Position numbers and translations under genes: made by a program. This document shows, in pieces, positions 1 through 64,000 of a stretch of DNA of 64,000 bases (positions are counted from its first letter, which is position 1; each line of letters starts with the position of its first letter). The stretch is from Nitrospira japonica. Its GTDB lineage: Bacteria > Nitrospirota > Nitrospiria > Nitrospirales > Nitrospiraceae. Below the pieces are notes generated by a model. That model saw nothing but the letters and a program-made list of their open reading frames with translations. It was not told the DNA's origin and did not search any database. The DNA lies in NCBI RefSeq assembly GCF_900169565.1, contig NZ_LT828648.1:372001-436000 (forward strand), given 5' to 3'.

Positions 1-620
1 TACATGTCGGGGCCGTTGACCTGCACGTCGATCGGGGCCGGCGCTCCGAAGTTGAGAATCTTCGCGGTGAGATCGGACGGCTGGAACGTAAATTCGGTTC
101 CCGGGTAACGTTCCGCCAGGCCTTTGCGCAGCGTGCGCCGAAAGTCCCATACCGGCGACTTTTCATTCCCCAAGAGAATCGTCAGATCGCAATCCTGGGA
201 GCCGATCGTCGGCGTCGGAATGAAGGCAAGATTGTGCGGTCCGACCGGCAGGCCGCAATTGCTGACGATGTTTTCCACCTGACCGGGCAGCAATTCCTCG
301 ATACTGCTGGACACCAGGGTGGCCAGACGTCCCGCCACCTCGATGCGCGTCCCGAGGGGCGCCCGCATATGCATCTGAATGACCCCCGACCGAATCTCGG
401 GAAAGTAGTCCCGCCCGAGAAAAAAGAACAGTGACAACGAACACAGCGCAATGAGCAGCGTGATTTTGACGAACGTATTGCGGTTGGCAATCACCCGTTC
501 GAGCCGATGGCCGTAGCCTTCACGAAATTGGTCGAACCGCCGCTCGAACCCCTTCTGAAAGCGGATGAAGAGGTTCCGGGACGGTTCAGATTGTCCGTGC
601 TGTTCAGGCGGCTTCGACAT
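1..620 (-). CDS. RND efflux permease, C-terminal half (partial, runs off the window)
   Basis: Reading from ATG at 620, about 206 residues are visible before the window edge. A charged amphipathic stretch (residues 15-45) leads into one membrane helix (about 50-68), followed by GRDYFPEI. That is the pattern of TM7 and the start of the second periplasmic porter domain of AcrB/CzcA-type pumps. The start overlaps the end of the N-terminal half by 17 bp in another frame, so the two ORFs together spell one pump. It may be a true split subunit, translated by coupling after a weak GAAGAG site, or one gene broken by a frameshift. Family assignment is firm; the gene boundary is not. Confidence 0.8.
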   Translation of the reverse strand, partial: MSKPPEQHGQSEPSRNLFIRFQKGFERRFDQFREGYGHRLERVIANRNTFVKITLLIALCSLSLFFFLGRDYFPEIRSGVIQMHMRAPLGTRIEVAGRLATLVSSSIEELLPGQVENIVSNCGLPVGPHNLAFIPTPTIGSQDCDLTILLGNEKSPVWDFRRTLRKGLAERYPGTEFTFQPSDLTAKILNFGAPAPIDVQVNGPDM

Positions 621-2103
621 GGTGACTCTTCAACAGATATTTCGCCATGGTCGGCACCAGCGTGCGCGAGAGAATAAAGGACGCCATCATCGCGATGATG
701 ACCGCTTCAGCCATGGGTTTGAACAGGTAGCCGGCGACCCCGCCGAGTTCGAACAGCGGAATCCACACGATCGCGATACAGAGCGTGGCGACGAGCGTCG
801 GCACGACGATCTGATTGGCCGCGTCGATGATGGCCTGCTCGAGCGGCTTTCCCATTTCGATGTGGCGATCGATATTTTCGATCATCACGGTCGCATCGTC
901 GACCAAAATGCCGACGGCCAGCGCCAATCCGCCCAACGTCATCACATTGATCGTCTCTTCGAGCCAATGGAGGCCGATGATGGCGGTCAGAATCGACAGC
1001 GGGATCGAAGTCCATACGATGACCGTCGCCCTCCACGATCCGATCAGCAGGAGGACGATGAGACCGACGAGCGCGCCGGCGGTCGCCATTTCATGCACCA
1101 CGTCGAAGATCGAATCTTTGACGAAGGTCGAGGCATCGTCGAGAAGCCGGATCTTGACCCCCTCAGGGGAAATTTGCTCGGCACGCGGGATCATCTTCTT
1201 GATCCCGTCCACCACGTCCAAGGTCGAGGCCTCCGTGCTTTTCATCGCGACGATGATGACGGTTTGCTTGCCGTTCACCAATACCGCGTTTTGCTGCACG
1301 CGGCCCATGAGTTGTACCGTCGCCACATCGCGCAAATAGATGAACGCATTGCCGTCACGCTTGATCGGAATGTCGGGAAAATGGTCGATCTGCAACGGGG
1401 ACGCATTCGTCTGGACGATCCAATCGGTCGATTTGATCTTGATATCGCCGGACGGCAGCACGAGATATTGCTTCATCAGAACGTTATGGACGTCCGTCGG
1501 CGTGAGATTACGGGCGAGCAGTTTCTGTTGATCGAGGTTGACCATGACCTGCATGTCCTGCCCGCCGTAGGGGTGAGGCAGGACGATTCCCGGCACGGTC
1601 ACGAGAAGGGGACGGATTCGCATATAGGCCAGATTGTAGAGTTCCGCCGGCGTCATTCTGTCCGAGCTGATTTGCAGCATGGCCACCGGGATGGAGGACG
1701 GCGCGAGACGCATGACCATCGGGGGGGAAATATCGGGTGGCAGCGCCTTCACGACATTCTGCGCAATGCCTACGATATCCGCTTCGGCTCTCCCGACGTC
1801 GACTCCGTCCTGAAGAAAAATATTGGTGATGCTGCTGCCGTAATACGAGTGGCTGTGAATGTACTTGATGCCTTCGACAGTCGAGGTCAGAAAGCGTTCG
1901 AAGAGGTAGGTGATGCGTCCCTCGACCTGTTGCGGCAGCAGCCCGGAGTAGATCCAGACGACTGAGGTCACTGGAATCGTAATATTCGGGAAGACGTCGG
2001 TCGGCATGTGAAGCAACGTCTTCGTGCCCCACAGCACGATGAGAATGGACATGACGACGAACGTGTAGGGTCTTCGGAGGGCGATGAGAACGATTTGGTT
2101 CAT
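604..2103 (-). CDS. RND efflux permease, N-terminal half
   Basis: 499 residues, half the roughly 1040 usual for an RND permease. TM1 lies at about 9-29, a porter region follows with the family's YIHSHSYYGSS and DGVDVGRAEAD stretches, and TM2-TM6 run from about 330 to 490, including the GGLALAVGILVDDA motif with the intramembrane acidic residues of the proton relay. The protein stops exactly in the cytoplasmic loop between the two pseudo-repeats, and the second half continues in another frame from 620. No membrane-fusion or outer-membrane gene lies on the upstream side. Exported substrate cannot be read from sequence. Start at 2103 follows a weak CAGGTAG site. Confidence 0.85.
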   Translation of the reverse strand: MNQIVLIALRRPYTFVVMSILIVLWGTKTLLHMPTDVFPNITIPVTSVVWIYSGLLPQQVEGRITYLFERFLTSTVEGIKYIHSHSYYGSSITNIFLQDGVDVGRAEADIVGIAQNVVKALPPDISPPMVMRLAPSSIPVAMLQISSDRMTPAELYNLAYMRIRPLLVTVPGIVLPHPYGGQDMQVMVNLDQQKLLARNLTPTDVHNVLMKQYLVLPSGDIKIKSTDWIVQTNASPLQIDHFPDIPIKRDGNAFIYLRDVATVQLMGRVQQNAVLVNGKQTVIIVAMKSTEASTLDVVDGIKKMIPRAEQISPEGVKIRLLDDASTFVKDSIFDVVHEMATAGALVGLIVLLLIGSWRATVIVWTSIPLSILTAIIGLHWLEETINVMTLGGLALAVGILVDDATVMIENIDRHIEMGKPLEQAIIDAANQIVVPTLVATLCIAIVWIPLFELGGVAGYLFKPMAEAVIIAMMASFILSRTLVPTMAKYLLKSHHVEAA

Positions 2104-2566
2104 GCGAGACGTCTACCTGAAGCGAGGCGATTTTCTGTCATTTGGATACCTTCTGTCCAGTTATGGTTTCGGAATCCCCCTAGGGGGACATAGCAAGTGC
2201 CTTACCGGTCTCTTTCGTTGCCATTGGAATGAGCCTTCTCTGGGCATTTGTCCGTTCAATCGCATAATTTTCCCAGTAATCAGCGTGATACAGTGATCGG
2301 GCCTGTCAAGTCACACCGCTGCCGCCGAGTCCTGGGAGACCACTAGTCGACATAGCGCACTGGGCGGCCTGTGCGAAAACTCACATTTCCATGCGAAGCA
2401 GTCGATCGATCCCAGGCCGCTTCACGGCTGATTCCTCATGAATGAAGAGAGTTTGATGAACTTTTCCATGCGCCGAAGGATGCGAATGAATTGGTATTGA
2501 TCTTGCCATGATTTCTTTATCGCGAGCGAGTGATCATACGGCGATTCAGACCCGATGGAGGACGGC
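2104..2566. other. Intergenic region between RND pump and modA-like gene
   Basis: About 460 bases between divergent genes with no convincing ORF in any frame. It must carry the promoters of both neighbours. The only clear structure is the 14-bp palindrome at 2175-2188. AT-richer sequence around 2495-2525 could hold the modA-side promoter, but no good -35/-10 pair stands out. Confidence 0.5.
2175..2188. promoter_or_regulatory. 14-bp palindrome, candidate operator of the RND gene
   Basis: TCCCCCTAGGGGGA is a perfect palindrome centred 78 bp upstream of the RND start, where a repressor or activator could sit. The central CTAG is uncommon in bacterial DNA, and the half-site CCCCCTA suggests a dimeric regulator. 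No regulator gene is adjacent, so the binder is unknown. Confidence 0.4.
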
Positions 2567-3394
2567 ATGATGGCGGGAATGAGAGCAAGCGGTTTGGCGG
2601 CGGTGTTGACCGTCGGACTTGCGGGAATTTGCACAGCCGGAGGGCCGAATGCAAGCGGCATGGCCACGGCGGTGGACCAGCCCGCCGTCGCGTCCCTGAC
2701 CGTCGCTGCGGCCCACAGTTTGAAACCGCTGTTTCAGGAGATTCTGCCCATTTTTGAGATCGAACACGGCGTGACGGTACAGGTGCTGTATGGTCCGTCA
2801 CAGACATTGCGTCAGCAAATTGAAAAAGGAGCACCGATCGACGTGTTCCTTCCCGAGGGAGTCGAAGAAGTTCGGAAGCTCCAAAAGAAGGGTCTGACGC
2901 TCAACGGCGGAGCTCAGACCTACGCACAGACCTCGCTCGTGCTCGTCATGTCCACCACCTCCCAAGCCGCCTCGGTGTCGTTTCGCGACGCGCTGCCCGA
3001 CCATGCCATCCGCGTCGCCCTCGTCGACCCCAAGACGTCGGCCATGGGTGAGGTGACCGCCCGGGCCTTGACCAAGGTCGACCCGGCCTCGCGGAGCCGT
3101 TCCCGGATCCTGCATGCACAACACAGCGACGACGTCATGAATCTGGTCAGCACCGGGGGGGCCGACGTGGGACTCGTCTATCGGGTCGATGCAATCAACA
3201 GCGGACAAGTCCGGATTATCGATGAGGCTCCGGCCGGCTCCGATCTCCCCGTTCAGTTCGGACACGCGGTCGTCTGGACATGCCGGGATTCGTCCCGGGA
3301 CGTCGCGGAACAGTTTTTCGACTTTATCATGAGTCCCCGGGTCCAAAAACTCCTGCTCAAGTACGGCTTCGACTCCATCCCTTCCAAAGGATAG
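2567..3394 (+). CDS. modA: Molybdate/tungstate-type ABC substrate-binding protein (ModA family)
   Basis: Periplasmic solute-binding protein, 275 residues, with an N-terminal export signal (GLAAVLTVGLAGICTAGG) and the ModA layout: LTVAAAHSLKPLFQEI, then GPSQTLRQQIEKGAPIDVFLP, a hinge near VALVDPKTSAMGE and a C-terminal FIMSPRVQKLLLKYGF. The family binds molybdate or tungstate oxyanions for ModBC. No permease or ATPase gene follows, so it is an orphan here or works with a distant transporter. The start is set at 2567 (or 2570) because GGAGG at 2557-2561 lies 5-8 bases upstream; an earlier ATG at 2555 overlaps that site. The exact ligand is inferred only from family. Confidence 0.85.
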   Translation: MMAGMRASGLAAVLTVGLAGICTAGGPNASGMATAVDQPAVASLTVAAAHSLKPLFQEILPIFEIEHGVTVQVLYGPSQTLRQQIEKGAPIDVFLPEGVEEVRKLQKKGLTLNGGAQTYAQTSLVLVMSTTSQAASVSFRDALPDHAIRVALVDPKTSAMGEVTARALTKVDPASRSRSRILHAQHSDDVMNLVSTGGADVGLVYRVDAINSGQVRIIDEAPAGSDLPVQFGHAVVWTCRDSSRDVAEQFFDFIMSPRVQKLLLKYGFDSIPSKG

Positions 3395-3432
3395 CGCGGC
3401 TTCAACCACCGAGACCTCGCATCATCCTCACC

Positions 3433-4149
3433 TCAGTCCTGGACGTAGAACCCGTTCAGGGTGTACGGGCCGAATCCGGAATTAGCCCCGCGAATGCGCA
3501 CCTCCACCACGTCGTGGACCCATGTGGACACGTTCCAGATCGTGCTGTGGTTGAGTTCGGACCAGTACCACCAGCTCCCGTCTGTTTTCTTGAACCAAAA
3601 CTGGATCGGCTGATCGCCGGCGACCCAAATCCACGGCAGGTCGAAGACTCTGGGCTTGTGGGACACCCGATCTTCGAGCCAGATCTTGATCCAATGGTCC
3701 TGCACGTGGGAGTGCATGACCCGCCGCTCATTAGTCCAATCCACGACCGGACAGGAGGCAGGCGTGCCTCGTCCGAACCCGCCTCCCAATCCGTCGCCCG
3801 GATCCGGCGTAAAACAATCCATGTCCGGATCTTCAAAGCTGAGATGAAAATGTCCATAGTTCATCGGCTCGACGTTGATATAGTCGTTGAAACACCGATG
3901 CCGATACGTCCAACAGGCGGCGTGCCCGTCGTTGCAAGGCTCGCGCTGGCCTGACGGGCTGATTCCCGTCGGCACGGCAAACGTAGTCCTGGCCTGGGCA
4001 TACACATTGGTCAGAGCAAAATGATTGTCCCAATCCACGTAACAGGTTCCCAGCCACTCGTGCGCATCTGCCGCGTGCTCCGTGAAGAACGTGAACGTCG
4101 GCAGCATGACGACGAGACCAAGGAGCATGTACCGTCCCATCTCCCGCAT
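3433..4149 (-). CDS. Secreted protein of unknown function, Trp/Cys-rich
   Basis: 238 residues beginning with a signal peptide (MLLGLVVMLPTFTFF, then a likely cut near ADAHE). The mature part is rich in Trp, Tyr, His and Asp, with scattered Cys (GTCYVDW, PCNDGHAACW, HRCF, MDCF, SCPVV) that could form disulfides. I recognise no domain; the late stretch of aromatic beta-type sequence could be a jelly-roll or lectin-like fold. GGAGG sits 8 bases before ATG 4149. The gene converges with modA and follows the lipoprotein gene ending at 4605 in the same direction, so the two may be co-transcribed. Confidence 0.7.
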   Translation of the reverse strand: MREMGRYMLLGLVVMLPTFTFFTEHAADAHEWLGTCYVDWDNHFALTNVYAQARTTFAVPTGISPSGQREPCNDGHAACWTYRHRCFNDYINVEPMNYGHFHLSFEDPDMDCFTPDPGDGLGGGFGRGTPASCPVVDWTNERRVMHSHVQDHWIKIWLEDRVSHKPRVFDLPWIWVAGDQPIQFWFKKTDGSWWYWSELNHSTIWNVSTWVHDVVEVRIRGANSGFGPYTLNGFYVQD

Positions 4150-4176
4150 GAATGCTTCCTCCCCGGTTAATGTGTC

Positions 4177-4605
4177 TCAATGCGTCCGCTTGAGTTCCTG
4201 AATGAGGGACGCGCGGCTCTGGACCAATGAGTCGCCGAGCTGCCGCATCGCCGTGTTCTTCTCTTCGGGTGCGAGTCCGGCCACGGCATGCAAATACTCG
4301 TGCACCAACGTCTGCCGTTCGGACTGCTTCCTCGCCTTGGCAACCTGCATACGCAAGCCGGCGAGATCCCGCTCCGGCGGGCGCGGCGTGACGGTCGCCG
4401 CAAGCTGCGCATCCATGAGACGGATTTGCTCGACCGTCGCGGGCCGCGGTTCCCCTGTCAATCGCCCCGGCCCGCCGAACGGATCCCCCGGTTGCGTGGG
4501 CGGTCCGGGCACGCATGCCGCAGCCAGACCGAGCAGAAGACACCCGCCCGTCATCACCACGCGAATGCCGACCTTTGTCACGAACAATGGAGAAGAATTG
4601 TGCAC
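4177..4605 (-). CDS. Small lipoprotein of unknown function
   Basis: 142 residues from a GTG start at 4605, supported by GAGGAG seven bases upstream. The N-terminus carries a lipoprotein signal (GGCLLLGLAAAC, lipobox LAAAC), followed by a Pro/Gly-rich linker (GPPTQPGDPFGG). A mostly helical, charged C-terminal part (about 55-140) has heptad-like spacing (EQIRLMDAQLAATV, LRMQVAKARKQSE). It is probably anchored in the outer membrane and helical. It lies 27 bp upstream of the secreted protein gene in the same direction. No family recognised. Confidence 0.65.
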   Translation of the reverse strand: MHNSSPLFVTKVGIRVVMTGGCLLLGLAAACVPGPPTQPGDPFGGPGRLTGEPRPATVEQIRLMDAQLAATVTPRPPERDLAGLRMQVAKARKQSERQTLVHEYLHAVAGLAPEEKNTAMRQLGDSLVQSRASLIQELKRTH

Positions 4606-4629
4606 GGATCGCTCCTCTTCGCGTACGGG

Positions 4630-5064
4630 CTAGGACTCGATGCCGGGTCCCAACCCGATACGGGCCCGCAACAGATCATGACGCGTCACCGAGTACGCAA
4701 CCTGCCCCTCCTTGATCACCGGGATATTGATCAAATGTTTTTCGTTCATGATGCGGATCGCGTCGCCGATGGTGGTCGATTCATTCGCGACGAAATGACT
4801 CGTGCTCATGATCTGATCTGCGGTCACCGTGTTCAAGTCCTTGCCCGATTCGATCGCCCTGAGCAGGTCGAACTCGCTGACGAAACCCATGAATTTTCCT
4901 TGATCGTCCACGATCGGTGCCCCCGAGGAATGGGTGGCAAGCAATTCGAGCGCAACGTCCATGCCGGTTTTCTTGGTGTGGATCCGCAAATCGTTGGTGG
5001 CGTCGATTTCGCCCAACGTCTTGAATCCTCCCGGTGGAACACCTTCCATTGTTGTGCTAGCCAT
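4630..5064 (-). CDS. CBS-domain pair protein
   Basis: 144 residues made almost entirely of a tandem CBS (Bateman) module: first CBS at about 15-75 (GAPIVDDQGKFMGFVSEFDLL), second at about 85-140 (INIPVIKEGQVAYSVTRHDLLRA). Such stand-alone modules bind adenine nucleotides and signal energy state to a partner; the partner is not evident here. AGGAGG precedes ATG 5064 by seven bases. The gene is followed 24 bp later by the small lipoprotein gene. Domain assignment is firm, ligand is not. Confidence 0.85.
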   Translation of the reverse strand: MASTTMEGVPPGGFKTLGEIDATNDLRIHTKKTGMDVALELLATHSSGAPIVDDQGKFMGFVSEFDLLRAIESGKDLNTVTADQIMSTSHFVANESTTIGDAIRIMNEKHLINIPVIKEGQVAYSVTRHDLLRARIGLGPGIES

Positions 5065-5292
5065 ACAGGACCTCCTGGTGAAAGCTCGAGCCTTTCTATA
5101 CCTGTGGTCGAGGGACAGAAACTAGGAGCATCCCGAGCTTTCGATTCACGCTCCGATCGATGACCCTCTTCGGCCGATCCAACGGCGCGAAGCATCGGCT
5201 CGGTGAGACAGCGTCCGGGTCATGACCTGGAAGAAGCCCTAGTAGCGCAAACGGGAAATTTTTGAGAGGTAGAGGAAAGAAAGAGAGGCGAT

Positions 5293-5472
5293 ATGACCAC
5301 CAGCCAGGCCGCCGAACTCAGAGTGAAATGGAAACAGCATATCGATGCCCCTGCATGCGAGCATCTCAATCTGGAATTGGAATGGAGCGACAACGGGTAC
5401 CTGACGGGGAACTATAACTGCATCGTCTGCGGCCACCCGGTTCTTTCAGGAGCGAACAACCGAGATTCCTAG
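5293..5472 (+). CDS. 59-residue protein with paired Cys/His metal-type motifs
   Basis: Short gene starting MTTSQAAELRVKW, with an AGAGG site five bases before ATG 5293. It holds C22-x-H24 and C43-x2-C46 in a compact frame with aromatic residues between (LELEWSDNGYLTGNYNC), the arrangement expected of a one-zinc knuckle or ribbon. It stands alone between divergent neighbours. I recall similar short proteins in Nitrospira-type genomes but know of no function. The regular coding composition and good ribosome site make it likely real. Confidence 0.7.
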   Translation: MTTSQAAELRVKWKQHIDAPACEHLNLELEWSDNGYLTGNYNCIVCGHPVLSGANNRDS

Positions 5473-5495
5473 CCGGTCGATACATTCCGCGCGAC

Positions 5496-5936
5496 TCAAT
5501 CTATTTCCGGCGTGTCGACGTCTTTCCAGCCGTCACGTACCTGCCGCCTGGCGCTCTGGGCAAGGGATTGGTAGCGCTTGAGAAAACGATCCAAATCTCG
5601 CTGTGTCAATTCTTCGAGATCGAGCAAGGCATTGTGTGCTCCGCGTGTCGACCTGATCAATTCGTCCAGCTTGATTTGAATCGCGCTGCTGTCACGGTTC
5701 TGCGTGTTTTGAATCAAAAATACCATCAGAAACGTGATGATCGTCGTGCCGGTATTGATCACCAACTGCCAGGTATCGCTGAATCTGAAGGCCGGTCCCG
5801 CAACGGCCCAACAGACGATCACGGCGAGCGCGCCCCCAAAGGCCCAGGGGTGCCCCATGATGACCGCGCAATGTTTTGCAAATCGCGAAAACATTCCTGA
5901 CATCCCCGCATGGTGCCCGCCTCGCCGATATGTCAT
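5496..5936 (-). CDS. Low-affinity iron permease-like membrane protein (Fet4 family fold)
   Basis: 146 residues with two membrane helices at about 30-50 (HPWAFGGALAVIVCWAVAGP) and 62-78 (TGTTIITFLMVFLIQNTQNRD), then a soluble helical tail (DELIRSTRGAHNALLDLEELT). The paired helices and NTQNRD/LDELIR stretch are typical of the PF04120 low-affinity iron permease family, common in bacteria as a short form whose transport role is unproven. The start at 5936 overlaps the stop of the upstream lipoprotein gene (ATGA), indicating translational coupling. Confidence 0.8.
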   Translation of the reverse strand: MTYRRGGHHAGMSGMFSRFAKHCAVIMGHPWAFGGALAVIVCWAVAGPAFRFSDTWQLVINTGTTIITFLMVFLIQNTQNRDSSAIQIKLDELIRSTRGAHNALLDLEELTQRDLDRFLKRYQSLAQSARRQVRDGWKDVDTPEID

Positions 5937-6898
5937 TGGCCTGCCCCTTTCATTGCCTCATGCCTGACGTGGATGAATTCGCCCAGAAATTGCTCAAGCT
6001 CTTCGGAAAACAATTGGACATGCGCCTCGAGCGTCTCCAGCATCGAGGCACGCGCTCGGAGATCGGCTGACGCATAGGTGCCGCCGGCGCCGAATATGAG
6101 CGCCATCCGGTCGTCTTCACCGGGGGAGCCTGGCTCACCGAGGCGACCTTGTTGGCGCCACGCGTTGATGACGTCGTCTCGGGCCGTCGCGGATCGATCC
6201 GCATGATGCGGCCTCTGAAGAAATCGCCACACGGCAGGCGAAAAGATCGTCGAGCGTGTCGGATTGTCCCACACCTCCTTGAGAAGATTGCGCTCATGTG
6301 AGAATTCCTGTTTCGTCGCGGTAAAGAGCGCCATGCCGCCAAAGAGCGAGGCCAGAACACCCGAAGCCACCGTGCTGGCGTCGCTCGCGGTGGTGGCGGC
6401 TCCGGCCAGACCGATTGCCCCGGACACGATTGAAGCCACCCCCGCCACCACGATGGAAACCAGCGTCAATTTCTTAACTCGTGCCGAATCGATTTCGTCC
6501 ATTCTATCGGCGACTTGATCGGCGCGATCACGCTCGCACACGATTTCGGCCGTCGTCGAGGACACCTCAAAAAGGGTCAGCAGCAGGCGGTCGGTCAGCA
6601 TCTGACGTAATTCAAGAAACGCCAGGCCATGGGACTCGCCGGCATGATCCAGAACGGCCATTTTGGATAACAATGGGAGCACGTTCATCACGGCGGCAAG
6701 TTGAAGAGAACGCTCGGACAGAGGAATAGCCGTCGGATCCACGGAGGCAGGCGCGTGTGCGATCTCGACATTCATGGGCCTGACCGGCCCACAGTATCGC
6801 TCCGGGGTCGTCGTTTGCGTGGAGGGAATGATGAAGGAGCAACCGGTTGCAATCAGCGCCTGAGAAAGCGCAACCGCAAGAGGCTGAGAGAACCGCAT
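5933..6898 (-). CDS. Lipoprotein with central glycine-rich membrane hairpin
   Basis: 321 residues from ATG 6898, chosen because AGAGG lies just upstream and the protein then opens with a lipoprotein signal (SQPLAVALSQALIATGC). The middle (about 155-205) is a Gly/Ala-rich hydrophobic hairpin (VSIVVAGVASIVSGAIGLAG, GVLASLFGGMALFTAT) between two helical, charged regions. The shape resembles a surface-exposed helical bundle that can insert into membrane, but no named family is recognised. It is coupled to the downstream Fet4-like gene by a 4-base overlap. Confidence 0.65.
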   Translation of the reverse strand: MRFSQPLAVALSQALIATGCSFIIPSTQTTTPERYCGPVRPMNVEIAHAPASVDPTAIPLSERSLQLAAVMNVLPLLSKMAVLDHAGESHGLAFLELRQMLTDRLLLTLFEVSSTTAEIVCERDRADQVADRMDEIDSARVKKLTLVSIVVAGVASIVSGAIGLAGAATTASDASTVASGVLASLFGGMALFTATKQEFSHERNLLKEVWDNPTRSTIFSPAVWRFLQRPHHADRSATARDDVINAWRQQGRLGEPGSPGEDDRMALIFGAGGTYASADLRARASMLETLEAHVQLFSEELEQFLGEFIHVRHEAMKGAGQ

Positions 6899-6998
6899 AT
6901 GACCTCTGGAAATTCTCTGAACTCGGTTGCCTTCAGGCACTGCCGGAGCAACGACTTTCCTGCCCGCTGTCTATTGCAGCCAACTTAGCCACTACACG

Positions 6999-7202
6999 TC
7001 ATGGATGCCGTCCGTCGGTCCTTTTCGATTCATTATGGGATTTCTTTTTCTTTGATTGTCTCCTGGCCATTTTAGAAGCTTGTTTTCCCAGCGCTGTTCT
7101 CGTCCGTTTCGGCAGATGCGCAATCGTCCGGCCTCGTTTGGCTGCGCCTATGGCTTTCTTGATATTGCGGCGTGCTGCCGCCCTCTGGCTTGATGACGCC
7201 AT
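6999..7202 (-). CDS. Small, strongly basic protein (possible nucleic-acid binding)
   Basis: 67 residues, from ATG 7202 with a strong AGGAGG six bases upstream. Over a third of residues are Lys or Arg (RAAARRNIKKAIGAAKRGR, KMARRQSKKKKSH), with almost no acidic residues. This resembles small DNA- or RNA-compacting peptides. An in-frame extension upstream lacks coding character and was dropped. It follows the small membrane gene in the same direction. Function unknown; nucleic-acid binding is inferred from charge only. Confidence 0.65.
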   Translation of the reverse strand: MASSSQRAAARRNIKKAIGAAKRGRTIAHLPKRTRTALGKQASKMARRQSKKKKSHNESKRTDGRHP

Positions 7203-7230
7203 GGCGCTCCTCCTATGTGACGTGAACGAG

Positions 7231-7395
7231 CTAGGGCGAGGGAGTGGTTGGCATCGATGACGGCGGAGGCACGTAGGGTTGGAGCGGCGCAGAGAACCAG
7301 TCACGGAGCAGAAACCATGCAACCAGCAGAATAAAGAACACGGCAATGAGCCTTGTCCACCATACTGACCAGCCGTCTTCGAATATATTCATCAT
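7231..7395 (-). CDS. Small single-pass membrane protein
   Basis: About 54 residues from the ATG pair at 7395/7392: a short amphipathic start (NIFEDGWSVWW), one membrane helix (TRLIAVFFILLVAWFLL) and a Pro/Ser-rich tail (PLQPYVPPPSSMPTTPSP). No good ribosome site is visible, and the frame stays open upstream, so the start is uncertain. It lies 28 bp ahead of the basic-protein gene, in the same direction. No function can be assigned. Confidence 0.5.
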   Translation of the reverse strand: MMNIFEDGWSVWWTRLIAVFFILLVAWFLLRDWFSAPLQPYVPPPSSMPTTPSP

Positions 7396-7652
7396 GGTTA
7401 GATTCACCACATCCAGCCCCAAAATTGAACCCGGGCAAACCCTCGGTCCGTGATCGGCGCCGCCACTATTGACTGAATCTTGCGGCCGGCCTGAGCGACA
7501 CGGTCCACGCTGGGGTTGAGAGCACTTCAAGATCAAGGGACATCCCTAGTCCTGGACCCGTGACCTCCATGCTATCGGTTAAACGAACCGTCGCCGAGTC
7601 CGTACAGCCATATGGTCCGCGTCAAGGCATGCGTCGCCCGGTTCAAACCATC

Positions 7653-8750
7653 ATGAAACGTATCCGTTATGCCGTAGTCGGACTGGGACATATCGCCCAA
7701 GCGGCGGTACTTCCGGCATTTGCCCATACGGCTTCAAACTCACAGCTCACCGCCCTCGTTTCCGGCGATCCCGCAAAGCTCAGGACGCTCAGCCGCCGGC
7801 ACAACATTTCTCATACGTATCGCTACGCGCAGTATGAACGATGTCTGCGAGAGGGACATATTGACGCCGTCTATATCGCGCTTCCCAACAGCCTGCATTG
7901 TGATTTCGCCGTACGAGCGGCTCGAGCGGGAATTCATGTGCTGTGCGAAAAACCCATGGCCGTGACTGCGGAGGAATGCCGCCGGATGATTCGCGCAGCC
8001 GATGGCCGGCGCACCAAATTCATGGTCGCCTATCGACTTCACCTGGAACAGGCCAATGTGAAAGCCGTGCAGATCGCTCGGTCCGGCAAGCTCGGAACGT
8101 TGCGGATATTCAATTCCGTCTTCACGATGCAAGTGCGTCCAGGGAACATCCGCGTCCGACGACAACTGGGCGGCGGGTCCCTGTATGACATTGGCGTGTA
8201 CTGCATCAACGCGGCCCGCTATCTTTTTCAAGATAACCCGGTCGAAGTCAGCGGCTTTTCCGTGAAAGAAACAGATCGACGCTTCCGCGAGGTGGATAAG
8301 ATGTCGGGCGCCCTGATGCGGTTTCCCGGCGACCGTCTCGCAAGCTTCGTGTGCAGTTTCGGAGCAGCGGACGTATCGTCCTATGAAATCGTCGACACGA
8401 AGGGACGGCTGCTACTCGACCCTGCCTTCGAATACGTCGGCTCCCACACCCAGCGTGTGACGATCGATGGGGACACGAAGGCCGAGCGATTTCAACCCGG
8501 CGATCAGTTTGCAGCGGAGATCATCTATTTTTCCGATTGTATTCGCTACGATAGGGAACCCGAGCCGTCAGGGTTGGAGGGATTGATCGACGTCCAGATC
8601 GTTCAGGCCCTCTATCAATCGGCGAAACGCAGGAAATCCGTCACGCTGAATCTACCGGCTAAACGCCGATGGCCGACGGTCAAGCAGGTCATTCATCGCC
8701 CTCCCGTGTCCAAGCCCAGACTGGTGCGAACCCGGTCTCCATCACTCTGA
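7653..8750 (+). CDS. Gfo/Idh/MocA-family NAD(P)-dependent oxidoreductase
   Basis: About 365 residues. The Rossmann start KRIRYAVVGLGHIAQAAVLP, the conserved CEKPMA motif (EKP carries the catalytic Lys), and the C-terminal beta-sheet domain with GGGSLYDIGVYCINAARYLF match glucose-fructose oxidoreductase and sugar dehydrogenase relatives. Substrate is likely a cyclic sugar or polyol, unknown here. The frame is open from 7560 with GTG and ATG codons before 7653; I chose 7653 because the Rossmann fold begins there, though no ribosome site favours it. It stands alone between opposite-strand genes. Confidence 0.85.
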   Translation: MKRIRYAVVGLGHIAQAAVLPAFAHTASNSQLTALVSGDPAKLRTLSRRHNISHTYRYAQYERCLREGHIDAVYIALPNSLHCDFAVRAARAGIHVLCEKPMAVTAEECRRMIRAADGRRTKFMVAYRLHLEQANVKAVQIARSGKLGTLRIFNSVFTMQVRPGNIRVRRQLGGGSLYDIGVYCINAARYLFQDNPVEVSGFSVKETDRRFREVDKMSGALMRFPGDRLASFVCSFGAADVSSYEIVDTKGRLLLDPAFEYVGSHTQRVTIDGDTKAERFQPGDQFAAEIIYFSDCIRYDREPEPSGLEGLIDVQIVQALYQSAKRRKSVTLNLPAKRRWPTVKQVIHRPPVSKPRLVRTRSPSL

Positions 8751-8770
8751 GGCCTCGCCGGGCGCTGCCT

Positions 8771-9289
8771 TCATTTCTCTTCTCGCACCGCGTCCTGATT
8801 GTTCACCGCCTGAAAGTCGTTTGCAAACGCCGATACCAGGTCTTCGACCACTTTCGTCGCTTCGCCCAAACTGTTTGCGCCGGGAGTTCCGATCACGCCC
8901 TGCTCCCACGTGCTCGCAAACATCTTTCGCTGCGGCCGATGTGCCAACACTACCGACTGCTTGAGGGCCACCGTGACGACGTACACATACTGGTTCGATT
9001 GAATTCTGTAGGTGCCTACCCGCACGTATAGAGACGGTTTCGACGGGGAAGACGCCTGTTCCACGGGCGTAAGGATCCTCGTCCCGCGTGATTGCAGCGA
9101 TCGTTCCGCGGCGGCCCGAATCAATTCCTCGGATAACCCCTCCGCCTGGGCATCCGACGGGACTTCTTCAACGACCACCGTAACTCCGGGAAGATCCCGC
9201 AAGGACTCGCGCTGGATAGACGATGCTCCGTGCGCAACGCCGGAAGTGAAGGACCATACGATCGCGCTCAGTAATACGAGATAGTGCAT
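8771..9289 (-). CDS. Secreted protein of unknown function
   Basis: 172 residues with a signal peptide (LVLLSAIVWSFTSGVAHGAS). The mature part starts with a strand-rich segment (LPGVTVVVEEVPSDAQAEGL), then a helix (EELIRAAAERSLQSRG), then YVRVGTYRIQSNQYVYVVTVALKQSVVL. The alternation suggests a small periplasmic alpha/beta domain of the kind seen in proteins that gauge or bind outer-membrane components. It converges with the oxidoreductase gene, 20 bp away. No named family recognised. Confidence 0.7.
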   Translation of the reverse strand: MHYLVLLSAIVWSFTSGVAHGASSIQRESLRDLPGVTVVVEEVPSDAQAEGLSEELIRAAAERSLQSRGTRILTPVEQASSPSKPSLYVRVGTYRIQSNQYVYVVTVALKQSVVLAHRPQRKMFASTWEQGVIGTPGANSLGEATKVVEDLVSAFANDFQAVNNQDAVREEK

Positions 9290-9541
9290 GAGATCACCAA
9301 ATTATGAATGGATAAGAACGTCGCACGATACCGCGAATCCGAGCGACTGACAACCCCCGGTTCGTCATCTGGAAGACTCGCCAGTAACAATAGTACGGGC
9401 CAGGCTATGACATAACTGAGCCTTTCGAGCCGTAGCCGGAATCACGGGATGACGGAGGAAAGATCGGCATCGCCTGGTGCAGAGGAAAACATGAGACCGG
9501 CAGGATTGCAGAACAGCTGCGCGCCTGTTCAGCCACCCACT

Positions 9542-9991
9542 TCACGTAGCTCCAGGCGGCTCACCTCCCGGCCGGGGTTCGTTGGTAAGAGTCGTACCAT
9601 GCGAATGCTTGATTTCTTGAACGGCCGCGCGTATCGCGCCATTCAGTTCGTACATGGTTTCTTTCTGTATGACTGCCTTCGCACCAAGCTCGAGCATCGT
9701 ATCGCGATACTCATCCGCATTGGCCGACAGACCGAGGATGGCTATATGGGGAAAGTGGAGTTTGATGTACCGCGCCGCCTCGATCCCGTTCATCCTGGGC
9801 ATGTTGATATCCATCACGACGACATCCGGAAGGAGATCTTCCGTAAGGGCAGTGGCTTCCGACCCATCAACCGCTTCACCGACCACCCGCAGGTCTGTTT
9901 GATCCGCAAGCATGCGACGGATGACCATTCTCATCATCGCATTATCTTCAGCCACCACTAGACGAATGGGACGACACCTTCCGTCGACCAT
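9542..9991 (-). CDS. Single-domain response regulator
   Basis: 149 residues forming only a receiver domain: acidic pair E15-D16 (VVAEDN), phospho-acceptor D61 (VVVMDINMP), conserved switch and Lys region near AKAVIQKE. A 25-residue tail has no output domain, so it signals by protein contact, like CheY or a phosphorelay Spo0F type. A GGAGGGTGA site precedes ATG 9991. The cognate kinase is not adjacent. Closely similar in design to the regulator at 16658-17062. Confidence 0.85.
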   Translation of the reverse strand: MVDGRCRPIRLVVAEDNAMMRMVIRRMLADQTDLRVVGEAVDGSEATALTEDLLPDVVVMDINMPRMNGIEAARYIKLHFPHIAILGLSANADEYRDTMLELGAKAVIQKETMYELNGAIRAAVQEIKHSHGTTLTNEPRPGGEPPGAT

Positions 9992-10185
9992 CGCTCACCC
10001 TCCACATCATCATTTTCCAATAATGAGAGGAGGCCAGGAGTCCGTGGACTCGGAAGATCCCTTGCAGAAGACATCACGATGCCGCATATTCCAGAAATGT
10101 TTCCAGAATTGAGTTGGAGATCGTCAAATACGCAACAAAAGCGGAGGCTGCGACACCAGGTCAATACAAAGCCTGCGCACCGACA

Positions 10186-10659
10186 TTACCCGATTCGCCA
10201 TTGGATGAGCGATGCAGTGGCGGGGGTACCGGCAATGTCCGGAATGATGGTGAGCTCGAGCATGACGGCTCCCGGGAGATCGACGTCATGATCTTCGATT
10301 TCACGTATCGATCCCCGTGGGCTAAAATTCCATTGCTGACGTACAATATGTTGCAACGGCTGGGATCCGCCAGCTGACCATCGCAAGGTGTATTCTTGCG
10401 TCCGCTGCAGAACCGATTCGACAAACTCCAGCCGAATCCGCTTTATGGTGGTCGGCCGACTAAATAGCAGGCGGATGACTTGTTCTCCATGCATTCCTGC
10501 GCGCCATCCTGAAGGCCGATCAGGCAATAGTGCGTTCTCGATTGGCCTCGCCGGATCCTCTGACGTCACTTCCACGTCCGCGAGATGTTCGATACCAAGC
10601 CACTCCGGATCGGACAAGGCCGTCTTGCTGTACGATCGGCCGATGAAACGTTTACGCAT
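10186..10659 (-). CDS. Conserved-type protein, possible galactose-binding-like beta sandwich
   Basis: 157 residues without signal peptide. The core (about 30-155) reads as a beta-sandwich: LADVEVTSEDPARPIENALL, GWRAGMHGEQVIRLLFSRP, IKRIRLEFVES, YTLRWSAGG. This order resembles discoidin or XRCC1-N-like domains that place a ligand or protein partner at one edge. The fold is my inference from pattern only. It starts 8 bp after the metallothionein-like gene ends, in the same direction, so the two are probably co-transcribed. Confidence 0.65.
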   Translation of the reverse strand: MRKRFIGRSYSKTALSDPEWLGIEHLADVEVTSEDPARPIENALLPDRPSGWRAGMHGEQVIRLLFSRPTTIKRIRLEFVESVLQRTQEYTLRWSAGGSQPLQHIVRQQWNFSPRGSIREIEDHDVDLPGAVMLELTIIPDIAGTPATASLIQWRIG

Positions 10660-10667
10660 ACGCCCGC

Positions 10668-10823
10668 CTATGGTGACTGCGCCTTTTCGTGTTCATGCCC
10701 GCGGCAATCCGCATGGGGGCAGTGACAAAGACCCGCCGGCAATCCCTGCCGACATTCATCGCTGCAAAATTCCTTTCCTTCAGGAATATGACATGTGCAT
10801 AGGGGCACGGCACATTTTTTCAT
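10668..10823 (-). CDS. Bacterial metallothionein-like protein
   Basis: 51 residues from ATG 10823, with AGGAGGGAG directly upstream. Eight Cys (4, 9, 11, 20, 24, 33, 35, 40) and several His (12, 34, 37, 43, 45) follow the order C-x4-C-x-C ... C-x3-C ... C-x-C-x4-C, with FCSDEC in the middle. That matches SmtA-type prokaryotic metallothioneins, which hold zinc in a Cys/His cluster and include a small zinc finger. It likely stores or buffers zinc or cadmium. The gene is too short for usual callers and leads a two-gene unit with the beta-sandwich protein. Confidence 0.75.
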   Translation of the reverse strand: MKKCAVPLCTCHIPEGKEFCSDECRQGLPAGLCHCPHADCRGHEHEKAQSP

Positions 10824-11112
10824 CGTCTCCCTCCTGACTTGTCTGCAGCTGCAGCCAACATCCTCCTGGAGCAGAGTCACCTTCTGAGGCACAGGCCAAT
10901 GCTGGCACGATCATGCCGGAGGACAAACTAGGGAAATACCTGGCGAAGGAGTACGGGGTGGATGGTCAACACCACTTTCTCGCATGGCGGCACGTGAGAA
11001 GACTCAGTCCCACTCGTCCCTGAGCCTTGAACTACCGCCTTCACCTTAAAAGTGTGATAGAAGGTGCGCTGACGATTTAAGCGTTGTTGTGCCAGTCAGA
11101 AGGAGTCGAACC

Positions 11113-12075
11113 ATGTACGACGTCATCATCATCGGCGGAAGCTACGCGGGGCTCGCCGCGGCGCTCCAGCTGGTGCGGGCACGTCGACACGTGCTCATCG
11201 TCGATGCGGGTCAGCGGCGAAATCGCTTCGCGCACGGCTCACACGGATTTCTCGGGCAGGATGGACAACCACCGGCGGCCATTGCGGCAAAGGGGCGATC
11301 CGAGGTCCTCGCATACCCTACCGTCACTTGGCGGGAGGCGCTCGCGACCGAGGCTCGCTCCGTCTCAGACGGCTTTGTCGTACGTACCGGATCTGACGAG
11401 CATCGGGCGAAACGTCTCATCCTCGCCACCGGCGTCGTCGATGAGCTGCCCGCCATTTCCGGTCTGGCCGACCGGTGGGGCAAGCAAGTCTTCTCTTGTC
11501 CGTACTGCGACGGTTACGAGTTGGGGATGGGGCGCCTCGGCGTGTTGGCGACGGGCGTCGCGTCGACGCGCTTCGCCCTCCTGATTTCCGAGTGGGCAGG
11601 AGTCGGGAAGACTACGTTCTTCATCAACGGCGCCGTCGAGCCGGAGGCTGAGCAGCTCGCCGCATTGGCATCGCGTCACATCGAGGTTGAGCGCGGGGAG
11701 GTCGTCGAGGTCGCGGGCAACGAGCCTGTTTTGGAGCTGCGTCTCGGCAATGGACGTTCCAGCATACTGGACGGCCTCTTTCTCCTCCCTCACACGCGGC
11801 TCAACGGCCCCTTCGCCGAACAACTTGGATGCGAGGTAGAGATGGGACCCCATGGTCCCCTGTACAGGACTGACGAGACGAAGGAAACGACCGTGGCGGG
11901 CGTATTCGCGTGCGGCGATGCCGCGCTGACGATGCCATCAGTCGCGTTCGCCGTTGCCGACGGCGTGAGGGCGGGAAAATCCACGCACCAGTCGCTCGTC
12001 TTTGGATCGGTGAAAAAGGAGGAGACGAAGACCCAACGCGACAGTGATGGAGCCCTACCCGAGCCAAACCCGTGA
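11113..12075 (+). CDS. Thioredoxin-reductase-like FAD/NAD(P) disulfide oxidoreductase
   Basis: 320 residues. FAD-binding GGSYAGLAAAL lies near the N-terminus, the redox-active C129-P-Y-C132 sits between the two halves as in TrxB, an NAD(P)-type domain follows, and GVFACGDAALTMPSVAFAVA is the second FAD motif. The family reduces thioredoxin-like partners with NAD(P)H; this short type is often an orphan with an unknown partner. AAGGAG eight bases upstream selects ATG 11113. Preceded by an inverted repeat (CACCTT at 11042 with AAGGTG at 11061) in its promoter region. Confidence 0.85.
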   Translation: MYDVIIIGGSYAGLAAALQLVRARRHVLIVDAGQRRNRFAHGSHGFLGQDGQPPAAIAAKGRSEVLAYPTVTWREALATEARSVSDGFVVRTGSDEHRAKRLILATGVVDELPAISGLADRWGKQVFSCPYCDGYELGMGRLGVLATGVASTRFALLISEWAGVGKTTFFINGAVEPEAEQLAALASRHIEVERGEVVEVAGNEPVLELRLGNGRSSILDGLFLLPHTRLNGPFAEQLGCEVEMGPHGPLYRTDETKETTVAGVFACGDAALTMPSVAFAVADGVRAGKSTHQSLVFGSVKKEETKTQRDSDGALPEPNP

Positions 12076-12090
12076 CCGAACCGTCACCAT

Positions 12091-12108
12091 GAATTGAGCA
12101 CTCAATTG
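12091..12108. terminator. Weak hairpin between convergent genes
   Basis: AATTGAG-CA-CTCAATT forms a 7-bp AT-rich stem between the oxidoreductase stop and the end of the opposite-strand small gene. It overlaps that gene's last codons. There is no T-run, so a role as terminator is only suggested by position. Confidence 0.25.
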
Positions 12109-12368
12109 TGGCATGTGAGGGGGCTCGCATGCGTTTCGTTTACCGACAATCCAGGGACGTTGCCATCAATAATGCGTTGCGCATAGCTGATGCCGTGAAG
12201 ATCGGCCTCCTCCTCACTTCCGTACGGCAAGTCTGCCGTGAAGGATCGCGTCCTCGTGGTCCCCTTGTGCCGCCAAAAGATCTCGAGACTGATCGTCCAC
12301 TCATTGAACGTTCTGCCGTGTTGCGGGAAGGACTTGATGGTGTAGCCCTGGTGGATGACGGTTTTCAT
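12102..12368 (-). CDS. Small protein of unknown function
   Basis: 88 residues from ATG 12368, with a GGGGGAG site about seven bases upstream. It reads MKTVIHQGYTIKSFPQHG, a beta-rich middle (EWTISLEIFWRHKG, RTRSFTADLPYGS) and an ending typical of a conserved small-protein family (EEADLHGISYAQRIIDGNVP). I recall related short proteins in environmental bacteria but know no function. The frame extends upstream over non-coding sequence; the shorter start is preferred. Confidence 0.65.
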   Translation of the reverse strand: MKTVIHQGYTIKSFPQHGRTFNEWTISLEIFWRHKGTTRTRSFTADLPYGSEEEADLHGISYAQRIIDGNVPGLSVNETHASPLTCHN

Positions 12369-12487
12369 GTGATCACTCCCCCTGCTACAAGTGCAAGGAC
12401 CTTTACAAAGCTTGCATTGCAGGCACTCCGACCGCATGTGCGCGCATAAGACTCGTATCGCCGCAGGGCGCGAAGAATGCCGGCCGA

Positions 12488-13474
12488 TTATCGATGCACC
12501 ATCATTGAAACGCGCGTTTTCACTCGAGCCAGGAATCTGTTCTCCTTCCGACCCGGAGGCGGAAAAGGGAGTGAAAGCGGCGGCCTGTAGAACTTGAGGC
12601 TTCCATGCAATGCTCCCACCTGCCAGGCGAAGTACCATATCCATCGATTCCAGGCCAGGCCGGTCCGAGAGCTCGGGAGCGCCTCGATCAATCGGATCCA
12701 GTTCTTGATGTAGGTCCCCCAGGAATGGAACTGACCAACGGCTTGCTGCTGATACCGCTTGGCCAGCAGCACATTGTAGAGCGCCGATTGCCGGACCTGC
12801 TGAAATCTTCCCGCCTCGTCGTTCCTGCATCGAATATGGAGCACCGCATCAGGCACCCATTCGATCCGGCACCCCGTCTCTTGAATTCTGAAGCAATATT
12901 CCGTGTCCTCAAGAACAGGAAAGGCCTCATCAAATCCCCCGACCTGCGCATGAAGGGCGCGCTTCACGCCTAACGTGCCACCCCCGGCATGCTGAAGGTA
13001 TGGCGGATACCAGGTTTTTTGCAGCCCATGGTGTTGATCATGAAAGGCGTGCTGCTGCGCCAGCGCCGGCTCATTGAGTTTCGTAAAGTCCACTCGGCAG
13101 GCGACACAATCAAACCGGGACAGCGCGGTCGCCATAGCCGCGAGCCATCCTTCCCCCACGACGTCGTCGGCGTCGCAAAAGACAATCGACTCACCATAGG
13201 CTGCTTCGACCCCCACATTGCGGGCATATGGCCTGCCCTGTCGATCCAGCGCATCGACGATCCGAAGATTGCGGACTCTTCCGACATACTGTCCGACAAT
13301 TCCGACGGTGTCATCGTCAGATCGGTTATTGACGACGACGACTTCCCACGGCATGGAACATTCTTGACTCGCCAATGCCTCGAGCTGTGCCCCGATCGTA
13401 CGGGCTCCGTTATAACAGGGAATCACCACGCTCAGTTTTACTTTCGTTGCTTGATGCGGTTTATCGTCCATCAT
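12488..13474 (-). CDS. Family 2 glycosyltransferase
   Basis: About 328 residues. The GT-A fold starts VKLSVVIPCYNGARTIGAQL, with nucleotide-sugar binding acidic residues at VVVNNRSDDDT and the metal-binding FCDADDVV motif; the GGFDEAFPVLEDTEYCFR stretch is the usual acceptor-side signature. No membrane helices, so it acts in the cytoplasm or at the inner membrane face on a surface glycan. The true start is probably one of the two adjacent ATGs at 13474/13471, just after a GGGGGGA site. A second GT2 gene lies 460 bp upstream in the same direction. Confidence 0.88.
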   Translation of the reverse strand: MMDDKPHQATKVKLSVVIPCYNGARTIGAQLEALASQECSMPWEVVVVNNRSDDDTVGIVGQYVGRVRNLRIVDALDRQGRPYARNVGVEAAYGESIVFCDADDVVGEGWLAAMATALSRFDCVACRVDFTKLNEPALAQQHAFHDQHHGLQKTWYPPYLQHAGGGTLGVKRALHAQVGGFDEAFPVLEDTEYCFRIQETGCRIEWVPDAVLHIRCRNDEAGRFQQVRQSALYNVLLAKRYQQQAVGQFHSWGTYIKNWIRLIEALPSSRTGLAWNRWIWYFAWQVGALHGSLKFYRPPLSLPFPPPGRKENRFLARVKTRVSMMVHR

Positions 13475-13936
13475 TCCCCCCAATGGCAAACGGCCGCACG
13501 AGTTTGTCGGACACGTCGAATGTAGATGGACGTGACGAAGCGTCGCAGGAAGAGGTTGCTACTTGGAGTTCAAAGAAGCAGGCGTGAAAGGGCAGGAAGG
13601 CACGGCAATCGAAATGCACTTCATCTAAATTTGGCGGATCACAACCATGACGATAGCGGGAAACATCTGATTCGTGCGAAAGCAGGGGGGATATGAGAGT
13701 GGAACTTGGGGCTCGCATGAGAGCCTTGATGAGGTTCGGTGCGCGAAGTGGCTACCGCAAATGCTGGCAAACGCTATCACAATGCTACGAAGCAATGATA
13801 GGGTGAAAATTATTAAATATATTCAATGGTTAGAGATTCAGAATTCACGCGATGCGGAAAGGACCTCGGAGGATTCTGGGGATCCGATCGCACCCGAGCA
13901 CCATTCTCGGAATGAACGGCGGCGAAGGGGCGGGCA
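13475..13936. other. Intergenic region between two glycosyltransferase genes
   Basis: About 460 bases without a convincing gene. The part near 13790-13850 is notably AT-rich compared with the rest of the window (runs such as AAAATTATTAAATATATTC) and may hold the promoter of the downstream glycosyltransferase or mark recently acquired DNA. No repeat or RNA feature recognised. Confidence 0.5.
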
Positions 13937-14953
13937 CTATACGAACCTCCTGATTACCGGTTTGAGCGCAGCTTCCAGCCGCTGAGGGCACCATAGCCGG
14001 AAGAACAAATATGCCGTGCGCCATGACGGACGCCGACGAAACTGACCGAACAGAAACGACAATGCCCACGCCCGATGTCCGTTGCGGCCGTCTTCGAAAG
14101 CAGACGTCGTGACTTCGTACAGCTCCTGGGCGATCCTTCTGCGGATGACAGGCTGAGTTTCCTCGTCGGCGATTCCGAGATGCCTGCTCCAGATGGCGAT
14201 ATTTGGTTCAAAATGCTTGAACCGCCTTCGATCGATCTGACCCGACCAACTCGACGGCTGGTAACGGTATCGCACGAGTGATTGCTTGATTAAGATAATA
14301 GGAAACCGGGCCGCGACTCGAATGAACATGTCGTAGTCGCTCGACCCTCCACCTTCATGGAACAGCCCCACACGGTCTAACACCTGCTTAGGAATAATGA
14401 CTTGCGATGGTGTCTCGATCAAACAGTGGTGGAGCATCGGAAGATACAAACTTGCCGAAAGCATCGCGCCGTACGGAAGCGTCTCGTACTCTTTCACAAT
14501 TCCGTTGAAGAGAGTCGGAGTAATGATCATCCCGTTGCTCGAATTGAACTGTATCCCGTCGACCGCGATCATGCCGGCGTCGGGATAGCGACGAGCAGCT
14601 TCGATCTGCACGGCCAACTTTTCAGGTTCCCACAGATCGTCTCCGTCCAGGAACGCAAGAAGTTCGCCGCGTGAATGCCGGACGCCCGTATTGCGGGTTG
14701 GCGCCCCCTCCGCATTTCGCACGGTGCCTTGGTTGCTCGCGTGACGGACATAGCGGATGCGATCGCCAAAACCCGCTACTCGAGTTTCGGTGTCATCGGT
14801 GGACGCATCGTCGACGACAATGACTTCAAAATCCTGGTAGGTTTGGGCAAGAACACTGCGGATGGTGTCTTCGATGCACCAGCCCAGATTGTAGGCGCTG
14901 ATGATGACGCTGACGAACGGGTCCATTTCGCTACGTCCCACGTCCTGCTGCAT
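13937..14953 (-). CDS. Family 2 glycosyltransferase
   Basis: About 338 residues, or 329 if the ATG at 14926 is used, where the fold begins (MDPFVSVIISAYNLG). Conserved sites: VIVVDDASTDDT for the nucleotide, ALLxFLDGDD-type motif (ELLAFLDGDDLWEPEKL) for metal, and a later YDMFIRVAARFP. Probably transfers a sugar to a cell-surface polymer. Neither start has a good ribosome site. Not closely alike to the neighbouring GT2, so not a recent duplication. Confidence 0.87.
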   Translation of the reverse strand: MQQDVGRSEMDPFVSVIISAYNLGWCIEDTIRSVLAQTYQDFEVIVVDDASTDDTETRVAGFGDRIRYVRHASNQGTVRNAEGAPTRNTGVRHSRGELLAFLDGDDLWEPEKLAVQIEAARRYPDAGMIAVDGIQFNSSNGMIITPTLFNGIVKEYETLPYGAMLSASLYLPMLHHCLIETPSQVIIPKQVLDRVGLFHEGGGSSDYDMFIRVAARFPIILIKQSLVRYRYQPSSWSGQIDRRRFKHFEPNIAIWSRHLGIADEETQPVIRRRIAQELYEVTTSAFEDGRNGHRAWALSFLFGQFRRRPSWRTAYLFFRLWCPQRLEAALKPVIRRFV

Positions 14954-15286
14954 GGTCGGCAGCAGATCTTTGGAAGTGTTTCCGAGTCTGCCGGGAACCC
15001 TCGCTCAAACCCGGTTATGTGCGGCCCATTATCGTCCGGCGCAGCCTCAGATGCAATCAGAGCTGTTTGAAGGTCAGCGCCCTATATACAATTGTGGGCG
15101 GGTTCGTATGTAGGACAGCGTGTCGATAGCGTGTAGGATTTCGTGCCGACGGCGTGTAGGAGGATATGGCTGTCCGTATGGATCCTCCGCCCCGGATGAG
15201 CACTCACACGGCTGGCGTCCATAACTGACTTGGTATATGTTCTGGGCCTGTCGCTTCCGAACAAGACTCATGTGGGGAGACGTACG
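14954..15286. other. Intergenic region with short direct repeats
   Basis: About 330 bases between divergent genes. Around 15117-15165 the unit GCGTGTAGGA or a close variant occurs repeatedly (AGCGTGTCGATAGCGTGTAGG, then GGCGTGTAGGAGG). This could be a set of regulator boxes for the lipoprotein gene at 15287, or slipped-strand noise. No gene recognised. Confidence 0.4.
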
Positions 15287-15793
15287 ATGAACATCCGATT
15301 CCTGATTCTGTGGCTGGCGCTAGGGCTGCTCACTGCCGGAGGCTGCTCGAAGGTGAAGGCGTGGTACGAGGATACGAGGTACGAGGTGCATGCGCGCACG
15401 AATTTCGAGCCGTCCGCCGACTTCTCTTCGTTTCATACATTTGCCCATTCGGGCATGACCGACAGGGGGCGAAAGATCGCGGCCACTGACAACAATTCTC
15501 CCTTGAGGGCGAGGGTCAAAGAGATCGTCAACAAGCAGCTCGTCGCCAAGGAACTTCGGCAAGTCGGCTTGGAGGACCATCCGGACCTGCTTGTACACTT
15601 GTTATTCGGCATGATGGATGCCGATAAGTATCAGGAAGCCACTTTGGTGGTGAATCTGACTGAATCGTCGAAAAAGAAGCTGGTGTGGCAGGCCGTGATC
15701 AACGAAACCGTGGGAGACAGCTTGGAGAAGAACTTTGAAATGATCGACAAGGGAGTCGCCAAGGCATTCAAAGACTATCCCCCGGCCAATTGA
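15287..15793 (+). CDS. DUF4136-type lipoprotein
   Basis: 168 residues from ATG 15287, set by GGGGAGA six bases upstream. The lipoprotein signal is clear (LWLALGLLTAGGC, Cys at about 20). The rest fits DUF4136: DFSSFHTFAHSG near the start of the mature part, a helix with VKEIVNKQLVAKELRQVG, and LTESSKKKLVWQAVINETV near the end. Members are outer-membrane-anchored and of unknown role. A strong hairpin follows the gene. Confidence 0.8.
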   Translation: MNIRFLILWLALGLLTAGGCSKVKAWYEDTRYEVHARTNFEPSADFSSFHTFAHSGMTDRGRKIAATDNNSPLRARVKEIVNKQLVAKELRQVGLEDHPDLLVHLLFGMMDADKYQEATLVVNLTESSKKKLVWQAVINETVGDSLEKNFEMIDKGVAKAFKDYPPAN

Positions 15794-15864
15794 TGGGATA
15801 GGACCGACCTACTCTCGATGGCTTCCCCGGTAGATTCGTCGCGGTTTTCCCTCAAGTCCAGCGA

Positions 15865-15896
15865 GTTCCGGCACGCCAGTCATGGCGTGCCGGAAC
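15865..15896. terminator. Hairpin terminator between convergent genes
   Basis: A perfect 14-bp GC-rich stem (GTTCCGGCACGCCA) closes on a 4-base loop GTCA. It lies between the lipoprotein stop (15793) and the stop of the opposite-strand secreted-protein gene (15918), so it can serve both. No long T-run flanks it. Confidence 0.7.
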
Positions 15897-15917
15897 CACT
15901 GTCAATTCAAGGAATAC

Positions 15918-16436
15918 TCAACGGCTTTCCTTATGCTTACCCTCATGCAAATCGATGACCGTCCCCGCCTCGTTCAGTTCAACCGTCACCTCAGTCCCCT
16001 CAGCCAACGCCTTGGTCTTGGTCTCTTGCAACAACAGCGGAAAGGTTTTCTCTCCTTCCGCCGTCTGCAGCTTGATTTCCTTTTTCATGAGCCCAACATG
16101 GATGAGCTTTCCGGTGACGTGCTTGTGCTTTCCCTTTTCCCCCACCAGATGCACGTCAATCAGCGCGTTGTTTTCATTGACGGTGAACTCAACCTTGTCC
16201 CCCACCTTAAACTCGCGACCTTGGCGATGCGCTTCATTTTCGCTTAAGGAATAGGTCGATCCCGTCTCATCCTTAATGGCGAGATTACCCGCCTTCTCAA
16301 CCACTTCCCCTTTGTAGTGCCGATGTGCCCCCGTGCCCTTCCCATCGGCAAAGGACACCCCCGCCGTTCCAAGTGCCACGGCCCCGCAGACCACCACTAC
16401 CATTGCGAATGCTGAAATGCCCTTCACATGCTCCAT
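15918..16436 (-). CDS. Exported small beta-rich protein
   Basis: 172 residues from ATG 16436, chosen for its AGGAGG site. Signal peptide: GISAFAMVVVVCGAVALGTAGVSFA. The mature protein is made of short strands with many His, Lys and Glu (HRHYKGEVVEKAGNLAIKD, VGDKVEFTVNENNALIDVHL, GKLIHVGLMKKEIKLQ), suggesting two OB-like or DUF5666-like barrels, the second ending VTVELNEAGTVIDLHEG. Probably periplasmic; His-rich turns could bind metal. Function unknown. Confidence 0.72.
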   Translation of the reverse strand: MEHVKGISAFAMVVVVCGAVALGTAGVSFADGKGTGAHRHYKGEVVEKAGNLAIKDETGSTYSLSENEAHRQGREFKVGDKVEFTVNENNALIDVHLVGEKGKHKHVTGKLIHVGLMKKEIKLQTAEGEKTFPLLLQETKTKALAEGTEVTVELNEAGTVIDLHEGKHKESR

Positions 16437-16552
16437 GTTAAGCCTCCTGAATTGAAATGAGTAAGACCACCATCGCCATGGTAAATGATATTGACGATGA
16501 GAGTCTCCATTGTTTTTTGGGCTAGAACTGATGAACAACTGCTCGGGAGGAA

Positions 16553-16570
16553 TATACCGCTGACGGTATA
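16553..16570. promoter_or_regulatory. Inverted repeat upstream of the exported protein gene
   Basis: TATACCG-CTGA-CGGTATA is a perfect 7-bp inverted repeat about 117 bp upstream of ATG 16436 and 88 bp past the stop of the response regulator. It could be an operator or a weak terminator; nothing else supports either. Confidence 0.3.
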
Positions 16571-16657
16571 GGCATTGTATTCGCCTTCCGTCATCTGTGT
16601 CGTCCCGATGTTATAGCTGAAGCACGGCGGTGCCGGTGTTTTCCTTGGCCCGGGTGT

Positions 16658-17062
16658 CTAATGGAACGCCGTCGACCGCCGGTTCACTGATTCGAAGATT
16701 TCATCTCGTAGTTGGTCCACAGCCATGTCTTTCGAGATGACGGTGGTGGCTCCGGCCGCCCGCATGGTCTGACGCGTCTCTTCAGTCGCATACACGGAAA
16801 TCCCAATCACGACAACGTGAGGAAAGGCCTGTTTAATTCTCGCCGTGGCATTGATCCCATCCAACCGTGGCATGCTGATGTCCATCACCACGACGGAAGG
16901 CCTGACCTGGTGAACCCGAAGGACCGCTTCTTCACCGTCACAGGCTTCGCCAACCACCGTCATGCCTGGATAGGCCGCCAGAATATTCCGTAATGATTCC
17001 CGAATCGCCTTGATATCATCGACGATCAGGACGCGAATGGTGTCTTCCTTCACCGTATCCAT
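16658..17062 (-). CDS. Single-domain response regulator
   Basis: 134 residues, receiver domain only: D15-D16 pair (LIVDDIKAI), phospho-acceptor D61 (VVVMDISMP), conserved Thr/Ser and Lys near GATTVISKD. No output domain. AGGAG precedes ATG 17062 by eight bases. It is divergent from a MEDS-domain sensor gene with a 26-bp palindrome between them, so the two are likely controlled together and may act in one pathway. Related to the regulator at 9542-9991. Confidence 0.87.
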   Translation of the reverse strand: MDTVKEDTIRVLIVDDIKAIRESLRNILAAYPGMTVVGEACDGEEAVLRVHQVRPSVVVMDISMPRLDGINATARIKQAFPHVVVIGISVYATEETRQTMRAAGATTVISKDMAVDQLRDEIFESVNRRSTAFH

Positions 17063-17138
17063 GCGCTTGCTCCTGTGACTTGTAGAATGATGATAAGAGT
17101 TTCGGCACCACCGTATTATCCCTAGGTAGTGTCATCGG

Positions 17139-17164
17139 GCCCACTGGGAGTACTCCCAGTGGGC
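17139..17164. promoter_or_regulatory. 26-bp perfect palindrome in a divergent promoter region
   Basis: The half-site GCCCACTGGGAGT is followed directly by its exact complement, with no spacer. It lies 77 bp upstream of the response regulator start and 84 bp upstream of the MEDS gene start. Just beside it (17117-17130) is ATTATCCCTAGGTA, also with a CTAG core. Such length and symmetry suggest a dimer-binding operator or a cruciform. It may instead be a hairpin formed in RNA. Confidence 0.5.
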
Positions 17165-17247
17165 AGTCATATGGCCGCAAATGCCTCAATTGCATTCCTC
17201 GCCAATTGTCTGCTAGCTTTTAGGGCCATGTGTACGTAGAGGGTCTC

Positions 17248-17859
17248 ATGCAGGCATCGGGAATTCGTGGCGTAGGTGACATTCCCTGGGGTGCCCACCT
17301 CTGTGCGTTCTATCGCGATCGTCTCGAGCTCCAACATCTGTGCGCCTCCTTTCTGGCAGCAGGGCTGGAACAAGGGCAATACTGCCTCTGGATTACCGGG
17401 CCTCCCGTCGAGGAGCAACAAGCCGTGAAGGCGCTGACGGAAGCCATGCCCACCGCGCAACAGTATCTGGATCGCAAACAAATTGAGATCGTGCCCTATA
17501 CGGAATGGTATGTGCGTGACGGTCGGTTTGATCGGCACGCCGTCATTCGCCGGTGGGAGGAAAAAGCGATCGTAGCGGCGCAGGAGGGCTATGAGGGCAT
17601 CCGCATTACCGGTAACCCAGCATGGCTGCATACGGAAGCCCAGTGGTTGGAATTCGGCGTGTATGAGCGGGAAGTGGATCTCGCGTTGCGCCGCCAACGC
17701 ATTATTGCCCTCTGTACCTACCCCAAGCAGCAGTGCGATTTAGATCAAATGGGTCGCGTCATGCGAAATCATAGCCATGCGATCTATCGGCAGTCGCTCT
17801 CCCAGTTCGAGTGGCATAGCGTCACGGTCGGTGATGAACTCTGCCAAGAGAATCCGTAA
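17248..17859 (+). CDS. MEDS-domain sensory protein
   Basis: 203 residues from ATG 17248, preferred because GAGGG lies four bases upstream; a GTG at 17230 is in frame. The sequence opens ASGIRGVGDIPWGAHLCAFY, the hallmark of the MEDS (DcmR-type sensory) domain, and continues with LAAGLEQGQYCLWITGPP and the late IRITGNPAWL. MEDS domains are thought to bind small molecules and often sit on kinases or regulators; here the domain stands alone without output. Opposite a single-domain response regulator, it may feed a phosphorelay through an unlinked kinase. Confidence 0.85.
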   Translation: MQASGIRGVGDIPWGAHLCAFYRDRLELQHLCASFLAAGLEQGQYCLWITGPPVEEQQAVKALTEAMPTAQQYLDRKQIEIVPYTEWYVRDGRFDRHAVIRRWEEKAIVAAQEGYEGIRITGNPAWLHTEAQWLEFGVYEREVDLALRRQRIIALCTYPKQQCDLDQMGRVMRNHSHAIYRQSLSQFEWHSVTVGDELCQENP

Positions 17860-18150
17860 TCGTTAAAATAGTTCCTACTGCTGTTGTCTGCACAGGCGTT
17901 CCCGCCTCCGCGAGCGATCGTTGGAAGAGCTTGCACATCAGGCAAGCCTCGGACACTTTGAATCTTTCACGGATTCGGTACTGGGGTCATCCCAATCGGC
18001 GCTACCAATCATCATTTAAATGCTTGCCTGGAATCGAAAGCTGCGGGAATCCGTGGTCCTGCTCGATCAGGCTTCCCTTTGTCCTATGGATTGTCCGATG
18101 CGAAGAAAAACAATGATCGTGGGGACGCTGCAACCCTTTGATGTTAGTGG

Positions 18151-18223
18151 TGAGCCGCCTGGGACTCGAACCCAGGGCCCTCGCCTTAAAAGGGCGATGC
18201 TCTACCGTCTGAGCTAGCGGCTC
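18151..18223 (-). tRNA. tRNA-Lys (anticodon TTT)
   Basis: A full 73-base cloverleaf on the minus strand: acceptor GAGCCGC/GCGGCTC, D arm GCTC-AGACGGTA-GAGC, anticodon arm TCGCC-CTTTTAA-GGCGA giving anticodon TTT, T arm CTGGG-TTCGAGT-CCCAG, discriminator A. CCA is not encoded. Confidence 0.95.
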
Positions 18224-18406
18224 ACGCGTGCGAGAATGCGAGGGATTCAGCGGAGCTGGAGACAGTACCGGTTTCAGCGTAGCGTGTCAATTGGTCCATT
18301 GTGTCAGAAAGTGTGCCCATTTCTCTCGAAAAGTCTGTTTCCCTCCGTCACCGCTCGGCCGTGGCCTTCGGTCGTCGAGCCTCGGCCAGTAAGCGTTCCA
18401 ACCGGG

Positions 18407-18604
18407 TCAACTCGACGGCTCCCCTTCCTCTCTTCGATTGCAGCCGGAAGGCTCGCCCACCGACCATGCGGCCGTTGATCTTGACCATTCGGCCGTGGTC
18501 GTTCGCACATGCCGGATGAGCTCGGCCCCTGACGTGTCGCGCTTCTTTTCTGCGTCCAATTTCGCTTTGAGCGGTGCCGGAAGCTGAATGCTGAGACGCT
18601 GCAT
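18407..18604 (-). CDS. Ribbon-helix-helix-type small regulator
   Basis: 65 residues starting MQRLSIQLPAPLKAKLDAEK, a short strand followed by helix, then SGAELIRHVRTTTAEW. This is the layout of Arc/CopG-type ribbon-helix-helix DNA-binding proteins, where the first strand reads the DNA. A close AGGA precedes the ATG. The promoter holds three CTAG-centred boxes, suggesting self-repression. It may be an antitoxin left without its toxin. Neighbours are decayed genes, so function is uncertain. Confidence 0.5.
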   Translation of the reverse strand: MQRLSIQLPAPLKAKLDAEKKRDTSGAELIRHVRTTTAEWSRSTAAWSVGEPSGCNRREEGEPSS

Positions 18605-18614
18605 TTTCCTGTGT

Positions 18615-18660
18615 ACCTCTAGGTATTTGGATATCTAGATACCCAAAACACCTAGACGGT
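18615..18660. promoter_or_regulatory. Three CTAG-centred boxes upstream of the ribbon-helix-helix gene
   Basis: ACCTCTAGGT, TATCTAGATA (perfect palindrome) and ACCTAGACGGT follow one another; their CTAG cores begin at 18619, 18635 and 18652, that is 16 and 17 bp apart. Tandem boxes at this spacing, just upstream of the start at 18604, fit a row of ribbon-helix-helix dimers. Confidence 0.5.
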
Positions 18661-18714
18661 ATCAAGTGGGGTTGGTTGATGGGTAACAAGGTATCTGGTA
18701 GAGTCCGCGCCGCG

Positions 18715-18917
18715 ATGCCTCGCCCCAAGTCTTCGAAAACCCGAAAACAATGCGGACTTCGGCTCGATCCTTATCCAATGCGTGAAGTGAGCACTTGACG
18801 GTCGATCAGCAAAGATTTCTCAATGAGCTCGTCGAGGAAGCTCTTCGGGATCTACCGAAGAAGTACAGGGACAAGGCGAAAGGGAAGGCTGACTGTACGG
18901 TCAGCACGTTCATCTAG
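18715..18917 (+). pseudogene. Frameshifted small CopG-like protein
   Basis: ATG 18715 opens MPRPKSSKTRKQCGLRLDPYP and runs to a stop at 18796. From 18795 the next frame continues smoothly: LTVDQQRFLNELVEEALRDL and then a Lys-rich tail, ending at 18915. Read together the parts give one basic protein of about 67 residues, like short CopG-type regulators. A one-base change around 18790-18796 separates them. It could be real decay or a base-call error. Confidence 0.5.
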
Positions 18918-18932
18918 AATAAAGGAGAGACC

Positions 18933-19232
18933 ATGCAGCTGGTGATCATCGTCCTGAGCCTACTCTTTGCTGCCTGCTCGACCCTCGGCAATCCCGTCCT
19001 AGACAAGAAGCCGACAGATTGGCCGCCGCCGACAATGACCAAAGCACAATTGATTCAGGAACTCGGTCCCCCGAAATCGACATCCACACGCACGATTGGC
19101 GGCAAGCAGATTGAAGTCCTGTTGTGGGCGTATACGAAGTCCGTGATGTTCACCTCGAGAAGCAAGATCCTGTCTGTTGAGTTTGAGGGAGAGACGATGG
19201 TCGATAAAGTGTGGTCACAAACAGAGAAGTGA
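18933..19232 (+). CDS. Small lipoprotein, SmpA/BamE-like pattern
   Basis: 99 residues. Lipoprotein signal QLVIIVLSLLFAAC, then PTDWPPPTMTKAQLIQELGPP, TSTRTIGGKQIEVLLWAY and a last strand ILSVEFEGETMVDKVW. The helix followed by a glycine-proline turn and three strands is like the SmpA/OmlA (BamE) fold of outer-membrane-anchored proteins. AAAGGAG sits directly upstream. It lies within an otherwise decayed patch, yet looks intact. Confidence 0.65.
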   Translation: MQLVIIVLSLLFAACSTLGNPVLDKKPTDWPPPTMTKAQLIQELGPPKSTSTRTIGGKQIEVLLWAYTKSVMFTSRSKILSVEFEGETMVDKVWSQTEK

Positions 19233-19236
19233 AGAT

Positions 19237-19440
19237 ATGAGAACGCTCGCCGCCTGTATCGCCCTTCTCCTCGGATGCGGGGTAAACTCCTCCCTAGCGA
19301 AATGAAAAAGCAGTGGCTGTTGCCAAAGGTGAAGTAAGCAACCAGTCGTAAGATGCGACTGGCGATGGAGGTGCTGAAAGAAGTATGGCGCACGGAGACG
19401 GAGGCTGAGGTTATCTCGGAGGTGCGGGCTGATACCTAAA
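19237..19440 (+). pseudogene. Remnant of a lipoprotein gene
   Basis: ATG 19237, four bases after the previous stop, encodes MRTLAACIALLLGCGVNSSL and ends after 22 residues: a lipoprotein signal with no mature part. Further on, a second in-frame piece (MRLAMEVLKEVWRTETE, from 19352) ends at 19440. The signal with no body suggests a gene cut down by deletions. The link between the two pieces is inferred. Confidence 0.4.
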
Positions 19441-19464
19441 GAAGGGGAGCACGGTACGCTATGG

Positions 19465-19644
19465 CTATCGTGCGGGTGATCGTTTGGTACTGACGGATGT
19501 CCCTGCATCGAAGCTGTGCGCTCGCTCAATATCCGCCGGTTGCATCTTGGACTTCAACGTATCCAAACCTGACTTGTGTTCCAGGCTTCCAGATATAGCG
19601 TAGGCCTTGGAATACCAAGCATAGGCCTGGACATAGTCACACAT
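19465..19644 (-). pseudogene. C-terminal fragment of a Sel1-repeat protein
   Basis: A 59-residue frame reads CDYVQAYAWYSKAYAISGS, then LKSKMQPADIERAH. That is the last repeat and cap of Sel1/TPR-like proteins (usual form YVQAYMWYxxA ... MTPxQIxxAQ). Nothing upstream supplies the earlier repeats or a signal peptide; an in-frame stop lies five codons before the ATG. It is probably a leftover from a deleted gene. Confidence 0.55.
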
Positions 19645-19768
19645 CGCTCCGCTTAATTATCGATTCAGACAGGCAGGCATGTGAGTATTGGTCGCAATGT
19701 TTGCAGATCATCTCTCCATCCTTTGTGATCCAGGAAGCCGAGACGGGAAGAGCCGGAGGGATCAGCGC

Positions 19769-20371
19769 CTACTGTTCCGTCGGGTGACGACGATCCCAAC
19801 AGTCGGCGCAGAGTCCATACAACTCTAACCGCTGGCGGCCCAGGAAGAACCCATTGCGTTGAGCGACGGCACGTGCGTGTTTGGCAATGTCTGGGTTATG
19901 AAATTCCCAAATGCCTCTGCAGTCTGTGCAGAGAAGGTGATCATGCTGCCCCGTCAACGTCACATGGTCATAGTGCATCTGCGTGCCAAAGCGATGGGCT
20001 TGCGCGATGCCTGCACGACAAAAGAGATTCATGTTCTTGTAGATGGTCGCGAGCCCAAAGCGCCGCTGCTGTCTCAGGAAGTGGTGAAACAGCGTCCGGG
20101 CTGTCACATGGTCATGTTTCGCAAAGGCCGCTAGGATGGTCTCGCGCACCTGGCTTCGCTTGAGCCGGTGCTGGCGCTCGTAAGCGCTGAGGAGCCGGCG
20201 AGCTTCCTCGAGTCGATTGACAGAGCGGAGCTTAGGGCTTCGTGGCATGAGCGGTCGTGCTAACCGGTTGAGCGTTGGGACGAGCGGATTCTCGGGGTCT
20301 ACAGATATGACGAGTGGCAACGTCTCAACATCACCTGGTGGCTGAAAACAAACCGGTTGAGTCGATGGCAC
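19769..20371 (-). CDS. Fur-family transcriptional regulator
   Basis: The Fur core covers about residues 65-195: winged helix (SQVRETILAAFAKHDHVTAR, GLATIYKNMNLF), then the metal-binding dimer domain with THE His-rich segment MHYDHVTLTGQHDHLLC and two CxxC pairs (CTDC and CADC) for structural zinc. The frame is open from a GTG at 20371 to give 200 residues; an ATG at 20248 gives a more usual 159. Neither has a clear ribosome site. Target metal (iron, zinc or peroxide sensing) cannot be told. Confidence 0.85.
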   Translation of the reverse strand: MPSTQPVCFQPPGDVETLPLVISVDPENPLVPTLNRLARPLMPRSPKLRSVNRLEEARRLLSAYERQHRLKRSQVRETILAAFAKHDHVTARTLFHHFLRQQRRFGLATIYKNMNLFCRAGIAQAHRFGTQMHYDHVTLTGQHDHLLCTDCRGIWEFHNPDIAKHARAVAQRNGFFLGRQRLELYGLCADCWDRRHPTEQ

Positions 20372-20587
20372 TCATCAGTCTGGCGGGCTAAAGGGGTTGG
20401 TTCCATCGCGGCCGAGGGTACCCTTCTGAAGATTTGTTCATTCAGGAAGCCGAGAGGGTCAGCGGGCTTGGGCAGATATAAAGTGCTAGGCGGAGAGGCT
20501 CACCAGTGGCCCTCCGCCTGCCACAAGAAGGGCATGCCTAGCCGGAAGATGTGGCGGAGGCTACTGTGTCGAACCGGAGCAGTCGGC

Positions 20588-22045
<1,458 letters not shown>

Positions 22046-22150
22046 TCAAGAAGCGCGGGGGATTTGTTGACTGACCGCCTCCTGCGGTGTTAGCATGTGC
22101 TTTCGTCTGAACACCGCATTTCGATTGAACATTGTTGCAATCCGACGTGT

Positions 22151-22226
22151 GGGGCTGTAGCGCAGCTGGGAGCGCGCGTGAATGGCATTCACGAGGTCGC
22201 GGGTTCAATCCCCGCCAGCTCCACCA
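22151..22226 (+). tRNA. tRNA-Ala (anticodon GGC), CCA encoded
   Basis: 76 bases: acceptor GGGGCTG/CAGCTCC with one G-U pair, anticodon arm CGTGA-ATGGCAT-TCACG giving GGC, T arm GCGGG-TTCAATC-CCCGC, and a genomic CCA end. The last 27 bases including CCA recur downstream at 22372-22398. Confidence 0.95.
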
Positions 22227-22228
22227 AA
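22202..22228 (+). repeat. Direct repeat, copy 1 (3' end of tRNA-Ala)
   Basis: The T-arm, acceptor 3' strand, CCA and the two following bases of tRNA-Ala. It is identical over 27 bases to 22372-22398. Site-specific recombinases use just this part of tRNA genes as an attachment site. Confidence 0.8.
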
Positions 22229-22249
22229 TCAAGTCGTCGTCCGTAGAAT

Positions 22250-22322
22250 GGAACCCGCGACCGGGGGTTCCGAAGGGGGTGCGCCCCCTTCGTGGGGAGC
22301 AGGCGAGGGGGATGGCCCCCTC
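22250..22322. repeat. Three successive GC-rich hairpins after tRNA-Ala
   Basis: Stem 1: GGAACCC 22250-22256 with GGGTTCC 22265-22271. Stem 2: CGAAGGGGG 22271-22279 with CCCCCTTCG 22284-22292, loop TGCG. Stem 3: GAGGGGG 22305-22311 with CCCCCTC 22316-22322, loop ATGG. All are perfect. They lie between the tRNA and the duplicated tRNA end. They may be tRNA terminators or a palindromic repeat that entered here. Confidence 0.6.
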
Positions 22323-22371
22323 AGCAAGAGTCGGTGAGAGATGTTTCAGACTCGAACCGACGAGGGAGCGT

Positions 22372-22398
22372 GGTTCAATCCCCGCCAGCTCCACCAAA
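22372..22398 (+). repeat. Direct repeat, copy 2 (duplicated tRNA-Ala end)
   Basis: Exact copy of 22202-22228 with no tRNA 5' half before it, 170 bp apart from copy 1. It looks like the far attachment site left when an element inserted in the tRNA gene was deleted internally, or a local duplication. Confidence 0.7.
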
Positions 22399-22629
22399 CC
22401 TTGCTTGCGCGTGCCGTCGGCTGTTCACCGGTTTATCGGAATCCACGCCGACGGATAACCACCTCAAGTGATTCAGTGAATTTTCGGTTCAGCCGGCAGC
22501 GGATAAACACCTTTAGTCATCTTAGACAGGACATGAAGCCTCTCTTCCCATTCATGCGCCTCCCGCCCGCGCTTCGCTAGGCCGATCTTTACCTGACATA
22601 CTTGTTCACCTTCTCTATCGAGCATCAAT
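22399..22629. other. Gene-free leader ahead of the ABC-F gene
   Basis: With 22227-22371 this makes some 400 bases without a protein gene. Past the duplicated tRNA end nothing but a possible promoter for the ABC-F gene is expected. No structure or ORF of note. Confidence 0.5.
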
Positions 22630-24498
22630 ATGCTGCAAATCGAGTCTGTCCATAAGCAATTCTCCACCAAGGTGCTGTTCAACGACGCGTCCGCTCATCT
22701 GCGGCCTCACAGCCGTGTCGGGCTCGTCGGTCCGAACGGGACCGGAAAAACCACGCTGTTCAAGATGATTCTCGGAGAGGAGTCTCCGGACGAGGGCGCG
22801 ATTCGGAAGCGGCCCCGCCTGCAGATCGGCTATCTTCCCCAGGAACTCGAAACGATCTCGGGAAAGACCGCCCTGGACGCCGCCCATCGGGATCAGTATC
22901 CCGAGCATGAGGCCAAACGCATTCTTTCCGGTCTCGGGTTCAGCGAAGCCGACTTCGCGCGACCGGTGGAAAACCTCTCGGGTGGATACCGAATGCGCGT
23001 GGCGTTGGCGCACCTGCTGCTGTCCAACCCGGACGTGCTCATGCTGGACGAGCCCACCAACCACCTGGACAAGCCGACGCAACGATGGTTCGAAGACTTC
23101 CTCCTGAACTCGAAGCTGACGCTGCTCGTGATCAGCCACGACACGGCCTTTCTCGATCGCACCGTGACGCACATTTGGGAGTTGCGCGACCGGAGCATCC
23201 AGGAATTCCGCGGCAACTATACGAAGTTCCGGGAACTGCGCGCCGAACGCGACGCGCAGCTACACGCGGCCGCCAACCGCCAGGCCAAGGAAGTGGCACG
23301 GGTCCAGCAATTCGTGGATCGGTTCCGCTATCAGGCCAACAAGGCCCGTCAGGTCCAGTCACGCATCAAACAATTGGAAAAGGTCAAGTTAATCGAGCTC
23401 CAGCGGGACACCAAACGCGTGAAGTTCAGGTTTCCACTGCCCTCGACCAGCGGCCGCCACGTGCTGGACTTGGCCGGTGTTTCCAAACGCTACGGCGAGA
23501 AGATCGTCTATGGCTCCCTGGATTTTTCGGTCGAGCGGGGGCAGCGGATCGCACTGGTCGGCGAAAACGGCGCGGGCAAGAGCACGCTCCTGAAGATGCT
23601 GGCCGGTGTGCTGCCCCCCGATAAAGGCACGCGCACGGTCGGCCACGGCGTCAGCCTCCACTATTTCGCCCAACATCAGGCCGAAACGCTCAATCCCGAA
23701 CATACAATCCTAGAGTCCCTTGGCGAAGTCTCGAGTACCGCGGAAACCAATTTTCTGCGTGGACTGGCCGGCGCCTTCCTATTCTCCGGTCCCGACCAGA
23801 AAAAACCGGTCAAGGCGCTGAGCGGAGGCGAGCGCAACAGGGTGGCGCTGGCCCGGATGCTGGTCGAGCCGGCCAATACGCTCTTGTTGGACGAGCCGAC
23901 GAACCACCTGGATCCGGCGTCCGTCGACGTGCTCACCGACGCATTGACCGAATTTCCGGGGACGATCATCTTCATCTCCCACGATCCCACGTTCCTGACC
24001 CGCATCTCGACGCGCATCGTCGAGATCGAGGAGGGAAAGGCGCGGAACTTCTTCGGCGATTATGAATATTATTTATGGAAGAAGGCGCAGGAGCTGGAAT
24101 CGATCAAAGAGAACAGCGAGGAGCTGGAGGACGCAAAATCCGGTCAGAAAGGAGCCAAGGCCGGTCAGCCGGGAACGCCCGCCCCGACCAAGGCCATGAC
24201 GTCCCAGTCACAGCCGAAATCCTCGGCGGGAGACCGGAGAGACCTGAACAAGACGCAGGCCCGCCTGGAGAAACAAGTCGCGCGCGCCGAGTCCGATATC
24301 GCGGACCAGGAAGGGCGCATCAAGGAGCGCGATCAGGTGCTCGCGGATCCCACCCTTTATCAGGATCTTCCCAAGTGGAACGGCCTGCATCAAGAGCAGG
24401 AATCCTGGAAGAAGGAATTGGAACGGCTCACCGCCCGATGGGAGTCGCTGTCTGCAGAACTCACCGACGTGAAACAAAAACTCGAAGCCCTGACCTGA
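22630..24498 (+). CDS. ABC-F family ATPase
   Basis: 622 residues with two ABC cassettes and no membrane part: Walker A GPNGTGKT at 34-41 and GENGAGKS near 316-323, each with LSGG signature and LDEPTNHLD. The inter-cassette linker (about 210-260, RYQANKARQVQSRIKQLE) is the P-site tRNA-interaction motif, and a helical coiled C-terminus (540-620) is of the Uup/YheS kind. ABC-F proteins bind the ribosomal E site and relieve stalling, or protect from antibiotics. The exact subgroup (Uup or YheS) is unsure. Confidence 0.92.
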   Translation: MLQIESVHKQFSTKVLFNDASAHLRPHSRVGLVGPNGTGKTTLFKMILGEESPDEGAIRKRPRLQIGYLPQELETISGKTALDAAHRDQYPEHEAKRILSGLGFSEADFARPVENLSGGYRMRVALAHLLLSNPDVLMLDEPTNHLDKPTQRWFEDFLLNSKLTLLVISHDTAFLDRTVTHIWELRDRSIQEFRGNYTKFRELRAERDAQLHAAANRQAKEVARVQQFVDRFRYQANKARQVQSRIKQLEKVKLIELQRDTKRVKFRFPLPSTSGRHVLDLAGVSKRYGEKIVYGSLDFSVERGQRIALVGENGAGKSTLLKMLAGVLPPDKGTRTVGHGVSLHYFAQHQAETLNPEHTILESLGEVSSTAETNFLRGLAGAFLFSGPDQKKPVKALSGGERNRVALARMLVEPANTLLLDEPTNHLDPASVDVLTDALTEFPGTIIFISHDPTFLTRISTRIVEIEEGKARNFFGDYEYYLWKKAQELESIKENSEELEDAKSGQKGAKAGQPGTPAPTKAMTSQSQPKSSAGDRRDLNKTQARLEKQVARAESDIADQEGRIKERDQVLADPTLYQDLPKWNGLHQEQESWKKELERLTARWESLSAELTDVKQKLEALT

Positions 24499-24592
24499 CG
24501 GCCGGAACCGGATCCGATTCCGCCGGCGAACTCTTATCGGACGCTGTTGGTGATCATTCAGAAACGCCAGGAAGGGAAACGGATCTCACGGG

Positions 24593-24982
24593 TTAGGGCG
24601 AGGACTTGATCGTTTCTTCCAAATAATAGTACAGCCAGCGGTTCTTCTCTTTCGTCACGACCTCATCCCAGACGACCCCGATCAAGTACCCCTTTTCCCA
24701 GGGTTTGACCCAAGCAACCGCGCCGTTCAGCTTTTCCTGCTGCTCCATGCGGTCGGAATCGAGGAATGCCAGCGATACCGTGACACGCTCCCCCATGCCG
24801 AGCGTTTCCTTGGCATGGAGACCGGCCCCGACCTTGTTGACGTTGTCCAGGACGGCCGTGATGGCCTTGGACCCGCTCTTGGGAGATACCAGAGCAGATC
24901 CGACCAGCGTCGCGCGAACGAGCTTACGCCGCTCGCTCGCCGTGGTTGCGGCCGGAGCCGATTTGGATTCCGACTTTTTCAT
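24593..24982 (-). CDS. PilZ-domain protein
   Basis: 129 residues. The c-di-GMP site is suggested by ERRKLVRATL (RxxxR form) near residue 17 and by LDNVNKVGAGL in the place of the usual D/NxSxxG, with a beta-barrel following (RVTVSLAFLD, NGAVAWVKPWEKGYLIGVVW). The second motif is not perfect, so c-di-GMP binding is likely but unsure. It converges with the ABC-F gene. The GGDEF cyclase at 43955 could supply the ligand. Confidence 0.75.
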   Translation of the reverse strand: MKKSESKSAPAATTASERRKLVRATLVGSALVSPKSGSKAITAVLDNVNKVGAGLHAKETLGMGERVTVSLAFLDSDRMEQQEKLNGAVAWVKPWEKGYLIGVVWDEVVTKEKNRWLYYYLEETIKSSP

Positions 24983-25036
24983 GGACTACGTATAAGTATA
25001 ACCGATAGGAATTCTTTGTCCATCGAGAATATGGCC

Positions 25037-26332
25037 CTACCGATCCTTGGGGCGGAAGTATCGACGACCCCGAAGCGGCTCGGGCAGATGCGTTTGGCTT
25101 TCCGCCGCTTTGGGATCGTCGTGGACGTACCGATAGCCTTTTCCGTACCCCTGATCCCGCATCAGCGAGGTCACCGCATTACGCAGATGAAGCGGAACAC
25201 CAAGATTTCCGAAGGATTTGGCATCGTTCATCGCTTCGAGCAGGCCGACGTAGGAGGCATTATCCTTGGTCCTGGTGGCCAGATACGTCGTTCCCTGCGC
25301 CAGGTTGATCTGCGCTTCCGGTAATCCGACGAACTGGACCGCCTGGGCCACCGCCGTAGCCACCAACAAACCGGTCGGATCCGCATTTCCCACGTCCTCG
25401 GACGCGAAAATGACGAGCCGCCTGGCGATGAATTTGGGATCTTCTCCCGCCTCCAGCATCCGCGCCAGCCAATAGAGCGCCCCGTCTGGATCGGAGTCTC
25501 TCAGACTCTTGATGTAGGCGGAGATGAGGTTATAGTGCTCCTCGCCTGCCTTGTCGTACCGGAGCGTCTTCGTAAGCAGCGCCGCTTCCATTGCCGGATC
25601 GTCGACCCGTCTGACATCGGTCTCGTTCGAGGAGACCTGTCCCGCGACGAATTCCAGTGCGGTCAGCAGCGAACGGGCATCGCCGTTCGCATAGTTCAGG
25701 AGCCGCCGTTTCGCTTCGTCGGTCAGTTCCAGGCGAGTCGCCCCCAATCCCGCTTCGACATCGTGGAGCGCACGGTTCAAGATCCGTTCGAGCGCCTCTT
25801 CCGTCAGCGGTTGCAGGGTGACGACCAGCGACCTGGATAGGAGCGGCGCGATGACTTCGAAGGACGGATTTTCCGTCGTCGCGCCAACCAAAATGATCGT
25901 CCCGCGTTCGACGTGCGGAAGAAACGCGTCCTGCTGCGCCTTGTTGAAACGATGGATTTCGTCGACGAAGAGCACCGTCCGCCGGCCGCTCGTCGCCAAC
26001 CGATGTTCCGCCGTCTTGATGATCTCGCGTAGTTCGGGAATGCCGCCGGTGACCGCCGAGAAGGACACGAACTGCGCCTTCGTATGCCGCGCAATCAGGG
26101 AGGCGAGCGTCGTCTTGCCGCATCCCGGGGGCCCCCAGAAAATCAGCGACGCCAGACGGTCCGATTCAATGGCCTTGCGCAACGGCCGATCAGGCCCGAC
26201 GACGGCCTCCTGTCCCGCCAGATCCTCGAAGGAGCGCGGACGGAGGCGTTCGGCGAGCGGAGATGTTCCGGCACTCTTCTCCGGACTGGGTTCCGCAAAG
26301 AGATCCAATCGATCGTGTGTGTCGCGCGGCAT
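25037..26332 (-). CDS. rarA: Replication-associated recombination protein A
   Basis: 431 residues, usual length for RarA/MgsA. AAA+ core with Walker A GPPGCGKT at 67-74, Walker B FVDEIHR near 122, sensor region NPSFEVIAPLLSRS, then the tetramerising C-terminal part (AYIKSLRDSDPDGALYWLARM). Binds single-stranded DNA and SSB at stalled forks. Divergent from the alpha/beta hydrolase gene. Confidence 0.95.
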   Translation of the reverse strand: MPRDTHDRLDLFAEPSPEKSAGTSPLAERLRPRSFEDLAGQEAVVGPDRPLRKAIESDRLASLIFWGPPGCGKTTLASLIARHTKAQFVSFSAVTGGIPELREIIKTAEHRLATSGRRTVLFVDEIHRFNKAQQDAFLPHVERGTIILVGATTENPSFEVIAPLLSRSLVVTLQPLTEEALERILNRALHDVEAGLGATRLELTDEAKRRLLNYANGDARSLLTALEFVAGQVSSNETDVRRVDDPAMEAALLTKTLRYDKAGEEHYNLISAYIKSLRDSDPDGALYWLARMLEAGEDPKFIARRLVIFASEDVGNADPTGLLVATAVAQAVQFVGLPEAQINLAQGTTYLATRTKDNASYVGLLEAMNDAKSFGNLGVPLHLRNAVTSLMRDQGYGKGYRYVHDDPKAAESQTHLPEPLRGRRYFRPKDR

Positions 26333-26442
26333 GGAGAATTCTATACGGCTTTTTCAAACGACTGCAAATCGTGACCGGCAGAGGGCAGCGCTTGACGGCA
26401 TCGAGCCGATGTTGCTAGGACACAGGCTTTCGGGAGGCAATC

Positions 26443-27243
26443 ATGATTCATCAGGCCAACGGCATACGATTGGGCTATACCGACCGTGGAGCGGGCCTTC
26501 CCCTCGTGTTCCTGCACGCCTTCCCCCTCAATCGGACGATGTGGACCGACCAGGAAGCATTGTCGTCCCGGTTCCGGATCATCACCGTCGACCTTCGAGG
26601 CCACGGAGAATCCGATGCGCCGGCCTGGCGCTACAGCCTGGAACAGTATGCGGCCGACGTGCGCCAACTGCTGGGTCTACTCGGTGTATCGCGGGCAGTG
26701 TTCGTCGGTCTGTCGATGGGCGGCTATCTGGAATTCGCCCTCTACCGGAATTGTCCGGATCTGATACGGGGTTTGGTCTTCGCCGATACGAGAGCGGAAG
26801 CGGACGGGCCGGAGCAAGTCAAATGGCGGTTTGACCTGGCGCAGCGGACCGCGGCCGTCGGTCCCTCCGCGGTCATCGACGATATGCTGCCGAAATTACT
26901 ATCCCCTGGGGCCTATCAGCGGCGGCCGGATCTTGTGGAGCGCGTCAAATCCATTCAGGCAGCGGCACCGGTGCATGGCATCGTCGGCGATCTCATGGCG
27001 ATGGCCGAGAGGCCTGATTCAACGGCCCTGCTCGGATCCATTGCCGTCCCGACGTTGGTGATCGTCGGCCAGGAGGACGTACTGACTCCGCCCGCCGACG
27101 CCGAGCGGATCGCGCACGGGATTCCTGGAGCCCGCCTGGTCACGATTCCCGATGCCGGGCACTTAAGCAACATGGAACAGCCGGATCAGTTCAACCGGGC
27201 GCTGGCGGAATTCGCGGCCGGACTCCCCGCCGCAAGCCGCTAG
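26443..27243 (+). CDS. Alpha/beta-hydrolase
   Basis: 266 residues of a classic alpha/beta-hydrolase: oxyanion HAFPLN, nucleophile Ser in GLSMGG (about residue 92), acid in [10 protein letters not shown] and His in [11 protein letters not shown]. No lipid or secretion signal. Likely an esterase or a lactonase/enol-lactone hydrolase, but substrate cannot be told. GGGAGG precedes ATG 26443. Ends four bases into the folE gene on the other strand. Confidence 0.88.
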
Positions 27244-27881
27244 CCCAGGTCTCCCACTCCATTCCGGCTGATCAGCTTAAGAAATTCCGCGCGGGTTTGT
27301 TGCTGAGTCCTGAACGCCCCCAGCATGGAGCTGGTGACGGCGATGGTGTTCTGCTTTTCGACGCCCCGCATCATCATGCAGAGATGCTGGGCCTCCATGA
27401 CGACGCCGACCCCATGCGCGTTCAGCTTCTGTTTCAACGTTTCGGCGATTTGCGTCGTCAGCCGCTCCTGCACTTGTAGCCGCCGGCTGAATGCGTCCAC
27501 GACGCGGGGGATCTTGCTGAGACCCACGACTTTCTTGTTCGGCAAATAGCCCACGTGGCATTTTCCAAAGAACGGCAACATGTGATGCTCGCACATGCTG
27601 AAGAAGTCGATGTCCTTGACGATGACCATCTCGTCGTATTCGATCGGGAATAGCGCGCCGTTGAGAAGGTGGTCGATGTTCTGATGATAGCCCCTGGTCA
27701 TGAACTGCAGCGCCTTGGCGACCCGCTCCGGGGTCTTGAGCAAGCCGTTGCGGCTCGGCGTTTCTCCCAGCGCTTTGAGCAACTGCGCGACCAGGGATTG
27801 AATATGCCCCTCATCCGCCGGACGCTTGACCGGCGGCAGATCCTCGATGCGTTGCAAGGTACGACGGCGTAATTTTGCCAT
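27240..27881 (-). CDS. folE: GTP cyclohydrolase I
   Basis: 213 residues. Converts GTP to 7,8-dihydroneopterin triphosphate, the entry to folate and tetrahydrobiopterin-like pterins. Zinc and active sites are kept: [37 protein letters not shown] with conserved ribose contacts, and the late [12 protein letters not shown] with the second Cys. It lies 27 bp after the PTPS-type gene in the same direction, so they form a pterin operon. Confidence 0.96.
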
Positions 27882-27908
27882 GGAGATTCCTATCCTTCGC
27901 GAACTCGT

Positions 27909-28319
27909 TCAGCGTGGCCCGGTCGGAGCCGCATACTCGAAATAGTTGTCCCGGGTTTCGATCACGCCCACCTTTTCCAGTATTCCGGCCGGCAGTTTGG
28001 GCGCCAGCAGGTTCCAGATGAGCTTGACCAGGTTCTCACCGGTCGTGGTGAGCGCGGCGAATTCCGAATCCTGATTGAGATCCTGATGGTCGAATCGTTC
28101 GACGATCGTCTCCTCCACGATCCGGTCCAGGCGCTCGAGCGCGACGGCGCCTTCGTTCGCCCCGCTTCGGACCGTGACCAGCACGACGTAATTGTGGCCA
28201 TGGCCGTTGGGATTATTGCACTTCCCGAACGCCGTCCGGTTTTCTTCGGGCGTCAGATGGTCCGTGTGCAGCCGGTGGGCGGCGCAGAACCGATACCGCC
28301 TGGTCATGGTGAACTGCAT
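27909..28319 (-). CDS. ptpS: 6-pyruvoyl-tetrahydropterin synthase, PTPS-II type (QueD superfamily)
   Basis: 136 residues. Zinc ligands are H15, H40 and H42, and catalytic Cys is C34 in the order GKCNNPNGHGHNY, that is C-x5-HGH. This is the spacing and even the wording of eukaryotic PTPS, whereas QueD for queuosine usually shows C-x3-HGH. It should therefore make 6-pyruvoyl-tetrahydropterin from the FolE product. The next-door folE supports this. The last reductase would be an SDR elsewhere. Automatic annotation would probably call it queD. Confidence 0.85.
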   Translation of the reverse strand: MQFTMTRRYRFCAAHRLHTDHLTPEENRTAFGKCNNPNGHGHNYVVLVTVRSGANEGAVALERLDRIVEETIVERFDHQDLNQDSEFAALTTTGENLVKLIWNLLAPKLPAGILEKVGVIETRDNYFEYAAPTGPR

Positions 28320-28357
28320 GCGCGTCCGTGGGTCAGGATTTCACGTGGGAAAAACGA

Positions 28358-28397
28358 AAAGCCAGGATCGCCCGTTCAACCGAGCGGCCCTGGCTTT
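28358..28397 (-). terminator. Rho-independent terminator after erpA
   Basis: On the minus strand the stem AAAGCCAGG pairs with CCTGGCTTT and is followed at once by TTTTCGTTTTT-like sequence (rather than GC-rich DNA). It lies about 50 bp after the erpA stop, on that transcript. Confidence 0.7.
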
Positions 28398-28446
28398 CTC
28401 TGTCGCTCCCTATCGTCGGCGCTCGTACGGCAAGCCCGTAAGCCGT

Positions 28447-28767
28447 TTATGCGCTGAATGAGCTGCCGCACCCGCAGGTCGTCTTGGCTTGCGGATTCTT
28501 GATGGAGAACCCGGAACCTTGCACGCTGTCGACGTAATCCACTTCCGCGCCCTGGAGGAGCGGTGCGCTCTGGGAATCCATGATGACCTTGACGTCGCCT
28601 TTTTCGATGACGGTATCGTCCTCGGCCATCTTGGACTCGAACGCCATGCCGTACTGGTAGCCGTGACAGCCGCCGCCGCGGACGTAAATCCGCAATCCGA
28701 CTATGTCTTTTTCTTCCTTCATCAACTCTTGAATCTTCTGTTCCGCCACCGCTGTGATCGTCACCAT
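28447..28767 (-). CDS. erpA: A-type iron-sulfur carrier (ErpA/IscA/HesB)
   Basis: 106 residues. The three Cys of A-type carriers are present: one in YVRGGGCHGYQYGM and two in the end CGCGSSF. It hands Fe-S clusters to target proteins; with the ferredoxin and NuoF upstream in the same direction it likely serves respiratory complexes. AAGGAGG lies just before ATG 28767. Which of ErpA, IscA or SufA it is cannot be told from this alone. Confidence 0.9.
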   Translation of the reverse strand: MVTITAVAEQKIQELMKEEKDIVGLRIYVRGGGCHGYQYGMAFESKMAEDDTVIEKGDVKVIMDSQSAPLLQGAEVDYVDSVQGSGFSIKNPQAKTTCGCGSSFSA

Positions 28768-28835
28768 CGTGGGCCTCCTTGCTCGTCAGCCAGACCTTCC
28801 GGGCCTGCCTGGATTCGCTTTAGTGTAACACCTCT

Positions 28836-29183
28836 CTACCGAATATCAACACCCCGCGCTTCAGATTGTCCCGTGGACGGCGCCGCCCACTTTGATTCCG
28901 GCACTCTCACCACGACGTCACCCAGAATCTTGGCCTGGCATCCGAGGCGGTGCCAAGGCTCGCTGAGCGCTTCACGATCCAACAAATCTTGCTCCTCGAA
29001 ATCAATCTCCGACAGATGCTCTCCCCCGCTCTGCACCTCAACGCGGCAGGTCGTGCACGAGGCGTTGCCGCCGCAGTCGTGGTTCAACGGGAATCCCAAT
29101 TCCTTCGCGGCGTCGAGCAGGGTGGTATTCCGCGGCACCGAGCCGCTCCTGCCTTTCGGATGAAGAAACGTCACGTGAGGCAT
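28836..29183 (-). CDS. 2Fe-2S ferredoxin
   Basis: 115 residues. Plant/adrenodoxin-type cluster Cys at 37, 43, 46 and 82 (CGGNASCTTC, then LGCQAK). It starts 10 bp after nuoF ends, so the two are co-transcribed. This is a likely electron partner for complex I or for a ferredoxin-dependent carboxylating enzyme. The extra tail after residue 100 is of low complexity. Confidence 0.9.
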   Translation of the reverse strand: MPHVTFLHPKGRSGSVPRNTTLLDAAKELGFPLNHDCGGNASCTTCRVEVQSGGEHLSEIDFEEQDLLDREALSEPWHRLGCQAKILGDVVVRVPESKWAAPSTGQSEARGVDIR

Positions 29184-29193
29184 TCATCCCTCG

Positions 29194-30495
29194 TCAATGG
29201 ACCGTCGTGTCTACCGGTGCCGCCGGGTAGGGACAGCGGTGTAGCCGAATATGCTCTTCGAATTCATGACGAAACAGCTTCACGCTGCTCTGGACCAGCA
29301 CGGACGCGCCCGTCACGAGCGTACAGTAGCCGGTGCCTTTCACAAAGCCGCAGAGTTGGAGCAGACTGTCCAAATCTTTTTGTGTCCCTTCCCCGGCTTC
29401 GATCTTTGTCATCAGGTTCGCGAGATTGATGGTGCCCATCCGGCACGGCGGGCACTGGCCGCAACTTTCGCCCTTGAAGAAATTCGAAAACTTCAGCGTC
29501 TGACGGACCATACAGGTCGCATCGTCGACCACGATCACGCCGGCCGAACCGAGTCCGGTCCCCGCCTTCTTCAGCGAATCGAAATCCATCGCCAGATCCA
29601 ATTGATCGGCGGTGATCATCGAGAACGCGGGACCACCCGGAAACACCGCCTTGATCTTTCGGCCGCCCGGCACGCCGCCCCCGCACGTCTCGATCAACTG
29701 CCGGATCGTGATTCCCATCGGCATTTCATAGACGCCGGGACGGTTGACCGCCCCGCTCAGCGAAAACATCATCGTGCCCGGACATTTTTCGGTGCCCACT
29801 TGCGTGAACCATTGGGCGCCCTTGTACAAAATGCGCGGGATGTTGCACAGCGTCTCGACATTGTTGACGAGCGTCGGTTTGCCGTAGAGACCGAAGTCCG
29901 TCGGATAGAACGGCGGCTTTTGGCGCGGCATCGCGGGCCGGCCCTGCATGGACTCCAGCATCGCCGTTTCTTCGCCGGCCACATAGCTGCCGTGCCCCTC
30001 GAATACCTGGAGATCGATGTCGATGCCGCTGCCGAGAATGTTCTTGCCGACGAAGCCCCGCTCCTTGGCTTGGGCCAATGCCCGCTTAAGATTTTCGCGT
30101 TCCTCCTCGTACTCGTGATTCACGTAAATGAAGGAGGCCTTGGCCTGGGCGGTGTGGGATGCGATCAGACAGCCTTCGATCAGCTGATGAGGTGCCGTTT
30201 TCAGCAAATGCCGATCCTTGAAGGTCCCCGGCTCATGTTCTCCAGCATTACAGACGAAGTAGTGCTCTTTCACTCGATGATTCAAGACCTTGTCCCACTT
30301 GACGCCGGTCGGGAAGCCCGCCCCGCCGCGGCCGCGAAGGCCTGAGGCCTTCAGCTCCTGTACGACTTGCTCCGGGGACAGCTCCCTGACGCATTTCTTC
30401 CAGGCCTCATACCCCCCGACTTTCAGATACGCATCGATGTCCCAGGGGGGACCGTCCAGCTTTTGTAAGACACGAGGTTCCGTCAGCGTGACCAT
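29194..30495 (-). CDS. nuoF: NADH-quinone oxidoreductase subunit F
   Basis: 433 residues. NADH site GLRGRGGAGFPTG near residue 52, FMN site with GEETAMLESMQG, and 4Fe-4S ligands ESCGQCPPCRMGT plus a later Cys. It is the NADH-oxidising part of complex I at the cytoplasmic side. No other nuo genes are next to it; a 2Fe-2S ferredoxin follows. The lone setting suggests it may belong to a variant complex I or to a ferredoxin-linked dehydrogenase. Confidence 0.95.
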   Translation of the reverse strand: MVTLTEPRVLQKLDGPPWDIDAYLKVGGYEAWKKCVRELSPEQVVQELKASGLRGRGGAGFPTGVKWDKVLNHRVKEHYFVCNAGEHEPGTFKDRHLLKTAPHQLIEGCLIASHTAQAKASFIYVNHEYEEERENLKRALAQAKERGFVGKNILGSGIDIDLQVFEGHGSYVAGEETAMLESMQGRPAMPRQKPPFYPTDFGLYGKPTLVNNVETLCNIPRILYKGAQWFTQVGTEKCPGTMMFSLSGAVNRPGVYEMPMGITIRQLIETCGGGVPGGRKIKAVFPGGPAFSMITADQLDLAMDFDSLKKAGTGLGSAGVIVVDDATCMVRQTLKFSNFFKGESCGQCPPCRMGTINLANLMTKIEAGEGTQKDLDSLLQLCGFVKGTGYCTLVTGASVLVQSSVKLFRHEFEEHIRLHRCPYPAAPVDTTVH

Positions 30496-30627
30496 AGTGC
30501 CGGTACTATACGGGGGCCAGGCCGGTCCGTCAAGGCAAGGACAAGAGAATAGGCCTGAATCTCAATGGGTTAGGACCACAGCCCTAGGATGGACTGGGTA
30601 TATTGGTCTGGTGAGCCGGTAGACATA

Positions 30628-30658
30628 CGAGGCCGGTCGGACTTCCGCACCGGCCTCG
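30628..30658. terminator. Hairpin after the PuuD-like gene
   Basis: CGAGGCCGGT pairs perfectly with ACCGGCCTCG around an 11-base loop, 10 bp past the PuuD-like stop. No T-run follows, so it may be a terminator aided by Rho or a stabilising end. Confidence 0.6.
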
Positions 30659-30667
30659 CAATTTCCA

Positions 30668-31255
30668 CTACTTGAAGTGGCTGCCCGCCCCCATGAAGAA
30701 CAGCATGGGAATGGACAACAGAAAATTCACGCGGGAGGCCAGCAATGCCGTCCGGCCCCACTGAGCCATCTCGGCCGGAGCCGGTGTGCCCTGTGCCGCC
30801 GCCGTCACCGCCGCGATGATTTTTTTCTGGTTGGGCCAAATGACGGCATGCACGTTCACCATCATGATGATCCCCAACAGACCGCCGATGGCGAGAGCAT
30901 AGGCACCCGTCCCGCCGTGCATATACAGCTTGCCGTAGAGCAGGATCCCCGCGAGCACCGTCACCGTGGCGCCGTGACGAAACCAGTTCAACGCCGACGG
31001 CATCAATTTCGGGATGACGACGTTCTTAGTCGGGCCATCCAGGCTTTTCATGAACGCGGCATTGATCAGGTTGAAGAAATACAGCAATCCGATCCAGGTG
31101 ATTCCCGCCAGGAAGTGGATCCAGCGCAACAGGATTCCGGCCCAATCCGCGTCGCCGGCGCCGACGCCCGAAAGGCCGAGATAGACAATGATCAACACGA
31201 CGGAGAGCGCGAAGCCGGCTCCTATCGTTTGCATCGGATCTTCAAGAAACTTCAT
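30668..31255 (-). CDS. PuuD-like membrane protein
   Basis: 195 residues with about five membrane helices (about 12-32, 42-62, 95-115, 122-142, 168-188). The stretch ILLRWIHFLAGITWIGLLYFFNLINAAF and WFRHGATVTVLAGILLYGK are typical of urate-hydroxylase PuuD-like proteins. The His in RWIHF and WFRHGA suggest heme binding. Members lacking the cytochrome tail, as here, have no shown urate role; a respiratory or electron-carrier role is as likely. GGGGGA precedes the ATG. Confidence 0.75.
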   Translation of the reverse strand: MKFLEDPMQTIGAGFALSVVLIIVYLGLSGVGAGDADWAGILLRWIHFLAGITWIGLLYFFNLINAAFMKSLDGPTKNVVIPKLMPSALNWFRHGATVTVLAGILLYGKLYMHGGTGAYALAIGGLLGIIMMVNVHAVIWPNQKKIIAAVTAAAQGTPAPAEMAQWGRTALLASRVNFLLSIPMLFFMGAGSHFK

Positions 31256-31620
31256 AGATTCCCCCGTTCATTGTTCAGTGTAAAGCTGATGGCGTGTTCT
31301 GTACTGTAGCGCCTCTTCCGTTGTCAAGCGCGAGCGCGGCGCCGCACGCGACCGCGCACGTGATCGTGTCCCGGCTGCCAGAAGACATCGTAAGGGCCTG
31401 CTGTCTCCGGCGTTCGAGCCCGATCGATGGAGAGGAGACCAACTCGCTGGGGCGGAGACGGCGGGATTTCGGCGAGGTGCGTACCGGGATCGGCGGTTCA
31501 TGGTCGGCACTGAGGATCCGCCGGACATCCGATCGTTGCGGAGACGCTACACGAAACCCTCGGACACCGGCCTGCGCCCCGGTGAAATCCGCAGCGCGGT
31601 CATGGACGGCCGTTCGGATT
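31256..31620. other. Intergenic region, nothing recognised
   Basis: About 365 bases between the mdh stop and the PuuD-like start, both on the minus strand. Open frames here have no coding character on either strand. The promoter of the PuuD-like gene should lie at its right-hand edge, near 31270-31320. Confidence 0.5.
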
Positions 31621-32559
31621 TCAGGCCATCAGCCGATCGACGACCGTACAGAGTTCACGGACCGCCGCCGCAGAAGCAGAGAGCGCGCTACGCTCTTCGG
31701 CGGTCAACTCGTACTCGACGACCTGTTCGGCCCCGCCCCTGCCAATCTTCACCGGTACGCCGACGACGACGTTCTTGAGTCCGTATTCGCCGTCGCACAG
31801 CACTGCGCACGGCAACACCCGCTTTTGATCCCGATGGATGGCCTCCACCATGTCCACGGCCGAGGCAGACGGCGCATAGAAGGCACTGCCGGTTTTCAGC
31901 AGCCCCACGATTTCGGCACCTCCGTCCCTGGTGCGCTTCACAATCGCGTCCAGCCGCTCCTTCGGCAACAGCTCCGACACCGGCCGGCCTTTGACCGTCG
32001 TATACCGCGGCAGCGGCACCATGGTGTCGCCGTGTCCGCCCAATACCATCGCCTCGACCTCGGGACCCGGCACCTTCAACTCTGTCGCGATGAACGTGCG
32101 CATGCGCGCGGAATCCAGCACGCCGGCCATGCCGATGATCCGGGACTTCGGCAGGCCGCTGACCTGAAGCGCCACGTGCACCATGGCGTCCAGCGGATTC
32201 GTCACGAGGATCAGGATGATGCCGGGAGAGCGCGAGACCAGTTCGGTCACGACTGACTTCACGATCCGCGCATTGGTGGTCAGCAGCTCGTCGCGGCTCA
32301 TACCGGGTTTACGCGGCATACCGGACGTGATGACCGCCACCGACGAGCCGGCCGTCTCGTCGTACCCGTTGGTCCCGACCACGCGCGTGCTGTAACCGCA
32401 GACCGGACCCGCCTGCGAAATGTCGAGGGCCTTGCCTTGCGGAACACCCTCGATGATATCGACCAGCACGACGTCATAGGCGTCTTTTTCCGCCAAACGT
32501 TGCGCGGTGGTCCCACCGACATTCCCCGCTCCCACTACTGTTATCTTCGGTCGGCCCAT
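31621..32559 (-). CDS. mdh: Malate dehydrogenase
   Basis: 312 residues from ATG 32559, set by GGAGGGG four bases upstream; the open frame before it lacks family sequence. LDH/MDH fold with [11 protein letters not shown], substrate-binding [12 protein letters not shown] (the second Arg before MSR marks malate rather than lactate), catalytic His in [10 protein letters not shown]. Interconverts malate and oxaloacetate with NAD(H). In an organism with a reverse TCA cycle it would run towards malate. Confidence 0.95.
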
Positions 32560-32658
32560 GTCCCCTCCGATCAGTCCTGATTCCTGAATGCCGAATCCAG
32601 AGCATGCGTGCGGCTGAATCCCGCCGGCATTGAACCGGCTCACCCCGACGACGCTCTT

Positions 32659-33063
32659 CTAGTGTTCGTGTTCCGTCCACCCCGCCACTTTGAAATTGAT
32701 GGTGCACACGAAATTATCTCCGTCGTAGAAATTGACCTTGATCTTCTTCTTGCCGTACGTTCGCGCCAGAAACTCCTCCGGATTGTCAACCAGTTCCTGA
32801 TACCCCCCAGCCGGGTACTCCCCGAGATCGTGAAAGACCACGATCATTCCCACTTTGACTTCCTGCAACACCTTGATCGAACACCGGGGATACACCTCCC
32901 AAAACTTGGCCTCGATCATGTCTTTCGTCGGCTCGGGACGGTCTTCCCCCGGCTTGATCGGTTGCGCAAACTTCGCCAGGCGGCGCACATACGGATACTG
33001 GTGGCCCGTGAAGAGTTTGTAGAGCCACGGCGGCACGGTCGGTTTGACAGGCTGATGAGTCAT
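32659..33063 (-). CDS. Conserved-type cytoplasmic protein of unknown function
   Basis: 134 residues without signal or membrane part. Begins with a Pro/Tyr-rich segment (PPWLYKLFTGHQYPYVRR) and contains FWEVYPRCSIKVLQEVKVGM and KKKIKVNFYDGDNFVCTINFKV, strand-rich. It starts nine bases after the VWA gene ends, so the two are co-transcribed and may act together. No family recognised. Confidence 0.7.
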   Translation of the reverse strand: MTHQPVKPTVPPWLYKLFTGHQYPYVRRLAKFAQPIKPGEDRPEPTKDMIEAKFWEVYPRCSIKVLQEVKVGMIVVFHDLGEYPAGGYQELVDNPEEFLARTYGKKKIKVNFYDGDNFVCTINFKVAGWTEHEH

Positions 33064-33072
33064 ATCAAGTCG

Positions 33073-36000
33073 TTATGTTGCAAGATGGCGATAGATGCGA
33101 GGCAGTTTGGAGGGCAACGTTTCGACACGGTCGATGACCGCATACCCCACGTCGCCATACATTCGTCTGAGATACGTATCCGACTCCCGGTCGATGGTCA
33201 CGCAAAAGGGAACGATGCCGCGCCTCTTCGCTTCCTGGAGCGCCGCCTTCGTGTCCTCCAGCGCATAGTCGTCCTTGTATTCTCCGTCCAATGGCTTCCC
33301 GTCGCTCAGCAAGAGCAAGAGCCGCGTTTTTGCCTCGTGCGCCAACAGCTTTGCCGACGCGTGGCGAATTGCGGCGCCGTCCCGGTTCTGCTGTCTCGGG
33401 CGAAGTCCGCCGAGCCGGTGCGCGGTGGCACTGCCCAGCCGCTCGTCGAAATCTTTGACGGTCAGGAACTCGACCGACGCGCGGCCTTGCCCTGAATACG
33501 CATAGAGCGCATAGCGATCGCCCAATGCATCCATGGCTTCACAGAGCAATACGAGACTTTCTTTCTCCACATCGATCACACGCCGAGCCCCGTCCAGCTG
33601 TTTGCCGGTGGATCCGCTCACATCGACCAGAAATGCCGCCGCCACATCGCGCTCCCGCTTCTCACGCCTGAGGTAGACGCGATCGCCCCCTTCGGCTCCC
33701 GCACGAAGGTCGGCGGACCGCCGCACGACCGCATCGAGGTCGATATCCTCCCCATCAACCTGCCCTGACACGCGCCGCAAGGCCGGAGGGCGCAGGCTTT
33801 CGAACACCCGTCTGAGCGACGAGATCGCACTGCGATGCGCCGTCAAAGTCGAGGACACGCACTCGTCGGATCCGGCTTCGGCCGTTCGCTCGATCACCCG
33901 GCACCAATTCATACGATAATCCTGAACGACGGTGTCCCATTCGGGATAATAGACCGCCCGTATTCCGTCGGCGTGCGTCCTGGCAGCCGGTCGCGCATCC
34001 ACGTCGAGCGCCAACAATTCCTCCACCATGGACGGCAGCGACCGGCCGCCGCCTAGTACGTCTGCCTCCGATTGCCGGTCACCTTGCCGCGCCTGCCCCC
34101 GCTCGGACGGCCGGACCATCGCCTGTTCGTCCCGTTGCGCGAATCGTCCGGCATCGTCGTGCGACTCGACGGTTTCGTCGTCACTCCGCGTGACGAACTC
34201 CGGATTCATCTCGCCACGATACGCCCAATTGGTCACCGGCCGGTAGAGGTCGCCGCTTTGTTCTGAGGAGGCCGGTCCCATGCCGACGTCCTGCTCCTCT
34301 TCACGCCGATCGCCGTCGATCATCTCGGCCCGCGGCGCCAGCAGCTCTTCCATCCGTACATATACCTCGTGCGCGCAACGGACGGCGTCTTCGGCCGACG
34401 ATGTCCCCTCCAGCATCGGTTGGCACAATCCCCAGAGGACTCCCACTTCATCACGCACGCCATGGGAAACGGCAGCGTCCGCCGACTCCCCGGTCGTGAG
34501 CCGCAGCAGGGAGTCCACGATCAATTCTTTCGCGGTTATACCCTGGGACGGATCACGCGGCGTCACGGCCTCTTCGGCCAGCCGGGTCAAATCCTCGCGC
34601 AACCCCGGATACTCCTCACGCAACAATCGCTCGACCCGCGCGTCTTCCAACAACGTCCACAGGTCCCGAATCAGGCCGGGATGCGGATATCGCCGAAACA
34701 ATTCGGCCAGCGATGAGGGCGTCGGTTCGGAGCGGCCGTACCGATCCGCGACGGCCCGGCAGAGATCGTCGAGAGACTCGAGCTTCAGACGATAGGTCCC
34801 GAATTCCAGATGGCCTGCCTCATGGGCGGCCATGACGAGATACAGCCGTTCGTTCCGGTCGGCGGTCGCGTAGCGCCGCAGCATGGCAGGCAATAGGATC
34901 GTTCGACCATCGGCGTCGACGGTCGCGCGGGCCGTGGCCGAGACGGCGGAATCGGAAAGAGCAGCGATGGCCACGTCTGTGCCGCAGAGCCCCTGCACGA
35001 ATAATTTCACCCGGCGGGCGACCCGTCGAAGCGGCACTCCGCTCAACGCCTGTTCGACCGATGCGAGAGCCCTGTGGGTTTCCGTCGCGAAGTAGGCGCG
35101 GGCGCCCTCGGCATTATATGCCAGCACCTCCATGCCCGACTTGAACCAATCGTCAAAACGGGATCCGGCATCGGGAGCCTCTCCGATCAGACCGATGACG
35201 TCCGGAGCGCGCCGCAGATAGGCCAGAGCCGATTCGGCATCCTGTTCTGCTACCAGTAGCCCATATTGGAGGACTTTCAATCGCAGTTCGGAGGACGGCA
35301 CGGAACGCAGAAGTTTCGGGGATTCCGCCAGCCACTCGATGCCGGCCTGCGGAGTGCGCCCGGCCAGGAGTGCGCCGAGAGCCACGACCTTGGATCGCAG
35401 CGGGATCGGGTCGATGTCCCGCAGAATGGCGGGACTGGTCCTCAGGAATTCGATCGTGGCGACGTAATCCGGTTTTCCCAGGCTGTTCGGCGTGATCAGC
35501 ATCATGCCGAACGACAGCCACCGCCGCACCTCGTCCAGCGGCAGCACGGAAACCAGGGCCGGAATCTGTCGGATGTACTCGAGCCCGACCACGACGTCGA
35601 CGGCCGTCAACTCCATGCCGATCTCGAGCCATCCGCGCAGGGGCTCGCCGGGCAATACGGACACAAGCTGGGGAGCCGTGCGCAGATATTCGAAAGCGAC
35701 GTTGGGATCTTGTTCGGCCAATTCCAGGCCGATTGCCAGAACGTCCGCGCGTGACGCGGGAGAGTCGATGACGCCCAGGGCGAGGGGACTATCCCTGAAA
35801 TAGCGGAGAGCCGTGGCGCCGGAGGATTCCGAAAGAGCGACGCCGAGATCCAGCCAGGCGACCACCGAGGACAGTGCCGTGCGACGGTCCAGTTCCGGAA
35901 GCGCTTCGATGGCCGCCCGGCCCGCTTTTGCGGACACAGATTCCAGTTCTTCTAAAAGCGTCAGCACGGCGGCGGGGTTGACCGACTCTTCGGCCAGTCG

Positions 36001-36084
36001 CCGTCCCAGCTGCTCGGCCGCGACCGAACCAAGCTCCGTCGTCAAACGGCCTAGGAGCTGCTGTTGTACTTGTGCGCCGGTCAT
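33073..36084 (-). CDS. Large VWA-domain protein, CbbO/NorD type
   Basis: 1003 residues. The C-terminal VWA domain (818-1003) has a full MIDAS: DVSGS at 821-825, then GAAIRHASAKL and LLLLSDGKP. The middle (about 400-560) has a metalloprotease-like AAHEAGHLEFG segment. The N-terminus (about 90-320) is a row of 40-odd-residue helical repeats, each with a form of FLRTSP or YLRRAP. The VWA partner of a MoxR-type AAA+ ATPase, it would help activate or metal-load a target enzyme; the CbbQ-like ATPase lies 1.8 kb upstream on the same strand. Confidence 0.85.
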   Translation of the reverse strand: MTGAQVQQQLLGRLTTELGSVAAEQLGRRLAEESVNPAAVLTLLEELESVSAKAGRAAIEALPELDRRTALSSVVAWLDLGVALSESSGATALRYFRDSPLALGVIDSPASRADVLAIGLELAEQDPNVAFEYLRTAPQLVSVLPGEPLRGWLEIGMELTAVDVVVGLEYIRQIPALVSVLPLDEVRRWLSFGMMLITPNSLGKPDYVATIEFLRTSPAILRDIDPIPLRSKVVALGALLAGRTPQAGIEWLAESPKLLRSVPSSELRLKVLQYGLLVAEQDAESALAYLRRAPDVIGLIGEAPDAGSRFDDWFKSGMEVLAYNAEGARAYFATETHRALASVEQALSGVPLRRVARRVKLFVQGLCGTDVAIAALSDSAVSATARATVDADGRTILLPAMLRRYATADRNERLYLVMAAHEAGHLEFGTYRLKLESLDDLCRAVADRYGRSEPTPSSLAELFRRYPHPGLIRDLWTLLEDARVERLLREEYPGLREDLTRLAEEAVTPRDPSQGITAKELIVDSLLRLTTGESADAAVSHGVRDEVGVLWGLCQPMLEGTSSAEDAVRCAHEVYVRMEELLAPRAEMIDGDRREEEQDVGMGPASSEQSGDLYRPVTNWAYRGEMNPEFVTRSDDETVESHDDAGRFAQRDEQAMVRPSERGQARQGDRQSEADVLGGGRSLPSMVEELLALDVDARPAARTHADGIRAVYYPEWDTVVQDYRMNWCRVIERTAEAGSDECVSSTLTAHRSAISSLRRVFESLRPPALRRVSGQVDGEDIDLDAVVRRSADLRAGAEGGDRVYLRREKRERDVAAAFLVDVSGSTGKQLDGARRVIDVEKESLVLLCEAMDALGDRYALYAYSGQGRASVEFLTVKDFDERLGSATAHRLGGLRPRQQNRDGAAIRHASAKLLAHEAKTRLLLLLSDGKPLDGEYKDDYALEDTKAALQEAKRRGIVPFCVTIDRESDTYLRRMYGDVGYAVIDRVETLPSKLPRIYRHLAT

Positions 36085-36190
36085 GATTTCCGTTTCGGTC
36101 CATGCAGGGGCTCGGATTGTAAAGGAGCCCCCGCCGCTTGTAAACTAGCTTTCGGTCGTCTTTCATCCTTGGACCATGAGGAGCGCCGCC

Positions 36191-36616
36191 ATGGCAGATC
36201 CGAAGCAGGACAGTCTCGACAAGATGTGGAAGTATGTGAAGGGGTGTGCCGAAAAGAGCGGCACCACCATGCATCCGAACCCCGCCGTGACCGAGGCAGT
36301 GGTCAAAGGGCTCGCCATGCACGTGGAGGAACTCGGGAAGCCCCTGTGTCCCTGCAACTTCTATAAGGACAAGCAGGCGGAAGCCAAACAGCGCCGCTGG
36401 ATCTGCGCCTGCGATGAGATGCAGATCTACAAGTATTGCCACTGCCTCTTGTTCGTACGCGAGGACGGACTGCCGATCACGGAATATTTGCCGGAAGGGC
36501 ATGAGGGGCGCGAAGTCTACGGCTTGGTGACCGACCCCACGCCGGATAAGGGCCGGGGATTGCGGCACAAGGCTGTACAGGTCTCGGCGCCGGTACCAGA
36601 GAACGCTTCTGAGTGA
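36191..36616 (+). CDS. Ferredoxin:thioredoxin-reductase catalytic-subunit-like protein
   Basis: 141 residues from ATG 36191 (GAGGAG seven bases before). The seven-Cys pattern of FTR-beta is kept with exact spacing: CPC at 53-55, 16 residues, CAC at 72-74, 8 residues, CHC at 83-85. The usual second CPC is CAC here. These Cys hold a 4Fe-4S cluster next to an active disulfide, passing ferredoxin electrons to thioredoxin. No FTR alpha subunit is present. The only plus-strand gene inside the VWA-CbbQ block. Confidence 0.88.
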   Translation: MADPKQDSLDKMWKYVKGCAEKSGTTMHPNPAVTEAVVKGLAMHVEELGKPLCPCNFYKDKQAEAKQRRWICACDEMQIYKYCHCLLFVREDGLPITEYLPEGHEGREVYGLVTDPTPDKGRGLRHKAVQVSAPVPENASE

Positions 36617-36680
36617 ATAGACTCCCTCTTTGTGGTGAAGTTCGGGACCTTTTCCCGTGGGTCTTTACCGCTCCCGCTCG

Positions 36681-37133
36681 CTAATCCCAGCCCGTCACTT
36701 CATATCCCTTCTCGATCAGACAGCGCACAACCGCATCGGCATACGGTGGATCTGGTTCGAGCGGACGATACGCGCCTCCCACGGATCCGATGATCAACCC
36801 AAGGCCGGCCCCGGCTGCTGCGCCGATGGCGATTCCGGCCGGTCCGCCGGAGATGCCGCTGGTCGCCCCGACGGCTGCGCCGACAATCAACCCAAGACCC
36901 GCACCCGCCGCCACGTTGCCGCTCCGCGCCTCGGTTCCTGGATTCAACCCCGCCGCTTCGGCCTTCCGCTGACAATCCGCGATGTCCAACTGGGATCCTT
37001 CACGCCCTTGAAGCTGGTATTTGGCATTGGCCCGCAATGTCGGCTGATGCGCCGCGCAGGCGCTCGTCACGACGGCGGCCAGGAGGAGCGCGGCCAGGGC
37101 GAGCCGGTTTGCCTGCGCCTCATCTAATTCCAT
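36681..37133 (-). CDS. Glycine-zipper lipoprotein (paralogue 2)
   Basis: 150 residues. Lipoprotein signal ALAALLLAAVVTSAC, a Cys-containing helix (DIADCQRKAEAAG) and a Gly/Ala glycine-zipper hairpin (GLGLIVGAAVGATSGISGG ... GAAAGAGLGLIIGSVGGA), ending VVRCLIEKGYEVTGWD. Such proteins sit in the outer membrane or periplasm. Its start overlaps the end of its paralogue by 10 bp. The same ending KGYEVTGW in both marks tandem duplication. Confidence 0.8.
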   Translation of the reverse strand: MELDEAQANRLALAALLLAAVVTSACAAHQPTLRANAKYQLQGREGSQLDIADCQRKAEAAGLNPGTEARSGNVAAGAGLGLIVGAAVGATSGISGGPAGIAIGAAAGAGLGLIIGSVGGAYRPLEPDPPYADAVVRCLIEKGYEVTGWD

Positions 37134-37549
37134 CCCGTGACCTCATAGCCTTTCTCCTGCAAACAGCGATTCACGAAATTGGTGTATGCAGGATTGTCCT
37201 TGGACTTGGAGGTGAACAATCCCACCAGAAAGCCCCACGTGGCGCCGCTGGCCGCACCGATCGCAGCTCCCAAGCCGGGGGACCCCGTGATGGCGCCTCC
37301 GACGGCACCGCTGGCCGCGCCGATGCCGGCGCCCATGGCCGTGCTCTTTGCCACGCCTCCGGCCTTCCCTCCCGTGGCCTGTTCGGCCCCGGCCGACTCG
37401 GCCATCTGCCTGCAGTCCTTGATATCGGCTTCGGCCGTTTCCGATCCGACCGACTGCAGATGTGCGTTGGGATATAAGACCGGCTTGGGGCCCGCACAGG
37501 CCACGAGTGCCCCGACGCTCATCGCCACGATGGTCCCGCGTATGCGCAT
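37124..37549 (-). CDS. Glycine-zipper lipoprotein (paralogue 1)
   Basis: 141 residues from ATG 37549: lipoprotein signal TIVAMSVGALVAC, DIKDCRQMAESAG helix, glycine zipper (GAGIGAASGAVGGAITG, GLGAAIGAASGATWGFLVG) and ending VNRCLQEKGYEVTGWN. The start shares a base with the stop of the YggU-family gene (TGATG), so it is coupled. Same layout as the next gene; the spacing between zipper and tail is kept while the middle has drifted. Confidence 0.8.
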   Translation of the reverse strand: MRIRGTIVAMSVGALVACAGPKPVLYPNAHLQSVGSETAEADIKDCRQMAESAGAEQATGGKAGGVAKSTAMGAGIGAASGAVGGAITGSPGLGAAIGAASGATWGFLVGLFTSKSKDNPAYTNFVNRCLQEKGYEVTGWN

Positions 37550-37854
37550 CACCACCAACCGTAACGGGAAAGACGGGCCTCGAGCTGCCGGGCGGACACG
37601 CCGCGGATCAGCAACCGTTTGCGCCTCCCGGTGAAGCCCGATTCGATGGAGATTGCGCGCGCGGCGACGTCGAATTCGCCAGCCAAGAACGCGATCAGCG
37701 CGTCGTTGGCTTCTCCGTCCACGGGAGCCGCCGCGACACGGACTTTCAGCGCGTCTCCACGCTTTCCTACCCACGCTGTACGTGATGATTTCGGCTGCAG
37801 ATGGATGGTCAGGACGGTCCCGTCCTTTCCATCGCACAGTAATGACGTCGTCAT
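37549..37854 (-). CDS. DUF167/YggU-family protein
   Basis: 101 residues from ATG 37854. The family words are present: TIHLQPKSSRTAWVGKRGD, LKVRVAAAPVDGEANDALI, and IESGFTGRRKRLLIRG. A small alpha/beta protein found in all domains with no settled role, possibly nucleic-acid related. It heads the lipoprotein pair through a one-base stop/start overlap. The CbbQ stop lies 26 bp upstream in the same direction. Confidence 0.85.
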   Translation of the reverse strand: MTTSLLCDGKDGTVLTIHLQPKSSRTAWVGKRGDALKVRVAAAPVDGEANDALIAFLAGEFDVAARAISIESGFTGRRKRLLIRGVSARQLEARLSRYGWW

Positions 37855-37880
37855 TCGGCGGTTCGTGTCCGCAGAGTCGC

Positions 37881-38729
37881 TCAGAATATCGCTTTGACGA
37901 GCTCCAGAATGCTGCGCTGCATGTCCGCGTCGTCGGTGACCGGCCTGGCCACGGCCACGTCGCAAGCCTGATCGACGGGAATGCCTTCCCGGATCAGCGT
38001 CGCGGCGTAGATCAAGAGCCTGGTACTGACGCCTTCTTCCAGCCCGTGATTCTTCAAGTTGCGGACCTTGGCGCCCAACTTGACCAATTTTCCGGCCACC
38101 TCATACTCCACGCCCGCTTCCCGACGAACGATCTCCGTCTCGACCGCGGCGGCGGGATAATCGAATTCGATGGCCATGAACCGCTGCTTGGTACTCGGCT
38201 TGAGGTCCTTGAGTACGCTCTGATACCCGGGATTGTAGGAAATGACGAGCAGGAAATCTTCCGCGGCCTCGATGATCTGGCCTTTTTTCTCGATCGGCAG
38301 GAGCCGCCGATCGTCGCTCAACGGATGGATGATGACCGTGGTGTCCTTTCGCGCTTCCACCACTTCGTCGAGATAGACGATGGCCCCGTGCTTGACGCCG
38401 AGGGTGAGCGGGCCGTCGATCCATACGGTCTCCTGTCCCTTCAGCAGGTACCGCCCCACCAGATCGGAGGCGGTGAGGTCCTCGTGACAGGCTACCGTGA
38501 TGAGAGGCCGATTCAGCCGGTGGGCCATGTGCCGGACGAACCGCGTCTTGCCGCATCCGGTCGGTCCCTTGAGCATGACGGGCATGCGGCACTTGGCGGC
38601 CGTCAGAAACAGCTCAACCTCGCCGCGGACGTTCGCGTAGTAGGGTTCCTCGGCAACGCGATAGCGCCCGATGTCGATTTCATGCGCCGGTTCAGTCACG
38701 TTCTTTCCCATGGATTCACTGACGGGCAC
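37881..38729 (-). CDS. MoxR-type AAA+ ATPase, CbbQ/NirQ/NorQ family
   Basis: 282 residues from a GTG, or 276 from the ATG at 38711. Walker A GPTGCGKT at 55-62, Walker B IVYLDEV, PEVNSLLH-like segment and C-terminal CbbQ_C region with [19 protein letters not shown]. CbbQ proteins remodel RuBisCO, NorQ nitric oxide reductase; each needs a VWA partner such as the 1003-residue protein here. As no such enzyme is in the window, the client is unknown. Confidence 0.92.
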
Positions 38730-38788
38730 GATAAACGGAACCGCGTCTGAAGATCAAGGGAAGAAGCGCACAAGGCGCGCAGAGACCG

Positions 38789-41700
38789 TCACGCATTCAC
38801 CCCGTCGAGGACTTCCCGTACCTTCTTGGCCAACACGACCGGGGTGAAAGGTTTGGGGAGGAAAGAAGTTTCGCGGGAGACGCCGCCTTGCTCGAACACC
38901 GGATGGTCGGGATATCCGGACATGTAGAGAACCTTGGTCTCCGGGCGAATGCTGCGAAGCTTTTCGGCGACCTCCGGCCCGCTCATCTGAGGCATCACCA
39001 CGTCCGTGAGCAACAGGTGAATGGGGCCCGAGTGCTTGGCGACGGTCATCAACGCTTCGATGCCGTGACGGGCCTCGAGCACCGTGTAGCCGTGCAGCCT
39101 GAGCGTCTCATGGACCAGGCCGCGGACCGCGGGCTCATCCTCGACCAGCAAAATGGTTTCCCGGCCGTGGGCCGGATCGGAAGTCTCGCCGGGTCCGCTT
39201 GCGCCCGGCCGGTCCTCCGAGACCAACGGAAAGTAGATCTTGAACACGGTGCCCTGTCCGGGCACGCTCTCCACGACGATGGTTCCGTTGCTCTGCCTGA
39301 CGATGCCGTAGACGGTAGACAATCCCAACCCCGTGCCTTTGCCCTTTTCCTTGGTGGTAAAGAAGGGCTCAAACAAGTGTGAGCGGGTTTCGGCGTCCAT
39401 CCCATGTCCCGTGTCGCGCACGGTCAACTGCACGTAGACGCCCGCTTCCACTCCGACGGCATCCTTGCGCGGTCCTTTCCCGACCGTGACGTTGCGCGTC
39501 TCGATGGTCAGCCGGCCGCCCTTGGGCATGGCATCCCTCGCATTGACCGCCAGATTCATGATGACCTGCTCCATCTGCCCGGGGTCGGCCCGAATCGCGC
39601 CGATGTTCGGCGCCAGCTCGGCGCAGAGATCGATGATGTCTTCGCCCAGCAAACGGCGCAGCATGCCGTCCATGTTGACGACGAGCGCGTTCAGATCGAC
39701 GAGCTTGGGAGCGATGAACTGCCGGCGGCTGAACGCCAACAGCTGCCTCGTCAGCCCGGAAGCGCGATCGGCGGCCTTCTTCACCTCTTCCATGTCTTTG
39801 CGCATGGAATCATTCGGCTGAAGACGCGCCAGCAGCAATTCGCTGTAACCCCGGATGACGGTCAGCAGATTGTTGAAGTCATGCGCCACCCCTCCCGCGA
39901 GCCGCCCGACGGCTTCCATTTTCTGCGCCTGCTGCAGCTGAGCCTCGGTCTGCCGCAGGGCTTCCTCCGTTCTCGATCGCTCGCCGAGCTGCCCCATCTT
40001 CAGGCAGATGTCGTCGATCATCTTCAACAGCTCGTCGTCCGGCTGCCGGGTTTGTCTGCTGAACAGCTCGATGACTCCCTCGACCTCGCTTCCGACGCGA
40101 ACCGGAAATCCGAAGGCGCCACGGAGCCCGGCGGCGCGCGCCTGCTCGGCGCGGGGGGATGGCTCATCCACCGTGACGTCGGTGACCCACGCCGGCCGTT
40201 CGGTCGCCCAAATGCGGCCCGGGAGCCCTTCTCCGGACCTGACCACGCTCGACCAGGTGACCGTCGAAAACGCCTCGAAGCCGGTCGAGGGATGCGGCCA
40301 TTGATCGATGCACCGCAGCGCTCCCTCCGTCTTGTCCACCCGCCAGAAGACGCCGTAGTCCCATTCCAGATTCTGGCCTACCGCTTGAACGATCTTCGGA
40401 ACGGCTTCTTCCAGGGTACGGGACTCCGCCAGGACTCTCGTGACCGAGTATTGGACGGTAAGGCGCTCTTCCGCGCGCCTTCTCATGGTGATATCGGAAA
40501 AGGACACGACCGCGGCGGCGGGCGCTCCCTGTCCCTTCAGCCTGACCGGCCTCGAATTCACCTCGAGCCATCGCAATTCCCCGTCCGCTTTGTAGAACCC
40601 CATGATGACGCCGGAGCAGGACGCCCCGGTCAACAGCGTGACGGCCACGGGGTGGCGCTCCGGAGGAAACGGGCTTCTGTCTTCATAGATCGTCTTCCAT
40701 ACCGGATCGTGAAACGGCCGCTTCATGAGTTCCGCGAACGGGATGCCCAAGATCCGCTCCGCGCTGGCGTTGCCCGTTCGCAACACTCCCTGGTCGTCGA
40801 TGACCAGCACGCCTTCATCCAGCGCATTGACGACCGACCGGTAGCGGACCTCGCTCTCACGGAGTTTGGTTTCGGCTTCGCGGCGCTCGGTGATGTCCCG
40901 AGCGAACGCGCTGAAGAAAAACGTATCCCCGATCCGCACCGGAGAAATCGACAGCTCGACCGGAAACTCCCGGCCCGAGCGATGGAGCGCCAGTACTTCG
41001 ACCCGCCTGTTGAGGATGTGACTCTCGCCGCTGGACAGATAATGGCGAAGTCCCCGTTCGTGGGCTTCGCGGTCGCGCGGCGGAATGATTACTTCACCCA
41101 AGAGGCGCCCCAGTACTTCGTCGCGGCCCCACCCGAAAATCGCGGCCGCCTGCGCGTTCCAATCGGTGACGATACCGCGGGAGTCGATCGTCACGACGCC
41201 GTCGAGCGCCGTATCCACGATGGCGCGGTTCCGCTCCTGGCTCTGCAGCAACGCCGCCTCGGCCGCCCGTGCCCACGCGCTTTCCTGTTGCGCCTGCTGA
41301 TACTCCTTCCGTAGTTTGGACGTCGACCAGAGGACCAGGAACAACATGGGCAGCCACACCACGGCACCGGAGATCCCGACCTTCCACAGAATCGACCGGA
41401 TCGGATCGAGAATGCGGTCGCGATCCATGCGAACAAACACGTGCCAGTTCAACGGATGAATTTCGCCGAACCCCTTGGTTTGTGCATAGCCGGTCACGAC
41501 CGGGGCGCCCCGATAGTCTTCCTCCACGAAACCCGGACCACCCGACTTGCCGGCGCTCACGGACGACAGGCCGGCCTGGCCGATATTCTGAGGACTCTTG
41601 TGCAGGAGATCGGAATCGGCAAACACCCATCCGTTCGCCGTCACCATCTGATAGGACACAGGGCCCGTAAATTCGTGCCGTTCTTCGAGCGACCGCACGG

Positions 41701-42280
41701 TCCGCGTCGTCACGTCTTCGAGAACAGGAACCGCCACCCGCGTCGTGACCACGCCCAGGAACGTGCCCTCGGAATCCAGGATCGGAGCGGTGAATCCGAC
41801 CGTTTCAATTCCCTGGTCGGCTTCATGCGAAGCGACGTCCTGCACCGACGGCTTCTTCGTGGCACGGGCCTGCCGGAACCACTCGGCCGACGCATAACTC
41901 TTGCCCCGAAGGGTCGGATCCGTCGACGCGACAATGACCCCTTGGCCGTCCGTGACACCCATCCAGTGATAGACCGGAGCATAGGTCGCCTTCATCCATC
42001 CCAGGTAACCGGTCAGATAGGCCGGATCGAACGAGCTGAGTGATAACGCACGGGCGAGCATCTGGACATCCCCGCGTCGTTCGAACAGCAGGCGGTCGAG
42101 CTTATCGGAGACTTCGGCAGCGGCCACTGTGAGTTCCTCGCCGGCCGCCGCGACCAGACGATGCTCGACATTGCGGAGCAGCAGCACTCCTACTCCAAAA
42201 GCCACGAGCGTCATCAGGACGATCGACAGCGGCAGCCATCGATAGCGTTGCGAGATGAGCGGTGTTTGGAAATTCGCCAT
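38789..42280 (-). CDS. Hybrid histidine kinase with Cache, PAS, GAF and receiver domains
   Basis: 1163 residues. In order: TM (17-36), periplasmic double-Cache (40-290, GVTDGQGVIVASTDPT), TM (about 300-322), PAS (350-470), PAS (480-600), GAF (620-780), HisKA with H800 (GGVAHDFNNLLT), HATPase_c (LGLSTVYGIVRQ), receiver with phospho-acceptor D1093 (LLLTDVVMP). It senses an external ligand and cell-inside cues, then passes phosphate to its own receiver and so to another relay. Starts 3 bp after the YkgJ-DUF2156 gene ends, so the two are one unit. Confidence 0.93.
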   Translation of the reverse strand: MANFQTPLISQRYRWLPLSIVLMTLVAFGVGVLLLRNVEHRLVAAAGEELTVAAAEVSDKLDRLLFERRGDVQMLARALSLSSFDPAYLTGYLGWMKATYAPVYHWMGVTDGQGVIVASTDPTLRGKSYASAEWFRQARATKKPSVQDVASHEADQGIETVGFTAPILDSEGTFLGVVTTRVAVPVLEDVTTRTVRSLEERHEFTGPVSYQMVTANGWVFADSDLLHKSPQNIGQAGLSSVSAGKSGGPGFVEEDYRGAPVVTGYAQTKGFGEIHPLNWHVFVRMDRDRILDPIRSILWKVGISGAVVWLPMLFLVLWSTSKLRKEYQQAQQESAWARAAEAALLQSQERNRAIVDTALDGVVTIDSRGIVTDWNAQAAAIFGWGRDEVLGRLLGEVIIPPRDREAHERGLRHYLSSGESHILNRRVEVLALHRSGREFPVELSISPVRIGDTFFFSAFARDITERREAETKLRESEVRYRSVVNALDEGVLVIDDQGVLRTGNASAERILGIPFAELMKRPFHDPVWKTIYEDRSPFPPERHPVAVTLLTGASCSGVIMGFYKADGELRWLEVNSRPVRLKGQGAPAAAVVSFSDITMRRRAEERLTVQYSVTRVLAESRTLEEAVPKIVQAVGQNLEWDYGVFWRVDKTEGALRCIDQWPHPSTGFEAFSTVTWSSVVRSGEGLPGRIWATERPAWVTDVTVDEPSPRAEQARAAGLRGAFGFPVRVGSEVEGVIELFSRQTRQPDDELLKMIDDICLKMGQLGERSRTEEALRQTEAQLQQAQKMEAVGRLAGGVAHDFNNLLTVIRGYSELLLARLQPNDSMRKDMEEVKKAADRASGLTRQLLAFSRRQFIAPKLVDLNALVVNMDGMLRRLLGEDIIDLCAELAPNIGAIRADPGQMEQVIMNLAVNARDAMPKGGRLTIETRNVTVGKGPRKDAVGVEAGVYVQLTVRDTGHGMDAETRSHLFEPFFTTKEKGKGTGLGLSTVYGIVRQSNGTIVVESVPGQGTVFKIYFPLVSEDRPGASGPGETSDPAHGRETILLVEDEPAVRGLVHETLRLHGYTVLEARHGIEALMTVAKHSGPIHLLLTDVVMPQMSGPEVAEKLRSIRPETKVLYMSGYPDHPVFEQGGVSRETSFLPKPFTPVVLAKKVREVLDGVNA

Positions 42281-42283
42281 TGG

Positions 42284-43816
42284 TCAGCTCACATGGTCTT
42301 CCAAAAGACTGTACTGCCGGATCCGCATGACCGGGTGGTAGGAGTCCTTCGACCGACTCAATCCCGCCAAGCCGGCCCCATCCATGGTATTGATGAATTC
42401 CGCCCCATGGGACGCTGCCGCACGGCATGTCTCCCGAAACAGATATTGGGCGAGACCTGGAATCGAGCGGTCGGCGACTTCCAGCAACACGCACCATGTG
42501 GCGGGACTCAGCCAGCAGCCGAACGTATAGGCCCGGATCTCTCCCTCGACGCGCACGACCGTTCCGCTCAATCCCAAGTCCGAGCCATGAGCCCAGGCGA
42601 TCTCGTGCGTCGACGCCGCATCCTCCAGCAACAGACGGCCGAACGAATCGAGCGCGCCGGCCTGCTTCTGTTCCTGCCATCGCTGAAACAGCCGACGGCA
42701 CTCGGCACGATCCCGGAGCGCATAAGACGCCGCCGCGACCTGCTCCAACCGTTCGACCTTGTTGCAGAGCGCGCGGTGCGACTTGAACCGGTCTCCCGTA
42801 AGCGTAGCCAGGTCCCCTGCCCGGTATAAATAGTCCGCTTCTCCGGCTTGGAGGCGATAGCCCAGGACCTCCAACCGGGCGGCCAGCGCGGGAGAAATGT
42901 TGTCGATCCGACTGACCGGCGAACCGGCTCCGTTCCTCCGCCGCATGAGATCGAACGCCGCGCCGATCGCCTCCTGTATCGGCCCGCCTCCCAGGGGAGG
43001 AAGGGGCATGAACCAACCGTCCGGCGATTCGGCAAACAGACAGAGGGAGCCGCGGAGTTCCGCCCACCAATAGCCCAGGAGGGTCGTACAGAGATAGATA
43101 GAGGGGACGGAATAGGCCGCGAGGGCCTGGCCACCGGCAAGCCCCGATTCGTCCAATGCATCCGTCACTCTTTGGACGTCTTCGAGCGTGAGTCGATGGA
43201 CCGGCGTGGCCCCCCATCGCGTCTGCACGGCGCGGGTCAACGCCGGCAGCCTGAACAATTCCACGACGTCCGGCTGGAAACGCCCGATCAACCGCGGATG
43301 ATCCGCAACCGTCCTGAGCAGATCCGAATCATTCAGCCGGATCATTGCCTGGTCGGCATATCGCCGGATGGAGTCCGGAACCTGCTCTCCCATGAATGGG
43401 CACTTGCTGTCCCAGCCGAGCACCACGTCGTCATGGTGTTCGTTCCACATCAAGGCCAAGGGATAGAGCTGGCAGTCAAAGGGTCTCCGGTCATAAATGA
43501 GACAACGGGCGCTGGCCGGGTCAAAGGCCGGGCAATGGAATCCGTCCCCCTCTTGGTCGGGAATCAAGGTGATCTGACATCCTCGCGGGGAAGGAAACCG
43601 GTCGGGGTTCGCGCCTTCGGTCACCGCTCGGACGATTTCCTCGGCCGTAAAGTACGGCCGCAGCGGACTGTCCGGGTCTGGAAAGCGACAACACACGTCA
43701 CATTGCAGGCAGGTGCTGCTGGGAACCACCTGTGGAACGGAGCGGACCGACTCGGCGGAAGAACCGGTCTGCGCGGTCGACGCCGCCATCGAGGAACTCC
43801 TTGATTTTTCGTTCAT
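42284..43816 (-). CDS. Fusion of a YkgJ-type cysteine cluster and a DUF2156-like domain
   Basis: 510 residues. N-terminal YkgJ part (36-170): CLQCDVCC with C36, C39, C42 and C43, then GCQI, CPAF, CLIYDRRPFDCQLYPL and KCPFM, a metal- or Fe-S-binding cluster. The C-terminal part (about 210-505) is GNAT-like and matches DUF2156/lysyl-PG-synthase tails (FKSHRALCNKVERLE, TFGCWLSPATWCVLLEVAD, EFINTMDGAGLAGLSRSK). Such fusion is uncommon. It could change an amine or a lipid under redox control. Function is inferred only. Confidence 0.75.
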   Translation of the reverse strand: MNEKSRSSSMAASTAQTGSSAESVRSVPQVVPSSTCLQCDVCCRFPDPDSPLRPYFTAEEIVRAVTEGANPDRFPSPRGCQITLIPDQEGDGFHCPAFDPASARCLIYDRRPFDCQLYPLALMWNEHHDDVVLGWDSKCPFMGEQVPDSIRRYADQAMIRLNDSDLLRTVADHPRLIGRFQPDVVELFRLPALTRAVQTRWGATPVHRLTLEDVQRVTDALDESGLAGGQALAAYSVPSIYLCTTLLGYWWAELRGSLCLFAESPDGWFMPLPPLGGGPIQEAIGAAFDLMRRRNGAGSPVSRIDNISPALAARLEVLGYRLQAGEADYLYRAGDLATLTGDRFKSHRALCNKVERLEQVAAASYALRDRAECRRLFQRWQEQKQAGALDSFGRLLLEDAASTHEIAWAHGSDLGLSGTVVRVEGEIRAYTFGCWLSPATWCVLLEVADRSIPGLAQYLFRETCRAAASHGAEFINTMDGAGLAGLSRSKDSYHPVMRIRQYSLLEDHVS

Positions 43817-43890
43817 TCTAGCACTGTTCCCGTGGACCGACTAGCAGGATATGTTTTTCGAGACATGGCGTCTGGAAAACCGACAATTCC

Positions 43891-43918
43891 TTGACGTCTC
43901 CTCAATCGGTGGGATACT
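43891..43918 (+). promoter_or_regulatory. Candidate sigma-70 promoter of the GGDEF gene
   Basis: TTGACG (43891) and GATACT (43913) are 16 bases apart and end 36 bases before ATG 43955. Both hexamers are near the consensus in an otherwise GC-rich stretch. Confidence 0.4.
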
Positions 43919-43954
43919 GCAGCAGGATATATTCGCTCTGCCGTCACCACCATC

Positions 43955-44968
43955 ATGTCCGATACACCTCTTCCATCTCAATACGATCCACGAGTGTTGC
44001 TGAATTCGCAACCCCTCATTATCACGGTGATTGATCCGCTTACCCACACAGTCATCTTTCAAAACGATAGCTCGCGAAAAAAGTTCGGAGACATCTCGAA
44101 CGCGACCTGCCACGAAAAGATCGCCGGCTGTTCCACGCCTTGCAGCTTCTGCCGGATGCCGGAAACCGTCGAAACCGGCCGACCGTCCTCCAACGAGGTG
44201 CCGCTGCCGAACGATGAACATCTCCTGGTGCAATGGGCCAAAGTCGAGACGACGACCGGAGCGACGCATATCGTCGAAACGATCACCGACATCACCTCTC
44301 TCAAACGGCAGCAGCAGGAAACCGAGCGTCTCGTCACGAAGTTGTCCGCGACCAATCGCGATCTGATTCAGGCGAATCAGCTTCTACAAGATCAGTCGGT
44401 GCGGGACAGCCTGACGGGCCTGTACAACCATTCGCACTTTGAGCAGACGCTGGTTCATCTCTGCGCACTCGCCCTCCGTTCGATGCGCCCGCTCTCTCTC
44501 CTGTTCGTCGACTTGGACAACTTCAAGCAGATCAATGACATGTACGGACACACCACCGGCGATCAAGTCCTCCGGGAAATCGGATGGCTGCTGGACAGCC
44601 AACAGGGACCCAGTCGGGGAATCGCACGCGCCAGCGATTTTGCGGCGCGATACGGCGGCGAAGAGTTCGCCTTGATTCTTCCGGACACGTCGATGGACGG
44701 CGCGCTCAGCGCGGCCGAGCGGCTCCGCCACCGGGTAACGACGCTCACGATGCTGCCCGAACTCTCCGCGCTGACCATGCCTTCGTTTGCTCTCACCTGC
44801 AGCGTCGGCGTCGCGTCATTTCCCATTCACGCGGACAACCCCACCGATCTCGTCAATGCCGCCGACACGGCCGTCTACGCGGCCAAGCGGGCGGGCAAGA
44901 ACCGCGTACGCATGGCCGCCCCCGCGCCTCCGCCGCCGAGCGTTCCCGGTCCTCTTGTACGATCCTAG
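43955..44968 (+). CDS. PAS-GGDEF diguanylate cyclase
   Basis: 337 residues. PAS at about 15-120 with three Cys (TCHEKIAGCSTPCSFCR) that could hold a cluster or metal, a helical linker, and GGDEF domain (150-320). Active site GGEEF at 234-238, and the inhibitory I-site RASD five residues before it, so an active, product-inhibited c-di-GMP maker is expected. Ends with a Pro-rich tail. Divergent from the kinase unit; the PilZ protein at 24593 could be a receiver of its signal. Confidence 0.92.
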   Translation: MSDTPLPSQYDPRVLLNSQPLIITVIDPLTHTVIFQNDSSRKKFGDISNATCHEKIAGCSTPCSFCRMPETVETGRPSSNEVPLPNDEHLLVQWAKVETTTGATHIVETITDITSLKRQQQETERLVTKLSATNRDLIQANQLLQDQSVRDSLTGLYNHSHFEQTLVHLCALALRSMRPLSLLFVDLDNFKQINDMYGHTTGDQVLREIGWLLDSQQGPSRGIARASDFAARYGGEEFALILPDTSMDGALSAAERLRHRVTTLTMLPELSALTMPSFALTCSVGVASFPIHADNPTDLVNAADTAVYAAKRAGKNRVRMAAPAPPPPSVPGPLVRS

Positions 44969-45025
44969 GGCGCGTGCTACGATCACGCTCGTCTGTCGAT
45001 TGTTACGAATGTCGTCCCTGTTCAT

Positions 45026-46510
45026 TTGACTACCTCCAATCTCCTCTATCGCTGCTCCGCCATTCGGGATGCACTGGTCGACGCGGGGCTGTTCGCCGCT
45101 TCAGCCGGAACGTCGGCCGCGGGTGACGCCGATACGGCGCTGAATTCCTGGCGGATCGGAACGGTCCCGTTCCTCCTTTCCGCGGACCAGATCGGCTTTT
45201 TCCGCCGCCTGGGTCCCCATCTTCTTTCGTTCTATCGCGCGCTCAACCGGCTGTACGCCGAAAGCGCCCGCGGCCTGCAGCCCTCCTGGATCGCCGAAGC
45301 CTTGGATCGTGGAAAACCGGAAGGGCTCGTCAGCTACAGCCGCATGAAACGGTTTCGCGACCTGCTGCCCGCCGTGATCCGTCCCGACGTGATTCCGACT
45401 GCCGACGGAATGGTCATTACCGAGCTCGATTCGGTGCCGGGCGGCATCGGACTTACCGCCTGTCTCTCGCGCGCCTATGCCGACAATGGATTTCTGAATC
45501 CCGAAGATCCGTCGTCGCCCGCCACTATGCGGCTGGTCGGCGGTCGCGACGGGATGATCGACGGGTTCGGCGCGATGCTGACGCATCTTCGCGGTTCCCG
45601 TGAAGGATGCACGGCGGTAGTGGTGTCGGATGAAGCGAAGGACTATCGGCCGGAAATGACCTGGATGACGGCGCGACTTTCCGAGCGGGGGATTGAGACC
45701 CGTTGCGTGCAGCCGCGCGACGTCCGGTTCACGGAAGGAACGCTCCGAATCGTCGACGGCGACCGCGAACAGCCCATCGCGCTGATGTACCGGTTTTTCG
45801 AATTGTTCGACCTCCCCAACATCCCGAAGTCGGAACTGATCCAATATGCCGCGAAAAAAGATTGGGTGACCGTCACTCCTCCATACAAGCCGGCGCTGGA
45901 AGAGAAGTCGGCCTTCGCACTCCTTCACCATCCGATGCTCCGCTCCTTCTGGCGCCGGGAATTGCGCGAAGACACCTGGCTTCATCTGACCACGGTCATG
46001 CCGCGAACATGGCTGCTCGACCCGGCTCCGGTCCCGCCGCAGGCGACCATCCCGGGCCTGTCCATCGGAGATCGGGCCATCACGAATTGGCGGGATCTTC
46101 TGTCGGCCACCCAAAAGGAACGGCACTTCGTCATCAAGCCTTCCGGCTTCTCGGAATTGGCATGGGGCAGCCGGGGTGTGTCGATCGGGCATGATTTGCC
46201 TCAGAGTGAGTGGGCGACCGCGATCGATGAAGCGTTGGCCGCATTTCCGCGGACGCCTTATATCCTGCAAGAGTTCCACAAGGGCCGGCAATACCACCTG
46301 GAATACTACGACCCCGCCAGCGGGGAGATGCGCCAGATGGCGGGTCGGGCCAGATTGTCTCCCTATTATTTCGTGGCTGGCGAAAAGGTGGAGCTGGCTG
46401 GTATTCTGGCGACAGTGTGTCCGGCGGACAAGAAGATCATCCACGGGATGAAGGATGCGATCCTGGTTCCTTGCGCCGTTGCTCCGGAAGGCCAGCCCCG
46501 GGCGGAATGA
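45026..46510 (+). CDS. ATP-grasp-like protein
   Basis: 494 residues, starting at TTG 45026 as no in-frame ATG is near. RPDVIPTADGMVITELDSVP followed by GGIGLTACLSRAYA is like the circularly permuted ATP-grasp of glutathionylspermidine synthases; FVIKPSGFSELAWGSRGVSI and TPYILQEFHKGRQYHLEY fit the ATP-grasp nucleotide and metal sites. It should join an acid to an amine or thiol by way of acyl-phosphate. The substrate is unknown. A glutaredoxin-like gene follows 54 bp later. Confidence 0.65.
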   Translation: MTTSNLLYRCSAIRDALVDAGLFAASAGTSAAGDADTALNSWRIGTVPFLLSADQIGFFRRLGPHLLSFYRALNRLYAESARGLQPSWIAEALDRGKPEGLVSYSRMKRFRDLLPAVIRPDVIPTADGMVITELDSVPGGIGLTACLSRAYADNGFLNPEDPSSPATMRLVGGRDGMIDGFGAMLTHLRGSREGCTAVVVSDEAKDYRPEMTWMTARLSERGIETRCVQPRDVRFTEGTLRIVDGDREQPIALMYRFFELFDLPNIPKSELIQYAAKKDWVTVTPPYKPALEEKSAFALLHHPMLRSFWRRELREDTWLHLTTVMPRTWLLDPAPVPPQATIPGLSIGDRAITNWRDLLSATQKERHFVIKPSGFSELAWGSRGVSIGHDLPQSEWATAIDEALAAFPRTPYILQEFHKGRQYHLEYYDPASGEMRQMAGRARLSPYYFVAGEKVELAGILATVCPADKKIIHGMKDAILVPCAVAPEGQPRAE

Positions 46511-46564
46511 TGGATGCGACGCTATTCGTTCCTGAACTGAACGTACGCATCAACACGAACAACT

Positions 46565-46819
46565 ATGGCTCTGACGCTCTATCACGTGGACTGGTGCCCG
46601 GAATGTGACGTGGTGCGGCGCAAGCTGGCAGAGGCCGGTCTGGCCTATGAAGGCGTCATCGTCCCCGATGTGCGGCCGTTCCGCAAGCAGGTCTACGAGG
46701 TGTCCGGACAATATTATGTGCCGGTCTTGAAGGACGGCGACACCGTACTGACCGAAACCGACGAGATTCTGGCCTATATCGAGCGCAAAGCGGAGGCCGA
46801 TCGTCTGGCCCAACGCTGA
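46565..46819 (+). CDS. Glutaredoxin-like / GST-N-domain protein
   Basis: 84 residues: TLYHVDWCPECDVVRRKLAE with a C-x2-C redox pair (C11, C14), cis-Pro in QYYVPVLKDGD, and final helix TETDEILAYIERK. It is a thioredoxin-fold protein that reduces disulfides or binds thiols. Small spacing to the ATP-grasp-like gene suggests joint use of a thiol product. Confidence 0.85.
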   Translation: MALTLYHVDWCPECDVVRRKLAEAGLAYEGVIVPDVRPFRKQVYEVSGQYYVPVLKDGDTVLTETDEILAYIERKAEADRLAQR

Positions 46820-46896
46820 GCCGCCCCTCGGTCCCCGGGCCGGCATAGAGAATCGAACCCGCGTCGTTAATTACGCGCGAATGAGGGAGTAAGTCG

Positions 46897-48087
46897 ATGG
46901 AGGAGTGGAGACAAATCCTCGCCGACAGCATCGTCAAGCCTAAAGATCTCGCAGATCGCTTCGGCCTCGATGCCAAGGAGATCGAAGAGATCGTCGGCCC
47001 GTATCCCATGCGGATCACGCCCACGGTCCTGAACACCATCCGGGCAAAGGGCGATGCAATCTGGAGGCAGGTCGTCCCGGACGCGGCCGAGCTGGCCGAC
47101 ATCGATGCGGAGGACGACCCGCTCGAGGAAGACCTGATGAGTCCGGTGCCCCATCTGGTGCACCGGTACCCGGACCGCGTCCTCTTGATGGTGACGAATC
47201 AGTGTCCGATCTATTGCCGCTTCTGTACGCGCAAGCGCCTCGTCGGCAAACCCGGTTTTCTCAAGAAGGGCGAGCTGGATCGGGCCATCGCCTATCTGCG
47301 GGCTCATTCGGAAGTACGGGACGTCATCCTCTCCGGCGGCGATCCGTTGCTGTTGCCCGACCATCTGCTCGAACGCATCCTGAAAGCGCTCCGGACGATC
47401 CCGCACCTGGAATTGGTCCGCATCGGTTCCCGCGTGCCGGGCACGCTGCCCGAACGGATCACGCCGGCCCTCTGCGAGATCGTGAAAAAATACCACCCGA
47501 TCTATATGAATCTGCACTTCAACCATCCCGATGAGTTGACTCCCGAGGTGAAAGCGGCCTGCGGCCGCCTGGCTGACGCGGGTGTTCCTCTCGGCGCGCA
47601 GACCGTGCTCTTGAAAGACGTCAATGATGATCCTGAAATCATGCGGCGGCTGATGCATCAATTGCTGCTGGCCCGGGTGAAGCCGTACTATCTCTACCAG
47701 GCGGACTTGACCAAGGGCACGAATCATTTCCGCACGAAGGTCGAAACAGGGTTGAACATCATCAAGGCGCTGCAGGGTCACACCAGCGGAATGGCCGTCC
47801 CGCACTTCGTGATCGACGCACCGGGAGGGGGCGGAAAAATTCCGCTGCTGCCGGACGACTACCTGGTCCGCATGAACGATGACGAAGCCGTGCTGCGCAA
47901 CTACGAGAACAAACGGTTCAGCTATCCTCAGTCGAAAGCGACGGGCGGCCGCGAATTGCCGATGGTCGGCGCACGCGCCTCCTATCAGGACGACGCCGAC
48001 GCCTTCCCCTCCTATGGCGACAGCTATCCCGATCGCGACGGCTATGCCGCCTGGGGCAACAGCTGCGGCGGAGACATGGACGACTGA
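46897..48087 (+). CDS. kamA: Lysine 2,3-aminomutase family radical SAM enzyme
   Basis: 396 residues. Radical SAM C103-x3-C107-x2-C110 (CPIYCRFCTRKR), SAM-binding LSGGDPLLL, and PLP Lys K314 in the motif PGGGGKIPLLP. Converts L-lysine to L-beta-lysine in KamA, or modifies lysine on EF-P in EpmB; length and full PLP motif fit either. GGGAG seven bases before ATG 46897. It overlaps the next gene by 1 bp, so translation is coupled. A C-terminal tail rich in Tyr, Ser and Asp is not usual. Confidence 0.92.
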   Translation: MEEWRQILADSIVKPKDLADRFGLDAKEIEEIVGPYPMRITPTVLNTIRAKGDAIWRQVVPDAAELADIDAEDDPLEEDLMSPVPHLVHRYPDRVLLMVTNQCPIYCRFCTRKRLVGKPGFLKKGELDRAIAYLRAHSEVRDVILSGGDPLLLPDHLLERILKALRTIPHLELVRIGSRVPGTLPERITPALCEIVKKYHPIYMNLHFNHPDELTPEVKAACGRLADAGVPLGAQTVLLKDVNDDPEIMRRLMHQLLLARVKPYYLYQADLTKGTNHFRTKVETGLNIIKALQGHTSGMAVPHFVIDAPGGGGKIPLLPDDYLVRMNDDEAVLRNYENKRFSYPQSKATGGRELPMVGARASYQDDADAFPSYGDSYPDRDGYAAWGNSCGGDMDD

Positions 48088-49241
48088 TGGCTGCCGCTCC
48101 GGCTCAGGGCATCCTGCCCTATCAACAAATCACCCGATTGATCGCCGGAGGAAGCATCACCGCCCCCGTTGCGATCGAAGACCGGCAGATCCAACCGGCC
48201 AGCCTCGACCTCCGCCTCGGCAAGAAAGCCTATCGGTTGATCAGCAGCTTTCTGCCCGAGCTGTCGCCCATTTCCAGCCGGCTCGACGTGATGGACTTTT
48301 ATCACTCCGACCTCGTGATGTACGAAATGGACCTGAGCGGTGGCGCGATCCTCGAGAAAGGCCATGTTTACCTCGTGCCGCTGCTGGAATCCCTCCAGCT
48401 GCCGAAGACGCTGCGGGCGCGGGCCAACCCGAAGAGCACCACCGGCCGGCTCGACGTGTTCACGCGCATCGTCACCGATCTCAACACCGGATTCGACGAG
48501 ATCCGTGCCGGCTATCACGGCCCCTTGTTTCTCGAGGTCGTACCCCGTTCGTTCGCGATCAAGGTGAAGACCGGCCAGAGCCTCAACCAAATCCGTTTCA
48601 TCCGCGGCGAGGCCACCGCCCCCGACGCGGCGCTCGAGCGCCTGCACCGGCAGGAGCCGCTGCTCTATCACAACGCGCCCAAACGCAAGGCCGTGTCGGC
48701 CAAGGAATTCCGTACCGATCACGGTCTGTTCCTTCGCATCGATCTCAAGGGAGAGGAGCGAACCGGCAACGCCGTCATCGGCTACCGGGCGAAAAAGAAC
48801 AGCCACGTCATCGACCTTTCCAAAGTCGGCTATTACGCGGCAGCGGATTTCTGGGAGCCCCTGTACCGGCATCGCCAGGACAGCCTGTTGTTGGAGCCGG
48901 AAGAGTTCTACATTTTGGCTTCCAAAGAACGCATCTGCGTTCCGCCGGACTATGCGGCAGAAATGGTGGCCTACGAGGCGGCTTGCGGAGAACTGCGCAC
49001 CCATTACGCGGGTTTCTTCGATCCGGGATTCGGATACGGGGCGGACGGCGAGATCGCCGGCACGCAAGTGGTGTTGGAGGTGCGGCCCCACGATGTCCCG
49101 TTCCTGATTCACGACGGCCAGACCTTCTTCAAGGTCATCTATGATCGCATGCTCGACGTGCCGAGCCGCCTGTACGGCGTCGGCCTGGGCTCGTCCTATC
49201 AGCGGCAGGCGCTCACGCTCAGCAAACATTTCAAGATATAA
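48087..49241 (+). CDS. dcd: Double-length dCTP deaminase
   Basis: 384 residues, twice the common Dcd of about 190. First dUTPase-fold half (15-185) has IQPASLDLRLGKKAYRL and RARANPKSTTGRLDVFTR (Ser/Arg active site), and the second half repeats the fold (235-375: GFFDPGFGYGADGEIAGTQ, VLEVRPHDVPFLI). It turns dCTP to dUTP for dTMP supply. The long form is known in some proteobacteria and relatives. Coupled with kamA by TGATG overlap, which is odd for unlike pathways. Confidence 0.9.
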   Translation: MAAAPAQGILPYQQITRLIAGGSITAPVAIEDRQIQPASLDLRLGKKAYRLISSFLPELSPISSRLDVMDFYHSDLVMYEMDLSGGAILEKGHVYLVPLLESLQLPKTLRARANPKSTTGRLDVFTRIVTDLNTGFDEIRAGYHGPLFLEVVPRSFAIKVKTGQSLNQIRFIRGEATAPDAALERLHRQEPLLYHNAPKRKAVSAKEFRTDHGLFLRIDLKGEERTGNAVIGYRAKKNSHVIDLSKVGYYAAADFWEPLYRHRQDSLLLEPEEFYILASKERICVPPDYAAEMVAYEAACGELRTHYAGFFDPGFGYGADGEIAGTQVVLEVRPHDVPFLIHDGQTFFKVIYDRMLDVPSRLYGVGLGSSYQRQALTLSKHFKI

Positions 49242-49262
49242 GGTATAGTGCAAGGGAACGCC

Positions 49263-49676
49263 ATGGCACCCACCGATCTTCCGACACCCCAATCAGACGA
49301 CCAACCGTCCCGCCACGACAACGCCCGCCGGCGCGAGCAGGACAGCGGCAGCGATACCCAACTGCATGTGGTCGGCGTCATGATCGGCACCGCGCTCATA
49401 TTCATCGGCTTTTTGAACGTGTTCCTGTCGATCAGCGGAGGCTTCGAGATCAACGTGGTGCCGTTGCTGATCTACTTCGGGGGGATTGCCGTCTGGGCCA
49501 ATGCCGCGATCGAGGCTCCCATGTTTCGGTACGGGGTGATCGCCTGCGCCCTCGCCTTGGCGTTCGCGTTCTTTCACTACGGAGAGGTGCTGTTCTGGCA
49601 CAAGCAAGTCGTGTTCTGGGCGACAGTGGTGATCGTCATGTATTTCATGTTCAATGAGCCGAAAAAGCCCGCGTAG
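49263..49676 (+). CDS. Small membrane protein, four helices
   Basis: 137 residues from ATG 49263 (AAGGGA six bases before; GTG 49248 is less likely). A polar N-terminus of about 35 residues (many Asp, Arg, Ser) and four membrane helices (42-60, 66-84, 90-108, 115-132: MIGTALIFIGFLNVFL, VVPLLIYFGGIAVWANAAI, YGVIACALALAFAFF, VVFWATVVIVMYFMF). No family recognised. Follows dcd by 21 bp, so in the same operon. Confidence 0.7.
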   Translation: MAPTDLPTPQSDDQPSRHDNARRREQDSGSDTQLHVVGVMIGTALIFIGFLNVFLSISGGFEINVVPLLIYFGGIAVWANAAIEAPMFRYGVIACALALAFAFFHYGEVLFWHKQVVFWATVVIVMYFMFNEPKKPA

Positions 49677-49760
49677 GACACCGCATATCCTCCGAGGCCC
49701 CGCCGATTCTCTCCGCCTAATGGAGCCCATCATCTGCATTGCCAAGCAGGGGACAGCCCT

Positions 49761-50570
49761 ATGCGCGTGGCCGGTCGCGGCTCCCCTGCCGGCGTATCGA
49801 AACCGGAAACACGAAGCCGCCTCCTCGGACGCCCTATGACGAACCGCCCCTCGGCAGACCTTGCGCTGATCATCCTCACCGAAGCTCCCATCGTCGGCCA
49901 GGTCAAGACAAGCCTTTGCCCGCCGCTGACGCAGGACGAAGCGGCGACGCTGCACGGCAGCTTTGTACTGGATACGTTGGAACGCACCAAAGTCGCCATG
50001 GACAAGTGGAAGCTTCCATTCGATCGCTACCTTGCCTGCGCTCCGTCATCCCAACACGTCTTCTTCAAAATCATGGAAGAGCGGCATCGCGTGCGCTTGA
50101 TCGACCAACTCGGCGCCGATCCGGACGCACGTATGCGGGAGACCTGCCGCGCGGTGTTCGACAAAGGACACCGCCGTGTCGTGATGCTGGGGACCGATAT
50201 CCCCACCCTGCCACTCGAGTATTACCGGCAGGCGGCGATGCTCTTGGATGAGCACGATCTGGTCCTGGGCCCCGAGCAGACGGGCGGCTGCTATCTGTTT
50301 GGATTGGCCAAGCGAGCGGATGGCCTCTTCAGCGACATTCCCTGGTGTACCGATCAGGTCTTCCGGGTGACCCGAGAGAGAGCCGAATCTCTGGGCCTCC
50401 GCGTCGCCTCCCTGCCGGAGTGGCGCGACGTCGACTCAATCGACGATCTGACCGCGTTTATCGAAGCCGGCGCGCGCGACGCGAGTTTGCCGAAAGCGGA
50501 ACGGCAATTCTCCTCCCGCACGGCCGGGACGCTGCAACTGCTCGCCAAACGGATCCGATCACGGGCATAA
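49761..50570 (+). CDS. DUF2064/TIGR04282-type nucleotidyl-transfer-fold protein
   Basis: 269 residues from ATG 49761 (AGGGGA before it), or 244 from ATG 49836 where the fold starts. The fold reads LALIILTEAPIVGQVKTSLCPPL, then RVVMLGTDIPTLPLEYY (the GTDxP motif), and DLVLGPEQTGGCYLFGL. Family is GT-A-like; one member works in arsenosugar biosynthesis. The substrate here is unknown. Next gene, an SDR, starts 10 bp later. Confidence 0.8.
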   Translation: MRVAGRGSPAGVSKPETRSRLLGRPMTNRPSADLALIILTEAPIVGQVKTSLCPPLTQDEAATLHGSFVLDTLERTKVAMDKWKLPFDRYLACAPSSQHVFFKIMEERHRVRLIDQLGADPDARMRETCRAVFDKGHRRVVMLGTDIPTLPLEYYRQAAMLLDEHDLVLGPEQTGGCYLFGLAKRADGLFSDIPWCTDQVFRVTRERAESLGLRVASLPEWRDVDSIDDLTAFIEAGARDASLPKAERQFSSRTAGTLQLLAKRIRSRA

Positions 50571-50580
50571 TACGGCCAGT

Positions 50581-51315
50581 ATGACTCATCGGGTGGCGCT
50601 CATCACCGGCGGAGCAAAAGGCATCGGACGCGGGATCGCACTCGACCTTGCGCAGCAACAGTGGTGCGTCGCCATTTGCTATCGCACGAGCGCGGCGGAG
50701 GCGGAGGAAACGGCTCGGGCCATTGAAGCGCGGGGCGGCCGAGCCCTCACGCGCCGCTGCGACGTGTCCGAGCCGACGGCGGCCCGGGAATTCGCCGCCA
50801 CGGTCGAGAAGGAATGGGGGCATATCGACGCGCTGATCAACGGCGCCGGCCCCTACCATCGCGTCAATCTGTTCGACGAGACGGTCGCGGGCTGGAACGA
50901 GATGTTCGACGGGAATCTCCATCCCATCTTCTACCTGGCGCAGGCGGTCGCGCCCGGCATGAAAGCCAGAAAGTACGGCCGGATCATCACCTTCAGCATG
51001 GCGAACACGGAGCAGATGGTCTCGCAACCGGACGTCACCGCCCACTACATCGCCAAGGCGGGTGTCCTGATCCTGACCAGGACGCTGGCGAAACTCCTGG
51101 CGCCGCACGGCATCACGGTCAACACCATCTCGCCCGGGTTCATCGACTCGGGAAGCGCACCGCCCGAAGAATTGGCCGGCATGACCAAACGAATTCCCGC
51201 AGGATATATCGGTACTGTCGATGACGTGGTGGCCGCCGTCCGTTTTCTGTTGGGCGACGACGCACGGTACGTCAACGGAGCCAACATTCAGATCAGCGGA
51301 GCATGGGGAATTTAG
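50581..51315 (+). CDS. Short-chain dehydrogenase/reductase with altered catalytic Tyr
   Basis: 244 residues. NAD(P) site TGGAKGIG (9-16), NAG-type INGAGP, active Ser S139 and K159. The usual Tyr-x3-Lys reads H155-Y-I-A-K159, so Tyr is one residue too near the Lys. It may shift to serve, or activity may be lost. Related to FabG and pteridine-reductase types; with FolE and PTPS-II genes in the window a pterin role is thinkable but not shown. Sits in the operon after the DUF2064 gene. Confidence 0.85.
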   Translation: MTHRVALITGGAKGIGRGIALDLAQQQWCVAICYRTSAAEAEETARAIEARGGRALTRRCDVSEPTAAREFAATVEKEWGHIDALINGAGPYHRVNLFDETVAGWNEMFDGNLHPIFYLAQAVAPGMKARKYGRIITFSMANTEQMVSQPDVTAHYIAKAGVLILTRTLAKLLAPHGITVNTISPGFIDSGSAPPEELAGMTKRIPAGYIGTVDDVVAAVRFLLGDDARYVNGANIQISGAWGI

Positions 51316-51367
51316 GACGTGGTGAAGATGTGATTCGAACGATCCCGTGGAAAAAGGAGTGCTGCAT

Positions 51368-51772
51368 ATGAAATCAGAGCCGGAGCGAGCGGCGCACCGC
51401 CGGTTCGTACAGGCGTTGCAACATGAACATCTGATCTGTACCCGTCCGGACTGCGGAGGTCCGATGGACGTGGTCGATTTGACCGTGCATCATGCCGCCG
51501 TGAAGACGTATCAAGCCGAGTGCGAGCGATGCCATGCCGTCGAGCACATCACCGGCAAGGTGGATACCCATCCCTCCTGGGACATCGCCTCGATTACCCT
51601 GATGGCCGAGATGCATCTGTTACACGATCAGCCGGTTTGCCCCTTCGACGACACGCCCATCACGTTTACCTCCATGCCCAACCCTCGCCGCAAGGCCCGA
51701 TATCGCCTGTCGTGCTATTACTGCGGGCGACATACGGAGATGAACTGGCCTCCCCCCGAAGCCAAACGATAG
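51368..51772 (+). CDS. Small zinc-ribbon-type protein
   Basis: 134 residues from ATG 51368 (AAGGAG eight bases before). Four pairs of Cys: CTRPDCGG, CERCH, PVCPF and CYYCG, giving perhaps two zinc sites. No export signal. Between them are HHAAVKTYQAE and FTSMPNPRRKARYRLS, strand-like. No family name known to me; it could bind nucleic acid or act as a chaperone for zinc. It is the last gene in the run starting with kamA. Confidence 0.7.
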   Translation: MKSEPERAAHRRFVQALQHEHLICTRPDCGGPMDVVDLTVHHAAVKTYQAECERCHAVEHITGKVDTHPSWDIASITLMAEMHLLHDQPVCPFDDTPITFTSMPNPRRKARYRLSCYYCGRHTEMNWPPPEAKR

Positions 51773-52151
51773 GTCTCCGACATCACCGGAACGATCGGGA
51801 CTGGCGGCACCCGCTCCTCCCAAAAGAAAGCAGCGGTGAATCGGCCCAGAGAGGTTGCGGGCAAGCCGTGCTAATAGGTCTGCCGGAAACCGAGCGAGGT
51901 CTTTCTCAATCCTCACTCTATCATCAGATCATCGCATGAGCGGGCATCAGAGCCGTTTTGTCCTCCGGCGTTGCCGATATGGAGCGGCCCGTTGAAACGG
52001 GTGGCGAGGACTGTTCGCAGATCCGTTCGACGGCAGTCGGGACGGATCAAGTTCCGCAGCCAAGCGAAGCAGAGGCCTACGCCGGACTGAAACGGATCTG
52101 GCCTTGAGCGAAAGCGATGATCTGACGACCTTTACTTGCCGCTGGCCGTGC

Positions 52152-52237
52152 CCGTTGCGCTTCCAACGCAACGGCGTGGCCTGTACTGTTCGAATCGTTT
52201 CGATGAGTTTACAGGCCACGAACGGACGAGGCTTAGC
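52152..52237 (+). repeat. Two-hairpin repeat, copy A
   Basis: Hairpin 1: CCGTTGCG (52152-52159), loop CTTCCAA, CGCAACGG (52167-52174). Hairpin 2: GTGGCCTGTA (52176-52185) with TACAGGCCAC (52210-52219), inside it TCGAA (52190) with TTCGA (52199). Then AACGGACGAGGCTTAGCTGG. Shares loop, order and flanks with copy B, but stems differ. Confidence 0.65.
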
Positions 52238-52398
52238 TGGGTTCGCGCGGAGGTGGAGCGCGGCGAGGCTCGTGACGACGCTACTCTTGTCTTCTCACCC
52301 TCTCTCTCCCCGCTGCTGAAATCTACCGGGCGGGCAGCCAGGCGGAATCGTCCGCCGCCTTGCCGGAGAGGCCGGGACACAACTCACCGAAGCGAGAG

Positions 52399-52482
52399 GC
52401 GCTTGCTCTTCCATAGCAAGCGCGAAGACTGCACTGTTTGAGCCAGCCACTGGCGAGTTTGCAGGATTCAACGAGCGAGGTC
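52399..52482 (+). repeat. Two-hairpin repeat, copy B
   Basis: Hairpin 1: GCGCTTGCT (52399-52407), loop CTTCCAT, AGCAAGCGC (52415-52423). Hairpin 2: CTGCA (52429-52433) with TGCAG (52460-52464), inside it GCCAG with CTGGC (52442-52454). Then AACGAGCGAGGTCTAGTTGG. 248 bases from copy A in the same direction. Confidence 0.65.
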
Positions 52483-52529
52483 TAGTTGGGTGGCATCTCA
52501 GGTGCGCGGCGGAGATTCCGCCTGGCTGC

Positions 52530-52853
52530 TTACCGCCCAAACGCTTTTTTCAGCAACGGCTCCATCTCACCCTTAGCGGCCATCGGATCGAGGATGTCCG
52601 TGTCGCCATAAAATTGACCATCGATGAAGACCTTGGGCAGAGTGGGCCAATTCGTCATCTTGGTCAGGGCTTCGCGCTTCGCCGGCTGAGAGAGCACGTC
52701 GATCAGCTCATAGGGATAGCCGTACTTGTCGAAGAATTGCATGGTCTCCAGTGTAAAGCCGCACATCGGCATGGTCTTCGTGCCTTTACCGTAGATCAGG
52801 ATCTTGTTCGCGGCGATTTCTTGTTGGATTTCGTCCTGGATCGGATCTCCCAT
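52530..52853 (-). CDS. grxD: Monothiol glutaredoxin (Grx4/GrxD type)
   Basis: 107 residues. Active site C31-G-F-T, where CGFS is usual; the GSH/2Fe-2S-binding parts are kept: KGTKTMPMCGF, NWPTLPKVFIDGQF and GDTDIL. Carries a shared 2Fe-2S cluster between two subunits or with BolA. AAGGAGG directly before ATG. The bolA gene ends 10 bp upstream, matching the known GrxD-BolA pair. Confidence 0.93.
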   Translation of the reverse strand: MGDPIQDEIQQEIAANKILIYGKGTKTMPMCGFTLETMQFFDKYGYPYELIDVLSQPAKREALTKMTNWPTLPKVFIDGQFYGDTDILDPMAAKGEMEPLLKKAFGR

Positions 52854-52863
52854 GGCTTCCTCC

Positions 52864-53103
52864 TTATACTTCGTCCTTCGTGCGGGCCGTCAGTTCCAGC
52901 GCGTGAATGCGTCCGTCCTTCATCGGCGCATCGAGAGCCTGATAAATGAGACGGTGCCGATCGAGCAAGTTCTTGCCCCGAAACACCTCGGATACCACCA
53001 CCACCTTCAAATGGTCCATGGTTCCGGTGCGGTCGGTCATCGTCACGGCTGCATCCGGCATCGTGCGTCTAATGTAGTCGGTCAGGGTTTCAGCTGTAAT
53101 CAC
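52864..53103 (-). CDS. bolA: BolA-family protein
   Basis: 79 residues from GTG 53103 (GAGGAG before it). The fold order and words fit BolA: LTDYIRRTMPDAAVTMTD, HLKVVVVSEVFRGKNLLDRH, and LIYQALDAPM with IHALELTA at the end. BolA and monothiol glutaredoxin bridge a 2Fe-2S cluster and take part in iron regulation or cluster repair. First gene of the two-gene unit. Confidence 0.93.
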   Translation of the reverse strand: MITAETLTDYIRRTMPDAAVTMTDRTGTMDHLKVVVVSEVFRGKNLLDRHRLIYQALDAPMKDGRIHALELTARTKDEV

Positions 53104-53546
53104 CCTCGTCTCCTCAACGAATCCCTCATGGCAGGCTATTGAAAGAATCCTTCAACTCCGGTCTCGCGTCGCTCAGACTCGAGATCGTGATACCCGGCTG
53201 CCCAAAACACTTTTCCCACATCCTAATGGCTAGAGGATACCGTAGGGGCTTCCAGAAACGCAATTTCCCATCCACCCGATAGTGGATCAGTTACCGTCAG
53301 CAACACGGAAGCATGTCATTCCCGCAAAATCGCCAATCAGTCAAGTCCTGGCCACACACGCCTACTACGGATTCACCATGAATCGGTTTTGATCCGGCCG
53401 TTCAGACCTCACAATGGTGATCGGCGTTGGCTTCGCTCCGAATCGCTCGTGAAACTGAAGGTATTTGCACGCGAAGCTGCTACCCACGATTGGTACGAAT
53501 CTTGGTTAGCCTGCCGGGGGCGTTATCTATTTGCGGAGGTATGCTT
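53104..53546. other. Intergenic region upstream of bolA
   Basis: About 440 bases without a recognised gene. The right end holds the ribosome site (GGAGGT, 53535-53540) of a short peptide; the left end should have the bolA promoter. No repeat seen. Confidence 0.5.
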
Positions 53547-53621
53547 ATGAGTTCTGTCATGACATTCACAGTCGCTGGAGTGTTGCTGAGTTCTTTGCTG
53601 CTGTTGCGGCGTAGCTGGTGA
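53547..53621 (+). CDS. 24-residue hydrophobic peptide
   Basis: GGAGGT six bases before ATG 53547 starts a short frame: MSSVMTFTVAGVLLSSLLLL and then RRSW. One membrane helix with a positive tail, like small membrane or type I toxin-type peptides. It stands alone between bolA and the response regulator. Evidence is the ribosome site plus the make-up of the peptide. Confidence 0.4.
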   Translation: MSSVMTFTVAGVLLSSLLLLRRSW

Positions 53622-53870
53622 CTCATGCCGACTCTGTCTGTGGCCACTGTAAATAGGAACAGCAGATTGGTGGTGGATATCAACGCCTGGCGGTGGATAT
53701 GAACCAGCCTTCAAAGTCCTGCGAAGCCCGCTGGCTGCCAAACCCCCGCGAATCAGCGACTTCGAGCGATTCCTTCAGTGGCATACTGGTTGCTCACCAC
53801 CTGCGGTAGAAGCCACACAGATACCAAGACAGATAACATGAACACATCATCAATCTACAAGGAGGGCATC

Positions 53871-54308
53871 ATGGGAGCAGAATTTACATCGGGATTCTTC
53901 ATGCCGGATCATGCCACCAATGGACGCGTGCTGGTCGTCGACGATGAAGCCGACATTCGGAAGGTGGTGCGCATGACGCTGCAGAAAGCCGGCTACGACG
54001 TCCTCGAGGCCGAGAACGGCGAGAAGGCGATCGAAACCATCAACGCCGGGGAAAACCGGCTGCTGCTCGATGTCGTGATCTGCGACATTCGCATGCCGAA
54101 GATCAACGGAGTCGAAGCGATCGCCTACTTCCGCAGCAACTATCCACGGGTTCCCCTGATCGTGCTGACCGGATTCCCTGACACCGATATGGCGACGTCG
54201 TTGTTGCGCCAGGGCGTCGTGGACTATCTCGTCAAGCCGGTCGAAGGGGAGAAGTTACGGGAGGCGGTGGCCCGCGCCATGGGTCAACGCGAGCTTGCTC
54301 ATCTCTAA
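53871..54308 (+). CDS. Response regulator, receiver only
   Basis: 145 residues from ATG 53871, with AAGGAGG before it. D24-D25 (LVVDDEAD), phospho-acceptor D72 (VVICDIRMP), switch Thr in IVLTGFPD, Lys in YLVKPVEG. No output domain. First gene of a sensory unit with two kinases after it, but parted from them by a strong hairpin, so it is likely made in excess. It may be the shared phosphate receiver of both kinases. Confidence 0.9.
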   Translation: MGAEFTSGFFMPDHATNGRVLVVDDEADIRKVVRMTLQKAGYDVLEAENGEKAIETINAGENRLLLDVVICDIRMPKINGVEAIAYFRSNYPRVPLIVLTGFPDTDMATSLLRQGVVDYLVKPVEGEKLREAVARAMGQRELAHL

Positions 54309-54340
54309 ATGAGTACGGTGGGCCGCATGCGAGACGATCG

Positions 54341-54367
54341 AGGGAGAACCGGTCGCCGGTTCTCCCT
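54341..54367 (+). terminator. Hairpin between response regulator and kinase genes
   Basis: AGGGAGAACCGG, loop TCG, CCGGTTCTCCCT: a perfect 12-bp stem, 32 bp after the regulator stop, followed by CCGCCTTTT. A partial terminator or processing site that would lower expression of the kinases. Confidence 0.7.
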
Positions 54368-54387
54368 CCGCCTTTTGGAGCAGCGCC

Positions 54388-55455
54388 GTGCATAACTTGA
54401 CGGACAGCGCGGTGGTGTCGGCTCTCGCCCCCACCAAAGTGGTCATCCTCGGAGCCGGCCGCGGAGGCACGGCCCTCCTCGATCTGCTGCATCAAATCTC
54501 CGCCATTGAAATTCTCGGCATCGCCGATCGCGATCGGCGAGCCCCCGGCCTCCAGCGCGCAAGAGACCTTCGCATCCCGGTCACCGACCGGGCCGAAGAT
54601 TTGATTGCGAAGCATGACGTCAACTTGATCATGGACGTGACGGGTGATCCCCATATGGAGCACGTCATTCGACTCCATCGGCATCCGGAGACCGACGTGC
54701 TCAGCGGGACCGCTTCCCGGGTCCTGTGGGAGCTGGTTCGGCACGAAGCCCGACTCCAGGCCGAGCTCTTCCATGCCGAGAAAATGGCCGGCGTCGGGAA
54801 TTTTGCCGCAGGCATCGCCCACGACATCAACAATCCGCTCCAACTGATTCTCGGGCTCGCTGAAAATCTCGCGGAGGAACGAGACCTCCGCACGATCCAC
54901 GAGCAGGCCAAGGACATCATCGAGGCGGTCAAACGGACCAGCGCGATTTGCCGGGACCTGACGCAATATGCCCGCAAGTCTTCCGTCAATGGCGACAGCC
55001 AGGTGAATCTGAACCTCCGATTGGACGAAGCTCTCAAGATCGCCCGCTACGCCGCCAGCTTCCACGACATCACGGTGGTCAAGCGGTACGGCACCGGCGC
55101 CGTGACGACGGGCAATCCGGACGAACTCCTGCACGTGTTCGTGAATCTCATCACCAATGCGGTCCATGCCATGGATCGCGGCGGAGGAACCCTGACGCTG
55201 ACCACCGAGGCCGCCGGGGACGCGATACGGGCGAGCATCGCCGACACGGGGTGCGGCATGTCCTCCGAGGTCGCCGGCCGCATTTTCGAGCCGTTCTTCA
55301 CGACCAAGGGGCCGGGCAAAGGAACGGGGCTCGGGCTCTACAACGTCAAAACCATCGTCAACAGGATGCTCGGCACGATCACGGTCGATAGCCATGAAGG
55401 CACGGGCACCACCATCACCCTCAGCTTTCCTCCGCCGCGCGGGGTGCCGCCATGA
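54388..55455 (+). CDS. Histidine kinase with N-terminal Rossmann domain
   Basis: 355 residues, no membrane part. Residues 16-115 form a Rossmann-like NAD(P)-binding domain (KVVILGAGRGGTALLDLL with GAGRGG at 22-27, then IADRDRRAPGL and LIMDVTGDPHME). HisKA with H145 (GIAHDINNP) and HATPase_c (DTGCGMSS, GTGLGLYNVK) follow. It may read the NAD(H) pool or a nucleotide-like ligand in the cytoplasm. Stop overlaps the next kinase start (ATGA). An uncommon domain order. Confidence 0.88.
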   Translation: MHNLTDSAVVSALAPTKVVILGAGRGGTALLDLLHQISAIEILGIADRDRRAPGLQRARDLRIPVTDRAEDLIAKHDVNLIMDVTGDPHMEHVIRLHRHPETDVLSGTASRVLWELVRHEARLQAELFHAEKMAGVGNFAAGIAHDINNPLQLILGLAENLAEERDLRTIHEQAKDIIEAVKRTSAICRDLTQYARKSSVNGDSQVNLNLRLDEALKIARYAASFHDITVVKRYGTGAVTTGNPDELLHVFVNLITNAVHAMDRGGGTLTLTTEAAGDAIRASIADTGCGMSSEVAGRIFEPFFTTKGPGKGTGLGLYNVKTIVNRMLGTITVDSHEGTGTTITLSFPPPRGVPP

Positions 55456-57965
55456 AGGCCTCGAGCGTCGAGCCGGCTTCATCGACCCGCGGATGGCGTC
55501 TCCGGACCAAGCTGATCGTCTCGATGCTGCTGGTCGGGATCGTCCCCCTGCTAGTGGGGCTCGGTATGGCCTTTTGGCAAGGGTCCCGGGAGATCAACGA
55601 GGTCAGTGGAGAAAGCTTCAAGGCCCTCGCCACGGAGGCGGCCAGGAAGCTCGACATCCTGATCGGTGACGAGATTTCACGCACCGCGCGCATCGCGTCG
55701 GATCCGCTCATCATTAAAGAACTTGAGCGCCGCCGCGACGTCGTTCAAAACCAGTCCGCCTCTGCGGCCACCGCCGCCGAAGACCAACGGGCAAAATGGG
55801 ACTCCGCCGATCCAGTCACGGTCAAGACCATTACGGAGAACCCGATCGCCGGCTTGCTGCATGAGTATTACACGGGGGCCAGGAGCGAACCGGGAGAGAT
55901 CATTCCCCAGGTCGTCCGCGGCGCCACCAAAATGCTGTTCGTGACCGACGTCCAAGGGCATCTGGCGGCGGCCCTCACCACCAAGCCGAAGTTCGACAAC
56001 GGCGGGACCGCCTGGTGGAAGGGTGCCTACAATAAGGGCGTCGGCCAGCTGTACATCGAAGACGTCTATTTCGATAACTTGGCCGATACCTACGTGTTCT
56101 CCATCTCCATGCCGATCATGGACAGTCTGCGTTACGAGGCGGTGGGGGTACTGCGACGGGTCATCGACGCCAAGGAATTTTTTGCGCCTTCGACCCATCC
56201 CATTCGATTCGGCAAGACCGGTCACGTCATGCTGATCGACAGCCGGGGGATCGTCATCAGCTGTCCCATCCTGCCGACCGGCGTATCGCTCTCGGACGCC
56301 AGTCTCGTCCCGTTGGTCACACCGCGCCAGCCGGGATGGACCGATGCGCCAAGCGACGGGCACGGAGGCCGATCGGCTTCGATCATCGGCTTCGCGCCCC
56401 TTCCCGAAACCAGCCGCAACACGAACGGATCGTTGGAGCTCGGATCCTGGCACACGTTCGTATGGCAATCCTCCGACGAATTGTTCGGTCCCATCCGGCA
56501 CCTCCTGACCTGGATGACGGTCTTCGCCCTGATCGCGATGGCGCTGCTCGCGACGCTCGGTTACCTCGCCGCCACCCGCATCGTGACGCCGGTCCGCCAA
56601 CTGCAGCAGGCAGCCCAATCGATCGGACGCGGGGAATTGCGGCAAACCATCCAGATCAAGACGGGCGACGAGCTCGAAACCCTGGCGGAAGAGTTCAATC
56701 GGATGAACCGGCAACTGGAAGCCGCTTTTGCCGGATTGACCGACCAGGTCACCCTCAAGACGCAGGAGGTTCAATACCTGCGCGAATCCACCGACCAAAT
56801 CCTCGACGCCGTCCCCACACCCATCCTCATCATCGGCGATGACGAGTCGGTGCAGTACGTCAACCGTACCGGTCGCGAGGCATTCGACCTGGCGAACAGC
56901 GATCTGAAATCCCCTCGCCTCTTCGAGATTCTTCCGCTCGGGACTTCCCAGCAGCAGCAGATACGCCGGGAGCTCCTCGGCCTAACCGCACGGGCTCCGG
57001 CCGAACCCGCAGCCGGAACCGAAACGGAATCCGACACGACGCCCGTCCTTCGCGACCCTCTCGCGCCTCAACTCAACCAGGATGCGGAGGATCACCGGGC
57101 GGAACTCCAACTGGGTGATCACCTGTACCGCTATCAATGGTTCCGTGTGAGCGGACGGCCGGGTGAGGCCGATCGAGTCGGACTGGTCCTGCGCGACACG
57201 ACCGAGGAGAGCCGGATGCAGGAGAATCTGATTCAGGCCGAAAAGTCGGGAAGCCTGGGCATCCTCACCGCCGGGATCGGCCACGAACTCAACAATCCCC
57301 TGTTCGGCATTTTGGGCCTGGGCGAGGCCATTCAGGAGGAAGGCGACCTCGGTCGCGCCAAGTCATACGCGCATGACATCGTGCAGCACGGCCGGCGCAT
57401 GGCGTCCATCATCAGGGACTTTACCGGCGTCGCCACGCGCGAATCCTCCGACCAGCGCCAGACTGTTCCGCTGGAACGCGAGCTTGATCTGGCGCTGGCC
57501 ACGTTGGCGGTGGGAATGGACATCTCCGCGTTGACGATCGAGCGGTGCTATGCGGGTGACACCTGCGTGAACGCATCGCCAGACCAACTGCGGCAGGCCT
57601 TGAGCAACATCCTCCTGAACGCCGTGCAAGCCATGAGAGGGCGGGGCCTCCTGCGTCTGACGACCGTGACGACCGGCGCCACGGCCTCCGTGACCATTAC
57701 GGACTCGGGGCCGGGAATTCCCAAACAGCATCTGTCAAAGATTTTCGACCCCTTCTTCACGACCAAGGGGCAGGGAGAAGGGTCCGGTCTCGGCTTGACC
57801 GTCGCCCGCCGCATCATCAGAAAATTCGGCGGCGACATCCGGCTGGAAAGCGTCGAGGGGCAAGGCACCTCGTGCGTCATCAGCTTTCCGGTGCACCCCC
57901 GTTCCGCTTCCTCCAAGGAGGTCTCATGTACCGTCTCCGATACCCGCGTCATGTCGCAGCCGTGA
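55452..57965 (+). CDS. Membrane histidine kinase with Cache, HAMP and PAS
   Basis: 837 residues. TM (20-42), periplasmic double-Cache (45-350, with GKTGHVMLIDSRGIVISCP), TM (about 355-378), HAMP (ATRIVTPVRQLQQAAQSIGR), PAS (450-590), HisKA with H611 (GIGHELNNPLFG), HATPase_c (GSGLGLTVARRI). Senses an external ligand. Start overlaps the Rossmann kinase stop, and the next gene starts inside this gene's end, so all three are coupled. Confidence 0.92.
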   Translation: MKASSVEPASSTRGWRLRTKLIVSMLLVGIVPLLVGLGMAFWQGSREINEVSGESFKALATEAARKLDILIGDEISRTARIASDPLIIKELERRRDVVQNQSASAATAAEDQRAKWDSADPVTVKTITENPIAGLLHEYYTGARSEPGEIIPQVVRGATKMLFVTDVQGHLAAALTTKPKFDNGGTAWWKGAYNKGVGQLYIEDVYFDNLADTYVFSISMPIMDSLRYEAVGVLRRVIDAKEFFAPSTHPIRFGKTGHVMLIDSRGIVISCPILPTGVSLSDASLVPLVTPRQPGWTDAPSDGHGGRSASIIGFAPLPETSRNTNGSLELGSWHTFVWQSSDELFGPIRHLLTWMTVFALIAMALLATLGYLAATRIVTPVRQLQQAAQSIGRGELRQTIQIKTGDELETLAEEFNRMNRQLEAAFAGLTDQVTLKTQEVQYLRESTDQILDAVPTPILIIGDDESVQYVNRTGREAFDLANSDLKSPRLFEILPLGTSQQQQIRRELLGLTARAPAEPAAGTETESDTTPVLRDPLAPQLNQDAEDHRAELQLGDHLYRYQWFRVSGRPGEADRVGLVLRDTTEESRMQENLIQAEKSGSLGILTAGIGHELNNPLFGILGLGEAIQEEGDLGRAKSYAHDIVQHGRRMASIIRDFTGVATRESSDQRQTVPLERELDLALATLAVGMDISALTIERCYAGDTCVNASPDQLRQALSNILLNAVQAMRGRGLLRLTTVTTGATASVTITDSGPGIPKQHLSKIFDPFFTTKGQGEGSGLGLTVARRIIRKFGGDIRLESVEGQGTSCVISFPVHPRSASSKEVSCTVSDTRVMSQP

Positions 57966-58519
57966 CATTCGTAGCCTTATGGGGCTGGAGCGCTTCCACG
58001 GCGTTTTCCGCGAAGGAGGCCGCGCCGTCGCCGGGCATTGCGCCGGAGAAGGTGGCGAGCTACGTCCACGCCGTGCTGCAGGCGGACCGTACGATCTATA
58101 CGAATCAAGTCGTCAACCGCATGCAGGAGAAGGGGGTGGTATCGGCGGCGGAGCATTGGGAGCAGGACAATGCGCTTCCTCTTCCGGCGCAATTCCTCCA
58201 ACATTCCGGCCGGCTGGTTGCGGAGAGCGGACAAGGAATCCGCTATCGCTTGATCGGCTTGTCCCCCATTTACCAGCGCAACGCCCCCGCGACGGACTTT
58301 GAGCGCAAGGCCCTCGAATCGCTGAATCGCTCCTCGGACGCGCCGGTGACGGGCATCGTCACCAGCGGGCGAAAACAATACTTCCAGGCCATTTATCCTG
58401 ACCGAGCCGTATCCTCCGCCTGCGTCAGCTGCCACAACAGGCATCCACTCAGTCCCAAGCGGGACTTCAAGCTCAACGATGTCATGGGAGGCATCGCCAT
58501 CACGATTCCGCTGGATTAA
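57926..58519 (+). CDS. DUF3365 (Tll0287-like) c-type heme protein
   Basis: 197 residues from ATG 57926, set by a perfect AAGGAGG. Signal peptide (VAAVTFVALWGWSASTAFSA), then the DUF3365 domain (YTNQVVNRMQEKG, AEHWEQDNALPLPAQFL, GIRYRLIGLSPIYQRNAP) and a heme c site CVSCH near residue 168. A periplasmic monoheme PAS-like domain that may sense redox or NO, working beside the Cache kinase. Overlaps the kinase gene by 40 bp. Confidence 0.87.
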   Translation: MYRLRYPRHVAAVTFVALWGWSASTAFSAKEAAPSPGIAPEKVASYVHAVLQADRTIYTNQVVNRMQEKGVVSAAEHWEQDNALPLPAQFLQHSGRLVAESGQGIRYRLIGLSPIYQRNAPATDFERKALESLNRSSDAPVTGIVTSGRKQYFQAIYPDRAVSSACVSCHNRHPLSPKRDFKLNDVMGGIAITIPLD

Positions 58520-58580
58520 CGGGGGCAGGCCCGTTGCGTTCGGCCAGTACGTCTTGCGGGAAGAGTCACGACAGGGCGGT

Positions 58581-59654
58581 TCAGGGAGCGGGCACGGTCT
58601 GCTGATATTCTTCCCGATAAATCTGCAGCGCGGTAATGAAGAGACTGACGAGAACCGGTCCGATGAAGAGGCCGATCAGTCCGTAGAGAGCCAGGCCGCC
58701 GAGGACGCTGAAAACGAGAAAAAGGACGGGAATCTCGACGTCCTTGCCGATCAACCAGGGCCGCAGAACCTGATCCACCGTCGAGACGACCCCGAGACCC
58801 CAGGCCAGCATGGCCACGGCTTTCCACATCGTTCCAGCCCAGAAGAGATAGGCCACGACCGGCCCCCACACGAGAGCCGTCCCTCCGAACGGAATCGGCG
58901 CGAGAATAATCGTCAGCGCGGTGAGCACCACGGGGAACGGCACCCCAAGCACCAAATACGCCAGGCCGGCCAGTAGGCCCTGAACCACCGCCGTGACAAG
59001 CATGCCCTTGACCACGGCCCGGACGGTTTGATCCAAACGAGTGAGGATTTTCTCCTTATGTGACCGGTCCAGCGGGATGAGATCATTGAGCACGTGCGTC
59101 CATTCCCTGCCCTCTTTGTAGAAGAAAAAGAGCACCATCAGCATGATGAAAAAATCCGAGACGAGCAGCAACGTGTTCTTCAGCAGACCGCCCATTTGAT
59201 CGACGAAGAACTGGCTGAGAAACTTGGCCCCGGTAATGACCGATTGCTCCACCGAAATCTCTTGGAGGTTCTTCCCGGTGATGAGGGTCCGGAGCCATTC
59301 GCCGACGATCGGCACGGCCGCCACCTGCTCCGGCAAGCGATCGAGCCCCCCTTCCGCAATCCAGGACCGGACCGCCTTTTCCGCGTCCCTCGTTTCGTGC
59401 ACGAGCAGGATTCCCACGACGATCAACGGCACCACGACGACGGCCAGCACGCCGATGGTCAAGATCGAGGCGGACAACGTGTCCCGCCCGCCGAAGGCCC
59501 TGGTCAACCGTTCATGAAGCGGATAGGTTGCATGCACGAGGAGTGCCGCCCAGAGAGCCGGAAACAGGAACGGCTGCAGGATGAGTCCGATCTGATAGAG
59601 GAGAACGAGAAGCAGTCCGAAGAAGACAACCGTAAACGGATGCGGTCTGGTCAT
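58581..59654 (-). CDS. AI-2E-family transporter (PerM type)
   Basis: 357 residues from ATG 59654; earlier in-frame starts lie inside the bactofilin gene and lack sense. About eight helices in the family pattern: GLLLVLLYQIGLILQPFLFPALWAALL, the large soluble loop (115-180), MLVTAVVQGLLAGLAYLVLG and LAPIPFGGTALVWGPVVAYL. Members export AI-2, sodium or other ions. Substrate unknown. Follows the bactofilin gene by 34 bp. Confidence 0.9.
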   Translation of the reverse strand: MTRPHPFTVVFFGLLLVLLYQIGLILQPFLFPALWAALLVHATYPLHERLTRAFGGRDTLSASILTIGVLAVVVVPLIVVGILLVHETRDAEKAVRSWIAEGGLDRLPEQVAAVPIVGEWLRTLITGKNLQEISVEQSVITGAKFLSQFFVDQMGGLLKNTLLLVSDFFIMLMVLFFFYKEGREWTHVLNDLIPLDRSHKEKILTRLDQTVRAVVKGMLVTAVVQGLLAGLAYLVLGVPFPVVLTALTIILAPIPFGGTALVWGPVVAYLFWAGTMWKAVAMLAWGLGVVSTVDQVLRPWLIGKDVEIPVLFLVFSVLGGLALYGLIGLFIGPVLVSLFITALQIYREEYQQTVPAP

Positions 59655-59688
59655 GCGCGCCTGGATCCCGTTGACCAGTGCACTATCG

Positions 59689-60132
59689 CTAGGCGTTCGA
59701 CTCCTTGTCAAGGACGACCACGTGCTTGCTTCGATGAGTGGAGAGCTCGTGCACGGTGCCGGGAAGCTTGGGCAGTTCGTCCGGCCAGGACGCCACACCC
59801 ATGTCCGTGGAGCCCTGCAGCTTCGCGCCTTCCTCCATCATCAGCACCGGAGCATGGATTTCCCCGATCAGGACGGCGGTCTTGAGCAGCTGCACCCGCT
59901 CGCTGGCCGTGACCTTGGCCTTGATGCGGCCGCTGCTGACCACCACGCCTGCGTCGATGGTTCCCTGCACCAGCCCCTCCTCGCCGATGATCACTTGCCC
60001 GTTGGTGTGAATGTCTCCCTCGAGACGTCCGTCGATCCGGACCGTGCCCTCGACGCGAATCTCGCCCCTCAGTTGCACACCCCTGGCCAACAGGGTGATG
60101 TTGTCGTCGCCGGAGAATCCGTTTTTCTTCAT
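59689..60132 (-). CDS. Bactofilin
   Basis: 147 residues from ATG 60132 (GAGGAGGG before). Right-handed beta-helix with the words ITLLARGVQLRGEIRVEGTV, RIDGRLEGDI, and IGEEGLVQGTIDAGVVVSSG. A polymer-forming scaffold protein that helps place cell-wall enzymes; with the PBP1B gene next to it this fits. A tail of about 30 residues (DELPKLPGTVHEL...) is outside the core. Confidence 0.93.
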   Translation of the reverse strand: MKKNGFSGDDNITLLARGVQLRGEIRVEGTVRIDGRLEGDIHTNGQVIIGEEGLVQGTIDAGVVVSSGRIKAKVTASERVQLLKTAVLIGEIHAPVLMMEEGAKLQGSTDMGVASWPDELPKLPGTVHELSTHRSKHVVVLDKESNA

Positions 60133-60256
60133 CGAGGCCCTCCTCACGCAATGTCACGCCAGCTTACACCAACCCCCTTCAACGACCTAGCAGATAATCG
60201 AAACCCCGACTGCCAACCTCAATTTCCAATCGCCGACAGCCGGAGGCGCCTCCGGT

Positions 60257-62569
60257 TTACGACAGGCCGAACGAGCGCCGCAACCGCTCCCACATCCCGC
60301 CGCCGTGCGTCTCGCAGTAGACGCTCGGTTCGGTCCCCTCGATGAAGACCTCCGCCGTCTGCTCGGGGCATTGGGACGTCGCCAGCTGCCCGGTTCTCGG
60401 ATCGACGCGACGCGTGACGATACCGGTTGGAATCTGAAACCGCGGAGACCGCTCCGGCACGACGCGCCTGGCGACGTCCATCCAAATCGGGAGCGCCGCC
60501 TGGCTCCCGGTCAGACGGATCGGCTGCTCGTCATCGAATCCCACCCACACGCCGATCGTAAGGTCCGCCGTGTAGCCGACGAACCAGGCATCACGATACC
60601 CGTCGGTCGTCCCCGTCTTGCCAGCGACCGCTCCGGCGAAGCCGAGCGTCCGAGCCTTGGTCGCGGTGCCCCGCTGAACGACGCCCTCCAGCAACGATGT
60701 CACCACGTAGGCCGCCTGCGCCGACACCGCCTGCTTGCGGTCCGGCGTGGCGGCCCAGAGAGACGCCCCTTGGCGTTCGGCGATCGATCGAACCACGGTC
60801 GGACGAACCCAGATTCCCCCGTTCGCGACCGCACCGTACGCCGAGGTGATTTCCAGCAGCGAAACGGATGAGCTGCCCAGGGCGATCGAGAGGTCTTCGG
60901 TCAGCGGACTCGTGATGCCAAGACGCCGAAGAAGGTCCGTCACGGCACGGGTGCCCACCGCTTGAGCGATCCGGACAGCCGGCACGTTGAGCGACTGCTC
61001 CAGCGCGCTGCGCAGGGTCACCCGGCCCCGGAACTGGCGGTCGTAATTCTTGGGAGACCAGGCGCCGGTATCGGACTCGAACGTGACCGGTTCATCCGCG
61101 AGCAGACTGGCGGCCGTCAGGCCAGGCCCTTTCCCTTCCCGGGACGCCTCCAACGCGGCCAGATAGATGAACGGCTTGAAGAGCGAGCCGGCCTGCCGGC
61201 GGGCCTGGACGGCTCGATTGAATTGACTGAGCCGATAGTCTCGTCCGCCCGCGAGGGCCAGAATCGAACCGGTTGCCTGCTCCAGAATGACGATCGAGGC
61301 TTGAACCGGCTGTCCTGACGTTGCAAGCGATGGTACGGTCCGCTCCAGCTTCTTCAACCCATTTTCCACCGCGTCGGTCGCGACCTGCTGGAGAATCGGA
61401 TCGAGCGTGCTGTCGATGCGCAGTCCTTCCGGCAGCGGCGTTCCGACCGTCTCTTCCACCTGCCGCAAGGCGGCATCCACGAAATACGGCGCGTCCGCCA
61501 GCACGTCGTCGGGCGGCATCACCCGAAGCCGTTCGTTCACGGCGATTTTCCATTCTTCCTCCGTGAGACGCCCCCGCTCGCGCAGCGTGCGAAGCACGAC
61601 GTTCCGGCGCTCGACGGCCGCCTCCGGATGCTTGGTCGGCGCATACGTGTTGGGACCTTTGATCAAGCCGGCGACCAGCGCCGTTTCCGCGACGCTGAGC
61701 TGGGACAGCGACTTCCCGAAGTACCGGTGCGCGGCCTCGCTGATCCCGTAGATCGAGACGAACCCCGCCTGGCCCAGGTAGATCTCGTTGAGGTAGCTTT
61801 CCAGGATGTCCTGTTTGCGATACTTCACTTCCAGCACGACGGCGGCCAGCGCCTCTTTCATTTTCCGCACGAACGTCCGTTGCGGCGAATAGAAGAGATT
61901 CTTCGCGAGCTGCTGGGTGACGGTGCTGCCGCCCTGCACGACGCCGCCGCTCGTCAGGTTGCGCCAGACGGCGCGGCCGATCGCGACCGGATCGATGCCG
62001 ACATGCGAAAAAAAGCGGCGATCCTCGACGGAGAGCACCGCGTCGACGAGGGACGGCGGCATGTCCGCGAGCGGCACCCATTCTCGCACCTGCCGGGATC
62101 CGCCCCGCAATCCGCTGATCAGCTCTGGTTCCAGATAGACCGGGAAAACGGGCGTCCGATCCGGCATCGAGAGCACTTCCGTGATCGTACCCTGATCCAA
62201 CGTCAGCTGGATCATACGGGCCTTCAAAAGGCTCTCGGGCTGTGCGCGCACATAGATCGTCAACGACTCGGGCGCCAGGCGATAGTCTCCGGGGGTGGCG
62301 ACGTCGCCGGTCACCGCACGATAGCCCAGCCGCTGCAATCGTTCGGGCAACCGCGCCTCTTTGACCGACAGATCGGCTTTCAACTGAAACGGCGCGGTAT
62401 AGAGCCGCAGCGGCGGGTGGTCTTCGCGTTTCGGCAATTCGAGAAACGTTGCGAGGTAGGCTCCGTAGCCGGCCACCGCCAGCAATAGGAGCACTCCAAG
62501 GCCTGCCGCGGCCAAGACGCCTCTCATCAGCCAGGGAGAACGCACGATTGTTCGAATCCCTGCACGCAT
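60257..62569 (-). CDS. mrcB: Bifunctional penicillin-binding protein 1B
   Basis: 770 residues from ATG 62569. TM (about 17-38), UB2H-like segment (50-130: LPERLQRLGYRAVTGD), GT51 glycosyltransferase (155-320: VLSVEDRRFFSHVGIDP, QGGSTVTQQLAKNLFYSP), transpeptidase (410-700: Ser in AGSLFKPF, SLN in EQSLNVP, KTG in VAGKTGTTDGYRDAWFVG). Makes and cross-links peptidoglycan. C-terminal Cys pair (SQCPEQ, VYCET) is unusual but seen in relatives. Confidence 0.95.
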   Translation of the reverse strand: MRAGIRTIVRSPWLMRGVLAAAGLGVLLLLAVAGYGAYLATFLELPKREDHPPLRLYTAPFQLKADLSVKEARLPERLQRLGYRAVTGDVATPGDYRLAPESLTIYVRAQPESLLKARMIQLTLDQGTITEVLSMPDRTPVFPVYLEPELISGLRGGSRQVREWVPLADMPPSLVDAVLSVEDRRFFSHVGIDPVAIGRAVWRNLTSGGVVQGGSTVTQQLAKNLFYSPQRTFVRKMKEALAAVVLEVKYRKQDILESYLNEIYLGQAGFVSIYGISEAAHRYFGKSLSQLSVAETALVAGLIKGPNTYAPTKHPEAAVERRNVVLRTLRERGRLTEEEWKIAVNERLRVMPPDDVLADAPYFVDAALRQVEETVGTPLPEGLRIDSTLDPILQQVATDAVENGLKKLERTVPSLATSGQPVQASIVILEQATGSILALAGGRDYRLSQFNRAVQARRQAGSLFKPFIYLAALEASREGKGPGLTAASLLADEPVTFESDTGAWSPKNYDRQFRGRVTLRSALEQSLNVPAVRIAQAVGTRAVTDLLRRLGITSPLTEDLSIALGSSSVSLLEITSAYGAVANGGIWVRPTVVRSIAERQGASLWAATPDRKQAVSAQAAYVVTSLLEGVVQRGTATKARTLGFAGAVAGKTGTTDGYRDAWFVGYTADLTIGVWVGFDDEQPIRLTGSQAALPIWMDVARRVVPERSPRFQIPTGIVTRRVDPRTGQLATSQCPEQTAEVFIEGTEPSVYCETHGGGMWERLRRSFGLS

Positions 62570-62658
62570 GACGGTTACCAAGACCGGACTTCAAGCCGAG
62601 CCCGGATGGACGAGCAACGATCCCAACGCCGGCCGGAGCGCCGACTCACTGCTGCAGC

Positions 62659-64000
62659 CTAGATCCCGGGCGGCCGTCGGGGAGATTTCGTGACCCGACT
62701 TTCGACCATCTCCTGCGTTTCGCCCGTTTCGGCCGAGCCTTCCCGAACCATATCGGCCCTGTCGTAAATCAGATGCGCCTTGGAGCCGATGACCATGCCG
62801 ACTCCGGCCATCAACAGGCCGAGAAGCTGGGGCGGCCAGACGGGCTGTTCGGAACTGAGCACTTCCCCCGCGATCCAAGTCGCAAGACCCAGCCCGATGG
62901 CACACAGCGCGCCGACGATCGTGGCGCCGCGCCAGTAGAGGCCCGCCGCCAGCGGAACGAACGCCGCCACCAGTGTGACCTTGTAGGTATTCACCACCAG
63001 TTGATAGATGCTGGCGTCCGAGCTGATGGCGATCGCCAGTACGATGACGGCAAATCCCACCAGCACGATCCTCATCATCCTGAGAAGTCCCCGTTCATCC
63101 AGCCCGGGCATCAATCCTTTCAGGACGTTTTCACTCAGGGCCACCGAAGGAGCCAATAACGTCGCGCTCGAACAACTCATCACGGCCGACAGAACGGCGC
63201 CGAAGAACAGAATTTGCGCCACGGCCGGCGTGTATTCGACGATCAATGTCGGCAGCACCAGTTGTGAATCCTCCCGGAGCAGCGTCCCGAACCTGTCCGG
63301 ATCCACGAGCAGGGCCGCATAGGCCAGGAACATCGGAACGAAACAGAAGGAGAAATACAGGGCGGCCCCGGCAAGCGATCCCCGAACGGCCGTCCGCTCG
63401 TCCTTCGCGGACGTGATCCGCTGGAACACGTCCTGCTGCGGAATGGAGCCCAACATCATCGTCACACCCGCGCCGATGAACGGGATCCAGGCGTCGAGCG
63501 ACGCCGCCGGAAAGAATTCCAGTTTGCCCGCTTGCGCCGCGTGGCTGAGGACGGCGCCGGCTCCTCCGGCCAGGTCGCTCACGACCGAAACGATGTACAA
63601 CAATCCTCCGATGATCACCGAGAGCTGCACGAAATCGAGAATCGCCACGGAAAACATGCCGCCGAACGTGGTGTACGTCAGGACGATCGCGGCGCCGATG
63701 ACCATCCCCGCCTGTTGGCTCACTGCACCCTGCGTGACGACGTTCAGGACCAAACCGAGCACCTTGAACTGCGCGGCCACCCAGCCGACATAGGACGCCA
63801 CGATGCAGAGCGTGCACAGGACTTCCACGCGGCGGTCGTAGCGCAACCGGTAATAGTCCCCCACGGTGAGCAAATTCAGCCGGTAGAACCGAGGGGCAAA
63901 AAACAGCCCGGCGAGCACCAAACAGAGGGTCGAACCGAACGGGTCGGCCACCACGCCGCGCAGGCCCTCTTTGACGAAGGTGGCGGACATGCCCATGAGC
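62659..64000 (-). CDS. Sodium:solute symporter, N-terminus beyond the window
   Basis: 447 residues visible, about twelve helices. Open at the window edge with no stop, so the start is missing. SSS-family words: YYRLRYDRRVEVL, GWVAAQFKVLGLVL, TTFGGMFSVAILDFVQL, GSIPQQDVFQRITSAKDE (sodium-site region) and SCSSATLLAPSVALSEN. Imports a small solute with sodium, such as proline, pantothenate or an acid. Substrate cannot be told. C-terminal tail is charged. Confidence 0.92.
   Translation of the reverse strand, partial: LMGMSATFVKEGLRGVVADPFGSTLCLVLAGLFFAPRFYRLNLLTVGDYYRLRYDRRVEVLCTLCIVASYVGWVAAQFKVLGLVLNVVTQGAVSQQAGMVIGAAIVLTYTTFGGMFSVAILDFVQLSVIIGGLLYIVSVVSDLAGGAGAVLSHAAQAGKLEFFPAASLDAWIPFIGAGVTMMLGSIPQQDVFQRITSAKDERTAVRGSLAGAALYFSFCFVPMFLAYAALLVDPDRFGTLLREDSQLVLPTLIVEYTPAVAQILFFGAVLSAVMSCSSATLLAPSVALSENVLKGLMPGLDERGLLRMMRIVLVGFAVIVLAIAISSDASIYQLVVNTYKVTLVAAFVPLAAGLYWRGATIVGALCAIGLGLATWIAGEVLSSEQPVWPPQLLGLLMAGVGMVIGSKAHLIYDRADMVREGSAETGETQEMVESRVTKSPRRPPGI

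Follow-up and report, generated by a model that had tools for sequence, protein, structure and literature searches.

Two folded copies beside grxD

The intergenic region at the 3' end of grxD in Nitrospira japonica contains two sequences that share short words and differ in the stems around them, which raises the question of what kind of element would keep its fold while its sequence changes. The window considered here is the whole stretch of DNA that was analysed, 64,000 nucleotides in length. An earlier description from the letters alone (the sequence-only reading) reported two copies 248 bp apart with a shared loop, inner words and tails, and all of these are present: the ACTGTT motif starts at 52185 in the copy that we designate W1 and at 52433 in W2, and the tails are AACGGACGAGG in W1 and AACGAGCGAGG in W2. 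It had further remarked that the stems differ on both sides yet stay paired, as is seen when the first stem of W1 (CCGTTGCG/CGCAACGG) is set against that of W2 (GCGCTTGCT/AGCAAGCGC), and the second (GTGGCCTGTA/TACAGGCCAC) against CTGCA/TGCAG. Both copies lie where it placed them (52152-52490), but the elements extend further and are accompanied by a third, related one, as listed below.

51347..51772, + strand: 141-aa open reading frame without a Pfam match, the convergent left neighbour
51921..52128, + strand: type II element of the same architecture, directly left of W1; arms 51921-51935/52114-52128; minimum free energy -100.3 kcal/mol, z -4.7
52121..52262 (about), + strand: copy W1 (type I), with a degraded 5' basal arm; orthologue L228:4252-4393
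52152..52174, + strand: W1 hairpin 1, loop CTTCCAA (52160-52166), from sequence and fold
52175..52220, + strand: W1 hairpin 2, internal loop ACTGTTCGA / GAGTT, from sequence, pattern match and fold
52334..52529, + strand: copy W2 (type I), the entire palindromic element, directly abutting the grxD stop codon; 16-bp perfect arms; orthologue L228 in congener G005
52334..52349, + strand: W2 left outer arm (inverted repeat I3); this stem alone is a hairpin in congener G001
52399..52423, + strand: W2 hairpin 1, loop CTTCCAT (52408-52414), from sequence; covarying helix 5 of the 73-copy alignment (A3)
52424..52469, + strand: W2 hairpin 2, internal loop ACTGTTTGA (52433-52441) / GAGTT (52455-52459), from sequence and exact pattern match; helices 6-7 of A3
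52514..52529, + strand: W2 right outer arm (inverted repeat I3), adjoining the minus-strand grxD end at 52530
52530..52853, - strand: grxD (glutaredoxin; Pfam PF00462, E 5e-16), its 3' end abutting W2

W2 is thus enclosed by a perfect 16-bp inverted repeat and measures about 196 bp in its entirety. Neither W1 nor W2 contains an open reading frame; both lie between genes, and a BolA-like gene comes after grxD in the window. The fold of W1 has a free energy of -54.6 kcal/mol (z -3.5), and that of W2, computed without the basal stem, does not stand out (z -1.1). The W1 and W2 pair is conserved in congener G005.

A family of covarying palindromes in the Nitrospiraceae

An exact pattern search found the two copies and further ones in two congeners, and the eight copies aligned share one architecture, which we call type I: hairpin 1 and hairpin 2 follow each other without a gap above a basal stem and a junction, and hairpin 2 contains a conserved internal loop in which ACTGTTYGA faces GAGTT. 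Double-sided changes occur in 18 of 42 pairs of this alignment, as against 1-3 pairs in slid versions of the structure, and the covariation score was reached by none of 500 shuffles. A covariance model built from these eight copies (R1) scores W2 at 142.6 bits (52369-52512) and W1 at 124.9 bits, the E-values of both carrying no evidential weight since they are among the building sequences. A search of the genome and its relatives with such a model, as the sequence-only reading had proposed, located a third type I copy in the same genome (C1:2506166-2506304) and matches in at least 48 of 175 genomes of the family and at least 10 of 22 genera, with 1-3 copies per genome; the large scan used stricter filters, so that its counts are lower bounds. 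R1 gave no match in 60 genomes from other families of the same order.

The 73 distinct matched copies, whose alignment, unlike that of the eight, was fitted to the model, show double changes in 36 of 42 pairs with 87.9% of cells paired (0 of 500 shuffles), compared with 14-24 double-change pairs in slid controls, kinship being only partly controlled. Covariation inside hairpins 1 and 2 is as strong as in the basal stem. Judged from these alignments, the similarity of the two copies is more than chance, because double-sided change affects 18 and 36 of the 42 pairs, respectively, and no shuffle did as well. W1 and W2 genuinely belong to an undescribed family of folded palindromes of about 200 bases that lie between Nitrospira genes. 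The view that selection acts on structure here, in a region with no protein, draws support from the covariation seen in dozens of relatives, and further copies were found both in this genome and beyond it. No Rfam family matches the elements at the gathering or a relaxed threshold, apart from one weak CRISPR-DR match (E 1.2) that we take as noise, and phage and plasmid collections gave no match.

Individual copies depart from this plan. One in G003 (L175:1501-1675, minus strand) has hairpin 2 interrupted by a stretch beginning GGGGTGTCAGAGACTATTTTTAGGG, and at L217 in G172 (3001-3209 and 4037-4186) a type I copy carries an extra stem of about 60 nt in the apical loop of hairpin 2, a type II copy lying about 1 kb from it at the same locus.

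A second type of element and the folded strand

The element directly left of W1 belongs to type II, in which a long stem is likewise topped by two adjoining hairpins, 1 and 2, and ACTGTTYGA faces (G/A)AGTTCC in hairpin 2. A covariance model from four type II copies (R2) matches it at 51950-52098, this copy being among the building sequences. With 18 candidates scored per genome, R2 matches were found in 90 of 172 genomes and 19 of 22 genera, reaching 17 in one genome. N. japonica itself has three type I and at least seven type II copies, numbers that rest on the searches and on 400 kb sampled evenly from the genome; one type II copy was found in that sample, which suggests about ten per genome. 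Covariation is again extensive, with double changes in 44 of 52 pairs (0 of 500 shuffles) as against 19-26 in slid controls, kinship being only partly controlled.

Mismatches within the stems indicate which strand folds, since the complement of a mild mismatch is a severe one. Counted over the type II columns that pair well, with weights by sequence cluster, G-U outnumbers A-C by 71 to 21.5, and G-A/A-G outnumbers C-U/U-C by 38 to 17; type I leans likewise (G-U 35.5, A-C 22.8). The plus strand as drawn is therefore the folding strand, clearly so for type II and with type I leaning the same way. Covariation and one favoured strand, as expected of a structured RNA, are thus both found; the asymmetry fits RNA best and is also compatible with single-stranded DNA.

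Inheritance in place and different cores at one site

Clustering by right-hand gene places the type I copies at about two dozen loci, an estimate based on open reading frames rather than curated annotation. Retention across many species is seen at three of them: grxD, locus B (a 150-aa conserved gene without a Pfam match) and the region upstream of nadA. On a FastTree phylogeny of the cores, a single clade unites the grxD copies from genera g15 and g17, and those at nadA group with most copies at locus B, so that the copies are inherited in place. Several type I loci, L199, L206, L217 and L242 among them, adjoin genes that by eye resemble toxin-antitoxin components (PIN-, HepT-, VapB- and addiction-module-like).

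The grxD clade does not include W2 or its G005 orthologue, which group instead with copies from other loci (L226, L221), and W1 lies beside that clade. Read most simply, W1 would be the original copy at grxD, and W2 would have come later, between W1 and the gene. Purely in-place compensation at grxD was rejected, as it is partly the effect of two subfamilies sharing one site; of the compensating stems originally proposed, the covariation stands, and part of the difference between the two copies is one of subfamily.

A congener without a core at this position (G001) has, after grxD, GGCAGCCGGGCGGA-GCG-TCCGCCCGGCTGCC and a T-rich stretch, a terminator-like hairpin with a 14-bp stem. There GGCAGCCGGGCGGAGCGTCCGCCCGGCTGCC stands alone after grxD, and in G000 and G005 the same stem is split by a core. 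G001 is hence a candidate empty site, with an assembly gap near on the same contig. Alternatively, G001 could have lost the core with the tips of the arms left behind, since the outer arms loosely share a consensus between unrelated loci; this consensus also weakens the idea, which we set aside, that the arms are purely host terminator stems. W2 has no clear following U-run on either strand, and the 14-bp hairpin of G001 is followed by TGTTGTTCT.

Relatives also differ in the palindrome that a given gap holds. Downstream of an ABC-2 permease, whose proteins are 98% identical between G171 and G169, the former has type I and the latter type II, and in G170 a third palindrome stands beside a type I remnant. 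In G160, G168 and G169 (L256, L262, L259) a different long hairpin (GAGGGCGGCTGTTATGCTCTTGTGCTCGCG...) fills the gap downstream of grxD.

Similar apices in Clostridia

A loose-pattern scan of genomes, which selected for the internal-loop words, extended the comparison beyond Nitrospira, its spread there being that among the matches listed. Two of these, both from Lachnospiraceae (L123:2675-2895 and L153 at about 830-1190, minus strand), have palindromic arms of at least 80 bp and folds of -117.5 and -229.5 kcal/mol, respectively. Their apex reads TTTGC-GTTG-stem-ACTGTTTGA-inner part-GAGTTT-stem-...TTTA-GCAAA, and the GTTG and TTTA-GC context lay outside the search pattern. Runs of A and T border both of them, as in bidirectional terminators, and the stem of L123 ends in A7/T7. 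Clostridium zeae, C. folliculivorans, C. yunnanense and C. manihotivorum contain a multicopy repeat with the same apex on a shorter stem (GGC-GTTA...ACTGTTCGA...GAGTTT...TTA-GCC), and about 20 copies are of a longer variant with about 400 nt conserved. An autonomous Clostridium element was considered and dropped, as the longer variant shows no common open reading frame. Among the matches listed, the multicopy Clostridium repeat, with the apex aactgtACTGTTCGAACGTAGTGAGTTTACAGtt on a long stem, occurs at L045 (motif at 4473, reverse strand), at L047, at L055 and at about 40 further loci.

These likenesses raise the prospect, which we regard as rather unlikely in its full form, of a cross-phylum class of palindromic elements with one apical recognition module (a GC-GTTG foot, the ACTGTTYGA / GAGTT hairpin and TTTA-GC) that would sit inside terminator-like gene-end hairpins, exchange cores at fixed sites and be moved by a putative enzyme reading a folded single strand; its branches would be Nitrospiraceae types I and II, L123, L153 and the Clostridium repeat. 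Pattern matches on viral contigs gave no convincing element, the examples checked looking like chance. One viral contig of an isolate genome has a lone hairpin-2-like sequence, GGCGAGCACTGTTCGAAGGCCGCAGGCCAAGTTGCGCAGCC (L409:60-115, minus strand), with a weak R2 match (E 0.65); a BLAST match to an Iodobacter plasmid spans only part of the query.

Competing explanations

Either of the possibilities offered by the sequence-only reading, an ncRNA or a folded mobile repeat, may still apply. The explanation that we favour, with confidence a little short of even, is that of a Nitrospiraceae family of non-autonomous, structure-defined intergenic palindromes of about 200 nt, of which one strand would fold, as single-stranded DNA or RNA, and whose apical module would be recognised in trans. 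It builds on what the sequences establish, namely the copies, their covariation, the folded strand, the locus-specific inheritance and the different cores at one site. The fold consists of a long basal stem and a junction followed by the two adjoining hairpins, the second with the conserved ACTGTTYGA/GAGTT internal loop, and the apical module is the part that a trans-acting factor would recognise. At grxD the module lies within the 3'-end hairpin of the gene, such that a hairpin remains a hairpin, and cores of different lineage are found at that site. Movement in trans, insertion into hairpin loops as a general rule, and tolerance of the elements because they preserve termination or the structure of the mRNA 3' end are the inferred parts of this proposal. 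The host origin of the arms is a weak point, because it comes from one locus and one gapped contig. Against a mobile repeat also count the lack of a transposase in association with the copies and of target-site duplications or strain-level insertion polymorphism among the data, and the persistence of copies through long vertical descent at grxD, at locus B and upstream of nadA suggests a function in place.

That retention, in locus-specific clades kept across species or genera, also favours the main rival, a possible though less probable one: a structured RNA with a host function, acting in trans as an ncRNA or associated with 3'-UTRs or terminators, which would have been duplicated to several loci and kept by selection. 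The excess of G-U over A-C and of purine-purine over pyrimidine mismatches on one strand would suit such an RNA, as would the conserved unpaired nucleotides of the loops and junction. It is less easily reconciled with the patchy presence of type I (48 of 175 genomes), with the absence of an orientation preference (right-hand gene on the minus strand at 13 clustered loci and on the plus strand at 9), with neighbour genes of no common class among type I loci, and with the fact that one and the same gap can hold type I, type II or another palindrome in close relatives.

Compensation of the stems mainly by mutation, in which quasi-palindromes are corrected through template switching during replication without selection, seems improbable. 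It would explain why the arms track each other where the sequence is otherwise free, and the left arm of grxD copies does look like the final grxD codons in inverted form (CCGCTGCTGAAA); it leaves unaccounted for the conserved unpaired nucleotides, the G-A mismatches in fixed places and the G-U bias, and hairpins 1 and 2 covary as strongly as the basal stem.

Slightly less credible still are REP/BIME elements in the strict sense, in which a RAYT (TnpA_REP) mobilises short palindromes, a link that the sequence-only reading had suggested checking. The elements are intergenic and palindromic with one folded strand, and Y1_Tnp genes occur in 8 of 9 genomes tested, yet none of 20 Y1_Tnp loci (about 1.5 kb of flank per side) has a type I or type II copy, so that no Y1 (HUH) transposase gene flanked by copies was found there. 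By eye, the foot tetranucleotides GTAG, GGAG and CGTC are not seen in the Nitrospira alignments, a GTTG foot being present in the two Lachnospiraceae relatives. REP units are, moreover, 20-40 bp long with many copies (PMC3733652, PMC6006769), as against about 200 nt and few copies here.

Chance similarity of two intrinsic terminators, which the convergent intergenic region might invite, is refuted by dozens of covarying homologues. Two further candidates were rejected: an integron attC site, as L223 and L227 do not keep AAC/GTT where GTTGGGT resembles the core site, and protein coding, as copy lengths differ by non-multiples of three.

Significance and comparison with known systems

The family adds a covarying structure to the nitrite-oxidising Nitrospira, a lineage with few described RNA or repeat elements, and its conserved apex motif ties it to Clostridia palindromes of at least 80 bp that have no Rfam model. 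Should the apex module serve as a recognition site, a new hairpin-targeting system of mobility or processing would be implied; should the element be an RNA, it would be one that is both widespread and uncharacterised. The covariance models make either reading testable.

The elements resemble REP/BIME sequences with RAYT/TnpA_REP in being intergenic imperfect palindromes with one folded strand, and some GTAG repeats sit within longer palindromes (PMC3733652). They differ in their length, in the two abutting hairpins on a long stem, in a copy number of roughly 1-20 and in having no RAYT beside the copies. Like HEARO, the IscB omega RNA and other large mobile-element RNAs in Rfam, they are structured and dispersed, but they match no Rfam family and no nuclease open reading frame recurs among their neighbours. 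Hairpins and terminators are known landing sites: some insertion sequences target the loops of palindromes, and group IIC introns are found near terminators. Unlike these, the Nitrospira element is itself a hairpin, with no open reading frame and no recognised intron domains. The ERIC, BOX and RUP intergenic palindromic repeats, which are modular, non-coding and strongly folding, of 100-200 bp and moderate copy number, are set apart by description, the Nitrospira elements differing from them in sequence, lineage and architecture and holding their primary sequence mainly in unpaired loops.
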